A stretch of DNA of 64,000 nucleotides from Flavivirga sp. 57AJ16. Lineage in GTDB: Bacteria > Bacteroidota > Bacteroidia > Flavobacteriales > Flavobacteriaceae. Each line of letters opens with the position of its first letter. The stretch's first letter is position 1. The notes under the pieces were generated by a model, which was not told the DNA's origin, did no database searches, and worked only from the letters and a program-made list of their open reading frames with translations. Where the stretch lies: assembly GCF_028736925.1 (NCBI RefSeq), contig NZ_JAQZAT010000005.1, positions 186,001 through 250,000 of the forward strand, given 5' to 3'. Positions 1 to 64,000 of the stretch are shown here, piece by piece. The translations under genes were made by a program, and so were the position numbers.

Positions 1-17
1 TATTCTCATCTTAAGAG

Positions 18-350
18 TTAAATATTAAAAGTTAAATATTAAATATTAAAAAAGTTAAAAGTTATTTCCTATTGCGCTTTGCTGTATTAATTGATTGCAA
101 CTGTAATAGCTAACAATTCTTTTCCTTCTTGTTTCAATTTTATTATTTCTTCTGATTGATCTGAGAGTATTTCTTCAAATATTTCTAACCAATAAACACT
201 TTCATCTGCTTCTTCCTCTACTATTTTTAATTTGTTTATAAAATCTGCTGTAGATTTAGGTATTTTAAAACAAAAATGCCAGCAATCTAATGCAAACTTT
301 TTTGTTCTATTCAATAATTCATTTTTCATACTACAACTTTTAATATTTAA
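18..350. repeat. 16-bp inverted repeats flanking the four-helix gene
   Basis: The 16-base sequence at 18-33 (TTAAATATTAAAAGTT) is the exact reverse complement of 335-350. The two arms enclose the small four-helix-bundle gene and nothing else. The right arm overlaps the hisH stop codon. The left arm runs on into more low-complexity TTAAATATT/AAAGTTAAAAGTT copies up to about position 62. This may be a dispersed intergenic repeat or the ends of an inserted unit. AT-richness makes chance matches easier, so the mobile reading is only an inference. Confidence 0.6.
87..329 (-). CDS. Four-helix-bundle protein (S23/IVS family), internally shortened
   Basis: Small protein of 80 residues. Its start (residues 1-25, with KKFALDCWHFCFKIPKS) and its middle (TADFINKLKIVEEEADES) fit the four helix bundle family related to 23S rRNA intervening-sequence proteins, whose function is unclear. 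Family members are usually about 115-125 residues. From memory of the family, IPKS is normally followed by a stretch like NxYxNQLIRSSSSVGANYRAACRAKS before the TADFINKLK part. Here the two pieces join directly at KS, so roughly 35 residues, most of helix 2, seem to be missing in frame. It lies 17 bp after hisH in the his operon, an unusual neighbour, and is enclosed by 16-bp inverted repeats. It may be a non-functional remnant that kept its frame. Confidence 0.7.
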   Translation of the reverse strand: MKNELLNRTKKFALDCWHFCFKIPKSTADFINKLKIVEEEADESVYWLEIFEEILSDQSEEIIKLKQEGKELLAITVAIN

Positions 351-940
351 TTTTTCACTTCTAACTTTAAAAAGTTCTCTAATATCTTAGCGCCTGCTAA
401 ACTACTCTTTTCTGGGTGAAATTGCACACCATAAAAATTATTGTGTTGTAATGCCGAGGCATAATTAATACCATAATCTGTTTTTGCTATGGTTTCATCA
501 CAGTGTTCGGCATAGTAGCTATGTACCAAATACATATATTCACTTTCTTTAATTCCAGAAAATAAATCGGATTTTAAGTCTTTTATAACATTCCATCCCA
601 TTTGTGGTACTTTTACATCGTTGGCAAAACGCTTTACCTTTGTTTTAAATATACCAAGCCCTTTGGTGTTTCCCTCTTCGGTGGATTCGCATAGTAATTG
701 CATCCCCAAACAGATCCCTAATACGGGTTGTTTTAAAGTGGGGATGAGCTTATCCAATCCGCTACTTTTTAGCATGGTCATGGCCGTACTTGCTTCTCCC
801 ACCCCTGGGAAAATAATTTTGTCTGCCGCTATAATTTCTTCTGGATTATTTGATAGAACAGCATCAATTCCTAGTCGTTTAAAAGCAAATTGAATACTTT
901 TAATGTTCCCAGCGCCGTAATTTATAATTACTAACTTCAT
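347..940 (-). CDS. hisH: Imidazole glycerol phosphate synthase, glutaminase subunit HisH
   Basis: Class I glutamine amidotransferase that releases ammonia from glutamine and passes it to HisF in histidine synthesis. The 197-residue protein has normal family length. It starts MKLVIINYGAGN, as HisH proteins do. The nucleophile is Cys77 in the nucleophile-elbow sequence GICLGMQLL, and the His/Glu pair is in VQFHPEKS (His175, Glu177). It lies downstream of hisB on the same strand, with a 277-bp gap enlarged by a tandem duplication. HisF and HisA are not visible and probably lie beyond the left edge of the window. Confidence 0.95.
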   Translation of the reverse strand: MKLVIINYGAGNIKSIQFAFKRLGIDAVLSNNPEEIIAADKIIFPGVGEASTAMTMLKSSGLDKLIPTLKQPVLGICLGMQLLCESTEEGNTKGLGIFKTKVKRFANDVKVPQMGWNVIKDLKSDLFSGIKESEYMYLVHSYYAEHCDETIAKTDYGINYASALQHNNFYGVQFHPEKSSLAGAKILENFLKLEVKN

Positions 941-942
941 TT

Positions 943-1354
943 GATTTTTGAATTATGATTTACGAATTACGATTTGTGAATTTGTAAATCGTAACCCTGA
1001 ATTCCTAAATTTCATAATATTCCTTTTGTACTTGGCAAGATCATTTTCTCAACATCTCGCTTTACAGCCATCTTTATAGCTTTTGCAAATGCTTTAAAAA
1101 TAGCCTCGATTTTATGATGTTCGTTTTGTCCTTCTGCTTTAATGTTTAGATTTTTGAATTATGATTTACGAATTACGATCTGTGAATTTGTAAATCGTAA
1201 CCCTGAATTCCTAAATTTCATAACATTCCTTTTGTGCTTGGCAAGATCATTTTCTCAACATCTCGCTTTATAGCCATCTTTATAGCTTTTGCAAATGCTT
1301 TAAAAATAGCCTCGATTTTATGATGCTCGTTTTGTCCTTCTGCTTTAATGTTTA
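943..1354. repeat. 206-bp direct tandem duplication of the hisB 3' end and spacer
   Basis: Positions 943-1148 and 1149-1354 are two head-to-tail copies of 206 bp. I count five differences, all transitions. Each copy holds the last 45 or so codons of hisB plus the spacer that leads to the next gene. The right copy is part of the intact hisB; the left is a leftover. Two of the differences inside the leftover coding part are synonymous and two change I to V and M to I. The spacer contains a GATTTAC/GTAAATC inverted repeat (957-990 in the left copy). Confidence 0.95.
1012..1148 (-). pseudogene. Duplicated 3' fragment of hisB
   Basis: Read on the minus strand, this left copy encodes the terminal part of the IGP dehydratase domain ([15 protein letters not shown] to the end, final residues KGIL) and a TGA stop. 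It has no start codon or RBS of its own, so it should not be translated except as a short 3' relic between hisB and hisH. It arose by the 206-bp tandem duplication. Confidence 0.85.
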
Positions 1355-2351
1355 AATTACATTTAGCACCGTCTGTAAACGATTTAAAGAAATGATAAAA
1401 CATTTCGGTTGGCATTTTTCCAATCATCTCCCGTTTAAAGTCAGCTTCCCAAACAAGCCAATTTCTTCCGCCAAAATCAATAGCAGCTTGTGCATAGCAA
1501 TCGTCCATAGGCAAGCAAAACCCATAGCGTTCTATTCCTAATTTATTGCCCAAAGCCGTATTAAACAATTCTCCTAGGGCAATAGCTGTATCCTCAATAG
1601 TATGGTGTTCATCGACTTCTAAATCGCCTTCTACTTTTATATTTAAATCCAATTGTCCGTGGCGGGCAATTTGATCTAACATATGGTCAAAAAAAGCAAG
1701 ACCAGTATCGATATTGCTTTTTCCTGTGCCATCTAGGTTCACTTTTATGGCAATCTTTGTCTCATTAGTGTTTCTAATAATTTCCCCTGTACGGGCATTT
1801 GTTTTTAAAAAGGTATAGATCGCTTCCCAATCATTGCTCTCTAAGGCAATATATGCATCCAAGAGTTCTCTTTTTACAGTGATTTCATCGGTTCCCAAAT
1901 GGGTCTCATCGTTTATAAAAATACCTTTGGCCCCTAAGTTTTTTGCTAACTCAATGTCTGTAAGCCTATCCCCTATTACAAATGAATTTTCTAAGTCGTA
2001 ATTATCAGAAAAATATTTTGTTAGTAGGCCCGTATTCGGTTTTCTTGTTGGCGCATTGTCCTTTGCAAAAGTTCTGTCGATAAATTGTTCTTTAAAAACA
2101 ATGCCTTGATCTTCAAAACATTTAATAATAAAATTATGGATAGGCCAAAAATCACTTTCTGGAAATGCTTCTGTTCCCAAGCCATCTTGATTAGTGACCA
2201 TCACAATTTCATAATCCAGTTCTTTAGCTATTTTACCTAGATATTGAAACACTTTAGGGTAAAACTCTAATTTTTCAAGCGAATCGATTTGCTCATCTGC
2301 AGGCTCTTTGATAATGGTTCCGTCGCGATCTATAAATAGTACTTTTTTCAT
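1218..2351 (-). CDS. hisB: Bifunctional histidinol-phosphatase / imidazoleglycerol-phosphate dehydratase HisB
   Basis: Fusion enzyme for two histidine steps: dehydration of imidazoleglycerol phosphate and dephosphorylation of histidinol phosphate. The N-terminal half (about residues 1-165) is a HAD phosphatase with the DxD motif in FIDRDGTII and a later [10 protein letters not shown] acid motif. The C-terminal half (about 185-377) is the dehydratase with the metal-binding repeats [13 protein letters not shown] and [11 protein letters not shown]. At 377 residues it is close to the usual length of the fused form. Its 3' end is the source of the duplication that separates it from hisH. Between hisC and hisB are two inverted palindromic repeats. 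Confidence 0.96.
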
Positions 2352-2358
2352 GTTTTTT

Positions 2359-2430
2359 ATTCCTGCGAAGGCAGGAATCTTTTTAATTTAAACTTAAATT
2401 TTCTATAGTGGATTCCTGCCTTCGCAGGAA
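2359..2430. repeat. Pair of REP-like palindromes (TTCCTGCGAAGGCAGGAA)
   Basis: One palindromic unit lies at 2359-2378 (ATTCCTGCGAAGGCAGGAAT) and a second, in opposite orientation, at 2411-2430 (GATTCCTGCCTTCGCAGGAA). Each can form a 7-bp hairpin, and the two can also pair with each other over about 18 bp. A third related copy is at 3558-3580. This type of repeat is widespread in bacterial intergenic DNA. Confidence 0.85.
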
Positions 2431-2461
2431 AGACAATCTACTTTCTATTCTATTTAAAAGC

Positions 2462-2480
2462 TCCTGAAACTAGTTCAGGA
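2462..2480. repeat. Small palindrome overlapping the hisC stop
   Basis: TCCTGAAACTAGTTCAGGA is a near-perfect palindrome. It contains the hisC stop codon, so the last two residues of HisC (KS) come from the repeat. The CTGAA...TTCAG core recurs at 26419-26440 and, in degenerate form, near 30731. Confidence 0.7.
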
Positions 2481-3536
2481 TTTCGATATGGATAAAAGTT
2501 CCTTTATCAATATCTCATTCTCCTCTTTTGTCCCAACAGTCAATCTTAAACAATTTTCACAACCTGGTTGTGTGGTTCTGTTTCTTATAACAATACCTTG
2601 ATCTATAAGTTGATCGTAACGTTTTGTTGCATCATCTACTTTCACTAAAACAAAGTTGGCATCAGACGGGTAAATTTTTGAAATAAAACCAATAGTATCC
2701 AGCTTTGAAATTAAAAGGGCACGTTCTTTTAAAATAGTATCGATTTGACTTGCTGCTAAATTCTTTATGCTCAATTGTTGAATAGCTTTTAGTTGCGTTA
2801 GCTCATTAACATTATACGGTGGCTTTATGCTGTTTAATAATGAAATAATCTCGGTTGATGCATAACAGACGCCTAGTCTAATCCCTGCCATGCCATACGC
2901 TTTAGATAGGGTTTGAGTGACTATTAAATTAGGGAATTCTTCTAAGCGATCTATCCAACTTCTTTCTGTTGAAAAATCAATATAGGCTTCATCAATGACA
3001 ACAATGCCTTTAAATTTATTTAATAATTCTTCAATGGATCGACTTGAAAAACTGTTGCCCGTCGGATTATTTGGCGAACATAGGAAAAGGATTTTACTGT
3101 TATGATCTACTGCATTTAATATAGCTTCAACTTGTGGTTGAAAACTGTTTGATAATTGCACTTCTTTGATGCCTATAGCGTTAATATTAGCCAAAACACT
3201 ATACATACCATACGTTGGAGGTAATATGATGATATTGTCGTTGTTTGGCTCGCAAAAGACCCTAAAGATAAGATCCAATACTTCATCACTTCCATTGCCC
3301 AAAAGCATGTTTTTCGAACTCACATTTTTGATTTCGGAAAGTATCGCTTTTACGCCTCCTTGTTGAGGGTCTGGATAACGGTTCACCCCATTGTCGAACG
3401 GGTTTTCATTGGCGTCCAAAAACACCATAGCACCGTTAGTGCCTTTAAACTCATCTCTTGCGGATGAATAAGGCTTTAATGTTTTTATGGTTGGCCTTAC
3501 TAGGCTGTCTATGTTGAAATTTGTTTTCATTTTCAT
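2475..3536 (-). CDS. hisC: Histidinol-phosphate aminotransferase HisC
   Basis: PLP-dependent fold type I aminotransferase that converts imidazole acetol phosphate and glutamate to histidinol phosphate. The protein has 353 residues, the family norm. Visible motifs are the N-terminal LDANENPF, NRYPDPQQ, the cofactor-binding GNGSDEVLDL and SPNNPTGN segments, the DEAYIDF aspartate/tyrosine pair, and the lysine region TQTLSKAYGMAGIRLG with the Schiff-base Lys in SKAYG. It is the third gene of the operon, 14 bp after hisD, and its stop codon lies inside a small palindromic repeat. Confidence 0.95.
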   Translation of the reverse strand: MKMKTNFNIDSLVRPTIKTLKPYSSARDEFKGTNGAMVFLDANENPFDNGVNRYPDPQQGGVKAILSEIKNVSSKNMLLGNGSDEVLDLIFRVFCEPNNDNIIILPPTYGMYSVLANINAIGIKEVQLSNSFQPQVEAILNAVDHNSKILFLCSPNNPTGNSFSSRSIEELLNKFKGIVVIDEAYIDFSTERSWIDRLEEFPNLIVTQTLSKAYGMAGIRLGVCYASTEIISLLNSIKPPYNVNELTQLKAIQQLSIKNLAASQIDTILKERALLISKLDTIGFISKIYPSDANFVLVKVDDATKRYDQLIDQGIVIRNRTTQPGCENCLRLTVGTKEENEILIKELLSISKS

Positions 3537-3550
3537 TTTTAGGGCTAAAT

Positions 3551-4855
3551 TTATGAGATTCCTGCTTTCGCAGGAATGATATCTTTTAACCTAATGGATA
3601 CAGCATTTTTGTGCGCTTGTAAACCCTCTGCTTCTGCCATTAATTCTATGGTTTCTCCTATATTCAACAAACCTTCTTTTGATATTTTTTGGAAGGTCAT
3701 GCTTTTTAAAAAACTATCTAAGTTTACTCCAGAATAGGCTTTTGAAAATCCATTGGTAGGTAAGGTATGATTTGTTCCTGAAGCATAATCTCCTGCACTT
3801 TCGGGCGTATAATCCCCTATAAAAACAGAACCTGCGTTTGCTATGCCATTTATATAGAATTCTTCATTTTTAGTACAGATAATAAAATGTTCTGGACCAT
3901 ATTCATTAATCAAATCAAGTGCAGACCCATCATTTTCCATATAGATTAGCTTAGAGTTAGCAATAGCTTTTTTAGCAATAGCCTGTCTTGGTAATGCTTT
4001 AATTTGCCTTTCAATCTCTTCAGAAACCAAGTTGATTAATTTTTTAGATGTCGATACTAAAATAACCTGGCTATCGGCACCGTGCTCTGCTTGACTTAAT
4101 AAATCTGAAGCAATATAAGATGCGTTGGCGCCATCATCGGCAACGACCAATAATTCACTTGGTCCTGCTGGCATATCAATGGCTACCCCAAATTTTGTAG
4201 CAAGTTGTTTTGCCACGGTTACAAATTGGTTTCCCGGTCCGAAAATTTTATAAACTTGCGGGATGGTCTCCGTTCCAAACGTTAGACCAGCTATAGCTTG
4301 AATGCCACCAACTTTAATGATTTTTGTAACGCCACAAAGTTGTGCTGCAAAAAGAATTTCTGGCGCTAGTTCTCCTGCTTTATTAGGAGGTGAGCATAAT
4401 ACAATCTCTTTACAACCTGCAATCTGTGCTGGAATGGCTAACATTAAAACGGTCGAAAACAAAGGTGCAGTACCACCAGGGATGTAGAGTCCTATTTTTT
4501 CAATGGGTCGCTTTTCTTGCCAGCACTGTACCCCGTTTGTAGTTTCAATGTCTACTTTAGATGTTCTTTGTGCCAAATGAAATGCTTCAATGTTTTGCTT
4601 GGCTTTTTTAATAGCGTTTTGAAGTTTTTCCGGAACACTTTCTAGAGCCTTTTGAACAGCTGCTTCTGTAACGATATGGGATTGTAAATCGATCCCATCA
4701 AAACGTGCTGTGTATTTATTTATAGCGGTATCACCATTTTTAACAACATCATTAAAAATGGTGCTTACCGTACTTTCCATGTCATCAATGGTTTGCGTTG
4801 GTCGTTTTAAAACCTGCGACCAACTTTCTTTATTTGGATTATCTATGATTTGCAT
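3551..4855 (-). CDS. hisD: Histidinol dehydrogenase HisD with repeat-derived C-terminus
   Basis: NAD-dependent four-electron oxidation of histidinol to histidine, the last step of the pathway. The 434-residue protein carries the typical IGLYIPGGTAPLFSTVLMLAIPA, KVGGIQAIAGLTFG, FGPGNQFV and DMPAGPSELLVVAD stretches, the SQAEHGADSQ zinc/catalytic region and the GPEHFI motif with the catalytic Glu-His. The last residues IIPAKAGIS are encoded by a palindromic REP-like repeat (3558-3580), so the natural end was probably altered by repeat insertion. It follows hisG after a 63-bp spacer that contains another repeat. Confidence 0.96.
   Translation of the reverse strand: MQIIDNPNKESWSQVLKRPTQTIDDMESTVSTIFNDVVKNGDTAINKYTARFDGIDLQSHIVTEAAVQKALESVPEKLQNAIKKAKQNIEAFHLAQRTSKVDIETTNGVQCWQEKRPIEKIGLYIPGGTAPLFSTVLMLAIPAQIAGCKEIVLCSPPNKAGELAPEILFAAQLCGVTKIIKVGGIQAIAGLTFGTETIPQVYKIFGPGNQFVTVAKQLATKFGVAIDMPAGPSELLVVADDGANASYIASDLLSQAEHGADSQVILVSTSKKLINLVSEEIERQIKALPRQAIAKKAIANSKLIYMENDGSALDLINEYGPEHFIICTKNEEFYINGIANAGSVFIGDYTPESAGDYASGTNHTLPTNGFSKAYSGVNLDSFLKSMTFQKISKEGLLNIGETIELMAEAEGLQAHKNAVSIRLKDIIPAKAGIS
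3558..3580. repeat. REP-like palindrome inside the hisD 3' end
   Basis: ATTCCTGCTTTCGCAGGAAT is the same repeat type as the pair at 2359-2430, with one stem change. It lies inside hisD in frame and is translated as IPAKAGI, a peptide often seen at protein ends where such repeats have run into genes. Confidence 0.85.
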
Positions 4856-4874
4856 ATTCGTATCATTTTAAAGG

Positions 4875-4919
4875 ATACTGAAACGTACTTCGATTCCGCT
4901 CAGTACAAGAGTTCAGTAT
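4875..4919. repeat. Palindromic repeat between hisG and hisD
   Basis: Outer arms ATACTGAA (4875-4882) and TTCAGTAT (4912-4919) enclose an inner GTAC...GTAC hairpin with the sequence TACTTCGATTCCGCTCAGTAC. A closely similar core (TACTTCGACTACGCTCAGTACA) occurs at about 6683-6704, so this is a dispersed repeat family. Its right arm touches the hisG stop codon. Confidence 0.75.
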
Positions 4920-5776
4920 TAAAGCACCATTTTTTCAATAGGACAGACCAAAATGCCTTGTGCACCATTAGCTTTTAATTCATCAATAACATCCCAAAAC
5001 TCATTTTTGCTTATAACAGAGTGAACAGAACTCCAGCCTTCTTGTGCTAAAGGTAAAACCGTTGGGCTTTTCATGCCCGGTAATACATTAATAATGGCCT
5101 GGATTTTCTCGTTAGGGGCATTCAATAAAATATACTTTGATTGACGTCCTTTTAATACGGATTGAATTCTAAACTGAATTTTATCAAGAATGGCCTGTTT
5201 ATCTGCACTAAGAAGCGGAGAAACAGCTAACACAGCTTCGGATTTAAGAATGGTTTCTACTTCTTTTAAGTTATTTTTAAACAAGGTACTTCCGCTAGAA
5301 ACGATATCACAAATGGCATCTGCTAAGCCTATGTTTGGCGCTATTTCCACAGAACCATTAATAATGTGAAGGTTCGCAGAAATATGATTCTTTTTCAAAT
5401 AACTTTTAACGGTATTTGGATAGGATGTCGCAATACGTTTTCCTTCTAAGTCCTGAATGCCTTTGTAATCAACCGATTTTGGTACAGCGATACAAACCCT
5501 ACAGGTAGAAAAGCCCAATTTTTCGGCTACGCTAATGTCATTACCTTTTTCGATCAGAACATTTTCACCTATAATCGCTGCGTCTACTACGCCATCTTTA
5601 AGGTATTGCGGGATGTCCCCATTTCTTAAGTAAAATACCTCTACTGGAAAATTTCTGGCTGCTGCTTTTAATTGATCCTTTCCATTATCGATAGAAATAC
5701 CGATGTCTTTTAAAATTTTCATCGAGTCTTCGTTTAAACGCCCCGACTTTTGTACTGCAATTCTTAGTTTACTCAT
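4919..5776 (-). CDS. hisG: ATP phosphoribosyltransferase HisG (long form)
   Basis: First enzyme of histidine synthesis: joins ATP and PRPP to phosphoribosyl-ATP, and is normally feedback-inhibited by histidine. From the ATG at 5776 the protein has 285 residues, the length of the long, HisZ-independent form with a C-terminal ACT-like regulatory domain. The start MSKLRIAVQKSGRL matches the family. Other marks are GENVLIEKG and the PRPP-binding region DIVSSGSTLFKNNL. A reading frame extends nine codons upstream to a TTG at 5803, but those residues (MFQTHKKNK) look like leader sequence. First gene of the operon, preceded by the attenuator. Confidence 0.95.
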   Translation of the reverse strand: MSKLRIAVQKSGRLNEDSMKILKDIGISIDNGKDQLKAAARNFPVEVFYLRNGDIPQYLKDGVVDAAIIGENVLIEKGNDISVAEKLGFSTCRVCIAVPKSVDYKGIQDLEGKRIATSYPNTVKSYLKKNHISANLHIINGSVEIAPNIGLADAICDIVSSGSTLFKNNLKEVETILKSEAVLAVSPLLSADKQAILDKIQFRIQSVLKGRQSKYILLNAPNEKIQAIINVLPGMKSPTVLPLAQEGWSSVHSVISKNEFWDVIDELKANGAQGILVCPIEKMVL

Positions 5777-5826
5777 TTTGTTTTTTTTATGAGTTTGAAA
5801 CAATCATTTGGAGTTAAAAATCAAAA

Positions 5827-5855
5827 AAACCCGTTTGATTGTCTCAAACGGGTTT
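5827..5855 (-). terminator. Attenuator terminator hairpin of the his operon
   Basis: On the minus strand AAACCCGTTTGA pairs perfectly with TCAAACGGGTTT across a 5-base loop, and is followed by a run of T (GGGTTTTTTT). This is a factor-independent terminator 51 bp before the hisG start. It lies in the leader rather than after a gene, so it should act as an attenuator. Confidence 0.88.
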
Positions 5856-5900
5856 AAAAATATGTTGCTTTTATTCAATACATTTTCAGTTCGCTTGAGA
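5842..5900 (-). promoter_or_regulatory. Antiterminator pairing of the his attenuator
   Basis: In the minus-strand RNA, UCUCAAGCG (complement of 5892-5900), just after the His codons of the leader peptide, can pair over 9 bp (one G-U) with CGUUUGAGA (complement of 5842-5850), the 5' arm of the terminator. A further perfect 10-bp pairing joins UUUAUUCAAU (complement of 5924-5933) with AUUGAAUAAA (complement of 5870-5879). A ribosome stalled at the His codons would leave the antiterminator free; one that reached the stop would cover it. The mechanism is inferred from the classical his attenuator. Confidence 0.7.
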
Positions 5901-5939
5901 GCAAATATGAAAATGATGATGAAATTGAATAAAGTTCAT
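5886..5939 (-). CDS. hisL: His operon leader peptide
   Basis: A 17-codon frame from ATG (5939-5937) to TGA reads MNFIQFHHHFHICSQAN. Four of five residues at positions 7-11 are histidine, far above chance. It lies between the likely promoter and the attenuator hairpin, so the arrangement is that of a his leader peptide whose translation senses charged tRNA-His. I use the symbol hisL by function; sequence identity with the enterobacterial peptide is not implied. Confidence 0.85.
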   Translation of the reverse strand: MNFIQFHHHFHICSQAN

Positions 5940-5956
5940 GTCTTGATTTATTTATG

Positions 5957-5989
5957 CAAATATCTGTAATTTATATTTATAATTCCAAA
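5957..5989 (-). promoter_or_regulatory. Possible his operon promoter
   Basis: On the minus strand a TTTG (5989-5986) is followed after 21 bp by GATATTTG (5964-5957), a 7-of-8 match in the fixed and free positions to the Bacteroidota -7 element TAnnTTTG. Initiation near 5950 would place the leader peptide start about 10 nt into the RNA. Only a motif match. Confidence 0.4.
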
Positions 5990-6084
5990 TTATAGTTAAA
6001 GATTTAATAAAATTAAATAAAACCTGTTTTTTTGCTTTTAAAATTTATCTATTTTTAAAGAATAAGCTTAAATATTAATAAATT

Positions 6085-6600
6085 ATGAAATATCCAGTCT
6101 ATTGTTTTATTATTCTTTTTTCATTTCAAAGTGCTGTTTTTGCTCAGAAAAGTGCTATGGTGATTATGGAAAAAGCTCAAGAAAAAGCTAAAAAAGAAAA
6201 TAAAAATGTGCTTATTATTTTTCATGCTTCTTGGTGTGGTTGGTGTAAAAAAATGGATGCTAATATGAATGACCTTGTTTGTAAAGATTTATTCGACAAG
6301 AGTTTCGTGACCGAACATTTAGTGATTATGGAACCAGATGCAAAAAATCATTTAGAAAATCCTGGTGCAGAGGATATGTTTAAGCAATACACAGGTGGCA
6401 AACAGACCGGGATTCCGTTTTTTTTAATTTTTAATAGCGATGGCAAGCTTATGGAAGATTCTTTTGATTCCGATAAGCAAAATATAGGCTGCCCTGCCAG
6501 TAAAAAAGAAGTTGCTGAATTTGTTAGGATATTAAAGAATACTACAAATTTAAACGATAAAGAATTGGCTGTGATTTCTAAAAAATTTACACTTAAATAA
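6085..6600 (+). CDS. Secreted thioredoxin-like protein
   Basis: 171 residues with a signal peptide at 1-21 (hydrophobic IILFSFQSAVFAQ) and a thioredoxin fold. The redox motif is CGWC in FHASWCGWCKKMD (about residues 48-54), the type found in thioredoxin_7/DUF255-like proteins rather than classical WCGPC. The later IPFFLIF segment supplies the cis-proline position. Likely a periplasmic disulfide reductase or isomerase; the partner is unknown. It stands alone, divergent from the his operon. No clear TAnnTTTG promoter was seen ahead of it. Confidence 0.8.
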   Translation: MKYPVYCFIILFSFQSAVFAQKSAMVIMEKAQEKAKKENKNVLIIFHASWCGWCKKMDANMNDLVCKDLFDKSFVTEHLVIMEPDAKNHLENPGAEDMFKQYTGGKQTGIPFFLIFNSDGKLMEDSFDSDKQNIGCPASKKEVAEFVRILKNTTNLNDKELAVISKKFTLK

Positions 6601-6671
6601 AAGCGCTTGAAAAATTGCTGAATCCCAAACTTGAGACATCTAAGAAGGCAGGCTAAAAAGCATTATATTTT

Positions 6672-6828
6672 GTCATTCAGAGTACTTCGACTACGCTCAG
6701 TACAGGCTATAGCGAAGAATCTTTAGTTTGTACAAATCAAAACATTATAGTATAAAGAGATTCTTCACAGCTTCGCTGCTACCTTCTAAACAAAATATAT
6801 TTTGTTTCTCGGTAATATTCTGAATGAC
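6672..6828. repeat. Large imperfect inverted repeat with dispersed-repeat core
   Basis: Ends GTCATTCAGA (6672-6681) and TCTGAATGAC (6819-6828) are exact inverted repeats. Inside are further complementary parts: AGCGAAGAATCTTT near 6711-6724 against AGAGATTCTTCACAGCTTCGCT near 6756-6777. The whole could fold into a long hairpin. It shares the TACTTCGACTACGCTCAGTAC core with the repeat at 4875-4919. No gene is seen between 6601 and 6859; the element lies between two convergent genes, where it may also help to end transcription. Confidence 0.75.
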
Positions 6829-6859
6829 ACTTCTTTTAGAAACTTATTACTATTATTTA

Positions 6860-7672
6860 TTAGTTTCCTAAAATAATAGGCATGCCACTATCTCCAGAAC
6901 CAATAACAACAACTTTACTATTTGGTGATTCTGATAGCTTAATAGTTGCTTCTATGCCTTTATCTTGAAGAATTTTATCTGTTAAAGAAGCACTTAAAAT
7001 ACGGTTAGCATCTGCTTTACCCTGTGCTTCAATAATTACTTTTTCTGCTTCTTTTGCAGCAGTTACCAGTCTAAATTCGTATTCTAAAGATTCTTGTTCT
7101 TGCCTTAGTTTGCGTTCAATAGCTTCTTTTATAGTGTTTGGCAAGGTAACATCCCTTACCAAGACCTCGTTTAATTGTACATATTGTTTATCGAGAATCT
7201 TTTTGGTTTCGATAAAAATTTCATCTTGAATGGCATCACGCTTACTGGAATATAATTGTTCTGGCGTATAACGACCTACAACACTACGAGCTGCACTGCG
7301 AATAGCGGGCTGTATAACACGTTGTAAATAGTTTTGTCCAAGAGATTGGTGTAAATTCCCCAAGTCTTTATATACTGGCTCATACCAAGCTGAAGCATCA
7401 ATTTGGATCTCTAGTCCATTTGAAGATAGTACTTTCATTTTTTCAAAAAGTTCTTGTTGGCGTACTTCATAAACAAATACTTTATTCCAAGGTGCTACTA
7501 CATGGAACCCTTCTCCCATTGGTGGTTCATCGATAACAACCCCTTCTCCAAAGGTTTTAAACAATACGCCTGCTTCACCAGAATCTATTGTTACAGCAGA
7601 TTTCGCTAATACTATAACAAGTATGATTGCAGCAATAATTACTGGTAGTGCAATTTTTGGTAATTTTTCCAT
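6860..7672 (-). CDS. SPFH/prohibitin-family membrane protein
   Basis: 270 residues. A single N-terminal membrane helix (about 8-27, IALPVIIAAIILVIVLAKSA) is followed by a band 7/SPFH domain (about 30-200; GEAGVLFKTFGEGVV, YLQRVIQPAIRSAARSVVGRYTPEQLYSSKRDAI, VLVRDVTLP) and a helical AKEAEKVIIEAQGKADANRIL coiled region typical of prohibitins. Such proteins form large membrane ring complexes that hold proteases or organise lipids. It is the last gene of an operon, 12 bp after the VWA gene and downstream of fabG. Confidence 0.88.
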   Translation of the reverse strand: MEKLPKIALPVIIAAIILVIVLAKSAVTIDSGEAGVLFKTFGEGVVIDEPPMGEGFHVVAPWNKVFVYEVRQQELFEKMKVLSSNGLEIQIDASAWYEPVYKDLGNLHQSLGQNYLQRVIQPAIRSAARSVVGRYTPEQLYSSKRDAIQDEIFIETKKILDKQYVQLNEVLVRDVTLPNTIKEAIERKLRQEQESLEYEFRLVTAAKEAEKVIIEAQGKADANRILSASLTDKILQDKGIEATIKLSESPNSKVVVIGSGDSGMPIILGN

Positions 7673-7684
7673 TATTATTTTAAT

Positions 7685-9718
7685 TTAAATTAATCCGTTA
7701 TATTTTCTAATAAACCATTCCAGACCTAAGCTTAAGGCGATTATGATAAGTAGATATTTCCAATCTATCAAAGGTATAATATTTTTATTGCTTTTTTGGA
7801 TAGATGCATAACGATTATCGTTTAATAAGTCGTTTACTAAATCCTTTGTATTGTCAATAAAATAACTTTTGCCTTTACTGTTAGTAGCTAATTGTTGCAG
7901 CTTTGTTACATTGGCATTTAAAAATTGCTGCTCAACATGATACTCTAAAATCTGAAAGCTCCCTGATTTGGCGACATTAGCATGGGTTGCCTTTACGGTA
8001 AAACTATATTCTGAAGGGGGTAAACTACTCAAATCTACTTGAAAATTATTGTTTTTAAGAATAAGCGGGAATGTTTTATTTTCTTCTGAAATATTATCTG
8101 TTACAGAGATATTGAGTGTTTCACGCGAATCAAAAACATAATTTTTGTCAAAAAACTCGGCTTTGATTATAATATGACTACTGGCGTTGTAGAAAGACTC
8201 ATAATCAACATTTAATCGATCTTTTCTTTTACTTGAGGCTAAATACTGAACAAGCTTTCCTATAAAATCATCAAATGGATTAAATGATTTGTTATTCGTA
8301 TAGCTTTGTGCTCTCCATTGCCAAATGTTTTCCCCAAATAACGCCCCTTCTCTCCTACCATTAGTCTCAAAAGTCACCAATAAAGGCTCATTTGTTGAGA
8401 TACCATTAATGCGCTTGTTTAAAATGGATTCGAATGGCGTAGTAAAAGAGACTGATCCATAATTTGAATTTAGAGGCGGGAATGATTCAAAGTCGATATT
8501 ATCAACTATAAATGGTGCATAACCGGTGTTTAATTCTGCTTGATACGTTTCGGTCTGGTTTGTGATTTCACTTAAAAAATCAAGCTTGTTGTTATTTAAG
8601 AAATTTAAATCGGTTTTAGTTCCTATAATGGTAAAACAATTCTTGTTTTCTTTTTCTAAAACCTTAAATAATTCTTTAAACTTATAGTTTGGTTGATTTA
8701 TTATAACTAATTGAAAATCATTTATTTTATTTATTATATCTTTTGAATTAAAAAATTCAACAGAGCGCTGTTCATTACTTTCAATACTCTTTTTTAGGGC
8801 TCCTAAATCTGGGTGTAAAAAATCACTAACTATAGCAATTTTTGTTTTCTGATCGATGACTTCTACCGCAAAGTTTTTAGAATTATTAATCTTGTTTTTT
8901 TCATTATCGATAGGAACAATCGTTGCTTTATAACTACTTACACCAACACCATTTGCCGGTAATGTAAAGTTAAGAACCTTCGAGTTGTTTTCTTTTGATA
9001 AGCGAATCGATTCAGAATAGACGGTTGTATGCCCCCTTGTTACTAGAAAACGGGAATTTATGGTGCTATTTCCATTATAAACTAAAATGGTTTCTACAGG
9101 AAATCTGTTTTTCAAATAGGCATACTTGTTTACATTGAGTTGCTGAATTTTTAAATCGGTGTATGTTACCGTATCTCCTAATATAACTGGATAAATGTTT
9201 TGTTTGTATGTCGATGTGGCGAACTGATAATCATCACCATAGGTTTGGTTACCGTCTGAAATCAATAAGGTAGGTGCTGTTGTTTGTCTATATATTTGGG
9301 ATAATTGCTTAAAAGCATGGTTAATATTTGTCTGATTCCCTGAAAAAGTAATGGAATCCGATGCTTTAAACGATGCGCCAAATGTATAGAGGTCTATATT
9401 GAATTTATCATTTAAATGATCATCATTAGACAGTCTTTCAACTAAATTAAGAACTTGCTTATCTTGATTGAGATGCTTTATAGAACTTGAGTTATCTATA
9501 GCTACGACCAAATTTGGTTTTTCTACGGAAAGTTTAACTTGTTCAAACTTCGGATTTATAAGTAATAAGAGCATAGAAAAAATGCTGAGAAACCTTAAAA
9601 AAGAAAAAAGCATGCTCAATCTGGACATGCTTTTCTTTTTAGTATAATACTGAAAAAGCGCTAAAAACAGGGCTGTAATTCCAGCAAGTATGATATAAAT
9701 AATCGTTTCTGTTTGCAT
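7685..9718 (-). CDS. Membrane protein with von Willebrand factor A domain
   Basis: 677 residues from the ATG at 9718. Two N-terminal membrane helices (about 5-22 and 32-50) precede a VWA domain whose metal-ion site DNSSS is seen in VVAIDNSSSIKH; after it comes a long periplasmic region and a final membrane helix (WKYLLIIIALSLGLEWFI) near the C-terminus. This build resembles BatA/BatB-like or CoxE-like Bacteroidota proteins, but no exact role can be assigned. The frame opens 14 codons earlier at a TTG (9760); those codons lie in a dispersed intergenic repeat, so the ATG is preferred. It follows fabG and precedes the SPFH gene. Confidence 0.78.
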   Translation of the reverse strand: MQTETIIYIILAGITALFLALFQYYTKKKSMSRLSMLFSFLRFLSIFSMLLLLINPKFEQVKLSVEKPNLVVAIDNSSSIKHLNQDKQVLNLVERLSNDDHLNDKFNIDLYTFGASFKASDSITFSGNQTNINHAFKQLSQIYRQTTAPTLLISDGNQTYGDDYQFATSTYKQNIYPVILGDTVTYTDLKIQQLNVNKYAYLKNRFPVETILVYNGNSTINSRFLVTRGHTTVYSESIRLSKENNSKVLNFTLPANGVGVSSYKATIVPIDNEKNKINNSKNFAVEVIDQKTKIAIVSDFLHPDLGALKKSIESNEQRSVEFFNSKDIINKINDFQLVIINQPNYKFKELFKVLEKENKNCFTIIGTKTDLNFLNNNKLDFLSEITNQTETYQAELNTGYAPFIVDNIDFESFPPLNSNYGSVSFTTPFESILNKRINGISTNEPLLVTFETNGRREGALFGENIWQWRAQSYTNNKSFNPFDDFIGKLVQYLASSKRKDRLNVDYESFYNASSHIIIKAEFFDKNYVFDSRETLNISVTDNISEENKTFPLILKNNNFQVDLSSLPPSEYSFTVKATHANVAKSGSFQILEYHVEQQFLNANVTKLQQLATNSKGKSYFIDNTKDLVNDLLNDNRYASIQKSNKNIIPLIDWKYLLIIIALSLGLEWFIRKYNGLI

Positions 9719-9753
9719 TTTAGATGGCCGATTTTTTTGATTGCCGATTCTTG

Positions 9754-9779
9754 AATTCAAAAATCGTGATTCGTAAATC
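9754..9779. repeat. Dispersed repeat GATTTACGAATYACGATTTKTGAATT
   Basis: On the minus strand this sequence matches, with two differences, the spacer repeats at 957 and 1163 beside hisH/hisB (GATTTACGAATTACGATTTGTGAATT). The three copies define a small intergenic repeat family in this genome. This copy fills the gap between fabG and the VWA gene. Confidence 0.65.
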
Positions 9780-9784
9780 TAAAA

Positions 9785-10531
9785 TTAAGTCAGCATACCG
9801 CCATCAACATGAAGTGTTTGCCCGGTGACATAAGCACTCATATCACTAGCTAAAAACACGCAAACATTCGCAATATCTTCTGGGGTACCACCACGTTTTA
9901 AAGGAATTGCGGCACGCCATCCTTTCACAGTTTCCTCGTCAAGTTTTGCTGTCATTTCTGTTTCTATAAAACCAGGTGCAACGACGTTGCTTCTTATATT
10001 TCTGGAACCTAATTCTAAGGCTACTGATTTTGAAAACCCAATAATCCCAGCTTTTGAGGCTGCATAATTAGTTTGTCCGGCATTTCCTTTAACACCAACC
10101 ACCGAACTCATATTTATAATAGAGCCTTTACGCTGTTTTAGCATGGTGCGCTGCACAGCTTTTGTCATATTAAAAACCGACTTTAGGTTTACTTCTATAA
10201 CCGTATCAAAGTCTTCTTCGCTAATACGCATTAATAAATTATCCTTTGTTATACCTGCATTGTTCACCAAAATATCGATGCTTCCAAATTCGGAAACAAC
10301 TTCATCTGCCAATTTTTGAGCGTCGTCAAAACTAGCGGCATTACTTTGATATCCTTTTGCTTTTACGCCCAGTGCATTCAACTCTGCTTCTAATGCGTTT
10401 GCAGCTTCTACAGAAGCACTGTATGTAAATGCCACATTGGCGCCTTGTTCTGCAAATACTTTTGCAATACCCTTACCAATTCCACGACTTGCTCCAGTAA
10501 CTATGGCTGTTTTTCCTTCTAACAGTTTCAT
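9785..10531 (-). CDS. fabG: 3-oxoacyl-ACP reductase FabG
   Basis: NADPH-dependent reduction of 3-oxoacyl-ACP in fatty acid elongation. 248 residues, normal for the family. The Rossmann motif TGASRGIG lies near residues 12-19, NNAGI near 88-92, the catalytic Ser in INMSSVVG, and Tyr/Lys in YAASKAG (about 155-159); the end HVDGGMLT is typical. It heads a three-gene operon with the VWA and SPFH genes. Its leader is exceptionally long and made of four identical 91-bp repeats, whose last copy contains the start codon. Confidence 0.93.
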   Translation of the reverse strand: MKLLEGKTAIVTGASRGIGKGIAKVFAEQGANVAFTYSASVEAANALEAELNALGVKAKGYQSNAASFDDAQKLADEVVSEFGSIDILVNNAGITKDNLLMRISEEDFDTVIEVNLKSVFNMTKAVQRTMLKQRKGSIINMSSVVGVKGNAGQTNYAASKAGIIGFSKSVALELGSRNIRSNVVAPGFIETEMTAKLDEETVKGWRAAIPLKRGGTPEDIANVCVFLASDMSAYVTGQTLHVDGGMLT

Positions 10532-10911
10532 GTGTATATATTTATTGTTTTTTATTTGTCACATGTAGCATCCATATAATCATTGTCCTTGAATATTGAA
10601 CTTTTAGTTATGGATGTTTCATGTGTATATATTTATTGTTTTTTATTTGTCACATGTAGCATCCATATAATCATTGTCCTTGAATATTGAACTTTTAGTT
10701 ATGGATGTTTCATGTGTATATATTTATTGTTTTTTATTTGTCACATGTAGCATCCATATAATCATTGTCCTTGAATATTGAACTTTTAGTTATGGATGTT
10801 TCATGTGTATATATTTATTGTTTTTTATTTGTCACATGTAGCATCCATATAATCATTGTCCTTGAATATTGAACTTTTAGTTATGGATGTTTCATGTGTA
10901 TATATTTATTA
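10529..10911. repeat. Four identical 91-bp tandem repeats in the fabG leader
   Basis: Copies start at 10529, 10620, 10711 and 10802, with a fifth 19-bp partial at 10893. They appear identical. On the minus strand each unit ends with the same A/T-rich ribosome-binding region and ATG as fabG, but in the upstream copies the ATG is followed by AAA CAT CCA TAA. This gives four tetrapeptide frames (MKHP), starting at 10622, 10713, 10804 and 10895. Each unit can also form a hairpin, as CATCCAT pairs with ATGGATG, and CACATG with CATGTG. The lack of differences points to recent expansion. Confidence 0.95.
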
Positions 10912-10976
10912 ATGTTATGAATGCACAAATTTTACCTTATACGATTCGTAAGTAAAATTGTTAATTATTTTCAATT

Positions 10977-11005
10977 CAAATATAACAAATACAAGTTGCA
11001 CCAAA
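10977..11005 (-). promoter_or_regulatory. Bacteroidota-type promoter for the fabG operon
   Basis: The minus strand has TTTG (11005-11002), a 17-bp spacer, and TATATTTG (10984-10977), a full match to the -7 consensus TAnnTTTG. Initiation near 10970 would give a 5' leader of about 440 nt covering all 91-bp repeats. Confidence 0.6.
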
Positions 11006-11008
11006 TAA

Positions 11009-11038
11009 AAAAACCTCACAAGATTTTATGAGGTTTTT
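11009..11038 (-). terminator. Terminator of the lipoprotein gene
   Basis: AAAAACCTCA pairs with TGAGGTTTTT across a 10-base loop, and on the minus strand is followed by a T run. It ends the 11062-11637 gene immediately before the fabG promoter, and could work in both directions. Confidence 0.8.
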
Positions 11039-11061
11039 AAGAAATTTATAATGGATTAATT

Positions 11062-11637
11062 CTAATTATTTGCAACAAATTTAATATCAACCATTCCAAG
11101 ATATGATATTTTGGAAAACGTTGCAGGCAAGGTTTGACTGGTACCAAAGTTGGAGCCGTAACCAGAAATTAATAGATCTCCCATTTCTACAGGAAATAAG
11201 TCACTTACACCATTGGTAAACTGGTAATAATCGTTAGTATTAACCGAAACGAAGTATGCTGTTCCAGAATCTACAGTTATAGGTTCTATATCTTCAAAAG
11301 ATAAAAGTCCCGAACTTGAAGTGACCATAGCAGTTGCCAAAACGGTTTCTGTCTCTACATTCCATAACGTTACTCGATATATATCATTATTTGGCACTCT
11401 AATCCCTAATGCCGTGATCTTACCATCTTTAAATGATTTAAATTTATAGCCAATCTCGAAGGTGTTAGGCCCATCAACTTTTTGGTAGTTCACCTGCATA
11501 TGCCCACTTTCTATCAATGACTTCATGGGGTATTGTGGTGCAGCTTCTATAATTTCCATGTCATCATCATTTTTTGAACAACTATTAAATAATATCCCCA
11601 TTAATATTATTCCCCAAATTAATTTTTGTGCTTTCAT
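11062..11637 (-). CDS. Lipoprotein with DUF4082-like domain
   Basis: 191 residues. A lipoprotein signal (hydrophobic LIWGIILMGILF, lipobox FNSC with Cys20) is followed by a spacer rich in Asp and a beta-rich domain of about 140 residues. The run of FEIGYKFKSFKDGKITALGIRV, YRVTLWNVETETVLATA and VDSGTAYFVSVNT fits DUF4082, a putative carbohydrate- or surface-associated beta-sandwich. The function is unknown. It is a single-gene unit between fabG and sucD, with its own terminator. Confidence 0.7.
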   Translation of the reverse strand: MKAQKLIWGIILMGILFNSCSKNDDDMEIIEAAPQYPMKSLIESGHMQVNYQKVDGPNTFEIGYKFKSFKDGKITALGIRVPNNDIYRVTLWNVETETVLATAMVTSSSGLLSFEDIEPITVDSGTAYFVSVNTNDYYQFTNGVSDLFPVEMGDLLISGYGSNFGTSQTLPATFSKISYLGMVDIKFVANN

Positions 11638-11702
11638 GATTTCTAGTTTTTATACTAGTATATAAACAAGACCTTATTTTTGTTACCCTATGGCACAAAA
11701 AA

Positions 11703-11732
11703 AATCCGTTAACCAATAAAAGTTAACGGATT
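11703..11732 (-). terminator. Terminator of sucD
   Basis: AATCCGTTAAC (11703-11713) and GTTAACGGATT (11722-11732) form an 11-bp perfect stem with an 8-base loop. On the minus strand it is followed by a long T run, 25 bp after the sucD stop. Confidence 0.9.
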
Positions 11733-11757
11733 AATATTTTAAAGAACTGTTAGAGGT

Positions 11758-12630
11758 TTACCCTAATACTTCAGCTACTTTCTTTCCTATTTCTGCAGGA
11801 GAATCGACCACATGAATACCACAAGCTCTCATAATTTTCTTTTTGGCCTGGGCTGTGTCATCACTGCCTCCTACAATAGCACCAGCATGTCCCATAGTAC
11901 GTCCTGCAGGAGCTGTTTCTCCAGCTATAAAACCTACAATTGGTTTTTTACTTCCACTATCTTTATACCAGTTTGCAGCGTCTGCTTCTAATTGGCCACC
12001 TATTTCCCCGATCATAACAACAGCTTCTGTTTCTGGATCATTAATCAATAATTCAACAGCTTCTTTAGTGGTTGTCCCAATAATTGGATCGCCACCAATA
12101 CCAATGGCCGTAGTAATTCCCAATCCTTGCTTTACCACTTGATCGGCCGCTTCATACGTAAGTGTTCCAGATTTGGAAACAATACCTACTTTACCTTTTT
12201 TGAAAACAAAACCGGGCATAATCCCAACTTTAGCTTCTTCTGGAGTAATAACTCCTGGACAGTTAGGGCCAATTAAGCGGCAATCTTTATCTTTTATATA
12301 GTTAGATGCAGTAATCATATCTGCAACGGGAATACCTTCTGTTATTGTAATAATGACTTTTATCCCGGCATCTGCAGCCTCCATAATAGCATCTGCAGCA
12401 AAAGCGGGTGGAACAAAAATTATGGTAGTATCTGCTCCAACTTTATTAACAGCATCTAAAACGGTATTAAAAACGGGCTTATCTAAATGTGTTTGCCCAC
12501 CTTTTCCTGGTGTAACACCTCCAACCACATTGGTTCCGTACTCAATCATTTGACTAGCGTGGAATGTTCCTTCACTACCTGTAAATCCTTGAACTATAAT
12601 TTTTGAATCTTTATTTACTAAAACACTCAT
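11758..12630 (-). CDS. sucD: Succinyl-CoA ligase, alpha subunit
   Basis: With SucC it forms succinate and ATP or GTP from succinyl-CoA in the TCA cycle. 290 residues, standard length. The CoA-binding start ([35 protein letters not shown]), the GPNCPGVI segment and the phosphorylated histidine in [10 protein letters not shown] are all present. SucC is not nearby; alpha and beta genes are often apart in this phylum. It has its own likely promoter and terminator, so it is probably transcribed alone. Confidence 0.96.
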
Positions 12631-12666
12631 AGGTGATTATTTGTCTTTTTTATTAATTTAATTGAG

Positions 12667-12674
12667 CAAATGTA
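12667..12674 (-). promoter_or_regulatory. Possible sucD -7 promoter element
   Basis: The minus strand reads TACATTTG, a full match to TAnnTTTG, 37 bp before the sucD start. No convincing -33 TTTG was seen at the expected spacing. Confidence 0.4.
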
Positions 12675-12766
12675 ATTTTTTGTATTAAAATTCTAAAGTA
12701 AAAATGTACTTTTTATTTTAAAAGCGATTAGAACTTTTATAATTGTCTGCAAAATCTTAATAAAAG

Positions 12767-13717
12767 CTAATGCTGCTTAATATTTTGTTCCTTTAGTTTT
12801 TCAAGTATTTCAGGAATCTTTTTTAAGGATACCATTTCTTTATATTTTGAGCGAGAATCATCTGCTGGAATTCCGAAATAACTTTTGCCGCCTTCTAAAG
12901 ATTTACTAACACCTGATTTTGCCGATATAACGGCTTTTTTTCCAATGGTAATAGCACTAGCAATTCCAACTTGCCCCCATATAGTAACTTCATCTTCAAT
13001 AACAACACAACCTGCAATCCCTACTTGGGAGGCAATTAAACATTTCTTGCCTATAACAGTATCATGCCCTACTTGTACTAAATTATCAATTTTTGTACCT
13101 GCTTTAATTGTGGTATCTCCTGTAACGCCCCTATCTATAGTGCATCCCGCTCCGATGTCTACATGATCTTCTAAAACAACACGGCCACTGGACTTTAAGC
13201 GATCATAGCCTTCAGGTCTATTCTTATAATAAAAGGCATTACTTCCCAATACGGATCCAGCGTGAATGGTCACATGGTTCCCTATAACAATATCATCATA
13301 AATACTTACATTGGAATGAATAACACAATGGTCACCGATAACGACATTATGACCAATAAAACTATTAGGTTGTACCACTGTATTACTGCCTATAACTGCA
13401 GTGCTTGCTATTTGGCTATTAGCAGGCTTAAATGGCTTGAAATGATTTGTTAGCTTATTGAAGTCCCTAAAAGGATCATCACTAATTAATAATGCTTTCC
13501 CAGAAGGGCAGGCTACTTCTTTATTAATAAGTATAATGGTCGCTGCAGAACTGAGTGCTTTGTCATAATATTTAGGATGATCGACAAAAACAATATCGCC
13601 AGGCTCTACGACATGAATTTCATTCATTCCGAGAACAGGAAAATGATCATCACCAATAAACGTACAATCAATTAATTGAGCAATATCTTTTAAAGTGTGT
13701 GGTTGTGGAAATTTCAT
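12767..13717 (-). CDS. LpxD-like hexapeptide acyltransferase (second LpxD paralog)
   Basis: 316 residues. An N-terminal uridine-binding-like domain (about 1-100) precedes a left-handed beta-helix with many [LIV]G hexapeptide turns (for example VIGDHCVIHSNVSIYDDIVIGNHVTIHAGSVLGSNAF) and GAGCTIDRGVTGDTTIKAGTKIDNLVQVGHD, with the catalytic-type His in the VGHD segment. It resembles LpxD, the N-acyltransferase of lipid A, but is shorter and more diverged than the 340-residue copy at 16586. Last gene of the lpx-efp cluster. It may be an LpxD variant with different acyl choice, or another sugar acyltransferase. Confidence 0.8.
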   Translation of the reverse strand: MKFPQPHTLKDIAQLIDCTFIGDDHFPVLGMNEIHVVEPGDIVFVDHPKYYDKALSSAATIILINKEVACPSGKALLISDDPFRDFNKLTNHFKPFKPANSQIASTAVIGSNTVVQPNSFIGHNVVIGDHCVIHSNVSIYDDIVIGNHVTIHAGSVLGSNAFYYKNRPEGYDRLKSSGRVVLEDHVDIGAGCTIDRGVTGDTTIKAGTKIDNLVQVGHDTVIGKKCLIASQVGIAGCVVIEDEVTIWGQVGIASAITIGKKAVISAKSGVSKSLEGGKSYFGIPADDSRSKYKEMVSLKKIPEILEKLKEQNIKQH

Positions 13718-13721
13718 AACT

Positions 13722-13783
13722 CAGTATTCAGTATACAGCATACAGTCTTCAGTATATGAGTAAGTGCTGCTTACTGAATACTG
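13722..13783. repeat. Palindromic repeat between efp and the second lpxD
   Basis: CAGTATTCAGTA (13722-13733) and TACTGAATACTG (13772-13783) are a perfect 12-bp inverted repeat. Between them are further CAGTATA/CAGCATACAG units and a small GTAAG...CTTAC hairpin. The same kind of ACTGAATACTGA element is common between flavobacterial genes. Confidence 0.75.
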
Positions 13784-13802
13784 ACAACTGCGGACTGGTT
13801 TA

Positions 13803-14369
13803 TTATTCCTTAACACGTTCTTTATAAGTCCCTTTTTCAGTTTCAACTTTTATCTTGTCGCCTTCATTAATAAACAAAGGTACATTTACAGTTGCTCCTG
13901 TTTCAACAGTGGCAGGTTTAGTTGCATTGGTAGCAGTATTCCCTTTTACTCCAGGCTCGGTAGCAGTAACTTCCAATATAACACTTGCAGGCATTTCAAC
14001 CGAGAGCGGCATATTGTCCTCAGAATTAATAATAACCGTTACAACTTCACCTTCTTTCATTAAATCTGGGCTATCTAAAGCTGCTTCAACTAATTGAATT
14101 TGCGAATAATCTTCGGTATTCATAAAGTGATAATAGTCTCCGTCATTGTATAAAAACTGGAACTTATGGGTTTCAACACGTACATCTTCCAATTTATGAC
14201 CTGCTGAAAATGTATTGTCTATAACTTTTCCTGTAGTAACACTTTTCAACTTTGTTCTTACAAATGCAGGACCTTTTCCTGGTTTAACATGTAAAAATTC
14301 AATGATTTTATAAATATCATGATTGTATCTAATGCACAATCCGTTTCTAATGTCACTTGTAGTTGCCAT
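13803..14369 (-). CDS. efp: Elongation factor P
   Basis: Translation factor that helps the ribosome at polyproline stretches. 188 residues in three beta-barrel domains: KOW-like N-terminus, the OB domain (DGDYYHFMNTEDYSQIQL) and the C-terminal domain (SVILEVTATEPGVKGNTA...). The tip loop carries Lys32 in KPGKGPAFVRTK, the usual modified position. EpmA/EpmB-type modifying enzymes are not seen here. It is part of the lpx cluster, 31 bp after lpxA, an arrangement kept in this family. Confidence 0.96.
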   Translation of the reverse strand: MATTSDIRNGLCIRYNHDIYKIIEFLHVKPGKGPAFVRTKLKSVTTGKVIDNTFSAGHKLEDVRVETHKFQFLYNDGDYYHFMNTEDYSQIQLVEAALDSPDLMKEGEVVTVIINSEDNMPLSVEMPASVILEVTATEPGVKGNTATNATKPATVETGATVNVPLFINEGDKIKVETEKGTYKERVKE

Positions 14370-14400
14370 AAATTCTTTTTTATAATAGTCGTTATTTTAA

Positions 14401-15186
14401 TTAATTTGATTTGAAATACCCTTTCATGATGCCGCGATGTGAATTTTTTATGAATTGAAGAATTTCATCACGTTCTGGTGTTGCTTCCATTTCTGCCTCG
14501 ATAATTTCCGAAGCTTGTGTATTATTATAATTTTTTTGATAGAGTATTCTGAAAATATTTTGAATCTCTCGTATTTTTTCTGTTGTAAATCCGCGTCTTC
14601 TCAGTCCCACCGAATTTATCCCAACATATGATAAAGGTTCACGAGCTGCTTTTACATAAGGGGGTACATCCTTTCTAACCAAAGACCCACCAGTAACAAA
14701 AGCATGGCTCCCTACGGATACAAATTGATGAACTGCTGTCATTCCTGCCAAAACAACATAGTCCCCTATTGTTATATGTCCTGCCAGTGTACTATTATTA
14801 GAGAAAATACAATTATTTCCAACAATACAGTCGTGTGCAATATGGCAGTAAGCCATGATTAAGCAGTTATCACCGATAACCGTTTTCATTCTATCTGCTG
14901 TCCCTCTGTTAATAGTAACACATTCCCTTATGGTAACGTTGTCTCCAATTTCTACAGTGGTATCTTCGTCATTATATTTTAAATCCTGAGGAACGGCAGA
15001 AATAACCGAGCCTGGAAAAATATTACAGTTTTTACCAATACGTGCACCTTCCATAATGGTTACGTTACTACCTATCCAGGTCCCCTCTCCTATTTTTACA
15101 TTGTTATTAATAGTCGTGAAAGGTTCTATTACGACATTTTTAGCAATCTTGGCACCTGGGTGAACGTATGCTAGTGGTTGGTTCAT
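14401..15186 (-). CDS. lpxA: UDP-N-acetylglucosamine O-acyltransferase LpxA
   Basis: First step of lipid A synthesis: transfers a 3-hydroxyacyl chain from ACP to the 3-OH of UDP-GlcNAc. 261 residues, family length. It begins directly with hexapeptide repeats (VHPGAKIAKNVVIEPFTTINNNVKIGEGTWIGSNVTI), has the catalytic His region MAYCHIAHDCIVGNN and the LAGMTAVHQFVSVGSHAFV stretch, and ends with a helical domain. It starts 2 bp after lpxC/fabZ, so the two are probably translationally linked. Confidence 0.95.
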   Translation of the reverse strand: MNQPLAYVHPGAKIAKNVVIEPFTTINNNVKIGEGTWIGSNVTIMEGARIGKNCNIFPGSVISAVPQDLKYNDEDTTVEIGDNVTIRECVTINRGTADRMKTVIGDNCLIMAYCHIAHDCIVGNNCIFSNNSTLAGHITIGDYVVLAGMTAVHQFVSVGSHAFVTGGSLVRKDVPPYVKAAREPLSYVGINSVGLRRRGFTTEKIREIQNIFRILYQKNYNNTQASEIIEAEMEATPERDEILQFIKNSHRGIMKGYFKSN

Positions 15187-15188
15187 AT

Positions 15189-16595
15189 TTATTTTACTTT
15201 AGAGATTTGAGCCATTAATTCTGCTTCTGCACAAAGCTTACCATTGGCATAAGCATAACCTTGCATGTGGCAAATACCGCGGCGAATAGGAGTTATTAAC
15301 GTACATTTAAATATTAACGTATCTCCGGGCATTACTTTTTGTTTAAACTTAACTTTATCCATTTTCATAAAGAAGGTCAGATAATTTTCTGGATCCGGAA
15401 CGGTGTTAAGCACTAAAATACCTCCTGTTTGTGCCATAGCTTCTACAATTAAAACACCGGGCATTACAGGGGCTCCAGGAAAGTGCCCAGCAAAAAATGG
15501 CTCGTTCATTGTTACATTTTTTATAGCTGTAACATGATTATCCGTAAGTTCAAAAACTTTATCTATTAATAGGAATGGTTGTCTGTGAGGGAGCATGCCC
15601 ATAATTTGATTAACATCCATTAATGGTGGTTGGTTCAAATCTATATTTGGCACATTGTTGCGACGTTCATTTTTTATTATCTTGGCCAATTTTTTGGCAA
15701 ATTGTGTGTTCACAAAGTGACCAGGTTTATTTGCTATGACCTTGCCACGAATTCTTGTTCCTATAAGCGCTAAATCTCCTAAAACATCCAGCAACTTATG
15801 TCTTGCTGCTTCATTTGGGTGGTGCAACGTTAAATTATCTAAAATACCATTTGGCTTTACAGCTATGGAATCCTTTTTAAAGGCCACTCTCAGCTTTTCC
15901 ATAGTTTCTGGAGATAAAGCCTTGTCAACATAAACAATGGCGTTATTTAGATCCCCTCCTTTGATTAATCCATGCTCTAGCAGCATTTCAATTTCATGTA
16001 AAAAACTAAATGTGCGGGAATTTGAAATATCCTTTTTAAAATCTGAAATTTTATTTAATGTAGCATTTTGGGTACCGAGAACTTTAGTACCAAAATCTAC
16101 CATAGTGGTTATTTGGTATTCTTTGGAAGGCATCACTAAAATTTCACTACCCGTTTCTTCATCTGTATAAGAAACAATATCTGTAATGACAAACTCTTCC
16201 CTATAGGCATCAAGCTCTACAATACCTGCTTTTTCTATGGCATCAACAAAAAACTTGGAAGAACCATCCATAATAGGCGGCTCTGAATCATCCAACTCGA
16301 TAATAACATTATCGACATCTAATCCAACCAATGCAGCAAGCACGTGTTCTGATGTTTGAATGGTTACGCCATTTTTTTCTAAACAGGTACCTCGTTGCGT
16401 ATTGGTAACATAATTGGCATCAGCTTCAATAATAGGCGTGCCTTCTAAATCAGCACGTTTAAATGCCAATCCGAAATTAGCACTTGCTGGTTTGAAAGTT
16501 AAAGTAACATCTTTTCCTGTATGTAGGCCAACACCGGTTAAAGAGATTTCATTTTTAATAGTTTTTTGCTTTATTTCAGTATTAACTATTCCCAT
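15189..16595 (-). CDS. Bifunctional LpxC deacetylase / FabZ dehydratase
   Basis: 468-residue fusion. Residues about 1-310 are LpxC, the zinc deacetylase that commits UDP-3-acyl-GlcNAc to lipid A, with [32 protein letters not shown] and the zinc/acid region [17 protein letters not shown]. Residues about 325-468 are FabZ, 3-hydroxyacyl-ACP dehydratase, with [13 protein letters not shown] and the catalytic His/Glu in [20 protein letters not shown]. Fusion of these two is typical of Bacteroidota and balances lipid A and phospholipid synthesis. Overlaps the end of lpxD by 10 bp. Confidence 0.96.
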
Positions 16596-17608
16596 TTATT
16601 TTTTTCTAAATCATTAATATTTTTTACAATTTTAGGCAGGTTTTTAAAGTGCACATAGGACTTGTTATAATCATTCAAAGCTAGTGCAGGAGACCCTTGA
16701 AGGATTTCATTGTCCTTAACATTTCTGGCTATACCCGATTGTGCTTGAATTTTTACGTTGTTACCAATAGTAATATGTCCAGCAATACCTACTTGTCCTC
16801 CAATTTGACAATATTCGCCAATTTTAGTGGAGCCGGCAACACCAGATTGTGCTGCGATGACTGTATGTTGGCCTATTTCTACGTTATGGGCAATTTGAAT
16901 TTGATTATCTAACTTCACCCCATTCCTTATTACGGTAGAACCCATCGTTGCTCTATCTATAGTAGTTCCAGCTCCTACATCAACGTTATCTTCTAAAATA
17001 ACATTTCCTATTTGAGGTATTTTCTTGTAACTACCATCTGGATTTGGCGCAAAACCAAAACCATCTGCCCCAATGATAACTCCAGAGTTTATAACACAGG
17101 AATTGCCTATAATGGTATCTGAATAAATTTTGGCACCCGAAAAAACAATAGTGTCCTCTCCAATAGCAACATTGTCTCCTATATATACATTTGGAAATAT
17201 TTTAACATTATTCCCTATTTTGGTATTGTCTCCTAAATATGAAAATGCTCCTAAATAAATATTATCACCAAACTTTGTGGATTTTGATATGTGCGAAGGC
17301 TCCTCAATTCCTACTTTGTTAAGTTTTGCAATATTATAATACTCAAGTAATTTAGTAAAGGAGGCATAGGCATCTTCAACTTTGATTAGTGTTGTGCCTA
17401 TATCGTTTTCAGGGACAAAGCTTTTATTAACTATGGTCACCGACGCTCTTGTAGAATATATATATTGTGTGTATTTTGGATTGGATAGAAAAGTTAGAGA
17501 GCCCTGGACACCTTCTTCAATTTTAGATAATTTTGAAACTTCTACATCTGGATCACCAACAATATCACCTTCTAATATTCCTGCTATTTGTTGTGCTGTA
17601 AATTTCAC
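16586..17608 (-). CDS. lpxD: UDP-3-O-acylglucosamine N-acyltransferase LpxD
   Basis: Adds the N-linked 3-hydroxyacyl chain in lipid A synthesis. 340 residues, the usual size. N-terminal uridine-binding domain ([33 protein letters not shown]), long hexapeptide beta-helix with [36 protein letters not shown], catalytic His in [10 protein letters not shown], and a C-terminal helix. The start codon is GTG. First gene of the cluster lpxD-lpxC/fabZ-lpxA-efp-lpxD2. Confidence 0.94.
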
Positions 17609-17642
17609 ACTGAAAAGTTTGTGGTTTTTTGTTTGACTGACG

Positions 17643-17650
17643 CAAAAATA
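17643..17650 (-). promoter_or_regulatory. Possible lpxD operon -7 promoter element
   Basis: The minus strand reads TATTTTTG, matching TAnnTTTG, 35 bp ahead of the lpxD start. No clear -33 element was seen. Confidence 0.35.
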
Positions 17651-17672
17651 GGAAAAATGTGCTAAAGTTTTT

Positions 17673-17707
17673 CATGTGCCGATGCTTATTGTTTTTAGAG
17701 GCACATG
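17673..17707. repeat. CATGTG...CACATG palindrome related to the fabG leader repeat
   Basis: CATGTGCC (17673-17680) and GGCACATG (17700-17707) form an 8-bp inverted repeat around a TTATTGTTTTT core and are followed by TCGCAT. The fabG leader unit has the same order: CATGTG, TTATTGTTTTTT, CACATG, TAGCAT. The two are therefore probably members of one dispersed element, present once here and amplified before fabG. Confidence 0.6.
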
Positions 17708-17723
17708 TCGCATTTTATTTTTT

Positions 17724-18962
17724 TTATTTGCAAAAATTAACTATATCGTTTCTTTTAGGATAACATATATAATATTTGGTCACTGGTTTTGATAAAGCTT
17801 TGAGATTAAGCTGATCTGAAGCTTTAACGATATCCTCAATTTTTCCTGTTTTATGTAAAATATTGATCCCTTGGTGCTTTAATTGATAAGCTTGATTCGA
17901 GATTTCTCCTGTAAACACAAAATATTTTGCTTCTTTTTCGCTTATCTTGTGTGTCGTAATTAAATCTTTAATATGTTTTTCAAGATTTTGCTTTTTAATG
18001 GCTTTTTTCTTCATTTTTATTTTTAATAAATCTCTGTTTATTATCATTTCGCTTAAATGTCTAAGCACAAAATCATCATGATGTTGCCAGTGTTTCATAG
18101 CCGAAATAATATCATAATCATCTAACTGGGAAAAGATCTCAAGTGTATCGTTGTCGAAATTGTCGATCACTATTTTATTCTCTAAAAAGAACAGCAAAGC
18201 TTTACTAGCTTCTAACTTAACCCCTTTGTTATGCAGTTCCTTAGCACGTTTTAAAACCCGAATTAACAATTGTTCTGCTACCAACCCCGTTTTATGCAAG
18301 TAAACTTGCCAATACATGAGACGTCTGGCTACTAAAAATTTCTCAACACTATAAATGCCTTTTTCCTCAACTACTAATTCGTCATTAACGACATTAAGCA
18401 TGGTGATTAATCTCTCGCTATTTATATTGCCTTCTGCTACTCCAGTATAAAAACTGTCTCTTTTTAAATAATCGGCCCGATCCATGTCCAATTGCCCAGA
18501 AATAAGTTGGCACATAAACTTTCTATAGTATTTACCTTTGAAAATTTGAATAGCAAGCGTTAAACTTCCGTTAAATTCTTTATTTAATCGCTCCATAAAA
18601 AGTAAAGAAATGTCTTCGTGCGATACATTATCTACAATACTATGTTCCATAGCATGAGAGAAAGGTCCATGGCCTATATCATGCAATAGAATAGCTACGT
18701 ATAGCCCTTTTTCCTCTTCATTGGAAATCGTAACCCCTTTAAAACGAAGTACATTGACAGCTTGTTGCATTAAATGCACACAGCCTATAGCATGATGAAA
18801 CCTCGTGTGGTGCGCCCCAGGATAAACCAAATAAGACATACCCATTTGGGTAATTCTACGCAGCCGTTGAAAATATTTATGCTGAATTAAATCGAAAATA
18901 AGCGAATTTGGAATAGTAATAAATCCGTAAATTGGGTCGTTTAATATTTTAAGTTTGTTCAA
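17724..18962 (-). CDS. HD-domain phosphohydrolase
   Basis: 412 residues of the HD superfamily (COG1078-like, related to dGTP triphosphohydrolases and SAMHD1). Metal-binding residues are seen as H in GAHHTRFHHAIG, the HD doublet in ILLHDIGHGPFSHAMEH, and a later Asp in SGQLDMDRADYLKRDSFYTG. Such proteins hydrolyse nucleotides; the substrate here is unknown. The C-terminal part holds a basic helix (KKKAIKKQNLEKHIKDLI). Monocistronic, divergent from porX. Confidence 0.85.
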   Translation of the reverse strand: MNKLKILNDPIYGFITIPNSLIFDLIQHKYFQRLRRITQMGMSYLVYPGAHHTRFHHAIGCVHLMQQAVNVLRFKGVTISNEEEKGLYVAILLHDIGHGPFSHAMEHSIVDNVSHEDISLLFMERLNKEFNGSLTLAIQIFKGKYYRKFMCQLISGQLDMDRADYLKRDSFYTGVAEGNINSERLITMLNVVNDELVVEEKGIYSVEKFLVARRLMYWQVYLHKTGLVAEQLLIRVLKRAKELHNKGVKLEASKALLFFLENKIVIDNFDNDTLEIFSQLDDYDIISAMKHWQHHDDFVLRHLSEMIINRDLLKIKMKKKAIKKQNLEKHIKDLITTHKISEKEAKYFVFTGEISNQAYQLKHQGINILHKTGKIEDIVKASDQLNLKALSKPVTKYYICYPKRNDIVNFCK

Positions 18963-18990
18963 ACTTGAAAAGGTTAATGTTTAATAGACA

Positions 18991-18998
18991 CAAATATA
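18991..18998 (-). promoter_or_regulatory. Possible -7 promoter element of the HD gene
   Basis: The minus strand reads TATATTTG, a full TAnnTTTG match, 29 bp before the start codon. The -33 region is not clear. Confidence 0.4.
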
Positions 18999-19102
18999 AT
19001 TATATGTAGTCTATAATATTATAGAAGTGGTTTAAACTTTTTTTATCACTCCTAATGGACAATTAAAATTATTACCGATAAATGATTAATAAATACATTT
19101 AA

Positions 19103-20656
19103 ATGAATACAATACAAATACTTTGGGTAGATGATGAAATTGATCTACTAAAACCCCATATACTATTTCTGGAAAAACGCCATTATAAAGTGACAACATG
19201 CAAAAGTGGCAGTGAAGCTATTGATGCGATAGATGATAAAAATTTTGACATCGTATTCTTAGACGAGAATATGCCCGGACTCACAGGCCTTGAAACTTTA
19301 AATGAAATAAAGGAAAAGCGGGATAGCCTTCCTGTTGTCATGATTACCAAAAGTGAAGAAGAATATATCATGGAAGAAGCTATTGGCAATAAAATAGCAG
19401 ATTACCTTATTAAGCCTGTAAATCCAAATCAAATTTTATTAAGCTTAAAGAAGAACCTGGATCATTCCCGATTAGTTTCAGAAAAAACGACTTCAAACTA
19501 CCAGCAAGAATTTAGGAAAATCTCAATGGATTTATCTATGATTAATTCTTATGAAGAGTGGGTTAATTTATATCAGAAACTTATCTATTGGGAAATTCAG
19601 CTTGAAGATATTGAAGACGCCGGGATGTTTGGAATTTTAGAGTCTCAAAAAAATGAGGCCAATATTCAGTTTGGTAAGTTTATAGAAAAGAATTATGCCG
19701 ATTGGTTTAAGCCAAACTCAGAATCGCCCATCATGTCGCACATGCTTTTTAAAGAAAAAATTGCTCCTGAGATCAGTAAAGACCAACCAACGGTTTTAAT
19801 TGTTATTGATAATTTACGTTATGACCAATGGAAAGTTTTTGAACCTATAATTAACAACTATTATAAAAAAATTAAAGAAGACGCTTTTTTTAGCATTCTA
19901 CCAACTGCTACTCAATATGCCCGCAATGCTATTTTTTCTGGGTTAATGCCTAGTGAAATGGAAAAATTGTTTCCAGAGTATTGGAAAAACGATACCGATG
20001 ATGGTGGTAAGAATTTGCATGAAGCAGCTTTTTTAAATACACAAATGAAGCGATTAGGGCTAACCCATTTTAATTATGATTATCACAAAATAACAAACCT
20101 GAAAAATGGCAAGAAATTGGCTGATAATTTTAAATCGCTCAAAAGCAATGACTTAACAGTTATTGTATATAATTTTGTCGATATGTTATCACATTCCAAA
20201 ACAGAGATGGAGGTGGTTAAAGAATTGGCTTCTAACGATAAGGCATATCGGTCTTTAGCTTTAAGTTGGTTTAAAAACTCACCTCTTTTGGAGATGATAC
20301 AACAGGCCCAACAATTAGGGTTTAAGCTTATTTTAACAACAGACCACGGCACCATTAATGTTAAAAACCCGTCAAAAGTAATTGGAGATAGAGATACAAG
20401 CTTAAACCTTCGTTATAAAACCGGAAGGAGCTTAACTTATGATGATAAAGATGTCCTGGTCTTTAAAAACCCAAAAGATGCTCATCTACCATCCATAAAA
20501 ATGAGTAGCTCTTACATTTTTGCAAAAAGCGACTTGTTTTTTGCATATCCAAATAATTATAACCATTATGTAAGTTACTTTAGAAACACCTATCAGCATG
20601 GTGGTGTTTCTCTTGAGGAAATGATTATCCCTTTTGTAGTATTTAACCCAAAATAA
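19103..20656 (+). CDS. porX: T9SS response regulator PorX (REC-PglZ)
   Basis: 517 residues. A receiver domain (1-120; DDE acidic pair at 10-12, phospho-acceptor Asp54 in VFLDENMPG, Lys in IKPVNP) is joined through a helical linker to a PglZ/alkaline-phosphatase-like domain (about 210-517; VIDNLRYDQW, LPTATQYARN, VDMLSHS, LTTDHGT). This build is that of PorX, which works with the kinase PorY and a sigma factor to control type IX secretion, and whose PglZ domain has phosphodiesterase activity in studied members. The metal-site residues appear intact. PorY is not in the window. Confidence 0.93.
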   Translation: MNTIQILWVDDEIDLLKPHILFLEKRHYKVTTCKSGSEAIDAIDDKNFDIVFLDENMPGLTGLETLNEIKEKRDSLPVVMITKSEEEYIMEEAIGNKIADYLIKPVNPNQILLSLKKNLDHSRLVSEKTTSNYQQEFRKISMDLSMINSYEEWVNLYQKLIYWEIQLEDIEDAGMFGILESQKNEANIQFGKFIEKNYADWFKPNSESPIMSHMLFKEKIAPEISKDQPTVLIVIDNLRYDQWKVFEPIINNYYKKIKEDAFFSILPTATQYARNAIFSGLMPSEMEKLFPEYWKNDTDDGGKNLHEAAFLNTQMKRLGLTHFNYDYHKITNLKNGKKLADNFKSLKSNDLTVIVYNFVDMLSHSKTEMEVVKELASNDKAYRSLALSWFKNSPLLEMIQQAQQLGFKLILTTDHGTINVKNPSKVIGDRDTSLNLRYKTGRSLTYDDKDVLVFKNPKDAHLPSIKMSSSYIFAKSDLFFAYPNNYNHYVSYFRNTYQHGGVSLEEMIIPFVVFNPK

Positions 20657-20662
20657 CCTATT

Positions 20663-20706
20663 AAAAGCAAAAAACATCGATAAAATACGTATTTTTTATT
20701 GCTTTT
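20663..20706 (+). terminator. Possible porX terminator
   Basis: AAAAGCAA (20663-20670) and TTGCTTTT (20699-20706) form an inverted repeat just after the porX stop, with extra A/T pairing inside. The U run after it is short, so termination is uncertain. Confidence 0.4.
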
Positions 20707-20742
20707 CTGCATTTTTATGGTTATACTTGCGTATAAAATTTA

Positions 20743-21162
20743 GTGAAATTGGAAATTGATTTTAGCCTAAATGATGTTGAAAACGTTGCAAAACAGCTCA
20801 TTGAAAATGTAAAAACTAAAACATTATTATTTTATGGAGATATGGGAGTTGGTAAAACAACATTGATAAAAGCCATAGTAAAAGTTTTAGGTAGTGTCGA
20901 TGAAGTAAGCAGCCCAACATTTTCTATTGTAAATGAGTATCAATTAAATAATGACAAAGTATACCATTTTGATTTATATCGGATCAATGATTTAGAAGAA
21001 GCGTATAATTTTGGAATAGAAGATTACATTGACTCTGATAATTGGAAATTAATTGAATGGCCAGAAAAAATCAAGCCAATACTTACTGACCAATTTGATA
21101 GTATTGATTTGGAATTAGGTTCCAATAACAGAATTTTAAGATTAAATTTATTGGAAAAATAA
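20743..21162 (+). CDS. tsaE: tRNA threonylcarbamoyladenosine synthesis ATPase TsaE
   Basis: ATPase of the TsaB-TsaD-TsaE machine that makes t6A at position 37 of tRNAs reading ANN codons. 139 residues, family length. Walker A GDMGVGKTTLIKAIVK near 32-47, SSPTFSIVNEYQ, YHFDLYRI and the tryptophan-containing LIEWPEKI are the usual TsaE marks. The start is GTG. It follows porX after 86 bp. Confidence 0.94.
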   Translation: MKLEIDFSLNDVENVAKQLIENVKTKTLLFYGDMGVGKTTLIKAIVKVLGSVDEVSSPTFSIVNEYQLNNDKVYHFDLYRINDLEEAYNFGIEDYIDSDNWKLIEWPEKIKPILTDQFDSIDLELGSNNRILRLNLLEK

Positions 21163-21312
21163 TAACATAAATTATTAGCTTATACAAATAAATAACATGA
21201 AAAATGCTTCGAATTTTGAAGTTTTACGGTAAAACCACATCGTAAATTTTTAAAAAGCTTGATTTTAACATTTTTTTAACATTTCAAGAAAAACTTCAAA
21301 ATAGTCTTTAGT

Positions 21313-21320
21313 TACATTTG
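21313..21320 (+). promoter_or_regulatory. Possible -7 promoter element of the small exported peptide
   Basis: TACATTTG is a full match to TAnnTTTG, 29 bp before the ATG at 21350. No good -33 TTTG was seen. Confidence 0.42.
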
Positions 21321-21349
21321 GGTATATTAATTAATAAATCCCTTTAAAA

Positions 21350-21490
21350 ATGAAAACTAAAAAGTATTTGATTGCAATTGCAATCTTCGGAGGAATGTTG
21401 TTTATGGCTCAAGCTGCTGACGCTTTTAACCAAGATGGACAACAAACAGCAAAAATTGACAAAACCAAAGTTAAAATCCCAGGTCAATAA
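21350..21490 (+). CDS. Small exported peptide
   Basis: 46 residues: a clear signal peptide (KTKKYLIAIAIFGGMLFMAQA, cut near AQA/AD) and a short hydrophilic mature part ending DKTKVKIPGQ. It is preceded by a promoter-like element and a CCTTTAAAAATG start region, so it is more likely to be a real gene than the overlapping TTG frame that begins at 21372. The function is not known. Confidence 0.6.
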   Translation: MKTKKYLIAIAIFGGMLFMAQAADAFNQDGQQTAKIDKTKVKIPGQ

Positions 21491-21977
21491 CAAAAAAGAG
21501 TTTATAATAGGGAGCGTAATAGCTACTTGTATAGCTATTACCCCTTATTTATTTACATTATGGGAAAGTGTCCCTAGTCAAAAGACTTGGGACACTTTTT
21601 TTGGTACATATGCAAGTAATTATTATGAAGATGTCCAAATTTTATCTTGGACCTTACTTGGGAAAATTATTCCTCTTTTATTATTGTTCATTTGGATTTT
21701 CACATGTAGACATTGGTGGTATCATATTATTTTAGTACCTATTGCTATGTACATTTTTCAAATAATAGAAGTGCTTAACGATGACTTGAGGTTTGCTGAA
21801 GAAAATCAGATTATTTATTTATTACCTGTTATGGCCATAATGATCCCGTCAATTTATTTGATTAGAGCTCGTATTTTCAATAAAATAAATGAAGCAAATA
21901 AATCTCTAGAAGAATTGGAAGAAGAATTTAAATTATCGCCTAAAAACTTTTGGGGGAAAGTCAAGGAGTATTTTTAA
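21435..21977 (+). CDS. Membrane protein of unknown function, start uncertain
   Basis: About 180 residues from the ATG at 21435, but the first 20 codons overlap the small peptide gene in another frame and look non-native. The conserved-looking part begins at NNKKEFIIGSVIATC (about 21486), where no standard start codon is in frame. Four membrane helices are seen, with SWTLLGKIIPLLLLFIWIFTCRHWWYH in the middle, and a charged tail (EELEEEFKLSPKNFWGKV). The native start may have been lost in a deletion that fused it to the small gene. Ends 4 bp inside the convergent TonB-type receptor gene. Confidence 0.6.
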   Translation: MDNKQQKLTKPKLKSQVNNKKEFIIGSVIATCIAITPYLFTLWESVPSQKTWDTFFGTYASNYYEDVQILSWTLLGKIIPLLLLFIWIFTCRHWWYHIILVPIAMYIFQIIEVLNDDLRFAEENQIIYLLPVMAIMIPSIYLIRARIFNKINEANKSLEELEEEFKLSPKNFWGKVKEYF

Positions 21978-24394
21978 TTTAATCGATCTCTTTCCTGTAA
22001 ATCAATTTCTTTTTTATTAGTGTTTAATCTAAAGTTTCCAAATTTATAGTTAAACCCAAATGTAAGCAACCTATTCTCCATTCTGGAATTTAAAAATACA
22101 TCTTGATTTAAATATTTAGTCGTTTGCGTAAAGTTTTGCGTGTTAAAAATATCTTTAACGCCAATGCTCAAAGATGCCCTATTATTCCAAAATGTCTTTC
22201 TTAAATTAATATCCAGTCCGGATCTGTTGCTTATTATAGAGGGGCCTTCTGCTAAAGGTGAAATATATAAAAAGGATAGATCTGCGGTTAAGCTCTTATC
22301 CTTTAAAAAGGAAAAATAGTTAATTATTTGTCCATACAAAGACCATTTATCATTAGTTGTTATTTCATTATTACTTTCTAAAGCAAAAAACTGATTGTCA
22401 TAATAGAAAAGGGAGGATAGTACGTATAGAGACCAATGATCGGTAAGCTTAGTATAAGTTGTAAAGTCTAATCCGTACGAGATGCTTCTATCAATATTGG
22501 TATTAATATATTTTAAGACAGCAGCATCATTATCCTGAAATACGATTTCTAATGTCGGGTTATTTTCATTGCGATAGTAAAGTTCTAAAGTATATGTATT
22601 GTTTAGTGTATATCCAAACGTAAATATATCATCTATTTGAGGTTTTAAGTTTGGATCTCCTGTTACATAGGCATTATCATTTAAGAAATATTTGAAAGGG
22701 TTTAATTGGCTATACCTAGGTCGATGAATACGTCTGTTATAGTTAAAATACAGTTCGTTTTTTTTGTTTAGCCTATGTAGCAAGTAAAATGAGGGAAACA
22801 ACTTTAAATAATTATTATTACTTTTTTGATTAGCTGATAAAGAGTTCCCTTTAATATCGGTGTATTCGCCTCTTACTCCAGATTTAAAACTCCAATGGTC
22901 CCAATTTTTGGAATAACTTATATAAGCTGCATAATTAGTTTCATCATATAAAAAAGTATCTGAATTTTGTAAATCCTCTATTTTTATGTCATTTTCAAAA
23001 ATAAATTGATTTAAAACATTCTTAGAATTAATATTAGAGACCTTGCTCCCTGCTTCAAATTGTGCTGTACTATTTATTGGTAACTCATAATCTACTTGAC
23101 TTGTATATAATTTTATGACCTGGCTCGAAAAGGTTTGAAACCTATTACTTCGTATAAGTGCATTATCAGGAAAACGATAATCGGTATCTACATTTTGGAA
23201 ACTCGAAAAATCATAGTTGGTATGATGGGTGCTTATAGAGAGCTTCTCCCCTTCCTTTTTAAATTTATGAACATAATCAAGCGTAAAAGCCAAATTAAAG
23301 GTTTCATCCACTTTGCGGTTTAAAGTATTAAAGGTAGAATCCAATAATTTACTTGAATTAAAAACTTTTGTTAGCGAGTTAATGGAAGTCTTGGTCTGAT
23401 TCCTAGGAACGATGAGCATACTTGTAGAAAAACCCAGACTATTATGGCTGTCTATATCATAATCAATATTAGCATTTATGTTTTGGTTAGAAGTTTCCCG
23501 TATTCTTTTATAATCTGTTTCCCAACTTGATGTATTTTGATTGTTATTATTTATAAAATTTATAGATTCATTATTATGTCTAAAGTCTTTTCTGGGACTT
23601 ATGGTGTAGTTAATATAGGTGTTTAGTTTTTTAGCTTTAAAAAAATGACTTGTTCCAAACGAATATTTGGGAAATTCCGAGCCTTGTCTATAATTTCCAA
23701 AAGCACTTCCATGATAGCCAGCTATGATGTTTTTGCCAGTCACAATGTTAAGTACGGCACCACCTTCTGCTTCATACTTCGCAGGTGGGTTTGTTATGAC
23801 TTCAATCGATTTTACATTCGTAGCAGAGGTGCCCTCTAAAAGTTGCCGGATCTCACTTGAAGACAAATACACTTTTCTATCATTTATATATATCGTGGGT
23901 GTTGATTGTTTTATGGTTATAGCACCATCATGAACTAAAACCCCAGGTGTATGCCTTAAAACATCCAAAACATTATTATTTGATAATGTAGAGTTCTCTA
24001 CATTAAATACCAGACGATCCACCATGCGATTAATTGTTGGTCTTTTTGCAACCACCATTACCCCATCAAGCATTTCCAGACTTTCTTCAAGTACAATCGT
24101 GTCAAAATGAATATTTCTGTCAAGTTCAACTCTAGTAGAATATGCTTTAAAGCCAAGGAAGCTAACCTTAAATATATAATCACCCGCTTTTAGGTTTTCA
24201 ATTATAAAATACCCTTTTTCATCTGTAGTAGTACCGTGTGTGATTTTTAGATTTTCTAAACTTGTAATCAACACATTAGCATATGCTATTGAATGAGCAT
24301 CATCATCTTTAACATAACCATTTAGCCTATATTCTTGAGAAAAAGATACTAGGGGAAACAGCAGAATAAAATGATAAAATAAATTTTTAAGCAT
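21974..24394 (-). CDS. TonB-dependent receptor-like outer membrane protein
   Basis: 806 residues. Signal peptide (1-19, ending VSFSQ), a carboxypeptidase-regulatory-like beta domain (20-105; GYVKDDDAHSIAYANVLI, GYFIIENLKAGDYIFKVSFLG), a plug domain (about 120-220; DVLRHTPGVLVHDG, IYINDRKVYL, IEVITNPPAKYEAEGGAVLNIVT) and an outer membrane barrel (OMP_b-brl_3 type) to the C-terminus. Such proteins take up or bind large ligands at the surface; the substrate is not evident. No SusD partner is adjacent, which argues against a classical glycan-uptake locus. Confidence 0.88.
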   Translation of the reverse strand: MLKNLFYHFILLFPLVSFSQEYRLNGYVKDDDAHSIAYANVLITSLENLKITHGTTTDEKGYFIIENLKAGDYIFKVSFLGFKAYSTRVELDRNIHFDTIVLEESLEMLDGVMVVAKRPTINRMVDRLVFNVENSTLSNNNVLDVLRHTPGVLVHDGAITIKQSTPTIYINDRKVYLSSSEIRQLLEGTSATNVKSIEVITNPPAKYEAEGGAVLNIVTGKNIIAGYHGSAFGNYRQGSEFPKYSFGTSHFFKAKKLNTYINYTISPRKDFRHNNESINFINNNNQNTSSWETDYKRIRETSNQNINANIDYDIDSHNSLGFSTSMLIVPRNQTKTSINSLTKVFNSSKLLDSTFNTLNRKVDETFNLAFTLDYVHKFKKEGEKLSISTHHTNYDFSSFQNVDTDYRFPDNALIRSNRFQTFSSQVIKLYTSQVDYELPINSTAQFEAGSKVSNINSKNVLNQFIFENDIKIEDLQNSDTFLYDETNYAAYISYSKNWDHWSFKSGVRGEYTDIKGNSLSANQKSNNNYLKLFPSFYLLHRLNKKNELYFNYNRRIHRPRYSQLNPFKYFLNDNAYVTGDPNLKPQIDDIFTFGYTLNNTYTLELYYRNENNPTLEIVFQDNDAAVLKYINTNIDRSISYGLDFTTYTKLTDHWSLYVLSSLFYYDNQFFALESNNEITTNDKWSLYGQIINYFSFLKDKSLTADLSFLYISPLAEGPSIISNRSGLDINLRKTFWNNRASLSIGVKDIFNTQNFTQTTKYLNQDVFLNSRMENRLLTFGFNYKFGNFRLNTNKKEIDLQERDRLN

Positions 24395-24411
24395 AAATGT
24401 ATTTGATAGTG

Positions 24412-24419
24412 CAAACTTA
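24412..24419 (-). promoter_or_regulatory. Possible -7 promoter element of the receptor gene
   Basis: The minus strand reads TAAGTTTG, a match to TAnnTTTG, 17 bp before the start codon. This would leave a very short 5' leader. No -33 element is obvious. Confidence 0.35.
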
Positions 24420-24643
24420 TAAATATTAATTTAAAACATTTTGTAGATGGGCCTTAAAAATAATATTTATTTTCTTACATAAATTTAAATCAAAATATTA
24501 ATCTTGTTGGCTTTTAAAAAACTCAAATAATTATTTTTATTTGTATTAACAATAGAAAATTTATTTGTAATTTGATTTTTTATTAGTGAAACTCTATTTA
24601 GAAAAGTTGCGAAGCAATATTTCCAAAATTGGTAGTTGAACTA

Positions 24644-24744
24644 ATCCCGCTTTTTTAGCGGGATCTTTAGATATAATATCTCGAAGCTTGCTTCGGAACA
24701 TAAAAAATATTTCTTATTGAATGCCTCGTATGCTTGCATCGAGG
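24644..24744. repeat. Cluster of three hairpins ahead of alanine dehydrogenase
   Basis: Three small palindromes occur in a row: ATCCCGCT/AGCGGGAT (24644-24664), CGAAGC/GCTTCG (24682-24695) and CCTCG..TGC/GCA.CGAGG (24724-24744). The first is also found in part near 30719-30731. They fill the 339-bp non-coding stretch between the divergent receptor and alanine dehydrogenase genes. They look like dispersed repeats but would lie in the ald leader and might affect its expression. Confidence 0.65.
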
Positions 24745-24766
24745 TAGTTTACTAATAGAGCTAGCC

Positions 24767-25966
24767 ATGTCGAAATCACTTTCTCCTTTTACTAAGGAGC
24801 AACTTTTACCTCAAGAAGAAACCCTTGAATTACGAAAGCGTAAGGGAGAATTGTTTATAGGGATACCTAAAGAGATTGCTTTTCAAGAAAAACGTATCTG
24901 TTTAACACCAGATGCTGTATTTGCTTTGGTAAGTAACGGACATAAAGTACTGCTTGAATCTGGAGCAGGAAACGGTGCCAGTTTTAGTGATAAGGATTAT
25001 AGTGAAGCTGGTGCTGAAATCACAAAGGATACGGCAAAAGTATTTGCATGCCCTATGATTCTTAAAGTTGAGCCACCTAGTATAGAACAGATTAAACTTA
25101 TTAATCCGCAAACGATATTAATATCGGCGCTACAGATAAAGACCCAATCTAAAAAATATTTTGAAGCATTGGCCTCAAAGCGAATCACGGCATTGGCTTT
25201 TGAGTTTATTCGTGATGCCGATGGTGCATACCCTGCAGTAAGATCATTAAGTGAAATTGCAGGAACGGCGTCTGTCTTAATAGCATCAGAGTTATTGTCT
25301 GATACTAAAAACGGTAATGGTATAATGTTTGGAAATATTAGCGGAGTTCCCCCTATAGAGGTCGTTATATTGGGGGCTGGTACCGTTGGGGAATTTGCAG
25401 CAAGAAGCTCGATTGGATTGGGTGCAAATGTAAAAGTTTTTGATAATTCTATCACAAAATTAAGACGTATACAAACCAACTTAGGTCGGCCTTTCTTTAC
25501 ATCTACAATCACGCCAAAAAGTTTAACAAAAGCTCTTAAGCGCTGTAATGTTGTTATTGGAGCGGTACGAGGAACGAATAGAGCTCCAATAATAGTTTCA
25601 GAGGATATGGTACGATCCATGAAAAAAGGTGCCATCATCATAGATGTAAGTATAGATATGGGAGGTTGTATTGAAACTAGCGAAATAACGACACATAAAA
25701 GCCCCATATTTATTAAGCATGATGTGGTACATTATTGTGTTCCCAATATTCTAGCTAGGTATTCACGTACTGCATCTGTTTCCTTAAGTAACTTTTTTAC
25801 ACCTTATTTATTAAAAATTGCTGAAGAGGGCGGTATAGAAAATTCTTTAAGATTTGATAAGGGTTTGAAAAATGGATTGTATTTTTACCACGGAATTTTA
25901 ACTAGTAAATCTGTAGGTGATTGGTTCGATTTAGATTTTAGCGATGTTAATTTGCTTATTTTTTGA
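24767..25966 (+). CDS. ald: Alanine dehydrogenase
   Basis: NAD-dependent conversion between alanine and pyruvate plus ammonia. 399 residues from the ATG at 24767. N-terminal catalytic domain with IGIPKEIAFQEKRICLTPDAV (substrate-binding Arg/Lys region) and GAGNGASFSDKDY; NAD-binding domain with VVILGAGTVGEFAARSSIGLGANVKVFD (GxGxxG); then IIDVSIDMGGCIETSE and HYCVPNILARYSRTAS. It belongs to the diverged Bacteroidota group of the AlaDH/PNT family. An 11-codon extension to a TTG at 24734 lies in a repeat and is not used. Confidence 0.88.
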   Translation: MSKSLSPFTKEQLLPQEETLELRKRKGELFIGIPKEIAFQEKRICLTPDAVFALVSNGHKVLLESGAGNGASFSDKDYSEAGAEITKDTAKVFACPMILKVEPPSIEQIKLINPQTILISALQIKTQSKKYFEALASKRITALAFEFIRDADGAYPAVRSLSEIAGTASVLIASELLSDTKNGNGIMFGNISGVPPIEVVILGAGTVGEFAARSSIGLGANVKVFDNSITKLRRIQTNLGRPFFTSTITPKSLTKALKRCNVVIGAVRGTNRAPIIVSEDMVRSMKKGAIIIDVSIDMGGCIETSEITTHKSPIFIKHDVVHYCVPNILARYSRTASVSLSNFFTPYLLKIAEEGGIENSLRFDKGLKNGLYFYHGILTSKSVGDWFDLDFSDVNLLIF

Positions 25967-26008
25967 TTGATCACACACAATTCTGATTTATTTCACTAAA
26001 CACATTAA

Positions 26009-26380
26009 ATGAAACTTATTCAGCGCATTGGTTATTATCTTGGTGGTTTTTCTATCGGATTAATAATTTTAGCTTTCTTTTTAAATGGAAAAAAAACATC
26101 TTGCAGCTATGGTCCAGATGCTAGGGTTTTAAAGAATATTAGGCTAAAAAAAATTATCTACGGTAACCATATTCAAGCTCATTTACAGCATTATAACCTA
26201 GACTCTATAGCTATAAATCATATTTTAAAAAAAGGAAGTATTGATTTTTCTAAAAGTAAAGCAAGACTAGAACCATGCGGTCTATACAATATTGTAGGTG
26301 AATTTGAAAAAAAAGAAATCATTTTAACTGTTGAAAATTGTGATAGTATAGCTACTATAACCCATTTAGAAATAGAATAG
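26009..26380 (+). CDS. Small membrane-anchored DUF4258-like protein
   Basis: 123 residues. An N-terminal membrane helix (about 7-25; IGYYLGGFSIGLIILAFFL) is followed by a soluble part with two possible disulfide cysteines (CSYGPDAR and EPCGLY) and a C-terminal ILTVENCDSIATITHLEIE strand region. The length and pattern fit flavobacterial proteins annotated as DUF4258, which I recall next to alanine dehydrogenase. The function is unknown. It follows ald by 42 bp, so the two are probably co-transcribed. Confidence 0.65.
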   Translation: MKLIQRIGYYLGGFSIGLIILAFFLNGKKTSCSYGPDARVLKNIRLKKIIYGNHIQAHLQHYNLDSIAINHILKKGSIDFSKSKARLEPCGLYNIVGEFEKKEIILTVENCDSIATITHLEIE

Positions 26381-26418
26381 TGCATGCTCACGAGAATGTT
26401 AAACCTGAGGCCCTGCAT

Positions 26419-26502
26419 GATACTGAAAATAAGTTCAGCACATGAAGTCGGATTAGCCTACCGCTCAACAAGTGTAGACTAAATAATTTTATAACTTAAT
26501 AA
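26419..26502 (+). repeat. Leader element A ahead of the first sugar transferase
   Basis: GATACTGAAAATAAGTTCAGCACATGAAGTCGG and the end GTAGACTAAATAATTTTATAACTTAATAAATG resemble the sequence before the phosphatase gene (30731-30886), which has the same two ends but about 70 bp more in the middle. The start is also a CTGAA...TTCAG hairpin. It may be a shared dispersed repeat or a shared leader of two glycan genes. Confidence 0.55.
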
Positions 26503-27096
26503 ATGCTTAAACGGAGTTTCGATGTTGTTTTTTCTATAATAGGGTTATTTATGCTGTTTCCATTTTTAATATTAATTGCCCTTTTGATTAAACTGGATTC
26601 CAAAGGACCTGTTCTTTTTGTTCAAGGACGTGTTGGCAAAAACAATATAGATTTCAATATTTTTAAGTTCCGTACCATGCGTGTGCAATCTCAAGGTAAA
26701 GGGCTCCTTACCCTAGGAAATAACGATTCCAGAATAACTAAAATGGGCTATTTTTTAAGACGCTATAAAATTGATGAATTTCCCCAGCTTATAAATATTT
26801 TAAAAGGTGATATGAGTTTTGTGGGACCAAGACCAGAATTAAGATATTATGTGAATTTTTACAGTGAGAGTGATATGGAAATCTTTACTGTTAGACCAGG
26901 TATTACAGGACTAGCATCTTTAAAATACAGAAATGAAGTAGAGCTTTTGAAAGCAGCTAAAAATCCAGAAGATTTTTTCATTAACACCATTATTCCAGAT
27001 AAATTAAAATACAACAAAGCATATATTAGAAAAAGAAATTTCTTTTTTGATTTGAAGATTATAGCTATTACGATAATTAAAGTTATCACCAAATAG
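26503..27096 (+). CDS. Initiating sugar transferase (WcaJ/PglC-type phosphoglycosyl transferase)
   Basis: 197 residues of the bacterial sugar transferase family, which moves a sugar phosphate from UDP-sugar to undecaprenyl phosphate at the inner membrane. N-terminal re-entrant helix (FDVVFSIIGLFMLFPFLILIALLI), GRVGKNNIDFNIFKFRTM, catalytic Asp-Glu in RYKIDEFPQLINILKGDMSFVGPRPE, and VRPGITGLASLKYR. It is the short, monotopic form without the extra membrane domain. Second such enzyme in the locus (see 59174). Its presence marks the start of the surface polysaccharide region. Confidence 0.9.
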   Translation: MLKRSFDVVFSIIGLFMLFPFLILIALLIKLDSKGPVLFVQGRVGKNNIDFNIFKFRTMRVQSQGKGLLTLGNNDSRITKMGYFLRRYKIDEFPQLINILKGDMSFVGPRPELRYYVNFYSESDMEIFTVRPGITGLASLKYRNEVELLKAAKNPEDFFINTIIPDKLKYNKAYIRKRNFFFDLKIIAITIIKVITK

Positions 27097-27275
27097 GTAG
27101 AGAAGCGCCGTACCTGTAATAGCTTTATAGGCTAATGGATTTTCTAAGTTAGGACCTGAACGATGTATTTCTGCTTTTTTCTGTTGTATTTGGCATAAAA
27201 TATTATTATTCATACTTTGTGCGTCACAGCAAAATATGTATTCAATCGGTATAAGCGGCAAAGCTAAATTCAAAT

Positions 27276-28346
27276 ATGAATAAATCTACTCCTAGTAATA
27301 TAGATCGATTATTAATTGATTCCGGATTATTTCCCGGTAAAAAAACATCCAAAAAACTATTAAACAATTTTAATTTTTCTAATGAGATTATCCTAATTAC
27401 GGGAGCTGCTGGTTCTATAGGAAATGAGCTTTCAAAACAATTGTTGAGATGTAGCTTTAAAAAACTTATTCTTATTGATATTGCAGAATCCCCGCTTTAT
27501 GATCTTATAAAAGATATGGAGTTTGAAGATACTAGTAAGGTTCATTTTTCGCTCCTAAACATCACAAAAAAACAATCTCTAAGACAGCTTTTTGAAACTT
27601 ACAAACCAACGCTCGTTTTTCATGCTGCTGCATACAAACATGTGCCTTTACTGGAAGATAATCCATATGAAGCCATCGAACTGAATATTTTTGGAACGAA
27701 GTTATTAGCCGACTTATCTGTAGAATATGGTACAAAAAAGTTTGTCTTTATTTCTACAGACAAAGCAGTAAACCCAATAAGCGTCATGGGAATGTCTAAA
27801 CGTATTGCAGAAAACTACCTGAATTATTTATCGATTAAATCAAAAACGCGATTTTCCATCACTCGATTTGGTAATATACTGGGTTCCAACGGGTCTGTTT
27901 TGACTCTTTTTAAAAAGCAAATAGAATCGAGTATGCCACTTACGGTTACAAATAAAAGTATGTCCCGTTATTTTATTAGTAAGAGCAAAGCCTGTACTTT
28001 AATATTACGGGTTGCTACTTTTCATAGCAAGGAAAACAATATTTTTACTTTTAATATGGGCGAATCTATTAAAATAATTGACTTAGCAGAAAGGCTGGTA
28101 TTATTATATAGCAATATTGGTAAAAAAATTGATATTAAGATGACAGAATTACGTCCAGGGGAAAAACTTCATGAGCATATCGTTTCAAAACATGAAACAT
28201 TAATACCAACCGATAACAAAAATATTCTATTAGTTAAATCGAAAAACAATTTTGAACCTAAGCAAATTGACTTTACCGAACTGGCAAATATTACGCCTAA
28301 TATACCCCATTTAGAAATTAAATCTATTTTAAAAAAATATGTTTAA
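27276..28346 (+). CDS. Soluble nucleotide-sugar 4,6-dehydratase/epimerase (CapD-like, short form)
   Basis: 356 residues of the extended SDR family, close to the catalytic half of CapD/WbpM. NAD-binding GAAGSIG near 43-49, FHAAAYKHVPLLEDNPYEAIELNIFGT, the catalytic TDK of STDKAVNPISVMGMSKRIAE, where Met replaces the usual Tyr as in UDP-GlcNAc inverting dehydratases, and RPGEKLHE near the end. It lacks the N-terminal membrane domain of the 646-residue paralog at 34838. Likely substrate UDP-GlcNAc. The 179-bp gap before it holds no supported gene. Its stop overlaps the convergent proline dehydrogenase stop. Confidence 0.85.
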   Translation: MNKSTPSNIDRLLIDSGLFPGKKTSKKLLNNFNFSNEIILITGAAGSIGNELSKQLLRCSFKKLILIDIAESPLYDLIKDMEFEDTSKVHFSLLNITKKQSLRQLFETYKPTLVFHAAAYKHVPLLEDNPYEAIELNIFGTKLLADLSVEYGTKKFVFISTDKAVNPISVMGMSKRIAENYLNYLSIKSKTRFSITRFGNILGSNGSVLTLFKKQIESSMPLTVTNKSMSRYFISKSKACTLILRVATFHSKENNIFTFNMGESIKIIDLAERLVLLYSNIGKKIDIKMTELRPGEKLHEHIVSKHETLIPTDNKNILLVKSKNNFEPKQIDFTELANITPNIPHLEIKSILKKYV

Positions 28347-29515
28347 GTTAGTGCTTTCCGACGTTTCTTTTCTTTACTTAAAAGTGATAGCTCTCTACCC
28401 GTTTGCCCAGCAACAGAAGTATTCTCTTCTGCTCTTCTAATTAAATAAGGCATCACATCCTTTACAGGGCCAAAAGGTATATATTTAGCAACATTGTAAC
28501 CTTTATCTGCCAGATTAAAACTAATATGATCGCTCATGCCATATAATTGTCCGAACCAAATACGACTATCGTTATTCTTTAAATTTTTATTGGCCATTAA
28601 TTCCATCAACAAATAAGAGCTATTCTCATTATGGGTCCCAGCAAATAAAGACATCCTATCTAAGTTGTCGATCATATAAAGTAAAGCCTTGTCGAAATTT
28701 TCGTCGGTAGCGAATTTACTTATACAGATAGGAGAAATATAGCCTTTTTCTTTGGCCCTATCATTTTCTTTTTCCATATAAGCACCACGAACCAATTTAT
28801 AACCAAGATAATAATTACCTTCATTAGCTTTTTGATGCTCGTTCTTTAAAAATGCCAATCGATCATGTCTATACATTTGCAATGTATTATATACTATGGG
28901 CTTTTCTGTATTATATTTTTGCATCATGGCCGTTACCAAATCATCTGCTGCATCTTGCATCCAACTTTCTTCAGCATCAATAAGAACTGCCACATCGTTT
29001 TCTTTAGCTTTTTTACAAACTATATCAAACCTATTTACAATATTAGCCCATTCTTCCTGTTCTTTTTGGTTTAGTGCCGTACCACTACCAACTTTTTCAT
29101 ATAAAGCTAACCTGCCAAATCCTGTTGGTTTAAAAACAGCAATTGGAATAGCCTCAATATCTTTAGCAAAATCAATAATATTAAGTATCGTATTTACAGC
29201 AGAATCAAACTCGCCTTCGCTTTCTTTTCCTTCAACAGAATAATCTAAAACCGAGCTCACACCATTTAAGAACATTTTATTTATTACCGGCAAGCAATCC
29301 TCTTCATTAACACCACCGCAAAAATGATCAAATACGGTAGAACGAATTAAGCCTTCAATGGGCAAATTAGCCTTAATAGCAAGGTTCGTAGCGGCTGTCC
29401 CTATCCTAACTAAGGGCTCAATAGATATCATTTTAAACAAAAAATAAGCGCGCTCTAATTCAGAATCACTCTTTAATGAGAATGCGATCTCTGTGTTATC
29501 AAATATTCGATTCAT
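28343..29515 (-). CDS. Proline dehydrogenase
   Basis: FAD enzyme of the PutA-type beta/alpha barrel that oxidises proline to pyrroline-5-carboxylate. 390 residues from the ATG at 29515 (MNRIFDNTEIAF); the frame extends 44 codons upstream but that part is non-native. Marks are FDHFCGGVNEEDC, VFKPTGFGR, VLIDAEESWMQ, YNTLQMYRHDRL, YKLVRGAYMEKE, AGTHNENSSYLL and the C-terminal PFGPVKDVMPYLIRRAEENTSV. It sits between glycan genes without an obvious link and has its own promoter element. Confidence 0.93.
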   Translation of the reverse strand: MNRIFDNTEIAFSLKSDSELERAYFLFKMISIEPLVRIGTAATNLAIKANLPIEGLIRSTVFDHFCGGVNEEDCLPVINKMFLNGVSSVLDYSVEGKESEGEFDSAVNTILNIIDFAKDIEAIPIAVFKPTGFGRLALYEKVGSGTALNQKEQEEWANIVNRFDIVCKKAKENDVAVLIDAEESWMQDAADDLVTAMMQKYNTEKPIVYNTLQMYRHDRLAFLKNEHQKANEGNYYLGYKLVRGAYMEKENDRAKEKGYISPICISKFATDENFDKALLYMIDNLDRMSLFAGTHNENSSYLLMELMANKNLKNNDSRIWFGQLYGMSDHISFNLADKGYNVAKYIPFGPVKDVMPYLIRRAEENTSVAGQTGRELSLLSKEKKRRKALT

Positions 29516-29534
29516 ACTCTTGCAAAAATTTGTG

Positions 29535-29542
29535 CAAATATA
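29535..29542 (-). promoter_or_regulatory. Possible -7 promoter element of proline dehydrogenase
   Basis: The minus strand reads TATATTTG, a full TAnnTTTG match, 20 bp before the ATG at 29515. This also supports the shorter start. -33 not clear. Confidence 0.42.
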
Positions 29543-29611
29543 ATTATATCTATATGTCATTTTATGTAAAATCTCCTTAATTTCACACCATTTAAAAATA
29601 ATAATTATTTT

Positions 29612-30679
29612 ATGGATTCTATTATTACAAACGAATGCGCCATTCATTTTAATGATGCTTGCTATGTTTCTTTAAATAAACACATTAAGAGCAAAAACTT
29701 TTCTAAAATTTTTATTTTAGTTGATGAAAATACACATCAGCATTGCCTTCCTTATTTTTTAGAAAAACTGGAAACCGATGTAGTCGTTGAAATTATAGAA
29801 ATTGAATCTGGAGAAATTAATAAAACAATAGATACTTGTGTTGGCATTTGGAATACACTTTCTGATTTAGATGCGGATAGAAAAAGTTTGCTTATAAATA
29901 TTGGAGGTGGCGTTATTACAGATTTAGGAGGTTTTGTTGCCTGTACTTTTAAAAGAGGTATCGCTTATATTAATGTTCCTACTACCCTATTATCTATGGT
30001 CGATGCATCGGTTGGTGGAAAAACAGGAGTCGATCTAGGACATTTAAAAAATCAAATAGGGGTTATTAGCAATCCTAATCTGGTACTAATAGACTCTAAG
30101 TTCCTGAACACCCTACCACAAAACCAAATGCGCTCGGGCTTGGCCGAAATGCTAAAACATGGTTTAATTAGTGATGCCATTTACTGGAATAAATTTAAGG
30201 AGTTGTCAAAATTGACTTTAAACGACCTAGACGTTTTAATTTATGAATCTGTATTGATAAAAAAGAATGTCATTGAAAAGGATCCATATGAAGATAATTT
30301 ACGTAAAACTTTAAATTTTGGTCATACACTTGGTCATGCCATAGAATCCTATTTTTTAAGCAATCCTAACAAAATAACATTGTTACATGGAGAAGCTATT
30401 ATAGTAGGAATGATTTTGGCTTGCTATATCTCTACAGAATTGGTAGGGTTCCCTAAGCAAATGACTTTAGATATTAAGAGCTTATTCATTAATTATTATG
30501 GCAAGGTTAAAATCAATGAAGATGAATATCCTGCTATCATTGAATTGCTTAAATATGACAAAAAGAACAATCATGGCAATATTAATTTTGTCCTTTTAGA
30601 ATCGATAGGTAATCCCAAAATAGATTGCTTGGTTGAAGACAGAATAATAGTAGATGCTTTTCATTTTTATGATAACTAA
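29612..30679 (+). CDS. aroB: 3-dehydroquinate synthase
   Basis: NAD- and metal-dependent second step of the shikimate pathway. 355 residues, standard. Nucleotide-binding GGGVITDLGGFVACTFKRGI, PTTLLSMVDASVGGKTGVDLGHLKNQIG, SGLAEMLKHGLI, and the metal ligands in KTLNFGHTLGHAIES and LLHGEAI are all present. Divergent from proline dehydrogenase with 96 bp between starts. Confidence 0.96.
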   Translation: MDSIITNECAIHFNDACYVSLNKHIKSKNFSKIFILVDENTHQHCLPYFLEKLETDVVVEIIEIESGEINKTIDTCVGIWNTLSDLDADRKSLLINIGGGVITDLGGFVACTFKRGIAYINVPTTLLSMVDASVGGKTGVDLGHLKNQIGVISNPNLVLIDSKFLNTLPQNQMRSGLAEMLKHGLISDAIYWNKFKELSKLTLNDLDVLIYESVLIKKNVIEKDPYEDNLRKTLNFGHTLGHAIESYFLSNPNKITLLHGEAIIVGMILACYISTELVGFPKQMTLDIKSLFINYYGKVKINEDEYPAIIELLKYDKKNNHGNINFVLLESIGNPKIDCLVEDRIIVDAFHFYDN

Positions 30680-30730
30680 TAAACTTACCTCGAAGTAAGG
30701 TTTAAGGTATAAAATCCAAAGATCCCGCTA

Positions 30731-30886
30731 GATACTAAAACATGTTCAGCACACGAAATGGGATGAGCCTGCTCCAGCTAAGATGTGTTCAACTATCAAT
30801 TTTGAATATATGGTTTCGCTATTTTTCAAAATTAAGTTTTCCTGCCATGCAATGTGCGTGGACTAATATAATTTATAACTTTATAA
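30731..30886 (+). repeat. Leader element B ahead of the phosphatase gene
   Basis: GATACTAAAACATGTTCAGCACACGAAATGGGATGAGCCT and the end GTGGACTAATATAATTTATAACTTTATAAATG parallel leader A before 26503. The extra middle part holds an AATTTTGAA...TTCAAAATT inverted repeat (about 30801-30835). The region between aroB and the phosphatase has no supported gene. Confidence 0.5.
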
Positions 30887-31633
30887 ATGTTTCACTTTTT
30901 TTCTAAAAAACTATTCTTAAAAGATTTACTGGAAGATTTTGTAGATATTCATAATCACATTCTTCCTGGTATTGATGATGGTGCAAAAAATATAGAAGAC
31001 TCTTTGCGTTTAATAAAAAAAATGAAAGCATTGGGGATAAAACAGTTTATACCTACGCCTCATGTTATGCAGGATTTTTATCCCAATACAGATGAAACTA
31101 TTGGAGATGCCTATCAAGTTTTATTGGGTGCTTTGGATTCAAAATTACTTGCCAGCATTACATTGAATCCAGCTGCAGAATATATGATGGACAGTCATTT
31201 TGAAAGCTTGTTGGAAAGTAGAAATTTATTTACTTTAAAAAAAAATTATGTGTTGGTTGAAATGTCATATTTTCAGGCTCCAATAAATTTAGAGGACATT
31301 ATTTTTAAAATTAAAACGCAAGGATATATACCTGTTTTGGCACACCCAGAGCGCTATTCCTTTTACCATAACCACCTAGAATACTACGAAAGATTAAAAC
31401 AGTTGGGCTGCATTTTTCAACTTAACTTACTTTCGTTAAGTGATCATTATGGGAAAAATGTTGAAAAAACGGCCAGTTATTTAATGAACGAAAAATTGAT
31501 TGATTTTGTTGGCACAGACATTCATAACGAGAAACATATAAGTAAGTTATCAAACTTAGTGTTAAACAAAAGAAAGCACGAAGATCTAAAAGAAATAATT
31601 AATCATACTAATCGAACCTTTTCAGTGATTTAA
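30887..31633 (+). CDS. PHP-family tyrosine-protein phosphatase (CpsB/YwqE-like)
   Basis: 248 residues. Metal-dependent PHP-domain phosphatase that removes phosphate from the tyrosine tail of Wzc-type kinases. Motifs: VDIHNHILPGIDDGAKN near 19-35, IPTPHVMQDFYPN, NPAAEYMMD, VLAHPERYSFYH and the final FVGTDIHNEKHI, which give the expected His/Asp metal ligands. It meets the Wzc kinase gene tail to tail with a 4-bp overlap, so phosphatase and kinase are next to each other but in opposite transcripts. Confidence 0.9.
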   Translation: MFHFFSKKLFLKDLLEDFVDIHNHILPGIDDGAKNIEDSLRLIKKMKALGIKQFIPTPHVMQDFYPNTDETIGDAYQVLLGALDSKLLASITLNPAAEYMMDSHFESLLESRNLFTLKKNYVLVEMSYFQAPINLEDIIFKIKTQGYIPVLAHPERYSFYHNHLEYYERLKQLGCIFQLNLLSLSDHYGKNVEKTASYLMNEKLIDFVGTDIHNEKHISKLSNLVLNKRKHEDLKEIINHTNRTFSVI

Positions 31634-34011
31634 GCTTTTCTTCTAAAAAAGCCTTTCTTTTGAGGTGCCCCATAATAACCATATTTAGCACCATATCCAA
31701 AGTTCGATTGGTTTACATCGTTCACAACTAACATCATCCCATTAAGTTTCTTTTCAACATGCAGCTCTTTAGTAAAATTCAATATGCGCTTTTCGGTATA
31801 ATCTGCTCTAGTTAAATAGATAGTATGACCAGCATATTGGCTTATCAATAATGTATCTGTAACCAGCATGGAAGGTGCTGTATCAACAATAACATAATCG
31901 TACTGTTTAGAGACAGAATCGAATAGCTCTTTCATTCTATCGTTCATTAGGAGTTCGGCTGGATTTGGCGGCACTTTTCCAGAAAGTAAAATATCAACAC
32001 TTATTCCATTAATATCGTATGTATTAATAGTTTCTCCTACTATGATAGATTTATCGACTAAGAAATCTGTAAGCCCAATCTTTGATTGCCCTTTTTCTTT
32101 TTTGTTTTTTAACGTAGAAAAAATTTGAGGATTTCTAATATCTGCACCAAGAAGTAAAACTCTTTTTCCTGTGTTTGATAGCGTAAGGGCCATGTTTAAA
32201 CTAAAAAAAGATTTTCCTTCTCCATTAATAGTCGATGTTACAAAAATGACATTATTGTAATTTTTAACTTCCCGACCTCTTTTTACGTAATCAAAATTTG
32301 TTCTTATAATTCTAAATGACTCAGATAGTATAGACCTATCATTACGCTCTACTAAAGTTTTATCACTGCCCTTAACTCTTGGAACCTCCCCTAGAACTGT
32401 TATGTTTTTAATTTCTTTCTCTAAATCTTCTTTATTATGGATCTTTGTATCCAATAAATCTCTTACATATATAATTAAAAAGGGAATTATAAGACCAAAA
32501 AATAATGCTGCAATATATGTGATTTGTTTATTGGGAGATACAGGCCCTCCAGCACCATCATAGGCTTCGTCAATTATTTTTGCACTAGGAGATGTAGCTG
32601 TTAAAGATATAGTTGCTTCTTCTCTTTTTTCTAGTAAGTATAAATAAAGAGCTTCTTTTACACCTTGTTTTCTTTCAATAGATCGTAGTTTATTTTGCTG
32701 ACCTGGTACAGAGAATATTTTAGAGTTTATTCTTTGTGATTGGCTTTCTAAACTCCCCATTTGAATTCTAAGTGATTTGCTAGAATTACTAATACTTTGC
32801 TGAAGGTTTTGTCGTATTCCTCCCAATGTTTGGTCTAATTCCACAACAACGGGGTTTTGTTCACCAGCACTTTTTAAAAGTGTTTTTCTTCTTTCAAGTA
32901 ATTCATTATACCTAGATGAAAGTTGACTAATTGCTGCGTCTCCCATACCTAGGTTAGATGGTATCGGAGCATATTTAGAAGCTGTATCTTCCAAGGATTC
33001 TTTCATGTAATTTAATTGATTCAGCTGCATTCTAGTAGCATCAATTTGCTGCTCGTTTAATGCGCTTGAACTTAAGAACTGACCGGTCTCGGAAGCGACA
33101 TCTGTTATCTTATTCCCTGTTTTAAATTTTACAATACTATCATCAACATTAACTAAATCTGAAGCTATTAATTCAACACGGTTATTGATGAAATCTGCCG
33201 TATTCTTTGATATTTCATTTTTCTTCTGAACCGTGGAAACATTATATTCATTGATCAAAGTATTTACAATATCCTTAGCTTTTTGTATAACGGGATCTTT
33301 TATACTAACTTCAATAACTTTAGATGACTTTTTCGAAGGGTGTATTGAGATTCTATTCTTAAGAGATTCAGATAAAGTTTCTAAGGGAGATATTTTTACT
33401 CTAATATTATTTCCTATATAACCTTCTAGTTTTTTATTCCTAGGAGTCACTATGATACCTCCAAAAGATGTAGGGATTGTTTCTCCAAAAGTATATTTTT
33501 TAGGAGCATCTTCTTCTTTAATTCTGAAGTTAAAATGGGTAGCGGAAAGAATTTCAGTATAAAAATTGAATCTCGTTTTATTAATAATTGAATCAGATTC
33601 AATAAAGTTTACAACTATTGGAGAATTTTTATAAAGTTCAAACTCATTAACTCTTCCTTTTATAAAATATTTAATATTTAAATGTAATCTTTTTACAATA
33701 TTCCTTAAAAAACTTCTAGATTGAATGACCTGTATTTCATCTTCAACCATAGCATCTTCTTTTTCGGAAAAAAGTGACAAGTCATTTAGTGCACCTGCAG
33801 AAGCCGATTCCCTATCGTCTAAGAGCATTATTTTAGCAGTAGCCAAATACTCAGGAGTGGTATATCTTAAATTAAGGTAAGCGATACCAAAACATATAGC
33901 ACAACTTAACACAAACCATTTCCATTGCTTAGAATATAAAGAAAGTGTTTTCTTTAGATTAAAATCTTCAGATGTATTATCAGATAAGTTTTTATTGTCA
34001 ACTAAAGCCAT
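31630..34011 (-). CDS. wzc: Polysaccharide co-polymerase with tyrosine kinase domain (Wzc)
   Basis: 793 residues. N-terminal Wzz domain with two membrane helices (about 32-50 and 505-525) around a long periplasmic coiled coil, a GNVR-like region, then a BY-kinase: Walker A in TSTINGEGKSFFSLNMALTLS, A' in VLLLGADIRNPQ, Walker B in YVIVDTAPS. The end NFGYGAKYGYYGAPQ is the tyrosine cluster that is autophosphorylated. It controls chain length and export of capsule or EPS. Last gene of the minus-strand operon aminotransferase-capD-wza-wzc; starts 8 bp after wza. Confidence 0.94.
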   Translation of the reverse strand: MALVDNKNLSDNTSEDFNLKKTLSLYSKQWKWFVLSCAICFGIAYLNLRYTTPEYLATAKIMLLDDRESASAGALNDLSLFSEKEDAMVEDEIQVIQSRSFLRNIVKRLHLNIKYFIKGRVNEFELYKNSPIVVNFIESDSIINKTRFNFYTEILSATHFNFRIKEEDAPKKYTFGETIPTSFGGIIVTPRNKKLEGYIGNNIRVKISPLETLSESLKNRISIHPSKKSSKVIEVSIKDPVIQKAKDIVNTLINEYNVSTVQKKNEISKNTADFINNRVELIASDLVNVDDSIVKFKTGNKITDVASETGQFLSSSALNEQQIDATRMQLNQLNYMKESLEDTASKYAPIPSNLGMGDAAISQLSSRYNELLERRKTLLKSAGEQNPVVVELDQTLGGIRQNLQQSISNSSKSLRIQMGSLESQSQRINSKIFSVPGQQNKLRSIERKQGVKEALYLYLLEKREEATISLTATSPSAKIIDEAYDGAGGPVSPNKQITYIAALFFGLIIPFLIIYVRDLLDTKIHNKEDLEKEIKNITVLGEVPRVKGSDKTLVERNDRSILSESFRIIRTNFDYVKRGREVKNYNNVIFVTSTINGEGKSFFSLNMALTLSNTGKRVLLLGADIRNPQIFSTLKNKKEKGQSKIGLTDFLVDKSIIVGETINTYDINGISVDILLSGKVPPNPAELLMNDRMKELFDSVSKQYDYVIVDTAPSMLVTDTLLISQYAGHTIYLTRADYTEKRILNFTKELHVEKKLNGMMLVVNDVNQSNFGYGAKYGYYGAPQKKGFFRRKA

Positions 34012-34019
34012 ACTTATTT

Positions 34020-34796
34020 CTAGTTTCGAGTAATTAATAAGAGTGTGGTAGTTATAAGAAACGATGCAACCGATATGATAGTACCAATTCTTGCATCACC
34101 AGAAGCACCGCTTATTGCCGATTTGTTCGGTTCAACATACACATAATCATTTTGTGTTAAATAATACACAGGAGAGTTAAAAACTTCTTTGTTTGTTAAA
34201 TCTATCCTTGTATAGGTTTTTGTACCGTTAAAGTCTCTAACTACCAATACATTGTCCCTTCTTCCTTTTATTGTTAAATCTCCAGCCATACCAAGTGCTT
34301 CTAAAATAGATATTCTTTCTCCTGTTACAGGATAAACACCAGGGTTACGAACTTCTCCAGCAACTGTCACTCTAAAGTTAAGAACACGAAAAATAACGAC
34401 AGGATCTTTTAGTAATTCACCTTCTGAAAATTTTTTCTTAAATAAATTTTTTGCTTCTTCAACAGTAAGTCCTACTAATTTAATTTTACCTAACACAGGA
34501 TAATCTATGTTTCCTTCAACATCAATTAAGTAATCTATTAATTCTCCTCCCTGTGAACCAGTAGATTTCATTACATTATAAGGTTGTGTAACTGTTGGAT
34601 CCAGTGTGGAAACATAAATACTTACTACATCTCCAATTTTTAGTTTAGCTTTAAAAGTATCCGTATCTACAATGGTTTCAAAACTTTTGGCATTCTGAAA
34701 ATAAACAATATCTTGCTTTGTAGCACATGAAGTTAAAAACATACTAATTATTGTGCCCGTAATTAATAGTTTTCTCTTTATAAGTAATATGCTCAT
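34020..34796 (-). CDS. wza: Polysaccharide export lipoprotein (Wza family)
   Basis: 258 residues. Lipoprotein signal with lipobox LTSC (Cys24), a Poly_export domain (about 55-145; LKIGDVVSIYVSTLDPTV, YPVLGKIKLVGLTVEEAKNLF), a SLBB domain (VTVAGEVRNPGVYPVTGERISILEALGMAGDLT) and a C-terminal hydrophobic helix (TIISVASFLITTTLLLI). The C-terminal helix fits the outer membrane anchor of Wza-like exporters. Partner of the downstream wzc. Confidence 0.93.
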   Translation of the reverse strand: MSILLIKRKLLITGTIISMFLTSCATKQDIVYFQNAKSFETIVDTDTFKAKLKIGDVVSIYVSTLDPTVTQPYNVMKSTGSQGGELIDYLIDVEGNIDYPVLGKIKLVGLTVEEAKNLFKKKFSEGELLKDPVVIFRVLNFRVTVAGEVRNPGVYPVTGERISILEALGMAGDLTIKGRRDNVLVVRDFNGTKTYTRIDLTNKEVFNSPVYYLTQNDYVYVEPNKSAISGASGDARIGTIISVASFLITTTLLLITRN

Positions 34797-34837
34797 TTCT
34801 AAATTATTTGGGGGAAAATAGTAAATTTAAATTACAA

Positions 34838-36778
34838 TTATAGGTTTACATAATTTTTATCAGCTCTATTTTCTGACATTTCTTTGGCTTTCTTATAAAT
34901 CTGAACTCTTTTATCAAATCGCTCATAATCAGAATTGTTAGATTTGTATTCTGGAATCAGGCGTTTCATTTTCATAACAATATTATTATTTTGAAAACGA
35001 TTGGTAATACATAATTCCTCTATTTGTGTTTTAACCTTGTCGTAATCTAATTCTCTGGTTTTACTAATCATTATCTTTTTGTGGTATGTAGATAATGTGT
35101 TTTCGCCATTGGCTAATAATTCTTCATATAATTTTTCACCTGGTCGTAAACCTGTGATTTTTATATCAATATCTTCAGGGAATCTAAGACCGGAAAGTTT
35201 TATCATATTTTTAGCCAAATCATATATCTTAACAGATTTACCCATGTCAAATATAAAAATCTCTCCTCCTTTACCCATCGTTCCTGCCTCTAATACTAAT
35301 TGAGATGCTTCGGGAATGGTCATAAAATATCTGGTAATATCCTTATGTGTTAAAGTAAGCGGTGTGCCATTCTCAATTTGCTTTTTAAACAGCGGAATAA
35401 CAGATCCGTTTGAACCTAATACATTACCAAATCGCGTCGTTATAAATTTTGTCTTACTCTCTTTTTGAAGGCAACTAATATACATTTCTGCCATTCGTTT
35501 TGTCGCCCCCATAACACTTGTTGGGTTAACGGCTTTATCAGTAGACACGAAAACAAATTTTTTCACATTATATCGGGACGCCGTATCTGCCAACAGTTTA
35601 GTACCATTAACATTAATCTTAATAGCTTCGTATGGCGATTCTTCCATTAAGGGCACATGTTTATATGCTGCCGCATGAAATACCATGGTAGGCTTGTATT
35701 TTTGAAAAATGGTATCTATTCTTAAACCATCTCGAATATCGGCTACAATAGCAATAAAATTATGTTTGCCATTTTGCTTTAAATCCTGTTGTACATCATA
35801 AAGTGCAGATTCGGCCTGATCGACCAACACTAAGTTTTTAACATCAAAATTAGAAAGCTGTTTAACCAACTCGCTTCCTATAGATCCAGCTGCACCAGTA
35901 ATAATAATGGTCTCTCCTGTAAATTCGTTTATTAAATTTGGATTATTAATTTCAATAGGAGGTCTTCCTAACAAGTCCTCAATTTGCACTTGTTTGATTT
36001 GTTTAACGTTTAATTCTCCGTTAATCCAATTTTCAATAGGTGGAATTTTGGTTATTTTTATATTGAGATTGACCAAATCAATTAAATTTTCCTTTTCTAT
36101 ATTTTTAGAAGCAATAATTAGTTCATCTATTTGATTGGATTTAATATAATCATTATTAATTTTTTCTTTTGAAAATATAGAAATGCCATTTATTGATTTA
36201 CCTTTCTTTTTTGAATTATCATCAATAAACCCGACTACTTGAAATTTTGTAGCAACGTTACTGATTAAAGCATTGTAGGTAACAATTCCCGAGTCTCCAG
36301 TTCCATAAATCAAAACTCTTTTTGAAGACATTAGTTTACACTTCAAATACTTATAGGCCATTTTAAAAAGTAACCTACTCGCACTTAGCACAACAAAGCT
36401 TAGCAAGGCATGCATGACTACAATAGAGAGTGGTATTGTAAATTCAGGAAATACTTCAAACATTCTGTTAACTAATACTGTAGCTATACATATAAACGAC
36501 ATGATACTAACAGATTTAAACAAGTTTACGACATCGTTAAATCCGGTATGTCTAATCACACTTTTAAAAGATCCAATTAATAAAAAACTAAAAGTAGCTA
36601 CTACCGTTAAAAAAGGCAATTGAATTAAAAACTGTTTTAAATCGAAATTTAAGGTAAAATTAAACCTAATTAAATACGCCATGAAAAATGTTGACAGAAC
36701 AATTGCCAAATCTATAGCCAAAACCAACCATTTTGATGCGTATTTTTGAGAGAAATAGGTAAAGTAATTATTTATCAT
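34838..36778 (-). CDS. Membrane-bound UDP-N-acetylglucosamine 4,6-dehydratase (PglF/CapD-like)
   Basis: 646 residues. Four N-terminal membrane helices (about 17-135), a first Rossmann CoA-binding-like domain (VLIYGTGDSGIVTYNAL) and the catalytic SDR domain (about 285-600; ITGAAGSIGSELVKQL, FHAAAYKHVPLMEESPYEAIKINVNGT, STDKAVNPTSVMGATKRMAE with the TDK and Met-Lys arrangement, RPGEKLYEELL). In PglF this makes the 4-keto-6-deoxy sugar that PglE aminates. The aminotransferase gene lies directly upstream and overlaps it by 11 bp, which supports that pathway. Confidence 0.92.
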   Translation of the reverse strand: MINNYFTYFSQKYASKWLVLAIDLAIVLSTFFMAYLIRFNFTLNFDLKQFLIQLPFLTVVATFSFLLIGSFKSVIRHTGFNDVVNLFKSVSIMSFICIATVLVNRMFEVFPEFTIPLSIVVMHALLSFVVLSASRLLFKMAYKYLKCKLMSSKRVLIYGTGDSGIVTYNALISNVATKFQVVGFIDDNSKKKGKSINGISIFSKEKINNDYIKSNQIDELIIASKNIEKENLIDLVNLNIKITKIPPIENWINGELNVKQIKQVQIEDLLGRPPIEINNPNLINEFTGETIIITGAAGSIGSELVKQLSNFDVKNLVLVDQAESALYDVQQDLKQNGKHNFIAIVADIRDGLRIDTIFQKYKPTMVFHAAAYKHVPLMEESPYEAIKINVNGTKLLADTASRYNVKKFVFVSTDKAVNPTSVMGATKRMAEMYISCLQKESKTKFITTRFGNVLGSNGSVIPLFKKQIENGTPLTLTHKDITRYFMTIPEASQLVLEAGTMGKGGEIFIFDMGKSVKIYDLAKNMIKLSGLRFPEDIDIKITGLRPGEKLYEELLANGENTLSTYHKKIMISKTRELDYDKVKTQIEELCITNRFQNNNIVMKMKRLIPEYKSNNSDYERFDKRVQIYKKAKEMSENRADKNYVNL

Positions 36779-37904
36779 AAGTGGGGGTTTTTAAAATATT
36801 ATTAAGGATTCTATTTAAATCATCCTGACTTAAATTAGATCCGCTCGGTAAACAAAGTCCCTTGTCAAAAAGATCTTCTGAAACACCATTTGTAAAATGA
36901 AGGCAATCTTTAAAGATTGGCTGCATATGCATGGGCTTCCATAATGGTCTTGACTCTATGTCATCATTCAACAATGTGAGCCTTATCTGTTCACGGGTCT
37001 CAAAAGAATCTGTTTTAATACAAGTAATCCATCTATTTGAAAAGAATCCTTGAGGTTCCTCTAAAAATTCGATAGCATTAATTTGAGATAAATTCTTTTT
37101 ATAAAACTCAAAATTTTGCCTTCTGGCCTTAACCCTTTCATCGATCACTTCCATTTGCCCTCTTCCTATACCTGCTAGGACATTGCTCATTCTATAATTA
37201 TAACCTATAGATGAATGTTCATAATGAGGAGCATTATCCCTTGCTTGTGTTGATAGAAAAACGGCTTTTTCTTTTAAGTCTTGATTCTTTACAATCAAAG
37301 CGCCTCCGCCTGAAGTGGTAATTATTTTATTACCATTAAAAGATAATATCCCGATATCTGAAAGCGTTGCACATTTTTTATCAAAATATGTGCTCCCTAA
37401 AGCCTCTGCACTATCTTCTATTACAGGGATTTCATATTTTTTGGCAATGGCATTAATTTCATTTGCTTTATATGGCATACCATATAAGTGAACCGCTATG
37501 ATGGCTTTTGGCTTTCTGTTTTTTTCAATTCTATCTTTAATAGCTATTTCCAACAACTCTGGAGACATATTCCAAGTATCGGGCTCACTATCTATAAAAA
37601 CAGGTGTGGCTCCTTGATACAGTATAGGATTTGCTGAAGCTGAAAAAGTAAAACTTTGACATAAAACTTCATCGCCTTTGGATACATTAAGTAATTGAAG
37701 TGCTAGGTGAATAGCAGCGGTGCCTGAACTTAAGGCAGCAACATGCTTATCTTCACCTAAATAATTTCTTAAATCATTTTCAAAACCATCAACATGAGGA
37801 CCTAATGGAGCAATCCAATTAGTATCGAAAGCTTCCTTTACAAATTTTTGCTCCGACCCTCCCATGTGAGGAGATGATAAATATATTTTGGTTTTGGTCA
37901 ACAT
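36768..37904 (-). CDS. DegT/DnrJ/EryC1-family sugar aminotransferase (PglE-like)
   Basis: 378 residues of the PLP-dependent sugar aminotransferase family. Start LSSPHMGGSEQKFVKEAFDTNWIAPLGPHVDGFE, ALSSGTAAIHLALQLL, EDSAEALGSTY, and the Schiff-base Lys in SFNGNKIITTSGGGALI are typical of PglE/PseC relatives that make 4-amino-4,6-dideoxy sugars. It leads the operon and overlaps the 4,6-dehydratase gene by 11 bp. Product with that enzyme: probably UDP-4-amino-4,6-dideoxy-GlcNAc. Confidence 0.9.
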   Translation of the reverse strand: MLTKTKIYLSSPHMGGSEQKFVKEAFDTNWIAPLGPHVDGFENDLRNYLGEDKHVAALSSGTAAIHLALQLLNVSKGDEVLCQSFTFSASANPILYQGATPVFIDSEPDTWNMSPELLEIAIKDRIEKNRKPKAIIAVHLYGMPYKANEINAIAKKYEIPVIEDSAEALGSTYFDKKCATLSDIGILSFNGNKIITTSGGGALIVKNQDLKEKAVFLSTQARDNAPHYEHSSIGYNYRMSNVLAGIGRGQMEVIDERVKARRQNFEFYKKNLSQINAIEFLEEPQGFFSNRWITCIKTDSFETREQIRLTLLNDDIESRPLWKPMHMQPIFKDCLHFTNGVSEDLFDKGLCLPSGSNLSQDDLNRILNNILKTPTYDK

Positions 37905-38594
37905 TTATAAATTTTGTGATTTCAGTTTACTGCATAACATAACCATATAATTTTTATAATTATATAATTTAAATACGCATGTTTATCTGAATGATTTCCC
38001 TCTTTATTCATAAAACAAAAATTAATTAATATTTATAGCTTAAATTGATTTTTAGTATTAAGTGATTTTTAAAATATTTATTTAATATTAATCTATACTC
38101 TTTATTTACAGACTTAATGATTGAGAGGTTTTGAAAATATTTTTACTTATCATTTTAATACAATTAAATTAATAGGCTATTAATCAATTCAATTTGTGTT
38201 TTACGGTGTAAATTTAGTAATTGTTTTAAAGCAACAAGATTAGATTTAACTTAATTCGCTAAAAGAGTGATTAAAATCGGTTAAATACATTTGTCTTTTT
38301 AGTTAAAAGTAAAAGTATGCATATCGTCGATTAAGTAATTTCAATTTTGGACTGAATAATTTATTTAGGGCTTTAATAAATGTAAAAATTTACATACAAA
38401 TAATGAGAGCTAGACCAGTTTTGTTATTGTTATAGATACACTCATTATTTTTATAAAAAGCATTGTTTGGTCGGTTATATTGACACATAAATGAATTTCA
38501 TCGGAAAAAATGGAACCTTGATGTAATTAGTTAACCTGTTACGTTTATTTTTTTCATATTTGTGCCGAAATAAAAATAAATCCCGAATCTAAAA
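37905..38594. other. 690-bp AT-rich divergent intergenic region
   Basis: No supported reading frame was found in this stretch between the two divergent halves of the glycan locus. It is very AT-rich. On the plus strand CATATTTG at 38555-38562 is a 7-of-8 match to the -7 element TAnnTTTG, 32 bp before the epimerase start, and may be its promoter. No convincing promoter was seen for the minus-strand operon. Its length suggests control elements or a long leader for one or both operons. Confidence 0.5.
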
Positions 38595-39593
38595 ATGACA
38601 GAACAACAACTAAAAATTCTACTAGGAAAAAAGATACTTGTTACAGGCGGTGCTGGCTTTATTGGCTCTAACCTTTGTGAGGTTTTATTAAACCATAACA
38701 TAAAGATCGTTTGCTTAGATAATTTCTCAACAGGAAAGCAAACCAACATAGCGCCTTTTTTAAATAATGACAATTTTAAGTTAATTGAAGGTGATATTAG
38801 AAATCTTGATGATTGTCATAAAGCATGCGTTGATATTGACTATGTATTGCACCAAGCCGCTTTAGGTTCTGTACCTAGATCTATTAACGACCCTATCACT
38901 ACAAATGATGTGAATGTATCTGGCTTTTTAAATATGCTGGTTGCGGCAAGGGATGCAGGTGTGAAAAGATTTATTTATGCTGCAAGTTCTTCCACTTATG
39001 GAGACCATAAAGCTTTACCAAAAGTAGAGGATACCATTGGAAAACCATTGTCTCCTTATGCTATTACTAAATATGTGAATGAATTATATGCCGATATTTT
39101 TTATAGCACATATAAATTGGACACTATTGGACTCCGTTATTTTAATGTTTTCGGAAAAAGACAAGATCCTAACGGTGCTTATGCAGCAGTCATACCAAAA
39201 TTTGTTCAACAATTTGTTAGTCATGAGTCTCCTGTTATTAATGGTGATGGAAGCTATTCTAGAGATTTTACATACATTGACAATGTAGTACAAATGAATA
39301 TTAATGCATTAACTGTTGATAATAAAGAAGCATTAAATACGGTTTACAATGTCGCTTATGGAGAACGAACTACTCTAATTGAATTAGCGACTCTATTAAA
39401 AGAATATTTATCTGAATTTGATAGCGTTATAGGTAATATTGAAATAAAACACAGAGATAATAGAATTGGAGATATCCCTCACTCTTTAGCTTCTATTGAT
39501 AAAGCAAAACAATTATTGAATTATAACCCTAAGTATAATATTAGTAGTGGCTTGAAAGAAGCTGTTAACTGGTATTGGAAAAATTTAAAATAA
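38595..39593 (+). CDS. UDP-N-acetylglucosamine 4-epimerase (WbpP/TviC-like)
   Basis: 332 residues, extended SDR. NAD-binding VTGGAGFIGSNLCE near 17-30, HQAALGSVPRSINDP, the catalytic Ser and Tyr/Lys in SSSTYGDHKALPK and SPYAITKYVNELYAD, RYFNVFGKRQDPNGAYAAVIPKF and YSRDFTYIDNVVQ. These match WbpP and TviC, which interconvert GlcNAc and GalNAc forms of UDP sugars, often acids. It is paired with the dehydrogenase that follows after 26 bp. First gene of the long plus-strand operon. Confidence 0.88.
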   Translation: MTEQQLKILLGKKILVTGGAGFIGSNLCEVLLNHNIKIVCLDNFSTGKQTNIAPFLNNDNFKLIEGDIRNLDDCHKACVDIDYVLHQAALGSVPRSINDPITTNDVNVSGFLNMLVAARDAGVKRFIYAASSSTYGDHKALPKVEDTIGKPLSPYAITKYVNELYADIFYSTYKLDTIGLRYFNVFGKRQDPNGAYAAVIPKFVQQFVSHESPVINGDGSYSRDFTYIDNVVQMNINALTVDNKEALNTVYNVAYGERTTLIELATLLKEYLSEFDSVIGNIEIKHRDNRIGDIPHSLASIDKAKQLLNYNPKYNISSGLKEAVNWYWKNLK

Positions 39594-39619
39594 GTTAGTT
39601 ATATTATCAAATAAAAATA

Positions 39620-40900
39620 ATGAAGGATATAAAAATTGCTATTATAGGTTTAGGCTACGTAGGTCTTCCTTTGGCTAGGCTTTTCGCAACAAAATATGAT
39701 GTTATAGGCTTTGATATTAATCAAGAAAGAATAGATGAATTAAAACAAGGAAACGACGCAACTTTAGAAGTTGAATCCAGTGTTTTAACATCTGTTCTAA
39801 AACATAATTCAAATGACGGTATAGGTTTATTTTGTTCTTCAAATCTTGAAGATATTAAAGATTGTAACTATTATATAGTTACTGTCCCTACTCCTATCGA
39901 TAAAAACAATCGTCCAGATTTAACACCTTTATATAAATCTAGTGAAACGGTTGCTAAAGTTCTTAAAAAGAATGATATTGTTATTTACGAATCTACTGTA
40001 TATCCAGGCGTTACCGAAGATGAATGTATCCCGGTATTAGAAAAAATAAGTGGACTAAAGTTCAATGAAGATTTTTATGCAGGCTATTCCCCTGAAAGAA
40101 TCAATCCGGGAGACAAACTCCATACTGTAGATAAAATACTTAAAGTGACAGCTGGTTCAACCCCAGAGATTGGTAAAAAAGTAGATGCTTTATACGCTAG
40201 TGTTATAACAGCTGGTACCCATTTAGCACCTACCATTAAAGTTGCTGAAGCTGCTAAAGTCATTGAAAACTCCCAGCGCGATATAAATATTGCTTTTGTT
40301 AATGAATTGGCCAAAATTTTCAATTTAATGAATATTGATACACATTCTGTATTGGAAGCTGCTGGAACTAAATGGAATTTTCTACCATTTAAACCAGGAT
40401 TAGTTGGCGGACATTGTATTGGTGTAGACCCCTATTATTTAGCACAAAAAGCCCAGGAAGTGGGATACCATCCAGAAATTATATTGGCAGGTCGTCGTGT
40501 TAATGATAGTATGGGACAATATGTGGCTTCTGAAGTTATCAAATTAATGGTAAAAAACGATATACGTATAAAAGGGGCTAACATATTGGCTTTAGGTATT
40601 ACATTTAAAGAAAATTGTCCAGACGTTAGGAATACTAAAGCCGTTGATGTCATTAATCAGTTGAAAAGCTATGGCACACAAGTAACGGTATACGATCCAT
40701 GGGCAAACCCAGAAGAAGTAAAGCATGAATACAATTTACAAACCGTAAAACAATTACCTGAAGGCACATTTGATGCTGTTGTTTTAACAGTGGCTCATAC
40801 AGAATTTCTTCAAGAAGACTTGGAATCATTATTAAAAACAAATGGGGTTTTATATGATGTTAAAGGTATTCTAAAAGGAAATATAAGTGGCAGATTGTGA
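39620..40900 (+). CDS. UDP-N-acetylhexosamine 6-dehydrogenase (WbpO/TviB-like)
   Basis: 426 residues. Oxidises UDP-HexNAc to the uronic acid with two NAD. Start IAIIGLGYVGLPLARLFA (GxGxxG), TVPTPIDKNNRPDLTPL, YESTVYPGVTEDECIP, YSPERINPGDK, the catalytic Cys in KPGLVGGHCIGVDPYYL, and ALGITFKENCPDVRNTKAVDV fit the TviB/WbpO group. With the preceding epimerase it would supply a GalNAcA- or GlcNAcA-type building block. Confidence 0.92.
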   Translation: MKDIKIAIIGLGYVGLPLARLFATKYDVIGFDINQERIDELKQGNDATLEVESSVLTSVLKHNSNDGIGLFCSSNLEDIKDCNYYIVTVPTPIDKNNRPDLTPLYKSSETVAKVLKKNDIVIYESTVYPGVTEDECIPVLEKISGLKFNEDFYAGYSPERINPGDKLHTVDKILKVTAGSTPEIGKKVDALYASVITAGTHLAPTIKVAEAAKVIENSQRDINIAFVNELAKIFNLMNIDTHSVLEAAGTKWNFLPFKPGLVGGHCIGVDPYYLAQKAQEVGYHPEIILAGRRVNDSMGQYVASEVIKLMVKNDIRIKGANILALGITFKENCPDVRNTKAVDVINQLKSYGTQVTVYDPWANPEEVKHEYNLQTVKQLPEGTFDAVVLTVAHTEFLQEDLESLLKTNGVLYDVKGILKGNISGRL

Positions 40901-40949
40901 TTTTTAAAAATTCGTACACTAATCATTTCAAACTAAAACCACCTTCATT

Positions 40950-42476
40950 TTGAGCCAAATAAAAAAAGGAGCTTTTTTAAATTATGTTACAATTTTTCTA
41001 ACTAATGTAGTTGGTTTAGTTCTAACACCTTTTATTTTAAATTACCTTGGAAAAGCAGAGTATGGCGTTTATACTACTATAGGGGCGCTAGTTGGTACTA
41101 TGTCTATATTAGATTTAGGGCTCACTAATACAATCGTTCGTTTTGTAGCCAAATATCGTGCTGAAGAAGACAGAAAAGGAGAAGAGAATTTTTTGGCCAC
41201 GACAATGCTTATCTATTTTGCTATTTCGGCTGTTATAATTCTTATCGGCTTTGGTTTTTATGGGTATATTGAATCTTATTTCACAAAAATGAATGCCGAT
41301 GAAATTCGTATAGCAAAGACCATTTTCGCGCTATTGATTTTTAATTTGGCTATTGGGTTTCCTGGTGGTAGTTTTAAAGGTATTTGCTATGGCTATGAAT
41401 CTTTTGTATTTCCAAAAGCACTAAATATTTTCCGTTACATTATAAGATCACTTGTTGTGGTGGCTGTTTTGTTATTTGGTGGTAGGGCCATTGCCTTAGT
41501 TATTCTCGATACGATATTCAATATTATTATAATTTTTATCAATTGGTATTTTGTATACTTTAAATTAAAAGTAAGGTTCAAATTGCATAACTTGACTAAA
41601 AAATTCATCAAAGAGATTTTTAGTTATTCAACTTGGATTTTTGTGTTTTCATTGGTCGGTATTTTCCAATGGAAAGCCGGACATTGGATTCTAGGCAGGA
41701 TAGCTTTACCCAGTGTTTTAACCATATATGGTATTGGTATTGTATTAGGCACATACTATGGTGCTTTTTCTACAGCCATTTCAAGTGTGTTTTTACCACG
41801 AGCTACTAAAATGGCCGTAGGAAATGCTACTGGCGAAGAGTTAACTTCCATGATGATTAAAATTGGGCGAATTTCTTTTATAATACTTATGTATATTTTT
41901 GGAGCCTTTTTGCTGTATGGAAATCAATTTGTATTCTTATGGGTTGGTAAAGAGCTAGGCGAAAACGGTAGCCATGAGTCTTGGTTTATAGCTATGCTTA
42001 TAATGTGTGCTTATACGTTACCATTAGTTCAAGGCTTTGGAAACTCAATATTAGAAGCCAAAAGCAAATTATCTTTTAAAGCCATTTTATATCTTACATT
42101 TGTAATTACAGGAGCTGCTTTTGGTGCCTATTTGGCCAAATCTCAAGGTGCCATTGGTATGATTTACGGAACTGTAGCTGGGTGGTTTATTGTGCAAAAT
42201 GTCATGAATTTCTATTATCATAAAGTTATTGGTTTAAATATTATAAGATTTTTTAAAGAGCTATTCCATAAAACACTTTTTGCTATATTATTAATCATTC
42301 TAATTGGCTACTTTATTAACTACATACCCGGAAGCGGTTGGATTAATTTTATTATAAAGTCTATTTCCTACTCTATTGTTTACATGTTTTTTATGTATAC
42401 TATTGGAATTATCGGGTTTGAAAAACAATTATTTAAGAGTACACTTTCACCAGTATTAAAAAAGTTAAAACTATAA
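40950..42476 (+). CDS. wzx: Lipid-linked oligosaccharide flippase (Wzx)
   Basis: 508 residues of the oligosaccharide flippase/MATE-like family with about 12-14 membrane helices, beginning KKGAFLNYVTIFLTNVVGLVLTPFILNYLGKAEYGVYT, as is usual. It would move undecaprenyl-linked repeat units across the inner membrane. The start codon is TTG. Its stop and the next gene's start overlap as TAATG, which implies translational coupling with the PP-loop protein. Confidence 0.88.
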   Translation: MSQIKKGAFLNYVTIFLTNVVGLVLTPFILNYLGKAEYGVYTTIGALVGTMSILDLGLTNTIVRFVAKYRAEEDRKGEENFLATTMLIYFAISAVIILIGFGFYGYIESYFTKMNADEIRIAKTIFALLIFNLAIGFPGGSFKGICYGYESFVFPKALNIFRYIIRSLVVVAVLLFGGRAIALVILDTIFNIIIIFINWYFVYFKLKVRFKLHNLTKKFIKEIFSYSTWIFVFSLVGIFQWKAGHWILGRIALPSVLTIYGIGIVLGTYYGAFSTAISSVFLPRATKMAVGNATGEELTSMMIKIGRISFIILMYIFGAFLLYGNQFVFLWVGKELGENGSHESWFIAMLIMCAYTLPLVQGFGNSILEAKSKLSFKAILYLTFVITGAAFGAYLAKSQGAIGMIYGTVAGWFIVQNVMNFYYHKVIGLNIIRFFKELFHKTLFAILLIILIGYFINYIPGSGWINFIIKSISYSIVYMFFMYTIGIIGFEKQLFKSTLSPVLKKLKL

Positions 42477-43750
42477 TGCTTAAATTAAACAACTTAACCT
42501 TCGAAAATGACGGAAAAAAAATATCATATTCCTATGATATTGAAGGCCATGCTAAAAGTTATTTTGCTCTTAACAAACCTTTTTACGTTTTATATGACCA
42601 GGATATAAGTAAAACTCCATTAAGCTTAGCTATTATTCCGTTGCTTTCCAATATAATGCCAATTTCATGGTTTGTGGGTTTCGATGTTTATATTGATGAA
42701 ATAGATGAAACCTTTTATAACTCATTACTAGAATTGAAAAAGCAGTTTGTGAAATTTCATCCAAACAAAAACATTCAGGGCACTCTGCATTACAACAAGA
42801 TTGTAAAAAATAAAATTGAAGGCACAAATACATCCTTACTTTTTAGTGGCGGTCTGGATTCTTTTGATTCTTTGACACGTCATTATGACAAAAAACCCTA
42901 TTTAATATCAATTCATGGAGCCGATGTTGAAATAAAAGACACAGTTAGGTGGAACGAATTTAAAAAGTTTAATTCTGAAGAAGATATACTGGATCTCTCC
43001 AGATTGTTTTATATAGAGTCTAACCTAAGAGAGTTCTATACTTACAAAGTAGATTTGTTAGTCGATCACCTAGGTTGGTGGGGAGCCGTTCAACATGGTA
43101 TGGCATTAATAGGTGTATTATCCCCTTTAAGCTATAAATATGGTATTACAGATATAAATATAGCAGCGTCTGCTACAAACGAAATCACGTATAGTTGGGG
43201 ATCTTCCCCCTATATTGATGAAAACATGAAGTGGGCAAATACAACTGTAACGCATGATGGTTATCAATTCAAAAGGACAGACAAAACGGATAATGTCGTC
43301 AAATTCGTAAACAACACGGAGTTTAATATTAAACTTAGGGTATGTTATGCCGATGAGCGGAAAGGTTATAACTGTAACGTTTGTCATAAATGCCAACGTA
43401 CTGCTTTAAGTTTAATCTTAGCTGGGGCAAACCCCAACGATTATGGATTTAATTTACCTAAAAATTTTTATGAATTAATTTTTATGAACTTTGGAGAAGA
43501 CTGTATTATGACCAAAGGCATAAAGTATCAATGGACCTGTATTCAAGACAAGGCATTAGAAGTAGATACCTTTTTCGTATTAAACAATGAAGAAAAAGAA
43601 AGGGAAGCTATACAACGTTTTGCTAACTTAGATTTAGACAGCATTGTAAATAAAAATGAAGAAAAAGTAAAACAAAAGAAAAAAAGGAACTTTTTGCTAC
43701 GTCAAAAATTCCCAATGATATATAATATATATAAAAAACTTAAAAAATAA
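42476..43750 (+). CDS. PP-loop ATPase-like protein of the QueC/asparagine-synthetase fold
   Basis: 424 residues, not a known glycan enzyme to me. The PP-loop SGGLDSFDS (about residues 122-130) binds ATP in QueC, ThiI, TilS and asparagine synthetases. Other marks are SIHGADVEI, HGMALIGVLSPLSYKYG, NIAASATNEITYSWGSSPYIDE and a Cys cluster in RVCYADERKGYNCNVCHKCQRTALSLILAG (C-x8-C-x2-C-x2-C) that resembles the zinc site near the QueC C-terminus. The N-terminal 110 residues look unrelated to QueC. The end is rich in Lys. Coupled to wzx by a 1-bp overlap and followed by a pyruvyl transferase. It may adenylate a carboxyl group on a sugar or acid and form an amide; this is inference. Confidence 0.75.
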   Translation: MLKLNNLTFENDGKKISYSYDIEGHAKSYFALNKPFYVLYDQDISKTPLSLAIIPLLSNIMPISWFVGFDVYIDEIDETFYNSLLELKKQFVKFHPNKNIQGTLHYNKIVKNKIEGTNTSLLFSGGLDSFDSLTRHYDKKPYLISIHGADVEIKDTVRWNEFKKFNSEEDILDLSRLFYIESNLREFYTYKVDLLVDHLGWWGAVQHGMALIGVLSPLSYKYGITDINIAASATNEITYSWGSSPYIDENMKWANTTVTHDGYQFKRTDKTDNVVKFVNNTEFNIKLRVCYADERKGYNCNVCHKCQRTALSLILAGANPNDYGFNLPKNFYELIFMNFGEDCIMTKGIKYQWTCIQDKALEVDTFFVLNNEEKEREAIQRFANLDLDSIVNKNEEKVKQKKKRNFLLRQKFPMIYNIYKKLKK

Positions 43751-43758
43751 GTAAAAAA

Positions 43759-44733
43759 ATGCACTACGGATTATTAACTTATCAAGAAGGTAAAGAAAAG
43801 TACAATGTTGGAGATTATGTACAGAGTTTAGCCGCTAGACAATTTCTTCCTCAAACCGATCAATTCATGAATAGGGAAAAGTTGGGAGCATATGATGGAG
43901 AAACCATTAAATTAATAATGAATGGTTGGTTTACACACAACATTCATCATTGGGTTCCTGCAAAAGAAATAGCCCCTTTATTTGTATCATTCCACATGAA
44001 TTCTACAGCAGCTCCTTTCATGTTAACTGAAAAGGGTATTGATTACCTTAAATCACATGAACCTATTGGTTGTAGAGATAAATTTACCGTGAAACTATTA
44101 AAAGAAAAAGGGATAGATGCTTATTTTACAGGTTGTTTAACTTTGACTTTGGATAACTACAAGGTAGACGATTCTCTAAGAGGTGATGATATTTATATTG
44201 TAGATCCTTTTTACAATTATCCAACGCAGGAAAAACTTTTCTTAACCCCTAAACATTTTGTTAGAGGTATTTTAAAGGGTGATGCACTCAATCTTGGTAA
44301 GATAAAAAAACAGCTAAAAAAAGTTGTTGATAAAGATTTACTAGAATCGGCTAACTATGTGACTCAAATTTTACCTGTTGGTAAGCAGACTGATGAAGAA
44401 AAATTTGCTTATGCCGAAGAATGCCTTAAAAAATATGCTAAAGCCAAACTAGTAATTACATCGAGAATACATTGTGCCCTACCCTGCTTAGCTATGGGAA
44501 CACCAGTAATATTTTTAAACTCTTTTAACACCTTTGTAGATACTTGTAGGTTTGACGGTATCATTGAATTGTTTAATCGCATAGATATTGCAGATGATGG
44601 TAGTTTTACTAATAACTTTGGCCTAGATGGTAAAATTACAAAGGACACTATGGTAACTAACTTAGGCCTGCATCATGCATTAGCAGAACCTTTAAAGGAA
44701 AAGTGTAAAAGCTTTATTTCTAAAAACCCATAG
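43759..44733 (+). CDS. Polysaccharide pyruvyl transferase family protein
   Basis: 324 residues. The start HYGLLTYQEGKEKYNVGDYVQSLAARQFL, the GCRDKFTVKLLKEKGIDAYFTGCLTLTL region and KYAKAKLVITSRIHCALPCLAMGTPVIFLN match the PS_pyruv_trans family (WcaK/CsaB-like), which puts pyruvate ketals on sugars or, in some members, does other transfers. It follows the PP-loop gene by 8 bp. Confidence 0.85.
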   Translation: MHYGLLTYQEGKEKYNVGDYVQSLAARQFLPQTDQFMNREKLGAYDGETIKLIMNGWFTHNIHHWVPAKEIAPLFVSFHMNSTAAPFMLTEKGIDYLKSHEPIGCRDKFTVKLLKEKGIDAYFTGCLTLTLDNYKVDDSLRGDDIYIVDPFYNYPTQEKLFLTPKHFVRGILKGDALNLGKIKKQLKKVVDKDLLESANYVTQILPVGKQTDEEKFAYAEECLKKYAKAKLVITSRIHCALPCLAMGTPVIFLNSFNTFVDTCRFDGIIELFNRIDIADDGSFTNNFGLDGKITKDTMVTNLGLHHALAEPLKEKCKSFISKNP

Positions 44734-44743
44734 TGAAATAGTA

Positions 44744-45841
44744 ATGACTTTACTTTATATAACAAACCAAATATGCGGAGCTGCGGGACTAGAAAGAGTA
44801 TTGTCTCTAAAGGCAAGCTACCTTGCAGATAAATTAAATTATAAAGTACATATTCTTACACTAAACCAAAATCAACAACCTTTATTTTATACGTTTAGTG
44901 ATAAGTTAGTCTATCATGATATTACCGTAAAAGGGAATTTTATAAAATATATAAATAATTACATCTCTAAAATTAAAGCTAAAGTAAAGGAAATTAACCC
45001 TGATATCATTTCTGTTTGTGACGATGGTCTAAAAGCCTTTTTTTTACCACATATATTATGTAAAAAATGCCCTATGATTTATGAAAGACATGTATCTAAG
45101 AACATTCAAACCCAAACTGATCAGGTATCTTTCCTTCATAAAATAAAAACCAATATTGTTTATTCAATAATGGGCATTGCAGCAAAAAAGTATGATAAGT
45201 TTATTGTTCTAACTAAAGATAATCTTAAAGAGTGGAACTTACCAAACATAGAAGTTATAAGCAACCCATTATCCTTTTATCCAAAGGTTACATCAAAACT
45301 AACCAATAAAAAAGTACTAGCGGTCGGTAGACAATGTTTCCAAAAGGGATACGATCGATTGCTTAAAAGTTGGGAGATCATTTCTAAAAAACATCCAGAT
45401 TGGAGTTTAGAAATATATGGGAAATTTGAAGAAGGTGAGCCTTATAAAGAATTAGCGACTCGTTTAGGGATTAGTGATAGTGTAACATTTTATAAACCAG
45501 TGAAAAACATAGGCGATGTATATAAAGAATCTTCTATTTATGTAATGTCATCAAGGTTTGAAGGTTTTGGAATGGTCTTAATTGAAGCCATGTCCTACGG
45601 TGTTCCATGTGTCTCTTATAATTGCCCTTGTGGCCCTCAAGAGATTATTTCGAATGAAAAAGATGGATTTTTAGTAGAAAATGGAAATATTAAACTTTTT
45701 GCAGAACAAGTTGAAAAGCTTATAGAAAATCAAGATTTAAGGTTAAAAATGGGTGTTAATGCCAGAGAAAAAGCAACTCAATATTTTCCAGATGTCATTG
45801 TTCCCAAGTGGGATGTATTATTTAAAAGCTTAATTAAGTAA
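44744..45841 (+). CDS. Glycosyltransferase, family 4
   Basis: 365 residues, GT-B fold. N-terminal acceptor domain (CGAAGLERVLSLKASYLAD), C-terminal nucleotide-sugar domain with VGRQCFQKGYDRLLKSWEII, the E-x7-E motif in SSRFEGFGMVLIEAMSYGVPCVSY and GPQEIISNEKDGFLVENG. Retaining transferase that adds one sugar to the repeat unit; the donor is not readable. 10 bp after the pyruvyl transferase. Confidence 0.9.
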   Translation: MTLLYITNQICGAAGLERVLSLKASYLADKLNYKVHILTLNQNQQPLFYTFSDKLVYHDITVKGNFIKYINNYISKIKAKVKEINPDIISVCDDGLKAFFLPHILCKKCPMIYERHVSKNIQTQTDQVSFLHKIKTNIVYSIMGIAAKKYDKFIVLTKDNLKEWNLPNIEVISNPLSFYPKVTSKLTNKKVLAVGRQCFQKGYDRLLKSWEIISKKHPDWSLEIYGKFEEGEPYKELATRLGISDSVTFYKPVKNIGDVYKESSIYVMSSRFEGFGMVLIEAMSYGVPCVSYNCPCGPQEIISNEKDGFLVENGNIKLFAEQVEKLIENQDLRLKMGVNAREKATQYFPDVIVPKWDVLFKSLIK

Positions 45842-45848
45842 TGAATTT

Positions 45849-47057
45849 ATGAAAAATATTTTATTAATAATGCCTTATGGAAGTGTTGGAGGAATGGAAC
45901 GTCTAGCACTTACATTTTATAATCATTATAAAAAAGAGGGTTATCAAGTAAAAGCATTAAAATTCATTAAACTAAACTCTGATATTATAAATTTTGGAGA
46001 GGACGAATTATTTTTTAAACCTTATGATTTTAATGAAATGAGTCCTTTTGAGCGCATGGCCTTTTATTTAAAAGCACCTCTTATGCTCAGAAAAATTATT
46101 AAGGAAAATAAAACAACCCATTCTATAGCTTTTGGGGATATGGCTAATTTGTTTAGCTCTTTAACTTTTACAAATGAGTTTAAAATTGGAAGTATTCATG
46201 CTTTAAAAAGTGTCGAATTTGTTAACAAAACCTTTTTTAATAGTGTTTTCAAGCTTAGCTATAAAACCTCGTATAAATACATTAACAAAGTAGTATGCAT
46301 AAGCCAAGCCATAAAAAATGACCTTATAAATAATTACAATTATAAGTTTCCTAACTTAGAAATAGTTTATAACCCTCATAATGTAAAAGATGTTATTCGT
46401 TTAAGTAGCGAACCTATAACTGAAGAAAAGGAAAAAGAGATCTTTTCAAAAAAAACAATCGTATTTTTAGGAAGATTATCCATTCAAAAATCACCATGGC
46501 ATTTAATAAATGCTTTCAGTATGGTTAAGAAAATCATAGAGGACGTTAATTTGGTTATCATTGGTGATGGAGACATTAAAGTAATTAGATACATAGAGGG
46601 GCTTATAAAAGAAGCTGGTTTACAAAATAATGTATTTTTATTAGGAAGAAAAAGCAATCCATATAAATACCTAGCGGCCGCTAATGTTTTAGCACTCTCT
46701 TCTCATTATGAAGGCACCCCAAATGTTATAGTGGAATCTATAGCAACAGAAACTCCAATAGTTAGTTCATATTGTACCAAAGGCATCATAGAATTAATGA
46801 GCTTGAAAAATTATGAAGAACAGCCAGAAAACATTATTTTAGAATCTGGAATCGTTACTCCAAACTTATTTAAGGGAGCTTTAGGAATTCCAGAAGAGAA
46901 AATAATAATTAAAGAAGAAGAAAAATTTTCTAACGCATTAGTTCAAGTATTGGAAAACACTCAATTTGAAACAAATCTGAAAGAAGCAAAGGACAAGTTG
47001 CTCTCTAAATTTGATTTAGACTTTGTAGCAAATAAATACTTAGAAGAAAACCAGTAA
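45849..47057 (+). CDS. Glycosyltransferase, family 4
   Basis: 402 residues, GT-B fold. Start IMPYGSVGGMERLALTFYNHY, LGRLSIQKSPWHLINAFSMV, VIIGDGD, and the E-x7-E motif in SSHYEGTPNVIVESIATETPIVSS. An unusually long stretch (about 310-370) between the donor motif and the end, including LKNYEEQPENIILESGIVTPNLF, suggests a special acceptor or donor, but this is within the range for GT4 enzymes. 7 bp after the previous gene. Confidence 0.88.
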   Translation: MKNILLIMPYGSVGGMERLALTFYNHYKKEGYQVKALKFIKLNSDIINFGEDELFFKPYDFNEMSPFERMAFYLKAPLMLRKIIKENKTTHSIAFGDMANLFSSLTFTNEFKIGSIHALKSVEFVNKTFFNSVFKLSYKTSYKYINKVVCISQAIKNDLINNYNYKFPNLEIVYNPHNVKDVIRLSSEPITEEKEKEIFSKKTIVFLGRLSIQKSPWHLINAFSMVKKIIEDVNLVIIGDGDIKVIRYIEGLIKEAGLQNNVFLLGRKSNPYKYLAAANVLALSSHYEGTPNVIVESIATETPIVSSYCTKGIIELMSLKNYEEQPENIILESGIVTPNLFKGALGIPEEKIIIKEEEKFSNALVQVLENTQFETNLKEAKDKLLSKFDLDFVANKYLEENQ

Positions 47058-47083
47058 TATATTAATCATTTAGATATAAAAAA

Positions 47084-48184
47084 GTGATAGATTTTTTTCC
47101 TTTAAAATATTACTATGCGGTCTATATATATACAGCTTTGGCCATTGTATTGTTTACAATGGTTCATACCTGGATATTATCCATGGATGATAAAAAGAAT
47201 ATTTCTTTTATTAAAGTTATGGGGTTTACACTATTAGTCTTTCTCATTTTTTATATTGGTTTAAGACCCGTAAGTGGTAGGTACTTTACAGACATGCGTA
47301 CATATGCAAATAATTTTAATGCTTACGCATTTGGTGGAGAACTTAGAACAGATAAAGATTTAGTTTTTCAAATTTTTATGAAATTCTGTGCCACTTTTTT
47401 ATCTCTCCATACTTTCTTTTTATTATGTGCTGTATTGTACATCTACCCTATGTATAGAGTCTCTAAAACTTTGTTCAAAGAATATTGGTATTACTCTTTT
47501 TTACTATTTATAGTATCTTTTTCTTTTTGGTCTTATGGAGTTAATGGTATAAGAAATGGTATTGCCACTTCTTTATTCCTCTGGGGTTTGTCCTACCATA
47601 ATAATAAGGCTAAAATGATCGCTTTATGCTTTATAGCTACTCTATTTCATAAAACACTGTTATTGCCAATATTTGCTTTTGCAGTAACGTTTTTTTATAA
47701 TAAACCCAAGTTTTATTTATTCTGCTGGTTATCTGCTATTCCCTTATCAATTGCCCTTGGTGGCTTCTGGGAATCGCTGTTTGCCTCCTTAGGCTTTGCA
47801 GACGAACGTTTAAGTGGTTATTTAGCTGCCGAAGGAGCACAACAAGCAAGGGGTGGTTTTCGTTACGATTTTTTATTCTATAGTGCTTTTGCTGTATTTG
47901 CAGGATGGTATTTTATATTTAAAAAACAGTTTAATGATAAACTCTACTTACAATTATTTAATACGTATCTAATAGCCAACGGATTTTGGATATTAGTCAT
48001 CAGGGCTAATTTCTCAAATAGGTTTGCATACCTATCTTGGTTTTTAATGTCTATCATTATTGTATATCCCTTTTTAAAGGAACGTTTTTACAGAAATCAA
48101 CATCTGGTTTTAGGCCGGGTTGTTTTATTTTATTTTTCTTTTACATTTTTCATGTATACAATTTATTACTCAGATTTATTTTAA
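47084..48184 (+). CDS. wzy: EpsG-family polysaccharide polymerase (Wzy-like)
   Basis: 366 residues with about 9-10 membrane helices. The periplasmic-side RPVSGRYFTDMRTYANNFNAY and WSYGVNGIRNGIATSLFLWGLSYH segments fit the EpsG family, which joins repeat units at the outer face of the inner membrane. The start codon is GTG. Only one such polymerase is seen in the window, and with wzx, wza and wzc it makes a Wzx/Wzy-type pathway. Confidence 0.85.
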   Translation: MIDFFPLKYYYAVYIYTALAIVLFTMVHTWILSMDDKKNISFIKVMGFTLLVFLIFYIGLRPVSGRYFTDMRTYANNFNAYAFGGELRTDKDLVFQIFMKFCATFLSLHTFFLLCAVLYIYPMYRVSKTLFKEYWYYSFLLFIVSFSFWSYGVNGIRNGIATSLFLWGLSYHNNKAKMIALCFIATLFHKTLLLPIFAFAVTFFYNKPKFYLFCWLSAIPLSIALGGFWESLFASLGFADERLSGYLAAEGAQQARGGFRYDFLFYSAFAVFAGWYFIFKKQFNDKLYLQLFNTYLIANGFWILVIRANFSNRFAYLSWFLMSIIIVYPFLKERFYRNQHLVLGRVVLFYFSFTFFMYTIYYSDLF

Positions 48185-48186
48185 TT

Positions 48187-49185
48187 ATGATAAAGGCAAG
48201 TATTATAATACCCATGTACAATGTAGCACAGTATTTGGACAAGTGTGTAAAATCTATTATTGCTCAAAATTTAAAACCTGGAACATTTGAAGTAATCATG
48301 ATAAATGATGATTCTCCAGATAATAGTTTAGAGATTGCCACTAACCTATCCAAACAATATAATTTTATTAGTATTATATCACAAAAGAACAAAGGTTTAG
48401 GTGGTGCCAGAAATACTGGTATACAAAACGCCAAAGGGGATTATATAATATTTTTAGATGCAGATGATTGGCTCATATCAAATAGCGTAGAAAATATTAT
48501 TAAAATTTCTGATAAACATAAATTAGATATACTTGAATTTGGAGCCCATCTTGTTGCCGAAAGTGGAGAAACTGTTAATACCATATCTCGAAGTAGTAAT
48601 GAAATCATATATAATGGTATTGAATATTATAACACCATTAAATACGCTGGATCTGCTTGCAACAAGTTATATTCAAGAGCATTTCTTCAAACTAATAACT
48701 TATTATTTTTAGAGAAAATTTTTGGTGAAGATTTTGAGTTTAATACGCGCGCTTTATTTTTTGCAAAAAGAATATTAGCAGTAGAAAATGTATGTGCTGC
48801 TTTTTTACAGTCTTCAAACTCAATTACCAGAAATAACGACAGAGCAAAAAAAGACAAGTATTTAATCGATTTTACTCATATTTTATCAAGCATAAGAGAT
48901 TTCAGGGATCGTTATTCGCATACTAATCAAAGTGAATCTGTTAGCTCGTTTTTTAATGAACGATTAACTATGGTAAACATAAATGCGTTTTATTTAATGT
49001 TTAAGAATAATTATTCCTTCAATGAAATTAACAAGTATAAAAAAACATTAAAAGAGAAAAAACTTTTTTACATTAAATACCCAGTTGCCATTAAGAAGAA
49101 AGAACTTTTTAGAAAAGTAATGTTAAAAAATTTTTTCTTGTTCAGGCCGGCGCAACTATTAAAAAGAGCATTAAATACTAATTGA
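48187..49185 (+). CDS. Glycosyltransferase, family 2
   Basis: 332 residues from the ATG at 48187, two bases after the wzy stop; a longer frame to 48037 lies within wzy and is rejected. GT-A fold: SIIIPMYNVAQYLDKCVKSIIAQN, the acidic NDDSPDNS, KGLGGARNTGIQNAKGDYIIFLDADDW with the DxD-type motif, and a helical C-terminal part rich in Lys and Phe. Inverting transferase; the sugar is unknown. Confidence 0.9.
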   Translation: MIKASIIIPMYNVAQYLDKCVKSIIAQNLKPGTFEVIMINDDSPDNSLEIATNLSKQYNFISIISQKNKGLGGARNTGIQNAKGDYIIFLDADDWLISNSVENIIKISDKHKLDILEFGAHLVAESGETVNTISRSSNEIIYNGIEYYNTIKYAGSACNKLYSRAFLQTNNLLFLEKIFGEDFEFNTRALFFAKRILAVENVCAAFLQSSNSITRNNDRAKKDKYLIDFTHILSSIRDFRDRYSHTNQSESVSSFFNERLTMVNINAFYLMFKNNYSFNEINKYKKTLKEKKLFYIKYPVAIKKKELFRKVMLKNFFLFRPAQLLKRALNTN

Positions 49186-49186
49186 A

Positions 49187-49594
49187 ATGACAGATAAAAA
49201 AATAATTTTTTTTGACGGGGTTTGTAATCTATGTAATGGTTTTATTGATTATGTAATTAATAGAAATAAGAACAACTCGATTTATTATGCAGCACTTCAA
49301 TCAGATATAGCCATAGAAAAACTCAAGGAATACGACAACATAGTGTTAGAATCTAATTACAATACTATTTACTACTATACAGGTAATAAAGTATACAGTA
49401 AGTCATCAGCAGTCTTACGTATCTTTTTAGAATTATCGGTTTTTCATAAGGTAGCAGCAAAAATACTCCTTTTAATTCCTAAATTTATTCGAGATGCTTG
49501 TTATAATTTGGTAGCAAAAAACAGATATAGGTTTTTAGGAAAAAAGGAAACATGTAGACTGCCCACAGAAAATGAAAGAAAACAATTTTTATAG
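49187..49594 (+). CDS. DCC-family thiol-disulfide oxidoreductase (DUF393)
   Basis: 135 residues. Start IIFFDGVCNLCNGFIDYVINR carries the family's DxxCxxC motif (Asp, Cys13-Cys16 region), and RYRFLGKKETCRLPT near the end holds another conserved Cys. Members are thioredoxin-like and are often next to HTTM/vitamin-K-carboxylase-like membrane proteins. One base after the GT2 stop and 6 bp before the next gene, so it is in the glycan operon. Confidence 0.88.
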   Translation: MTDKKIIFFDGVCNLCNGFIDYVINRNKNNSIYYAALQSDIAIEKLKEYDNIVLESNYNTIYYYTGNKVYSKSSAVLRIFLELSVFHKVAAKILLLIPKFIRDACYNLVAKNRYRFLGKKETCRLPTENERKQFL

Positions 49595-49600
49595 ATAATT

Positions 49601-50074
49601 ATGAAATATAAACGCACAATTATTAAATACTTGGTTCCATTTATAATGCTTTTCTTTTTTGTAAGAAACATTATCCTAGTTGAAACGCACCATTTAGATA
49701 GTTGGATGGGTGGAGGTATGCGTATGTTTGGAAAAATAGATAAAATGCTATATCGTGTATCTGGTTTTACAGTAGAGCATAATAATAAAATCTATTTTGT
49801 AAACCTTAGAAATATAGAAGCATTAGAAGATATTTATGTAGAAAGTAAAATACTTCCCAGTGAGCATAGATTAGAAAGTATTTTAAAAGATATTAAAAGC
49901 TATACCTGGTGCTATAATGAAGAAATGGATGCTATTACAATCAAATCTGATAAAGCCTGTTCAGAGGAAGTAAAATCGGAAAACATAAAAAACATGCAAG
50001 TTTATAGAGTTCATTACAATAATGAGAAAAATAGAATAAAACTAGAACTAATAAACGATGTTGAAAACTTATAA
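49601..50074 (+). CDS. Membrane-anchored protein beside the DCC protein
   Basis: 157 residues, not recognised. One N-terminal membrane helix (about 8-28; IIKYLVPFIMLFFFVRNIILV), then SWMGGGMRMFGKIDKMLYR, a Gly-rich motif I associate with proteins encoded next to HTTM/DCC genes, and a mixed alpha/beta region with two Cys (YTWCYNEE and KACSEE). Its end overlaps the next gene by 17 bp. It is probably the middle part of a three-gene module. Confidence 0.6.
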   Translation: MKYKRTIIKYLVPFIMLFFFVRNIILVETHHLDSWMGGGMRMFGKIDKMLYRVSGFTVEHNNKIYFVNLRNIEALEDIYVESKILPSEHRLESILKDIKSYTWCYNEEMDAITIKSDKACSEEVKSENIKNMQVYRVHYNNEKNRIKLELINDVENL

Positions 50075-50978
50075 TATAAAATCGACTTTAGAAAAATTAA
50101 AAGAAGGGTTCTCAATTAACGAAAAAGACCTGTTATTATTAGTGCTAAAAATGGTATTAATAATATTACTGATCTTAATGAAAGATAATACAGTATTGGC
50201 TATTCTAGTTCCAGTAATTGTAGTGCCTGGATTATTATTTAATAGAATAGCCTCTAACAAGTATTTTTGGTTATTATTGTCATTATTTAGCGTGATCCCA
50301 TACTTGATATTAGATTTAGTAGGCTATGTCCCTAACCATAAACATATTTTTGCATATGTGATTTTAGCAATTACATTAATGTTGTTTTTTTCAGAAAAAA
50401 ACAGCATCCTCAACAATTTAAGAGTTCAAGCGAAATATATTATTGGTCTTTGTTTTTTATTTGCTGTTGCTGGTAAGTTTCTCGCTCCTGAATTTGTAGA
50501 TGGTTCTTTTTTTAAATTCACAAACACTATAGACCCAAGGTTTTATGGATTTACTTCTTTTGTTGCAGATGTAGATCCATTACTTTTAAAAGAAAATGAG
50601 ATAAACATGCAAAACCTTTTAAGCACTAATAACACTGAGCTTTTCTTTGATGTAAATGGCGCTGAAGGTTTATCGACAATTGGTTTAATAATATCATATT
50701 GGACCATTTTTATTGAAGGTATGATAGCCATCACATTTTGCCTTCCTGCTACTACCCTATTATCAAAATACAGAAATGTGTTTTTAATTGCCTTCATATT
50801 AACAACTTATCCTATCGCAACTGTATATGGTTTTGCTATTATCTTAGCAACACTTGGTTTTATTCAAGCAACCAAACCAAATAAACTAACCAAATACGCC
50901 ATGTTTTATTTATTAGTATTTATATTATTACCTTTAATCAAAATCCCTTTTATACGTGTAATTAGTGCTATTTTTTAA
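50058..50978 (+). CDS. Multi-pass membrane protein (HTTM-like)
   Basis: 306 residues with about 9 membrane helices. The segment VQAKYIIGLCFLFAVAGKFLAPEFVDGSFF followed by a long polar loop and then WTIFIEGMIAITFCL resembles the HTTM (vitamin-K-dependent carboxylase-like) membrane domain, but it is shorter and I do not see enough to claim it. It overlaps the 157-residue gene by 17 bp. With the DCC protein it may form a membrane redox or modification complex. Confidence 0.55.
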   Translation: MLKTYNIKSTLEKLKEGFSINEKDLLLLVLKMVLIILLILMKDNTVLAILVPVIVVPGLLFNRIASNKYFWLLLSLFSVIPYLILDLVGYVPNHKHIFAYVILAITLMLFFSEKNSILNNLRVQAKYIIGLCFLFAVAGKFLAPEFVDGSFFKFTNTIDPRFYGFTSFVADVDPLLLKENEINMQNLLSTNNTELFFDVNGAEGLSTIGLIISYWTIFIEGMIAITFCLPATTLLSKYRNVFLIAFILTTYPIATVYGFAIILATLGFIQATKPNKLTKYAMFYLLVFILLPLIKIPFIRVISAIF

Positions 50979-51083
50979 AAGAAGAACTCAGTTGTAGTCT
51001 ATATTACAGTTTATTAAGTATAGAACAGAACTATATTTTTTTTAGCTTAAATAATAAGATTACAATTAAAAAAGAATGAATAT

Positions 51084-51920
51084 ATGATAATTGAATTTAT
51101 TGCAGTTCCAGGATCAGGCAAATCACATTTTGCCGAAAAGCTTTTTGATCATTTAAAAAACGAAATGAGCAACATAGGTATTAGCATATTTAATCGTGAT
51201 GATATTAATGAAAGGAAAAGAATGAACCTATTAGCAGTAAGTGATAATAGGCTTCTAATTAGGTTGTGCATACTATCAAATATGGTAAAAGTAATTGATT
51301 TCCATACATTAGGCTACATAATTAATATACTTTTAGCCCCGAGTCATTCTTTTAAGGTAAAACGAAAAAGAGTTATGTATTTACTGGATATTCTTTTAAA
51401 TTATAGAATAATAGATGACATTAAAAAAGAGTGTGATAATAAGTGTGTTTTTATCTTAGATGAAGGGCTCCTTCATATTTCATCTATGTGTATGAAGAAA
51501 TGCAGTTCATCAAAACTTAAAAGATTTTTTAAAATTCTAAAAAGAAAACGATGGGGAAAGATTAAACAACTATTTGTTTTTATCGATTGTAATACAGATA
51601 TATTATTCGATCGACTTACCGAAAGAACTGAAGGATGGCCAGGTAATTGGAAAAGACTTGAATCAGATAGTAAACATGATGAGTTAGAGAAATCGCACTT
51701 AAAATATATTGTTAAAAAAAAATTTGTTGTTAAAAGAAAAAAGAAGAAAAGGAAAAAACAACATTATATAATTGACAATAGTGTTTACTTTCAAAATTAT
51801 GAATTGTTCTACAGTAAAATCATAAAAAGAATAAGAAGTTTAGGAGGAAATCAATTAGGGATTAATAAAGAGGACACAAAAGCCCTTATCGATAATTTGA
51901 GGAGTTCTATTAAATCATAA
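51084..51920 (+). CDS. P-loop nucleoside/nucleotide kinase-like protein
   Basis: 278 residues. Walker A AVPGSGKSHFAEKLFDHL at about 7-24, a Walker B-like NKCVFILDEGLLH near 130, and FIDCNTDILFDRLTERTEGWPGNW with the lid-type Arg near 180 suggest a kinase of the deoxynucleoside or adenylate kinase fold. A very basic stretch (about 213-234; KKKFVVKRKKKKRKK) may bind membrane or nucleic acid. The substrate is unknown; such genes occur in glycan loci. It is separate from the previous gene by 105 bp and is followed by a strong terminator. Confidence 0.65.
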   Translation: MIIEFIAVPGSGKSHFAEKLFDHLKNEMSNIGISIFNRDDINERKRMNLLAVSDNRLLIRLCILSNMVKVIDFHTLGYIINILLAPSHSFKVKRKRVMYLLDILLNYRIIDDIKKECDNKCVFILDEGLLHISSMCMKKCSSSKLKRFFKILKRKRWGKIKQLFVFIDCNTDILFDRLTERTEGWPGNWKRLESDSKHDELEKSHLKYIVKKKFVVKRKKKKRKKQHYIIDNSVYFQNYELFYSKIIKRIRSLGGNQLGINKEDTKALIDNLRSSIKS

Positions 51921-51998
51921 TACACAACTATCGTTAGGTAAATTCTCTGTTTTCTCGGCACTTTCAGAAAATAGTCTATAAAATTTAATCAATTAAGA

Positions 51999-52035
51999 AG
52001 AACACTAAAAATCCAGATTGGATTTTTAGTGTTCT
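51999..52035 (+). terminator. Terminator at the end of the plus-strand glycan operon
   Basis: AGAACACTAAAAATCC (51999-52014) and GGATTTTTAGTGTTCT (52020-52035) form a perfect 16-bp stem with a 5-base loop and a T run after it. It lies 78 bp after the P-loop kinase gene. Confidence 0.9.
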
Positions 52036-52099
52036 TTTGTTTTTCCATGTTTTTTGTGGGGTTTTGTGACAAAAGGACACACCTATCCCATAGAGGACG

Positions 52100-53260
52100 A
52101 TATTTTCTTGTCTTATGCCGCCTGTTTTTGTTCGGCCTTTTGCATGCGCTTACCAATTTCCAGGGCATTGGCGGTGTGGATCCCAAAGAATATCCACAGT
52201 ATCTCGTTGGCCTTGGTCCTTGCCTTTACCTTTTTGAGGAGGTAATGCTCCTTTTCCTTGCCAAAACTCCCCTCCAATCTGGTGGCACGTTCTTTTGTTA
52301 TCACGGCCTTAAGGGCCCTTTCCTCTTTGTAGCCTTTAGGTTTTGGGCCTTTGCGCTTAAAGTCTGTTTTAATATTGTGCCTGGTCACATAGCTGCGGTT
52401 TTTGTTGGTCGCATAAATGGCATCAGCCCCCAGTACCTGTAGCTTTCTGTGGGTAAGGCTTTGGGCCCTGTAAATGGTGGATCGCAATCGCGTACCTTCA
52501 TTAAAGGCATCAAAGCTGATGTGCCCTATAAAGTTGATGCCGTCTATTTGGAGCTTGTTTACCTTGGCCCCGAACTCCACGGGCCTGACCTTCTTGCCCC
52601 TGACTATGGGGCGTAGGTAGGGCTTGGAAATGCTTACGATGCGGTTCTCTATTTTTTTGCCCGTTTTAAAATGCAGGGCCTGTTGTTTGCAGACCGTCCT
52701 TATAGTGGCCATACGTCTGTAATAGTTTGGTTAAGGGCAATGAACTTCTCGAGCAGTAACAGCAACGCCCTGGTCAGTGCCTTGCGCTTGGATTTTGTCT
52801 TGCGCCGCATTTTACTAAAGCCACGGTAGCGCTTTTTCCATTTGTTGTATTTGCTGCGTACCATTTTTATGCCCAATGCCTTGCAGGTGCGCCTTAGTTG
52901 GTTGTACAGCCAGCTTACCGCTTCCCAAAGCAGCTTTTGGTTGGTCGGGTAGCGCAGTTCGCTCTCGTAGCAGGTGGCATCGGTGGTGGCCTGCTCTGGG
53001 CGGGATATATAACAGGCCCAATGGTTGTAGGGGTGCTTCTCCAGATCGTTTATATTTAATTGGGATGCCAGTTCGCCCCGTATCTGGCTTACTATCCTGT
53101 AATTGGTAATGCGCTTGTGGCCCAAAAGGGTATCGCAGAAAAATTGGTAGTCGAGATTACCGTTGAGCTGCTCGATGAGCTTTCGGTCCGAACAGCCCGC
53201 ATAGTGCTTTAAGAACATCAGGGCGATGCGGCCCCTGTACAAGGGTTTTGCGTTTTATGA
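52100..53260 (-). mobile_element. GC-rich insertion sequence remnant
   Basis: The stretch around the broken transposase is clearly richer in G and C than the AT-rich DNA on both sides, which suggests transfer from another source. I could not find matching terminal inverted repeats or a target duplication. The edges given are where composition changes by eye. It lies between two strong terminator hairpins (51999-52035 and 53281-53321). Confidence 0.6.
52113..53242 (-). pseudogene. Broken transposase (IS5/IS1182-type DDE)
   Basis: Two overlapping frames, 52700-53242 and 52113-52712, are two pieces of one transposase. The first has the N-terminal DUF772-like part and first catalytic Asp (TTDATCYESELRYPTNQKLL); the second has LGADAIYATNKNR with the second Asp and RLEGSFGKEKEHYLLKKVKAR with the catalytic Glu. 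Reading the other frame just before the second piece gives NYYRRMATIRTV, so a single-base shift near 52720 explains the break. A stop at about five codons before the first piece shows that the usual N-terminal region is lost too. Likely dead. Confidence 0.85.
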
Positions 53261-53280
53261 ATGTGCCTTTCTCATTAAAT

Positions 53281-53321
53281 AAAAAAGAGGTTGTCTTGAC
53301 TTTTCAGACAGCCTCTTTTTT
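53281..53321 (-). terminator. Terminator of the beta-helix lipoprotein gene
   Basis: AAAAAAGAGGTTGTCT and AGACAGCCTCTTTTTT pair over 16 bp with one G-U, around a 9-base loop, with A/T runs on both sides, so it can work both ways. It follows the 53349 stop by 27 bp on the minus strand. The sequence GGCTGTCTGAAAAGTC is also reminiscent of some insertion sequence ends. Confidence 0.8.
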
Positions 53322-53348
53322 ATTAACTTTTAATTACTTTGATCCTGA

Positions 53349-55322
53349 TTACAAACAATCATTATTAGAATCGTTTACTTCGCTAGAGCTCGTTGTGGAA
53401 TCAATTCTCACACAATCTCTATTTGAAGCAACATCAATCGAATTCGATATAAGATCGATATCTTGATTAATATCTCTTAAATATATACCATCGTGACTTT
53501 GGGTACTAATATTATTTCCATTGAAATCTATATTCTGAGAATCATAAATCTCAACACCATGATTAAATGAATTGTTTTTGAAAATAACGCCTCTTGCATC
53601 TTTAATTTGTGAATATGCAGATGACTTAAAGGTATTATTATCAAAAGTAACACTATAATTTGCCGCCTCTGGCTCAAAATTACAGGTAGAAATCTTAATA
53701 GCATTAGCTTTAGAGGTAATATCATTATTTTCTATAACAACACCATCTAAGGTTGTTCTGTTAATGAAAAAACCTCTACTATCATCTCTACTACTGACCA
53801 TAGTATTATTATAAATTCTAGAATTTTTTAAGTTAATAGGAGAAATACCCGTTGAAAAATCATTTATAATATTATCATATACTAAGACATCTCTGTTTTG
53901 TACATTAATACCGGTATTAAATCCAGTTATAGTATTTCCGGAAATTTCATTATCATAAATTGAGTCAGCCGTTTCTAAATTTTTCCCTCCTTTTATTCCC
54001 GTACCACCATTACCATTTACAGTATTGTTAATAATTTTTGTTCCGTAAGTATAAGTATAACTAAGACTATTTTCTGTTGTATTTCCTTCAATTATAACCT
54101 TATAACCAATATGTACAGTAATAGCTCCTGCTGCACTTCCTCGTTCTGTATTATTTCTAATAAAAATATCTTCAGCTCTTTCATAATGGATATAACCACC
54201 ATTACCATCAGAGGTTCTTACAGCCTCAACATCAATTCCAAATTTTGGAGGAGTCCCTGTCGACTTTGATGTATCTACACCGGCATTTAATAATAAATTA
54301 TTCTCAATTGTAATGTCAAAACCATCAGTTACGGAAATATTATTTCTCCTATTACTATCAAACGTACAGTTTTGTACTAGTATGTCATGTGAAGGTGCAT
54401 AATTTTCTTGAAAAGTAAATCGTAGACTACTAATTTTCATACCGTCTCCAGATCCATTTAACATACGCACATTGCTTATAGTACTATTAGTAGCGGCATG
54501 TAACTGCATTACATTTCCCCATTCGTGAGTACCTCCACTTGAGTAATCGTGCTCATCCCTATCACCGTATAAATTACCTCCAGTTACGGTTACATTATCA
54601 ACATCTCTTAATGCCAATAAACAATATTTTGGTGCATCATTTGGAAATACTCTTAGGTGCGTATTCTCCGTCATTACTAAATTGAAATCAGAAGGAACAT
54701 TAATAGCTTCTACAGTAGCATAAAAATTCTGGTTTGAAGTTTTGCTGGTAACTTTACCAACTTCAAAATAAGCATCTAATTCATCTATTTTAAAAGTATT
54801 TACACCCATGTTTTTGGATTCATTCATTAAATCCTCAAGTATATTATTATTTCTTTGGGCGATTTCGGATGTAGTTTCCCCTTGAACAATACCCCATCTT
54901 TCTGGGTTAAAGTTAAAGACTGGATCTTTTAATTGTGGTTTTGTCCCTCCAATTATTAAGGTAGAATTTAATAGGTTTCCATCAATGATTCCTCCGTCAA
55001 AGTTAATGGTACCATTAATAATGTCTCCTCCTTCGTATTCAATTGTTACATTATTAGGAAGATTAATTGTTTTTCCATCTAAATCTAAAATACAGTCTAT
55101 GACGACCGTAGAGTTAGCTTCCAATCCTTCTAAAGTAAAATCACAAGGTTCCGTAACATCTATATCATCATTATCATCATTATCATCATTGTCTTCTTCT
55201 TCTTTAGGTGGATCTACTACTTCAGCTATTTCTTCTTCAAATATCGCTTCATTATTGCATGAATTTGTTACTAATGACATTAAAACTAGTAACAAAAACA
55301 TAAATTTACTTATCTCTTTCAT
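53349..55322 (-). CDS. Right-handed parallel beta-helix lipoprotein
   Basis: 657 residues. Lipoprotein signal (FMFLLLVLMSLVTNSC, lipobox TNSC), an acidic linker (EEEDNDDNDDNDD, about 41-53), then a parallel beta-helix of pectate-lyase type from about 110 to the end, with many PbH1-like turns (for example NCTFDSNRRNNISVTDGFDITIENNLLLNAG, NTVNGNGGTGIKGG, NRDVLVYDNIINDF). Such proteins are often polysaccharide lyases, hydrolases or binding proteins; no catalytic residues can be assigned here. Its place on the opposite strand within the glycan locus suggests action on the cell's own or a related polysaccharide. Confidence 0.82.
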   Translation of the reverse strand: MKEISKFMFLLLVLMSLVTNSCNNEAIFEEEIAEVVDPPKEEEDNDDNDDNDDIDVTEPCDFTLEGLEANSTVVIDCILDLDGKTINLPNNVTIEYEGGDIINGTINFDGGIIDGNLLNSTLIIGGTKPQLKDPVFNFNPERWGIVQGETTSEIAQRNNNILEDLMNESKNMGVNTFKIDELDAYFEVGKVTSKTSNQNFYATVEAINVPSDFNLVMTENTHLRVFPNDAPKYCLLALRDVDNVTVTGGNLYGDRDEHDYSSGGTHEWGNVMQLHAATNSTISNVRMLNGSGDGMKISSLRFTFQENYAPSHDILVQNCTFDSNRRNNISVTDGFDITIENNLLLNAGVDTSKSTGTPPKFGIDVEAVRTSDGNGGYIHYERAEDIFIRNNTERGSAAGAITVHIGYKVIIEGNTTENSLSYTYTYGTKIINNTVNGNGGTGIKGGKNLETADSIYDNEISGNTITGFNTGINVQNRDVLVYDNIINDFSTGISPINLKNSRIYNNTMVSSRDDSRGFFINRTTLDGVVIENNDITSKANAIKISTCNFEPEAANYSVTFDNNTFKSSAYSQIKDARGVIFKNNSFNHGVEIYDSQNIDFNGNNISTQSHDGIYLRDINQDIDLISNSIDVASNRDCVRIDSTTSSSEVNDSNNDCL

Positions 55323-55658
55323 AAAATTTTTAGATTTGGGGTTTACTTCAACTAATCAATATTAGAAAATTAATAAAAAACATCGACAAAAAGATGCTTT
55401 TTTTCGACGAAATGTAAGTGGTTTCTTAAAAAACATCGATTAAAAACATATATCACCGATAAAGAGTTAATTAATTCGTAACATAGCCATATATACGCAC
55501 AAAATGTATTCTTGGATTTTTTATACCACATAAATGAGTGCGAAAATAATATCATTCTGTATAATTGTACTAAATTTGTTAATAAATTAATCCATTTGTT
55601 AATAACTTGTTTATCAACCACTTGGCTTTTTGTAAATAAACACTCACTATTAAAATAA
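55323..55658. other. 336-bp divergent intergenic region
   Basis: No supported gene. On the plus strand TAAATTTG (55571-55578) matches TAnnTTTG, but is 81 bp before the glycosyltransferase start and lacks a clear -33 element. ATTTGTTAATAA occurs twice, at 55573 and 55594. Several AAAACATCGA motifs and the GATGCTTTTTTTCG stretch near 55394 give weak hairpins. Confidence 0.45.
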
Positions 55659-56822
55659 ATGAAGAAAAAAATTATTCGAATCACCACTGTACCTGCATCG
55701 CTTCTTGGTCTTCTTAAAGGTCAACTAAAATTTATGTCCCTGCATTATGACCTAATTGGTATTTCATCGAATGGAGGAGGGATTTTAAAAGAAATGGAAA
55801 GCTCTGAAAACGTAAAAACTATTCCTGTTGAAATGACTAGAAAAATTACGCCTTTCAAAGATTTAATATCTGTTTATAAACTTTATAAAATAATCAAAAT
55901 CGAAAAACCGTATATCGTTCATACTCACACTCCTAAAGCTGGAACACTAGGTATGATTGCAGCTAAGCTTGCAGGGGTTCCTCATAGGCTCCATACAATA
56001 GCAGGCTTGCCGTTGGTCGAGTCTACAGGTGCAAAAAGGTCTCTTTTAAATTTTGTAGAAAAAATCACTTATTCCTGTGCTACAATAATTTACCCGAATT
56101 CATTTGGTTTAAGGGATATTATTTTAGATCAGAAATTTACAACAAATGAAAAATTAAAAGTAATTGGTAACGGGAGTTCAAATGGAATAGATACTAACCA
56201 TTATAATCCAGATTTATTTGACGAGCAACATGATTTATCACTACGAGAAGAGTTAGGTATTAAACCTCATGATTTTGTATTTGTATTTGTTGGAAGACTG
56301 GTTACGGATAAAGGTATTAATGAGCTAGTTGAAGCCTTTAAAAAGTTGAATTTAGAGTTTAAGAATTCAAAATTATTATTGGTTGGTCCCTATGAGAGTT
56401 ATATTGATCCCTTATTACCTAAGACTTTAACCGAAATAGATACTCATAAAAATATTATCGTTGCAGGGTGGCAAAATGATGTTCGTCCATTTTTTTCAAT
56501 ATCAGACGCCCTTGTATTTCCTAGTTATAGAGAAGGTTTCCCTAATGTAGTATTACAAGCTGGGGCTATGGAACTGCCTTGCATAGTGAGTAATATTAAT
56601 GGTTGTAATGAAATTATAGAAAACAATAATAATGGCATAATTATACCTGTAAAGGATACGCAGGCAATTTATAATTCAATGAAATATATGGGTAGTATAA
56701 AGAAAGACGACCTAATTGCTATGGGGAAAAAATCTAGAAAACTAATTATTTCTAGATTTGAACAAAAATTTGTTTGGCAACAAATACTAAAGGAATATAA
56801 TGCCTTAGAGAACCTTTCTTAA
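55659..56822 (+). CDS. Glycosyltransferase, family 4 (PglA/CapM-like)
   Basis: 387 residues, GT-B fold. The start IRITTVPASLLGLLKGQLKFMSLHYDLIGISSNG and VHTHTPKAGTLGMIAAKLAGVPHRLHTIAGLPL are typical of the group that includes PglA and CapM, which often add the second sugar to an undecaprenyl-linked HexNAc-type sugar. C-terminal VFVGRLVTDKGINELVEAF, SYREGFPNVVLQAGAMELPCIVSN with the donor motif. With the PglC-like gene at 59174 it may form an initiation pair. Confidence 0.88.
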   Translation: MKKKIIRITTVPASLLGLLKGQLKFMSLHYDLIGISSNGGGILKEMESSENVKTIPVEMTRKITPFKDLISVYKLYKIIKIEKPYIVHTHTPKAGTLGMIAAKLAGVPHRLHTIAGLPLVESTGAKRSLLNFVEKITYSCATIIYPNSFGLRDIILDQKFTTNEKLKVIGNGSSNGIDTNHYNPDLFDEQHDLSLREELGIKPHDFVFVFVGRLVTDKGINELVEAFKKLNLEFKNSKLLLVGPYESYIDPLLPKTLTEIDTHKNIIVAGWQNDVRPFFSISDALVFPSYREGFPNVVLQAGAMELPCIVSNINGCNEIIENNNNGIIIPVKDTQAIYNSMKYMGSIKKDDLIAMGKKSRKLIISRFEQKFVWQQILKEYNALENLS

Positions 56823-56841
56823 TTAAAACTAAAAAATTCGA

Positions 56842-57882
56842 ATGAAATTACTCTACTTACTGTATGTTTTAAAAAACACAGATTATAAAAAATTAAACAC
56901 CTACATTAAACACGTTAGCAACCTAAAGAAAACTAGCTCTTTACGGGTAATATTGAATATGTTTACCGACTTTTTAAGGTATAATATGACTTTTTTAGAT
57001 TATTTTTATCTAGAGTTTTTTAATAGGTCAAAACAGGAGAAAAAAACCTACGCAAGCACCATTTTCATGTATAAATTTCAGAAAAAGCTTAACGGTAAGC
57101 TTTTTATAAAATATTTCTATGATAAAAAACTATTCTATGACAAGTTTGAAAAATTCGTTTGCCATGGTCATTTCTTACCTCATAAAAATACGCCTGAAGC
57201 ATTTAAAGAATGGCTTAAAATCAAGAGTCCGAAATCCATTATAGTTAAAAACAGTAAAGGGCAAGTTGGATCTGGTATCGAGAAATTTGAAGTTACTATA
57301 AAAGAAAAAAGCTTTTTATTAAATAAAATGAGTGTTTCCGAATTTTTAGACTACATAAGCTTAATAAATTTAGACCTGATAGAGGTTTGTATTGAACAAC
57401 ACGATGTTTTAAATGATATATACCCAGAGTCTCTTAATACCCTGAGAGTCATTACCATTATAGATAAAGAAAACAACGTCCATATAATAGGTGCTATTTT
57501 AAGGATGGGTGCTGGTAAATATATTGACAATTTTGACGCAGGCGGTGTTTCGGCCAAAGTGAATATAGAAACTGGAGTTATAGAAGGGCCAGTGATTTAT
57601 AAAACTCCCTTAGATACTACATTTTATAAAAATCATCCTGTAAACAATAATAAAATTGTTGGTATTCAATTACCTTATTGGGAAGAAGCCACTACACTAG
57701 TCAAAAAAGCTTCTTTACATATTCCTGAAGTAAGAACAGTTGGTTGGGATGTTGTGCTTACCAATCAAGGTGCTTTTCTATTAGAAGGTAATCATAATTG
57801 GGACAAAACACACTGGCAAATGTGTTTGGGAACTGGACTTAAATATGAATTAAACAAGTATATGGATAATATTCTATCTTAG
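56842..57882 (+). CDS. Sugar-transfer-associated ATP-grasp protein
   Basis: 346 residues. The region from about 130 to 346 fits the ATPgrasp_ST family: CHGHFLPHKNTPEAF, IVKNSKGQVGSGIEKFEV (ATP-binding Lys and Gly loop), EQHDVLNDIYPESLNTLRVIT, GAILRMGAGKYIDNFDAGGVSAKVNIETG, and VGWDVVLTNQGAFLLEGNHNWD, with metal-binding Glu/Asn. The first 120 residues are helical and basic. ATP-grasp enzymes join a carboxylate to an amine or thiol via an acyl phosphate; the substrates here are unknown. It is 19 bp after the GT4 gene. Confidence 0.82.
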   Translation: MKLLYLLYVLKNTDYKKLNTYIKHVSNLKKTSSLRVILNMFTDFLRYNMTFLDYFYLEFFNRSKQEKKTYASTIFMYKFQKKLNGKLFIKYFYDKKLFYDKFEKFVCHGHFLPHKNTPEAFKEWLKIKSPKSIIVKNSKGQVGSGIEKFEVTIKEKSFLLNKMSVSEFLDYISLINLDLIEVCIEQHDVLNDIYPESLNTLRVITIIDKENNVHIIGAILRMGAGKYIDNFDAGGVSAKVNIETGVIEGPVIYKTPLDTTFYKNHPVNNNKIVGIQLPYWEEATTLVKKASLHIPEVRTVGWDVVLTNQGAFLLEGNHNWDKTHWQMCLGTGLKYELNKYMDNILS

Positions 57883-57986
57883 CCTTTTTATACCAGCAAG
57901 GTTAAAATAAAATGTGAAATTGTAATAATAATTTTTGCAACCCCTTTTATGAGGAAAAATATAAAACTAGTTATCTAGATTATTTG

Positions 57987-58130
57987 ATGATAAGCGAATT
58001 TTATAGAATTATAAATTCAAAAAAACTACATTGCCCAACCAAAATAAAGAGTTTGTTTATCAATGAATTATTCAAGTGCTGTTTTAAAATATTAAATAAC
58101 ATCTTGTTTTCTGCCATAAATAAGTATTAA
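57987..58130 (+). CDS. Doubtful 47-codon reading frame
   Basis: An ATG frame of 47 residues (MISEFYRIINSKKLHC...) lies in the 255-bp gap between two ATP-grasp genes. It is rich in Lys, Asn and Ile, like the A/T-rich gap itself, and no family is recognised. It could be a remnant of the N-terminal part of a related gene or chance. Confidence 0.2.
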   Translation: MISEFYRIINSKKLHCPTKIKSLFINELFKCCFKILNNILFSAINKY

Positions 58131-58143
58131 AGATAATTTGTTC

Positions 58144-59166
58144 ATGCGTTTAAGTGTAATATTAAAAGACCCCAATAAAAAAAGCGTCTTTTTAATTTTA
58201 AAAGAAGCCATTATTTACATGTTTGTAAAACATGAACTACCTCATTATTATTTTGGCAAATTCTTATACAGAAAAAGTGTTACAAATTTTAGGGATTATT
58301 TGAGCATGAAAGAAACAGATGCGATTGCATTATCAAAAAAATTCAACAAATTTGAATATGCCTCTATGTTAAGAAACAAACTGACCTTCTCCCTTTATTG
58401 CCAAGAAAATAATTTAGCCATCCCAAAACTTTTAAGTTATAATTTAAGTAATTCTTTTTTTTACAATGGTAGGTTAATTAAAATAAATACTGTAAACGAT
58501 TTAATAGTCTATTTTGAAGATATTTTTATTGAAAGCAAACAAAACACCGTATTTTTAAAACCAACAGGTGATATGGGTGGATCTGGTTGTATTCTATTAA
58601 AAAGAGAAACACTATCAAATCAAGTACAGCAACATTATACAGAACTAACTAACCAAAACTATATACATCAAGAATTAATAAAACAACATTCGGAAATTAG
58701 TAAAATAAATCCTAGTTGTATTAATTCTATCAGGTTCGATACATATATTGACAAGCATAATAAGAGCCATATTTTATCTGCACTTATGAGATTTGGCGCG
58801 GGTAATAATTTTGTTGATAATGCAAGTTCTGGCGGATTCTATGTTAAAATAGATTTAAATAACGGTTCGTTAGACCTTGTAGGTAAACAACTTATGAAAT
58901 ATGGAGGAAAACAAGTTACAGAGCACCCAGATTCAAAGTATGTTTTTGGAGGATTTAAAATTCCTTATTTCGATGAAGCTTGCAGATTGGTCTTAAAAGC
59001 TGTCGATTATATCCCAGATAGAATTATAGGCTGGGATATAGCCATAACAGAAACAGGCCCCGTGCTAATTGAAGGTAACGACAACAACTCAATTTTTTTA
59101 TCAGATATTGCATACGGGGGCTACCTTAAACATCCGCTATTTAAAGAAATTTTAAAAGAAGCTTAA
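58144..59166 (+). CDS. Sugar-transfer-associated ATP-grasp protein, second copy
   Basis: 340 residues from the ATG at 58144 (a TTG lies two codons before). Same family as 56842: FLKPTGDMGGSGCILL, HQELIKQHSEISKINPSCINSIRFDTY, SALMRFGAGNNFVDNASSGGFYVKIDLNNG, and IGWDIAITETGPVLIEGNDNN. The two copies are clearly diverged, so each probably handles a different substrate. It is 7 bp before the PglC-like gene. Confidence 0.82.
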   Translation: MRLSVILKDPNKKSVFLILKEAIIYMFVKHELPHYYFGKFLYRKSVTNFRDYLSMKETDAIALSKKFNKFEYASMLRNKLTFSLYCQENNLAIPKLLSYNLSNSFFYNGRLIKINTVNDLIVYFEDIFIESKQNTVFLKPTGDMGGSGCILLKRETLSNQVQQHYTELTNQNYIHQELIKQHSEISKINPSCINSIRFDTYIDKHNKSHILSALMRFGAGNNFVDNASSGGFYVKIDLNNGSLDLVGKQLMKYGGKQVTEHPDSKYVFGGFKIPYFDEACRLVLKAVDYIPDRIIGWDIAITETGPVLIEGNDNNSIFLSDIAYGGYLKHPLFKEILKEA

Positions 59167-59173
59167 AATTAAA

Positions 59174-59785
59174 ATGTATAAAACACTAATTAAAAGACTA
59201 ATAGATATAGTAACCAGTTTAATTGGTTTATTAATACTATCTCCTATTTTGTTAATATTAATAATCGTTCTAAGTATTTCAAATAATGGAAAACCCTTTT
59301 TTTACCAAAAAAGACCTGGTAAATATGGAAATATATTTACGATTATAAAACTAAAATCTATGAATGATAAAAAAGATGAAAACGGGAAGTTTTTACCTTT
59401 TGAGCAAAGAGTTACAAAGACTGGTGCTTTCATACGAAAATATTCACTAGATGAAATCCCTCAATTGTTTAATGTTTTTATTGGAGATATGAGTTTGGTT
59501 GGACCTAGACCTTTATTAATAGATTATTTACCACTATATAGTAAAGAACAAAAAAAACGCCACAATGTAAAACCAGGTATCACTGGATGGGCTCAGGTTA
59601 ATGGTAGAAATGCCATTAGTTGGAAACAAAAATTCGAATACGATGTTTGGTATGTAGAGCACCTTTCATTCTTACTCGATGTGAAAATACTATTATTAAC
59701 CATAAAGAAGGTATTATTAAAAAAAGATGTTAACAGTGAAACCAACCTTAATATGCCTCCTTTTACTGGAAGTGATAGCTATTGA
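59174..59785 (+). CDS. PglC-like phosphoglycosyl transferase
   Basis: 203 residues, the small monotopic form. N-terminal re-entrant helix (IVTSLIGLLILSPILLILIIV), QKRPGKYGNIFTIIKLKSMND, catalytic Asp-Glu in RKYSLDEIPQLFNVFIGDMSLVGPRP, KPGITGWAQVNGRNAISW. PglC transfers phospho-diNAcBac to undecaprenyl phosphate. Here a PglD-like domain follows directly, and a 4,6-dehydratase and aminotransferase occur at 34838-37904, so diNAcBac or a similar sugar is a fair guess. Second initiating enzyme of the locus. Confidence 0.9.
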   Translation: MYKTLIKRLIDIVTSLIGLLILSPILLILIIVLSISNNGKPFFYQKRPGKYGNIFTIIKLKSMNDKKDENGKFLPFEQRVTKTGAFIRKYSLDEIPQLFNVFIGDMSLVGPRPLLIDYLPLYSKEQKKRHNVKPGITGWAQVNGRNAISWKQKFEYDVWYVEHLSFLLDVKILLLTIKKVLLKKDVNSETNLNMPPFTGSDSY

Positions 59786-59818
59786 TATCGATAATAAATT
59801 AATTTCATTATATACGCA

Positions 59819-61576
59819 ATGCAAAAAAAGAATGGAATAATATTAGGATCAGGAACTTACGGTGAAGTATTCTTAACGTATTTAACTGAAGCTGGTCATA
59901 ATATAATAGGTTTTTTTGATGGTAACCTAAACAATATAGGCAAGGAAATCCATGGAGTAAAAGTTTTAGGATCATTTAATGATTTGCTAACTCCTGAATT
60001 TAAAAACAAAATTGATGAAGTGTTTTGTCCAATTGGTAATAATGACATACGAACAAGTTATCTCAGTCAATTAAACGATTATGGTTATAAAACTCCTAAT
60101 TTTATTCATTCATCAGTAATTCTGAATAAAGATGTTGTTCTTGGTAAAGGTGTTTACTTACTTCCAGGAGTTATTATTATGCCACATACATCAATTGAAG
60201 ATTTTGTGATTATTAGTATGGGCAGTAAAATAGCCCATCATACCATTCTTGAAAATGGTGTATTTGTTTCAACAGGAGTCAATGTTGGTGCTAACATTGT
60301 TTTAAAATCGAAATCTTTTTTAGGTATAAGTTCAACTATAATGACTGGTGTAGAAGTAATTGGAGAAAACTCTGTTATTGGTTGTGGTGCCGTTGTTATT
60401 AAAAATGTTGAGGATAATATAATTGTAGCTGGAGTTCCAGCAAAAAAATTAAGGGATTTAGATGTTGAAAAACATTATAATTCAGGGTATCAAATAAACA
60501 AGCCTAAATTAAAACAGCAGGTTAGTAACGAATGTAGTTTAGAAGAGGTTTATGAGAAAAATAAATGGGATTCAATACTTCATGACATAGGGAAATATGA
60601 TTTTTATCATACTTATGATTATCATGCGTTATCAAAATCTAAAAATGAGACCCCTGTATTATTAAAATATGTAGAGAATGATATAATTATAGGAATACCT
60701 TTGTTAATTAGATCCATTGCAAACACTAATTATAAAGATGCCACTTCGGTATACGGATATGCTGGTCCTATAAGCAAAGGTTTACCAGCAAATTTTGATA
60801 ATAGCAATTTTCAAAAGAAAATAACAGAATACTTTGCCAATAATTTTATCTCTGTATTTTCTAGATTAAATCCATATATACCTAAACAATGTTCCATATT
60901 ATCCAATATAGGAACTATTTGTCCACAAGGAAACGTTGTTAATATAGACCTGATGTTAGACACTGATTTGCAAAGGAGAAATTTCCGAAGAAGACTAAAA
61001 ACTCATATAAACAGGGCACGTAGACTTTGTTCTGTAAAAAAAGCTACTACCAATAAGGACCTTCAGGATTTCATTGATATTTATTATGAAAACATGAATC
61101 GTGTTTCTGCAAAAGAATCTTATTATTTTGATAAAGCCTATTTTGAAAACATGAATAACTCAGATAGTTTTGATTCTCAAATATTATTAGCAATAGATAA
61201 TAACACTGGCAAGACCATTGCTGCAAGTCAATTCATAATTACGAACTCCATAGTTCAGTATCATTTATCTGGTACAAAGAAGGATTTCTTACATTTAACA
61301 CCTACCAAACTATTAATTGATGAAATGCGTTTGATAGCTTCCGAAAAAGGCTTGGTTTGTTTTAATTTAGGTGGTGGCCTAGGTGGTCGAGATAATGATT
61401 CATTATTCGACTTTAAAGCGTCTTTTTCAAAGGATTTTAAACAATTCAATTTATGGAAATGGATCATTGATGAAAAAGTATATGGTGAACTAGTATTACA
61501 GAGAGGAAGAAAAAATAAAGAAAACAATTACTTCCCTCTTTACAGATCTCCCGATGATATAAATATTAACCCGTGA
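59819..61576 (+). CDS. Fusion of PglD-like acetyltransferase and FemAB/GNAT-like domain
   Basis: 585 residues. About 1-215 is a NeuD/PglD-type sugar acetyltransferase: NGIILGSGTYGEVFLTYLTEAGHNIIGFFDGN (sugar-nucleotide-binding fold) and a left-handed beta-helix with SMGSKIAHHTILENGVFVSTGVNVG (catalytic-type His) and VIGCGAVVIKNVEDNIIVAGVPAKKL. About 240-585 is a FemAB/GNAT-like domain: WDSILHDIGKYDFYHTYDYHALSK, LKTHINRARR, HLSGTKKDFLHLTPTKLLIDEMRL and FNLGGGLGGRDNDSLFDFKASF. The two are normally separate proteins. It would make diNAcBac and a second, aminoacyl- or acyl-type change. Ends in a 4-bp overlap (GTGA) with the next gene. Confidence 0.85.
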   Translation: MQKKNGIILGSGTYGEVFLTYLTEAGHNIIGFFDGNLNNIGKEIHGVKVLGSFNDLLTPEFKNKIDEVFCPIGNNDIRTSYLSQLNDYGYKTPNFIHSSVILNKDVVLGKGVYLLPGVIIMPHTSIEDFVIISMGSKIAHHTILENGVFVSTGVNVGANIVLKSKSFLGISSTIMTGVEVIGENSVIGCGAVVIKNVEDNIIVAGVPAKKLRDLDVEKHYNSGYQINKPKLKQQVSNECSLEEVYEKNKWDSILHDIGKYDFYHTYDYHALSKSKNETPVLLKYVENDIIIGIPLLIRSIANTNYKDATSVYGYAGPISKGLPANFDNSNFQKKITEYFANNFISVFSRLNPYIPKQCSILSNIGTICPQGNVVNIDLMLDTDLQRRNFRRRLKTHINRARRLCSVKKATTNKDLQDFIDIYYENMNRVSAKESYYFDKAYFENMNNSDSFDSQILLAIDNNTGKTIAASQFIITNSIVQYHLSGTKKDFLHLTPTKLLIDEMRLIASEKGLVCFNLGGGLGGRDNDSLFDFKASFSKDFKQFNLWKWIIDEKVYGELVLQRGRKNKENNYFPLYRSPDDININP

Positions 61577-62814
61577 TAAAGAATAATCCCTTTACATCTG
61601 ATACATTTACAAATATTTGGTATAAACACTTTGTAAAAAAGCAAACACTTTTTTTATTTAATTTTATAAATAATATTAATTTTTATAAGCTTTCAATATT
61701 TCCCATTTACATTAATGTTGGCAGAAACTTAACCAAGGGCATTTCTTATTCGCTAAATGCTCAAAGCAGTCTAAAAGATTTTAAAAAAAAAGTATGTCTG
61801 CTCTATGATGTACCTGCTTTTTTTAATATTAAAGCCGGTAATACTCAAAAGGGTTTAAAGTCCCTAAAAATAAAGCAATATCCTGGGTTTTTAATCGATT
61901 TAGAGAAACATAAAAATTTTAATAACTACTTCTCAGCTACATTTAGCAAAAGTAGCATCCAAAAGTTTAGAAGATATAAAAACCGTCTTGAAAAATGTTT
62001 TAACATTACGCATAAAATGTACATAGGAAACATTGACAAGCAAGAATATGACTCCATTTTTAATTCTTTTAAACATCTTTTAACTAAGCGGTTTGATGAT
62101 AAACAAATTACCAATAATAACCTAAATCCTAAAGAATGGAATTTTTATTATGATGTTGTATACCCTTTAATTTTAGAAAGAAAAGCAAGTTTATTTGTAA
62201 CATATAATGACAACACTCCCATAGCAATCCGATTAAATTATTATTCCGAAGATATTATCTTTGATGCAATCACAGTCTTTGACATTGATTATAACAAGTT
62301 CCATATTGGGAAAATCTCCATAATAAAGATATTGGAATGGGCTTTTGAAAATAATTATAAAATCTTTGATTTCTCAAAGGGCTACTTCGATTATAAGGAA
62401 AAATGGAGTGATTTAAAGTATGATTTTGAATATCATTTGTATTATGACGCTAAGTCTATTAAGGCTATTATATTAGCAAATTCATTAGCTTGGTTTTTTA
62501 GGGCAAAACAATATTTAAGAGATATGGAAATGAATAAAAAACTTCATGAGTTCACCTATCTTATAAGAAAAAAGGAAACCCAAAATAGAATAATTAGTGA
62601 AATAAGTGAATCTGAAATTGATATTAAAGACAACATGCTCATAGCGCTTAACCTAAACAATGATTTATCGTATTTGAAGAAAAACATTTTCGATTTTCTA
62701 TTTATTACAAATGAACATCTAAATAACTTAAAGATTTACCAAGTAAAACATGACCATCGAAAATTAATTCTCTTAAAAAATAAAAAAAAGAGTCAATTGT
62801 TATTAGTCAGTTAG
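61573..62814 (+). CDS. FemAB/GNAT-like acyltransferase
   Basis: 413 residues. The start codon is GTG in the GTGA overlap with the previous gene. A GNAT/FemAB-like (Acetyltransf_6) core is seen at about 95-310: SKSSIQKFRRYKNRLEKCF, ERKASLFVTYNDNTPIAIRLNYYSEDIIFDAITVFDIDYNKFHIGKISIIKILEWAFENNYKIFDFSKGYFDYKEKWSD. The rest is basic and poorly defined. Related in sequence to the next gene. Members attach acyl or aminoacyl groups to sugars or peptidoglycan. Confidence 0.7.
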   Translation: MIKNNPFTSDTFTNIWYKHFVKKQTLFLFNFINNINFYKLSIFPIYINVGRNLTKGISYSLNAQSSLKDFKKKVCLLYDVPAFFNIKAGNTQKGLKSLKIKQYPGFLIDLEKHKNFNNYFSATFSKSSIQKFRRYKNRLEKCFNITHKMYIGNIDKQEYDSIFNSFKHLLTKRFDDKQITNNNLNPKEWNFYYDVVYPLILERKASLFVTYNDNTPIAIRLNYYSEDIIFDAITVFDIDYNKFHIGKISIIKILEWAFENNYKIFDFSKGYFDYKEKWSDLKYDFEYHLYYDAKSIKAIILANSLAWFFRAKQYLRDMEMNKKLHEFTYLIRKKETQNRIISEISESEIDIKDNMLIALNLNNDLSYLKKNIFDFLFITNEHLNNLKIYQVKHDHRKLILLKNKKKSQLLLVS

Positions 62815-62912
62815 CAAGAGCCTAACTTAAAACAAAAAACGAATTAAAATTCAGATCAATTATAAACTTATTATGATTCAGCATTTAAAAATCATATTTT
62901 AAATTGAGTATT

Positions 62913-64000
62913 ATGTCATTTTTAAAGAGAGAGCAGTTTATTTGGAATTTTATAAAAGAAAATAAAACGCCTTCCTGCTATAACGAAATATTATTTAAAT
63001 CTAAAAACTATAAGCTTCCTTATGCTAATGGTAATGAAGGGATAAAAGCCGATACTACTTATGTTAGTTTATTTCCATCTCTTTTTGAACCATTAATCAG
63101 TAATGAAAATTTGTTCCATTTTAAAAGAAAACGCCATGTAGGGCTTTCTAGTGTCGCTATTATTAATGAAGGCTATGAAGATGCAGAAGATTACTTAAAA
63201 AAATTAAAATCTTCAACTAGAAGTAGTTTAAGGAAGCGGATTAAGAGAGTAGACTCTTGTTTTGATATTCAATACAAAATGTTTTATGGCAGTATATCAA
63301 AAGATGAGCATGCGTCTATTATGAATGAATTGCGTGAAATGCTAATCGCTAGGTTTGAGCAAAAAAATATGAAAAATGAAATACTTAGTGATTTTTCAGA
63401 TTATAAAAATGCAACCTATCACTTAATAAAAGATAAAAAAGCTTCTTTATTTGTGGTCTATAATACTACTAAACCAATAGGTATTTCCTTGAATTATCAT
63501 GTAGATAAGTTATTTTATGGAACCATTATGACATACGATATTGATTATTCGAAATTTGCAGTAGGTAACTTACTTATATATAAGCAGTTAGATTGGGTGT
63601 TAAAAAACAACTATTTACTATTTGATATGGGCAATGGCGAGTCCAATTATAAAAGAACCTGGTCCAATACAGTATACGATTATGAATATCATCTAGTCTT
63701 TAAAAAGAAGTCTATTATTGCTAGGATTGTCGCCTACATAGAAATCATGAAAATTGATATAAAGAATTATATCAAAATTCTTAAGGAAGGACCTTATATA
63801 CAAAAACTTAAAAACAATTTTATTAAGACGAATAACAATAGTCCCGATTTAGGTTTTAAGATTTCCAAAGTCGATGGTTCTGAGATAATTCCAATGACTT
63901 CTCTTGAAACAATCAATTTAAATGAAAATATATTTTCCAGTTTAAGAAAACCCGTTTATGACTTTTTATATACGAGCAAGCAACATCTAAATAGCATCAA
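62913..64000 (+). CDS. FemAB/GNAT-like acyltransferase, cut by the window edge
   Basis: Open from ATG at 62913 to the end of the window (at least 362 codons, no stop reached). The segment KKASLFVVYNTTKPIGISLNYHVDKLFYGTIMTYDIDYSKFAVGNLLIYKQLDWVLKNNYLLFDMGNGESNYKRTWSN lines up well with the core of the preceding protein, so the two are tandem paralogs. STRSSLRKRIKRVDSCF matches the basic helix before the core. Its 3' end lies outside. It starts 98 bp after the previous stop. Confidence 0.75.
   Translation, partial: MSFLKREQFIWNFIKENKTPSCYNEILFKSKNYKLPYANGNEGIKADTTYVSLFPSLFEPLISNENLFHFKRKRHVGLSSVAIINEGYEDAEDYLKKLKSSTRSSLRKRIKRVDSCFDIQYKMFYGSISKDEHASIMNELREMLIARFEQKNMKNEILSDFSDYKNATYHLIKDKKASLFVVYNTTKPIGISLNYHVDKLFYGTIMTYDIDYSKFAVGNLLIYKQLDWVLKNNYLLFDMGNGESNYKRTWSNTVYDYEYHLVFKKKSIIARIVAYIEIMKIDIKNYIKILKEGPYIQKLKNNFIKTNNNSPDLGFKISKVDGSEIIPMTSLETINLNENIFSSLRKPVYDFLYTSKQHLNSI

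Follow-up and report, generated by a model that had tools for sequence, protein, structure and literature searches.

The QueC fold is known from enzymes acting on tRNA and DNA bases and, in phage defence, from enzymes that conjugate proteins. PP-loop relatives include thiolating enzymes (LarE), nitrile synthetases (ArtA) and protein modifiers, so that the fold as such does not fix the reaction. Two relatives have solved chemistry, QueC and Cap9, the deazaguanylation enzyme of type IV CBASS; both form amides from a carboxylate in the accounts of PMC13329287, PMC13279940 and PMC11996544. QatC belongs to the anti-phage defence system qatABCD, with structures 9Y01 and 9Y02. For surface glycans, the pathway section of PMC6025236 presents WbpS as the proposed amidotransferase giving UDP-GalNAcAN after WbpO and WbpP, and the cluster descriptions in the 2026 survey of PF06508 (PMC13329287) place WbpG, a sugar amidotransferase with a PP loop that is encoded in an O-antigen locus, in one superfamily cluster; no other sugar-coat member is named there. 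The preliminary description of the locus studied here had taken a glycan amide-forming enzyme to be new, a claim not supported in view of WbpS and WbpG (PMC6025236, PMC13329287).

Gene, neighbours and motifs

The QueC-like gene was analysed within a window of 64,000 nucleotides from Flavivirga sp. 57AJ16, the whole stretch of DNA under study. The following features were assigned:

38595..39593, + strand: UDP-N-acetylhexuronate 4-epimerase, TviC-like (NCBIfam NF011728, 388.9 bits, under the cut-off of 760)
39620..40900, + strand: UDP-N-acetylhexosamine 6-dehydrogenase, TviB-like (NCBIfam NF011729, 545.4 bits, under the cut-off of 592)
40950..42476, + strand: Wzx-type flippase (Pfam Polysacc_synt, E 2.7e-16; one BLAST cluster in 23/23 loci)
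42474..42478, + strand: TAATG, in which the flippase stop codon overlaps the start codon of the QueC-like gene (sequence)
42476..43750, + strand: gene of the QueC-like PP-loop protein, ORF of 424 aa (sequence, profile alignment, AF2, structure comparison)
42476..42823, + strand: N-terminal domain, residues 1-116 (AF2 secondary structure, full length and residues 1-117 alone)
42845..42862, + strand: SGGLDS pyrophosphate (PP) loop, residues 124-129 (sequence)
43196..43219, + strand: WGSSPYID, residues 241-248 (profile alignment with QueC)
43343..43393, + strand: cysteine cluster C-x9-C-x2-C-x2-C of residues 290-306, probably a zinc site (sequence, conservation)
43759..44733, + strand: PS_pyruv_trans homologue (PYR), with ITSRIHCALPCLAMGTP motif (Pfam, synteny)

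The flippase stop codon TAA (42474-42476) overlaps the ATG of the QueC-like gene (42476-42478), and PYR starts 8 bases 3' of that gene, matching Pfam PS_pyruv_trans PF04230 with E 1.5e-18 and 68.1 bits (cut-off 25.3). Both the coupling to the flippase and the pyruvyl-transferase homologue right behind were found where the preliminary description had put them. Its placement of the gene in a polysaccharide operon agrees with the Polysacc_synt flippase, PYR and the TviB- and TviC-like genes; the TviB-like product also reached 403.1 bits with the NDP-sugar dehydrogenase model TIGR03026, above the cut-off of 189.8.

Nineteen window proteins were scanned, nine by Pfam and the ten others by NCBIfam at E 1e-15. 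Among these, no asparagine-synthase or glutaminase match (Pfam, NCBIfam), no queD or queE neighbour and no match to QatA or QatD was found; because qatB has no Pfam model according to the system description in PMC13329287, the neighbour scan really tests qatA and qatD alone. On contigs other than that of the window, the genome carries two QueD-like genes over the cut-off and a QueE-like gene with 88.8 bits, under the model cut-off of 240.

The SGGLDS loop is present as claimed, whereas the cysteine cluster, previously given as C-x8-C-x2-C-x2-C, has the spacing C290-x9-C300-x2-C303-x2-C306, with x9 in all 23 Flavobacteriaceae copies. The ORF and both motifs (SGGxD[STAG] and the four cysteines) are kept in 23/23 Flavobacteriaceae copies. 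Against a background of 631 predicted proteins of at least 200 aa in the same loci, in which the family copies are counted, the four-cysteine motif occurred 0 times and SGGxD[ST] 4 times in non-family proteins. Since ORF and motifs are kept throughout and the motifs are nearly absent from non-family proteins, we conclude that they are not due to chance. In alignment A5 (26 members, identity down to 15%), G126, D128, R267, C290, N299, C300, C303, K305 and C306 are invariant; in L079, a further, more divergent member, M replaces K305 and the exact four-cysteine pattern as searched is missing. The x9 spacing seen here compares with x7 in 9 of the 11 QueC rows examined and with C(x)8CxxCxxC in the pattern listed for QueC in PMC13329287.

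Profile alignment placed W241-G242 opposite D-C of the YPDC motif of QueC, and [WYF]G[STG]xP was found in 23/23 Flavobacteriaceae copies and 24/30 tree rows. YPDC and VPxRN were detected in none of the 23 Flavobacteriaceae copies and none of the 30 tree members, compared with 10/11 (YPDC) and 9/11 (VPxRN) of the QueC rows.

Predicted fold and comparison with known PP-loop enzymes

The full-length AF2 model had a pLDDT of 89.9 and a pTM of 0.87. Using hhalign, the core from PP loop to cysteine cluster aligned with QueC at prob 92.5 and E 4.9e-7 over 186 columns (prob 88.4, E 2.8e-6 in a second run with other settings). The best structural match in VIA-align was QatC 9y02_B (Z 14.1, rmsd 5.4, 297 aligned, model residues 1-382); QueC 2pg3 (Z 11.9, rmsd 3.7, 190 aligned), QueC 3bl5 (Z 11.7, rmsd 3.4, 180 aligned), Cap9 9nto_B (Z 10.1, rmsd 3.2, 167 aligned), LarE 8cp4_A (Z 8.7) and the nitrile synthetase ArtA 9lei_C (Z 7.8) also matched. 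The protein is confidently predicted to have a PP-loop ATP-pyrophosphatase fold nearest to QatC and QueC, bearing out the earlier claim of a fold related to QueC.

The modelled N-terminal domain consists of two strands followed by a mixed alpha/beta part. It lies within the QatC alignment of the full-length model; folded alone, it gave nothing above Z 4.1, the best matches being reverse-transcriptase parts, which were taken as chance, and QatC was absent from the best 50 structural matches listed. On the novelty that the preliminary description ascribed to this N-terminal part, the two comparisons point in different directions.

With Foldseek, nothing in the PDB reached E ≤0.001 (best 0.013), and its best named matches among viral models were 7-cyano-7-deazaguanine synthases. 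Single-sequence phmmer against the PDB yielded no match, and the profile search reached just QueC and argininosuccinate synthase, both at chance level (E 2.1 and 2.2). Up to E 10, none of the models for asparagine synthases or sugar amidotransferases matched the protein, nor was it listed up to that value for TIGR03573, which we take to be the WbpG-type sugar amidotransferase model in NCBIfam. Asparagine synthase TIGR01536 was weakly matched by 2 of 17 family members (best E 0.0099) and the LarE model by one (E 0.02).

With QueC, the protein shares SGGxDS, the four-cysteine cluster and an alignable core; it differs in scoring 17.6 bits, under the PF06508 gathering cut-off of 22, in its extra N- and C-terminal parts and in a glycan rather than queuosine context. 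Because of this sub-cut-off score and the missing YPDC and VPxRN motifs, identity with 7-cyano-7-deazaguanine synthase was ruled out. Replacement of a QueC missing from the genome was rejected, QueC (E 1e-20) being found in 1 of 60 relatives and the QueC-like gene, in its close form, in 17 of 397 Flavobacteriaceae genomes. QatC resembles the protein in length (both about 400 aa) and, in overall layout, in having an N-terminal part ahead of a QueC-like core, but the profile alignment covers just 84 columns (prob 41.5), the score against NCBIfam NF041925 is 11.7 bits with a cut-off of 280, and QatC has its own cysteine pattern, C(x)19CGxCxx, in the motif descriptions of PMC13329287. Cap9 has a QueC-like core and sets a precedent for amide ligation without ammonia; its solved chain, however, comprises 181 residues and no N-terminal domain, and in the Cap9 passages of PMC13329287 it retains nucleobase motifs like those of QueC and is partnered with a CD-NTase. 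Here, the partner is a PS_pyruv_trans protein starting with MHYGLL, not a CD-NTase with an MG N-terminus. WbpS and WbpG have a similar proposed outcome, nitrogen being placed onto a surface sugar, and the WbpO/WbpP/WbpS context in the pathway section of PMC6025236 resembles that of TviB/TviC and the QueC-like gene. The WbpG cluster differs in its cysteine pattern, CxxC(x)6CxC in the cluster descriptions of PMC13329287, and WbpG is a distant PP-loop cousin of the protein.

Family distribution and gene partners

Relatives were found in Flavobacteriaceae, Priestia, Pseudobutyrivibrio, cyanobacteria, alphaproteobacteria, haloarchaea and phage contigs; those in plasmid records are annotated just as hypothetical. 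Among 397 Flavobacteriaceae genomes, 17 have the close form and 20 any form once divergent ones are added. Phage records gave 0 matches, and 11 distinct IMG/VR contigs were matched, L026 and L027 carrying an identical protein.

The gene order flippase, QueC-like gene, PYR was seen in 23/23 Flavobacteriaceae loci. PYR at ≥64% identity occurs in exactly 17 of the 397 genomes, namely the 17 with the close form; the hypergeometric p of 3e-30 for this coincidence assumes independent genomes, which these are not. A lineage-count significance (p 3e-5) was set aside, its background having been guessed. Outside this family the two genes are again paired in Priestia, Gloeothece, Azospirillum, Gemmobacter, Pseudobutyrivibrio and one phage contig, in Azospirillum brasilense (L019) as a unit of two genes standing alone; the pairing is missing from six haloarchaeal loci and the other ten viral contigs. 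A purpose-built PYR HMM missed the L079 and L015 copies, and the absences it suggested were therefore rechecked by Pfam on 74 nearest neighbours (at most two ORFs per side, with one L028 ORF exchanged for a farther one and L027 omitted as a copy of L026). PF04230 was found in none of the 74 (9 viral contigs, 6 haloarchaeal loci, Nostoc and three divergent Bacteroidota loci), and the three positive controls were detected. On the 30-row family tree, which has long branches and unsure deep placements, the PYR label requires 8 changes, at least 5 of them on well-supported branches, and does not cluster significantly (54 of 500 shuffles as low). We conclude that PYR is a constant partner in Flavobacteriaceae and not a general partner across the family; of the constant pairing that the preliminary description had put up for checking, constancy holds in Flavobacteriaceae, some other lineages show recurrence, and the haloarchaeal loci and most viral contigs depart from it.

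The R-x-H motif of PYR, presumably with a role in PEP binding, lines up with Pvg1p 5ax7 in a weak match (E 0.52); the PYR sequences from L015, L018 and L072 carry S-x-H there.

Members of the BLAST clusters to which the TviB- and TviC-like genes of the window belong are found directly upstream in 21/23 Flavobacteriaceae loci, in one of which (L062) the dehydrogenase is apparently split into two ORFs. The pair is missing nearby in L055 and L060 and was rejected as the decisive partner. A search covering the dehydrogenase alone found a copy of 66-68% kept elsewhere in both these genomes, and a uronate substrate is therefore still compatible with the distribution. Outside Flavobacteriaceae, most QueC-like copies had no TviB/TviC-type gene noted next to them; a UDP-glucose/GDP-mannose dehydrogenase is nearby in Priestia L013 and an NAD epimerase in L020. 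As neither PYR nor the TviB/TviC-type genes are constant family-wide, neither of the two candidate substrates discussed below covers every member.

Proposed function and alternatives

By analogy with QueC and Cap9, we tentatively propose, at a probability of roughly 45%, that the protein is a QueC-like, probably zinc-containing ATP-pyrophosphatase for surface glycans, which adenylates the carboxylate of an acidic coat sugar and makes an amide. ATP would be bound in the SGGLDS loop, as in QueC, the acidic sugar would be adenylated in a nucleotide-linked or lipid-linked repeat unit, and attack by ammonia or another amine would give the amide ahead of export by the flippase. Two candidate carboxylates are that of an N-acetylhexuronate from the TviB/TviC-like enzymes, which would give a uronamide as proposed for WbpS, and that of the pyruvyl group set by PYR. 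Points against the proposal are the missing substrate motifs of QueC, the lack of a Foldseek PDB match at E ≤0.001 and the absence of PYR from part of the family. A wider version, which we consider doubtful, is that a QueC/QatC-type four-cysteine family of bacteria, haloarchaea and phages amidates, nitrilates or conjugates the carboxylates of pyruvylated or uronic surface sugars, in many lineages together with PS_pyruv_trans, and that phage copies beside tail-fibre genes serve receptor conversion.

The amide ligase might also work in the reverse direction, adenylating a free amino or hydroxy acid and joining it to an amino sugar or uronate as an N-acyl or aminoacyl decoration. In the reaction described in PMC13279940, the amine that Cap9 couples to a carboxylate is not ammonia, and the window contains genes of amino-sugar type, an aminotransferase (TIGR04181, 383.2 of 420 bits) and a PseB-like gene (TIGR03589, 195.4 of 407.75 bits). 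NeuB-like genes, recognised by eye from the sequence, in the divergent loci L070-L072 fit as well, as do the formyltransferase genes of Gemmobacter and of two haloarchaeal loci. No acyl-acid biosynthesis gene was constant across the loci examined, however, the constant partner in Flavobacteriaceae being PYR, and we regard this direction as unlikely.

Nitrile formation or sulfur transfer on a glycan precursor, corresponding to the second step of QueC or to ArtA- or LarE-like chemistry, appears improbable. The ArtA and LarE matches, and the one member weakly matching the LarE model, speak for it, but many other PP-loop enzymes in the structural list score at least as well as these two. To our knowledge, no glycan nitrile has been described. 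QueC does proceed from amide to nitrile, but the four-cysteine pattern is QueC-type and not of the three-cysteine LarE type (reaction and motif descriptions of PMC13329287).

Equally improbable is that the protein modifies PYR itself, as Cap9 modifies its CD-NTase at the N-terminus and QatC is presumed to act on QatB. QatC as best structural match and the one-to-one pairing in Flavobacteriaceae are in line with this, and the QueD- and QueE-like genes imply that a deazaguanine precursor may be available. CdnD and QatB, however, have an MG N-terminus in the sequences described in PMC13279940, whereas five Flavobacteriaceae PYR proteins (L009, L055, L058, L066 and the window) start with M[HKE]YGLL and no other PYR row starts with MG; N-terminal deazaguanylation of PYR was rejected on this ground. 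The missing YPDC and the lack of CD-NTase, QatA and QatD matches in the neighbours scanned also argue against it. That a QatC-like defence protein lies in a capsule locus by chance, as the QatC structural match and the copies on phage contigs might suggest, is highly improbable, given 0 PADLOC families, the low QatC model score and the flippase and PYR neighbours in every Flavobacteriaceae locus.

Returning to glycan amidation, amide-forming glycan enzymes are already known, and a QueC/QatC-type one in glycan loci was not found in the literature searched: apart from WbpG in the cluster descriptions of PMC13329287, no QueC-like protein was tied there to polysaccharide synthesis, some queries being too broad to inform. 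The main text of that survey does not use the words polysaccharide, glycan, pyruvyl or capsule; because the window protein scores below the Pfam cut-off, similar proteins may escape surveys based on PF06508. If the wider version is true, no QueC-type enzyme would have been known to modify glycans before, the remote WbpG branch aside. A glycan enzyme of QueC/QatC type, together with its constant partner, would represent new chemistry for surface polysaccharides, and a hypothetical protein occurring in several phyla would gain a function name.

The QueC-like gene and its family placement

The preliminary description had placed a PP-loop protein of the QueC type in a polysaccharide operon, coupled to a flippase gene and followed directly by a pyruvyl transferase gene (PS_pyruv_trans homologue, PF04230; hereafter PYR).

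42476-43750, + strand, QueC-like gene, ORF of 424 aa

Its start lies within the stop codon of the Wzx-type flippase gene (TAATG), and PYR begins 8 bases past its end (Pfam PS_pyruv_trans, E 1.5e-18), which bears out both points. The SGGLDS motif was confirmed in the translated ORF; the four-cysteine cluster is also present, with a first gap one residue longer than originally given (C-x9-C-x2-C-x2-C instead of C-x8-C-x2-C-x2-C).

Against Pfam, the protein matched QueC alone, at 17.6 bits and under the cut-off of 22, and against NCBIfam QatC alone, at 11.7 of 280 bits. Scanning 17 family members singly revealed weak Pfam matches to QueC in 10 (best E 0.0028) and to DUF6395 in five (best E 0.023), and weak NCBIfam matches to asparagine synthase (two members, best E 0.0099), QatC (two, 0.054) and LarE (one, 0.02). 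A 26-member profile aligned with the QueC profile over 186 columns from PP-loop to Cys cluster (probability 92.5, E 4.9e-7) and with the QatC profile over just 84 columns (probability 41.5), QatC and QueC aligning with each other at a probability of 97.6. Based on these weak single-model scores and profile alignments, the protein appears to form its own branch within the QueC-like group.

Unlike QueC, the window family is devoid of the YPDC and VPxRN motifs, both being absent from all 23 Flavobacteriaceae copies and all 30 tree rows; in the profile alignment, YPDC falls on Y239-S-W241-G242 of the window protein and the R of VPxRN on H207. Judging from sequence, QueC-style binding of 7-carboxy-7-deazaguanine should not be expected. 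In the window genome, two QueD-like genes were over the cut-off and one QueE-like gene was under it, with no QueC found over the cut-off; a QueC match at E 1e-20 was present in just 1/60 relatives.

The AF2 model of the window protein, built from 11 alignment rows, had a pLDDT of 89.9 and a pTM of 0.87. A Foldseek search against the PDB returned no chain at E 0.001. With VIA-align, the best rows were QatC (9y02_B, Z 14.1, rmsd 5.4, 297 aligned; 9y01_B, Z 13.9, 4.5, 283), followed by QueC (2pg3, Z 11.9, 3.7, 190; 3bl5_A, Z 11.7, 3.4, 180) and Cap9 (9nto_B, Z 10.1, 3.2, 167), other PP-loop enzymes scoring 7 to 9. The N-terminal domain folded alone reached a pLDDT of 92.7 and had no match above Z 4.1 among solved structures.

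A DUF6395 protein (PF19932, E 3.2e-55; L115:4290-5606) is encoded on a Priestia megaterium plasmid with two tandem QueC-like paralogues. Since DUF6395 shows a weak resemblance to the family's C-terminal Cys region, it may be another PP-loop relative. A divergent Bacteroidota subfamily (loci L070, L071, L072) has SCGxDS in place of SGGxDS; NeuB-like and some UDP-GlcNAc-2-epimerase-like genes were recognised by eye in these loci.

Pairing with PYR

Flippase, QueC-like gene and PYR followed in that order in all 23 Flavobacteriaceae loci examined (L010 and L054 share one contig, so L010 was left out; L050 and L058 are near-copies), the intervals being -8 to 13 and -37 to 49 bases, respectively, based on mechanical ORF starts. 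In 21 loci, upstream genes fell into the BLAST clusters of the dehydrogenase (TviB-like) and epimerase (TviC-like) of the window, names NCBIfam-tested for the window genes only; in L062 the dehydrogenase is apparently split. The remaining two genomes encode a dehydrogenase at 66-68% elsewhere, and in one of them (L060) an 85-aa ORF at the locus reads like a dehydrogenase end. Gene content downstream of the trio is variable. A DCC1-like thiol-disulfide oxidoreductase gene (PF04134, 49187-49594) lies at the end of the window's polysaccharide operon, and its BLAST cluster recurred in 5/23 loci.

Using the window PYR as query, matches were obtained in 42 of 397 family genomes (two draws with consistent handles, taken as one set): 17 at ≥64% identity, exactly the set carrying the close form of the QueC-like gene, plus 25 at ≤52% in any piece. 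The loci examined for 16 of these 25 distant copies contained no QueC-like gene at E 0.01, which implies that PYR can exist without it; in five, a flippase-like protein, judged by reading the sequence, directly precedes PYR. Among the Flavobacteriaceae examined, the close form is never without PYR. As background, PF04230 was present in 26/60 relatives.

Outside Flavobacteriaceae, PYR lay within two genes of the QueC-like gene in 9 of the 16 plasmid records read (of 28): Azospirillum (three, as an isolated pair), Priestia (two, with tandem QueC-like copies), Gloeothece (two), Gemmobacter and Pseudobutyrivibrio (one each). It was not found near the gene in any of six haloarchaeal records or in Nostoc; two haloarchaeal copies have an ATP-grasp gene nearby instead (L012:11006-12208, L020:8291-9499). 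One of 11 viral contigs (L079, E 8.5e-8, 4 bases ahead of the QueC-like gene) and one of four divergent Bacteroidota loci (L072, two genes on) contained PYR; genome G018 (locus L071) has two PF04230 genes 17-22 kb off on the same contig. Pfam detected PF04230 in none of 74 neighbours at PYR-less loci (nine viral contigs, six haloarchaeal loci, Nostoc, L070, L071, L073) and in all three control PYR proteins (3/77 in total). These confirmed absences count against the proposed function.

Distribution and viral-contig copies

Relatives were found in 7/99 near genomes, at four loci of the genome-contig collection searched, in 3/395 genomes of the phylum and 20/397 of the family (17 close, three divergent), on 11 distinct IMG/VR contigs and in 28 plasmid records (Priestia, haloarchaea, Azospirillum, Gloeothece, Nostoc, Gemmobacter, Pseudobutyrivibrio), all 28 annotated as hypothetical protein; the phage records searched contained none. 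This patchy spread suggests horizontal transfer together with glycan loci.

On a phage-like contig (L079:5852-8647, IMG/VR 3300032278_002433), PYR and the QueC-like gene adjoin. Ahead of them lies a gene for a 255-aa protein that starts with a PP-loop-like CAGVDS stretch and matches nothing in Pfam, and after them comes a Galactosyl_T-like gene (23.5 bits, cut-off 23); the set looks like a phage glycan cassette. The 848-aa ORF L084:9479-12025 (IMG/VR 3300009129_000023) is a fusion that combines a divergent family member (TCGVDS), an aspartyl/asparaginyl beta-hydroxylase domain (PF05118, E 1.2e-10) and a tail resembling hydrolases. Tail or tail-fibre PHROG matches beside the copies in L024, L025 (weak), L026, L028, L030 and L031, and a Polysacc_synt_3 flippase after that in L030, suggest receptor conversion.

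Proposed function

QueC is described as converting a carboxylate via an amide to a nitrile and Cap9 as joining a carboxylate to a protein N-terminus, both ATP-dependently, the QatC reaction being unresolved (PMC13329287, PMC13279940, PMC11996544). A route to UDP-GalNAcAN via WbpO, WbpP and WbpS has been proposed for Pseudomonas and Helicobacter pullorum (PMC6025236). Genes of the window locus apparently provide an acidic sugar, and most likely, at a probability of about 0.45, the QueC-like protein would form an amide on an acidic sugar of the repeat unit. Candidate substrates would be an N-acetylhexuronate, whose dehydrogenase is present in each of the 23 genomes, or the pyruvyl carboxylate, PYR recurring as a partner across several phyla, even as the isolated Azospirillum pair; either would fit the sequence data.

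The available part of a 2026 PF06508 survey covers QueC, QatC, LarE, a PfkB-linked group, a WbpG-containing group, GMP synthase, Cap9 and archaeal clusters (PMC13329287). Because WbpG is the sole sugar-coat member there, and the Cys pattern of its cluster differs from that of the window family, the latter would best be classed as a novel QueC-like superfamily branch that occurs in a new context.
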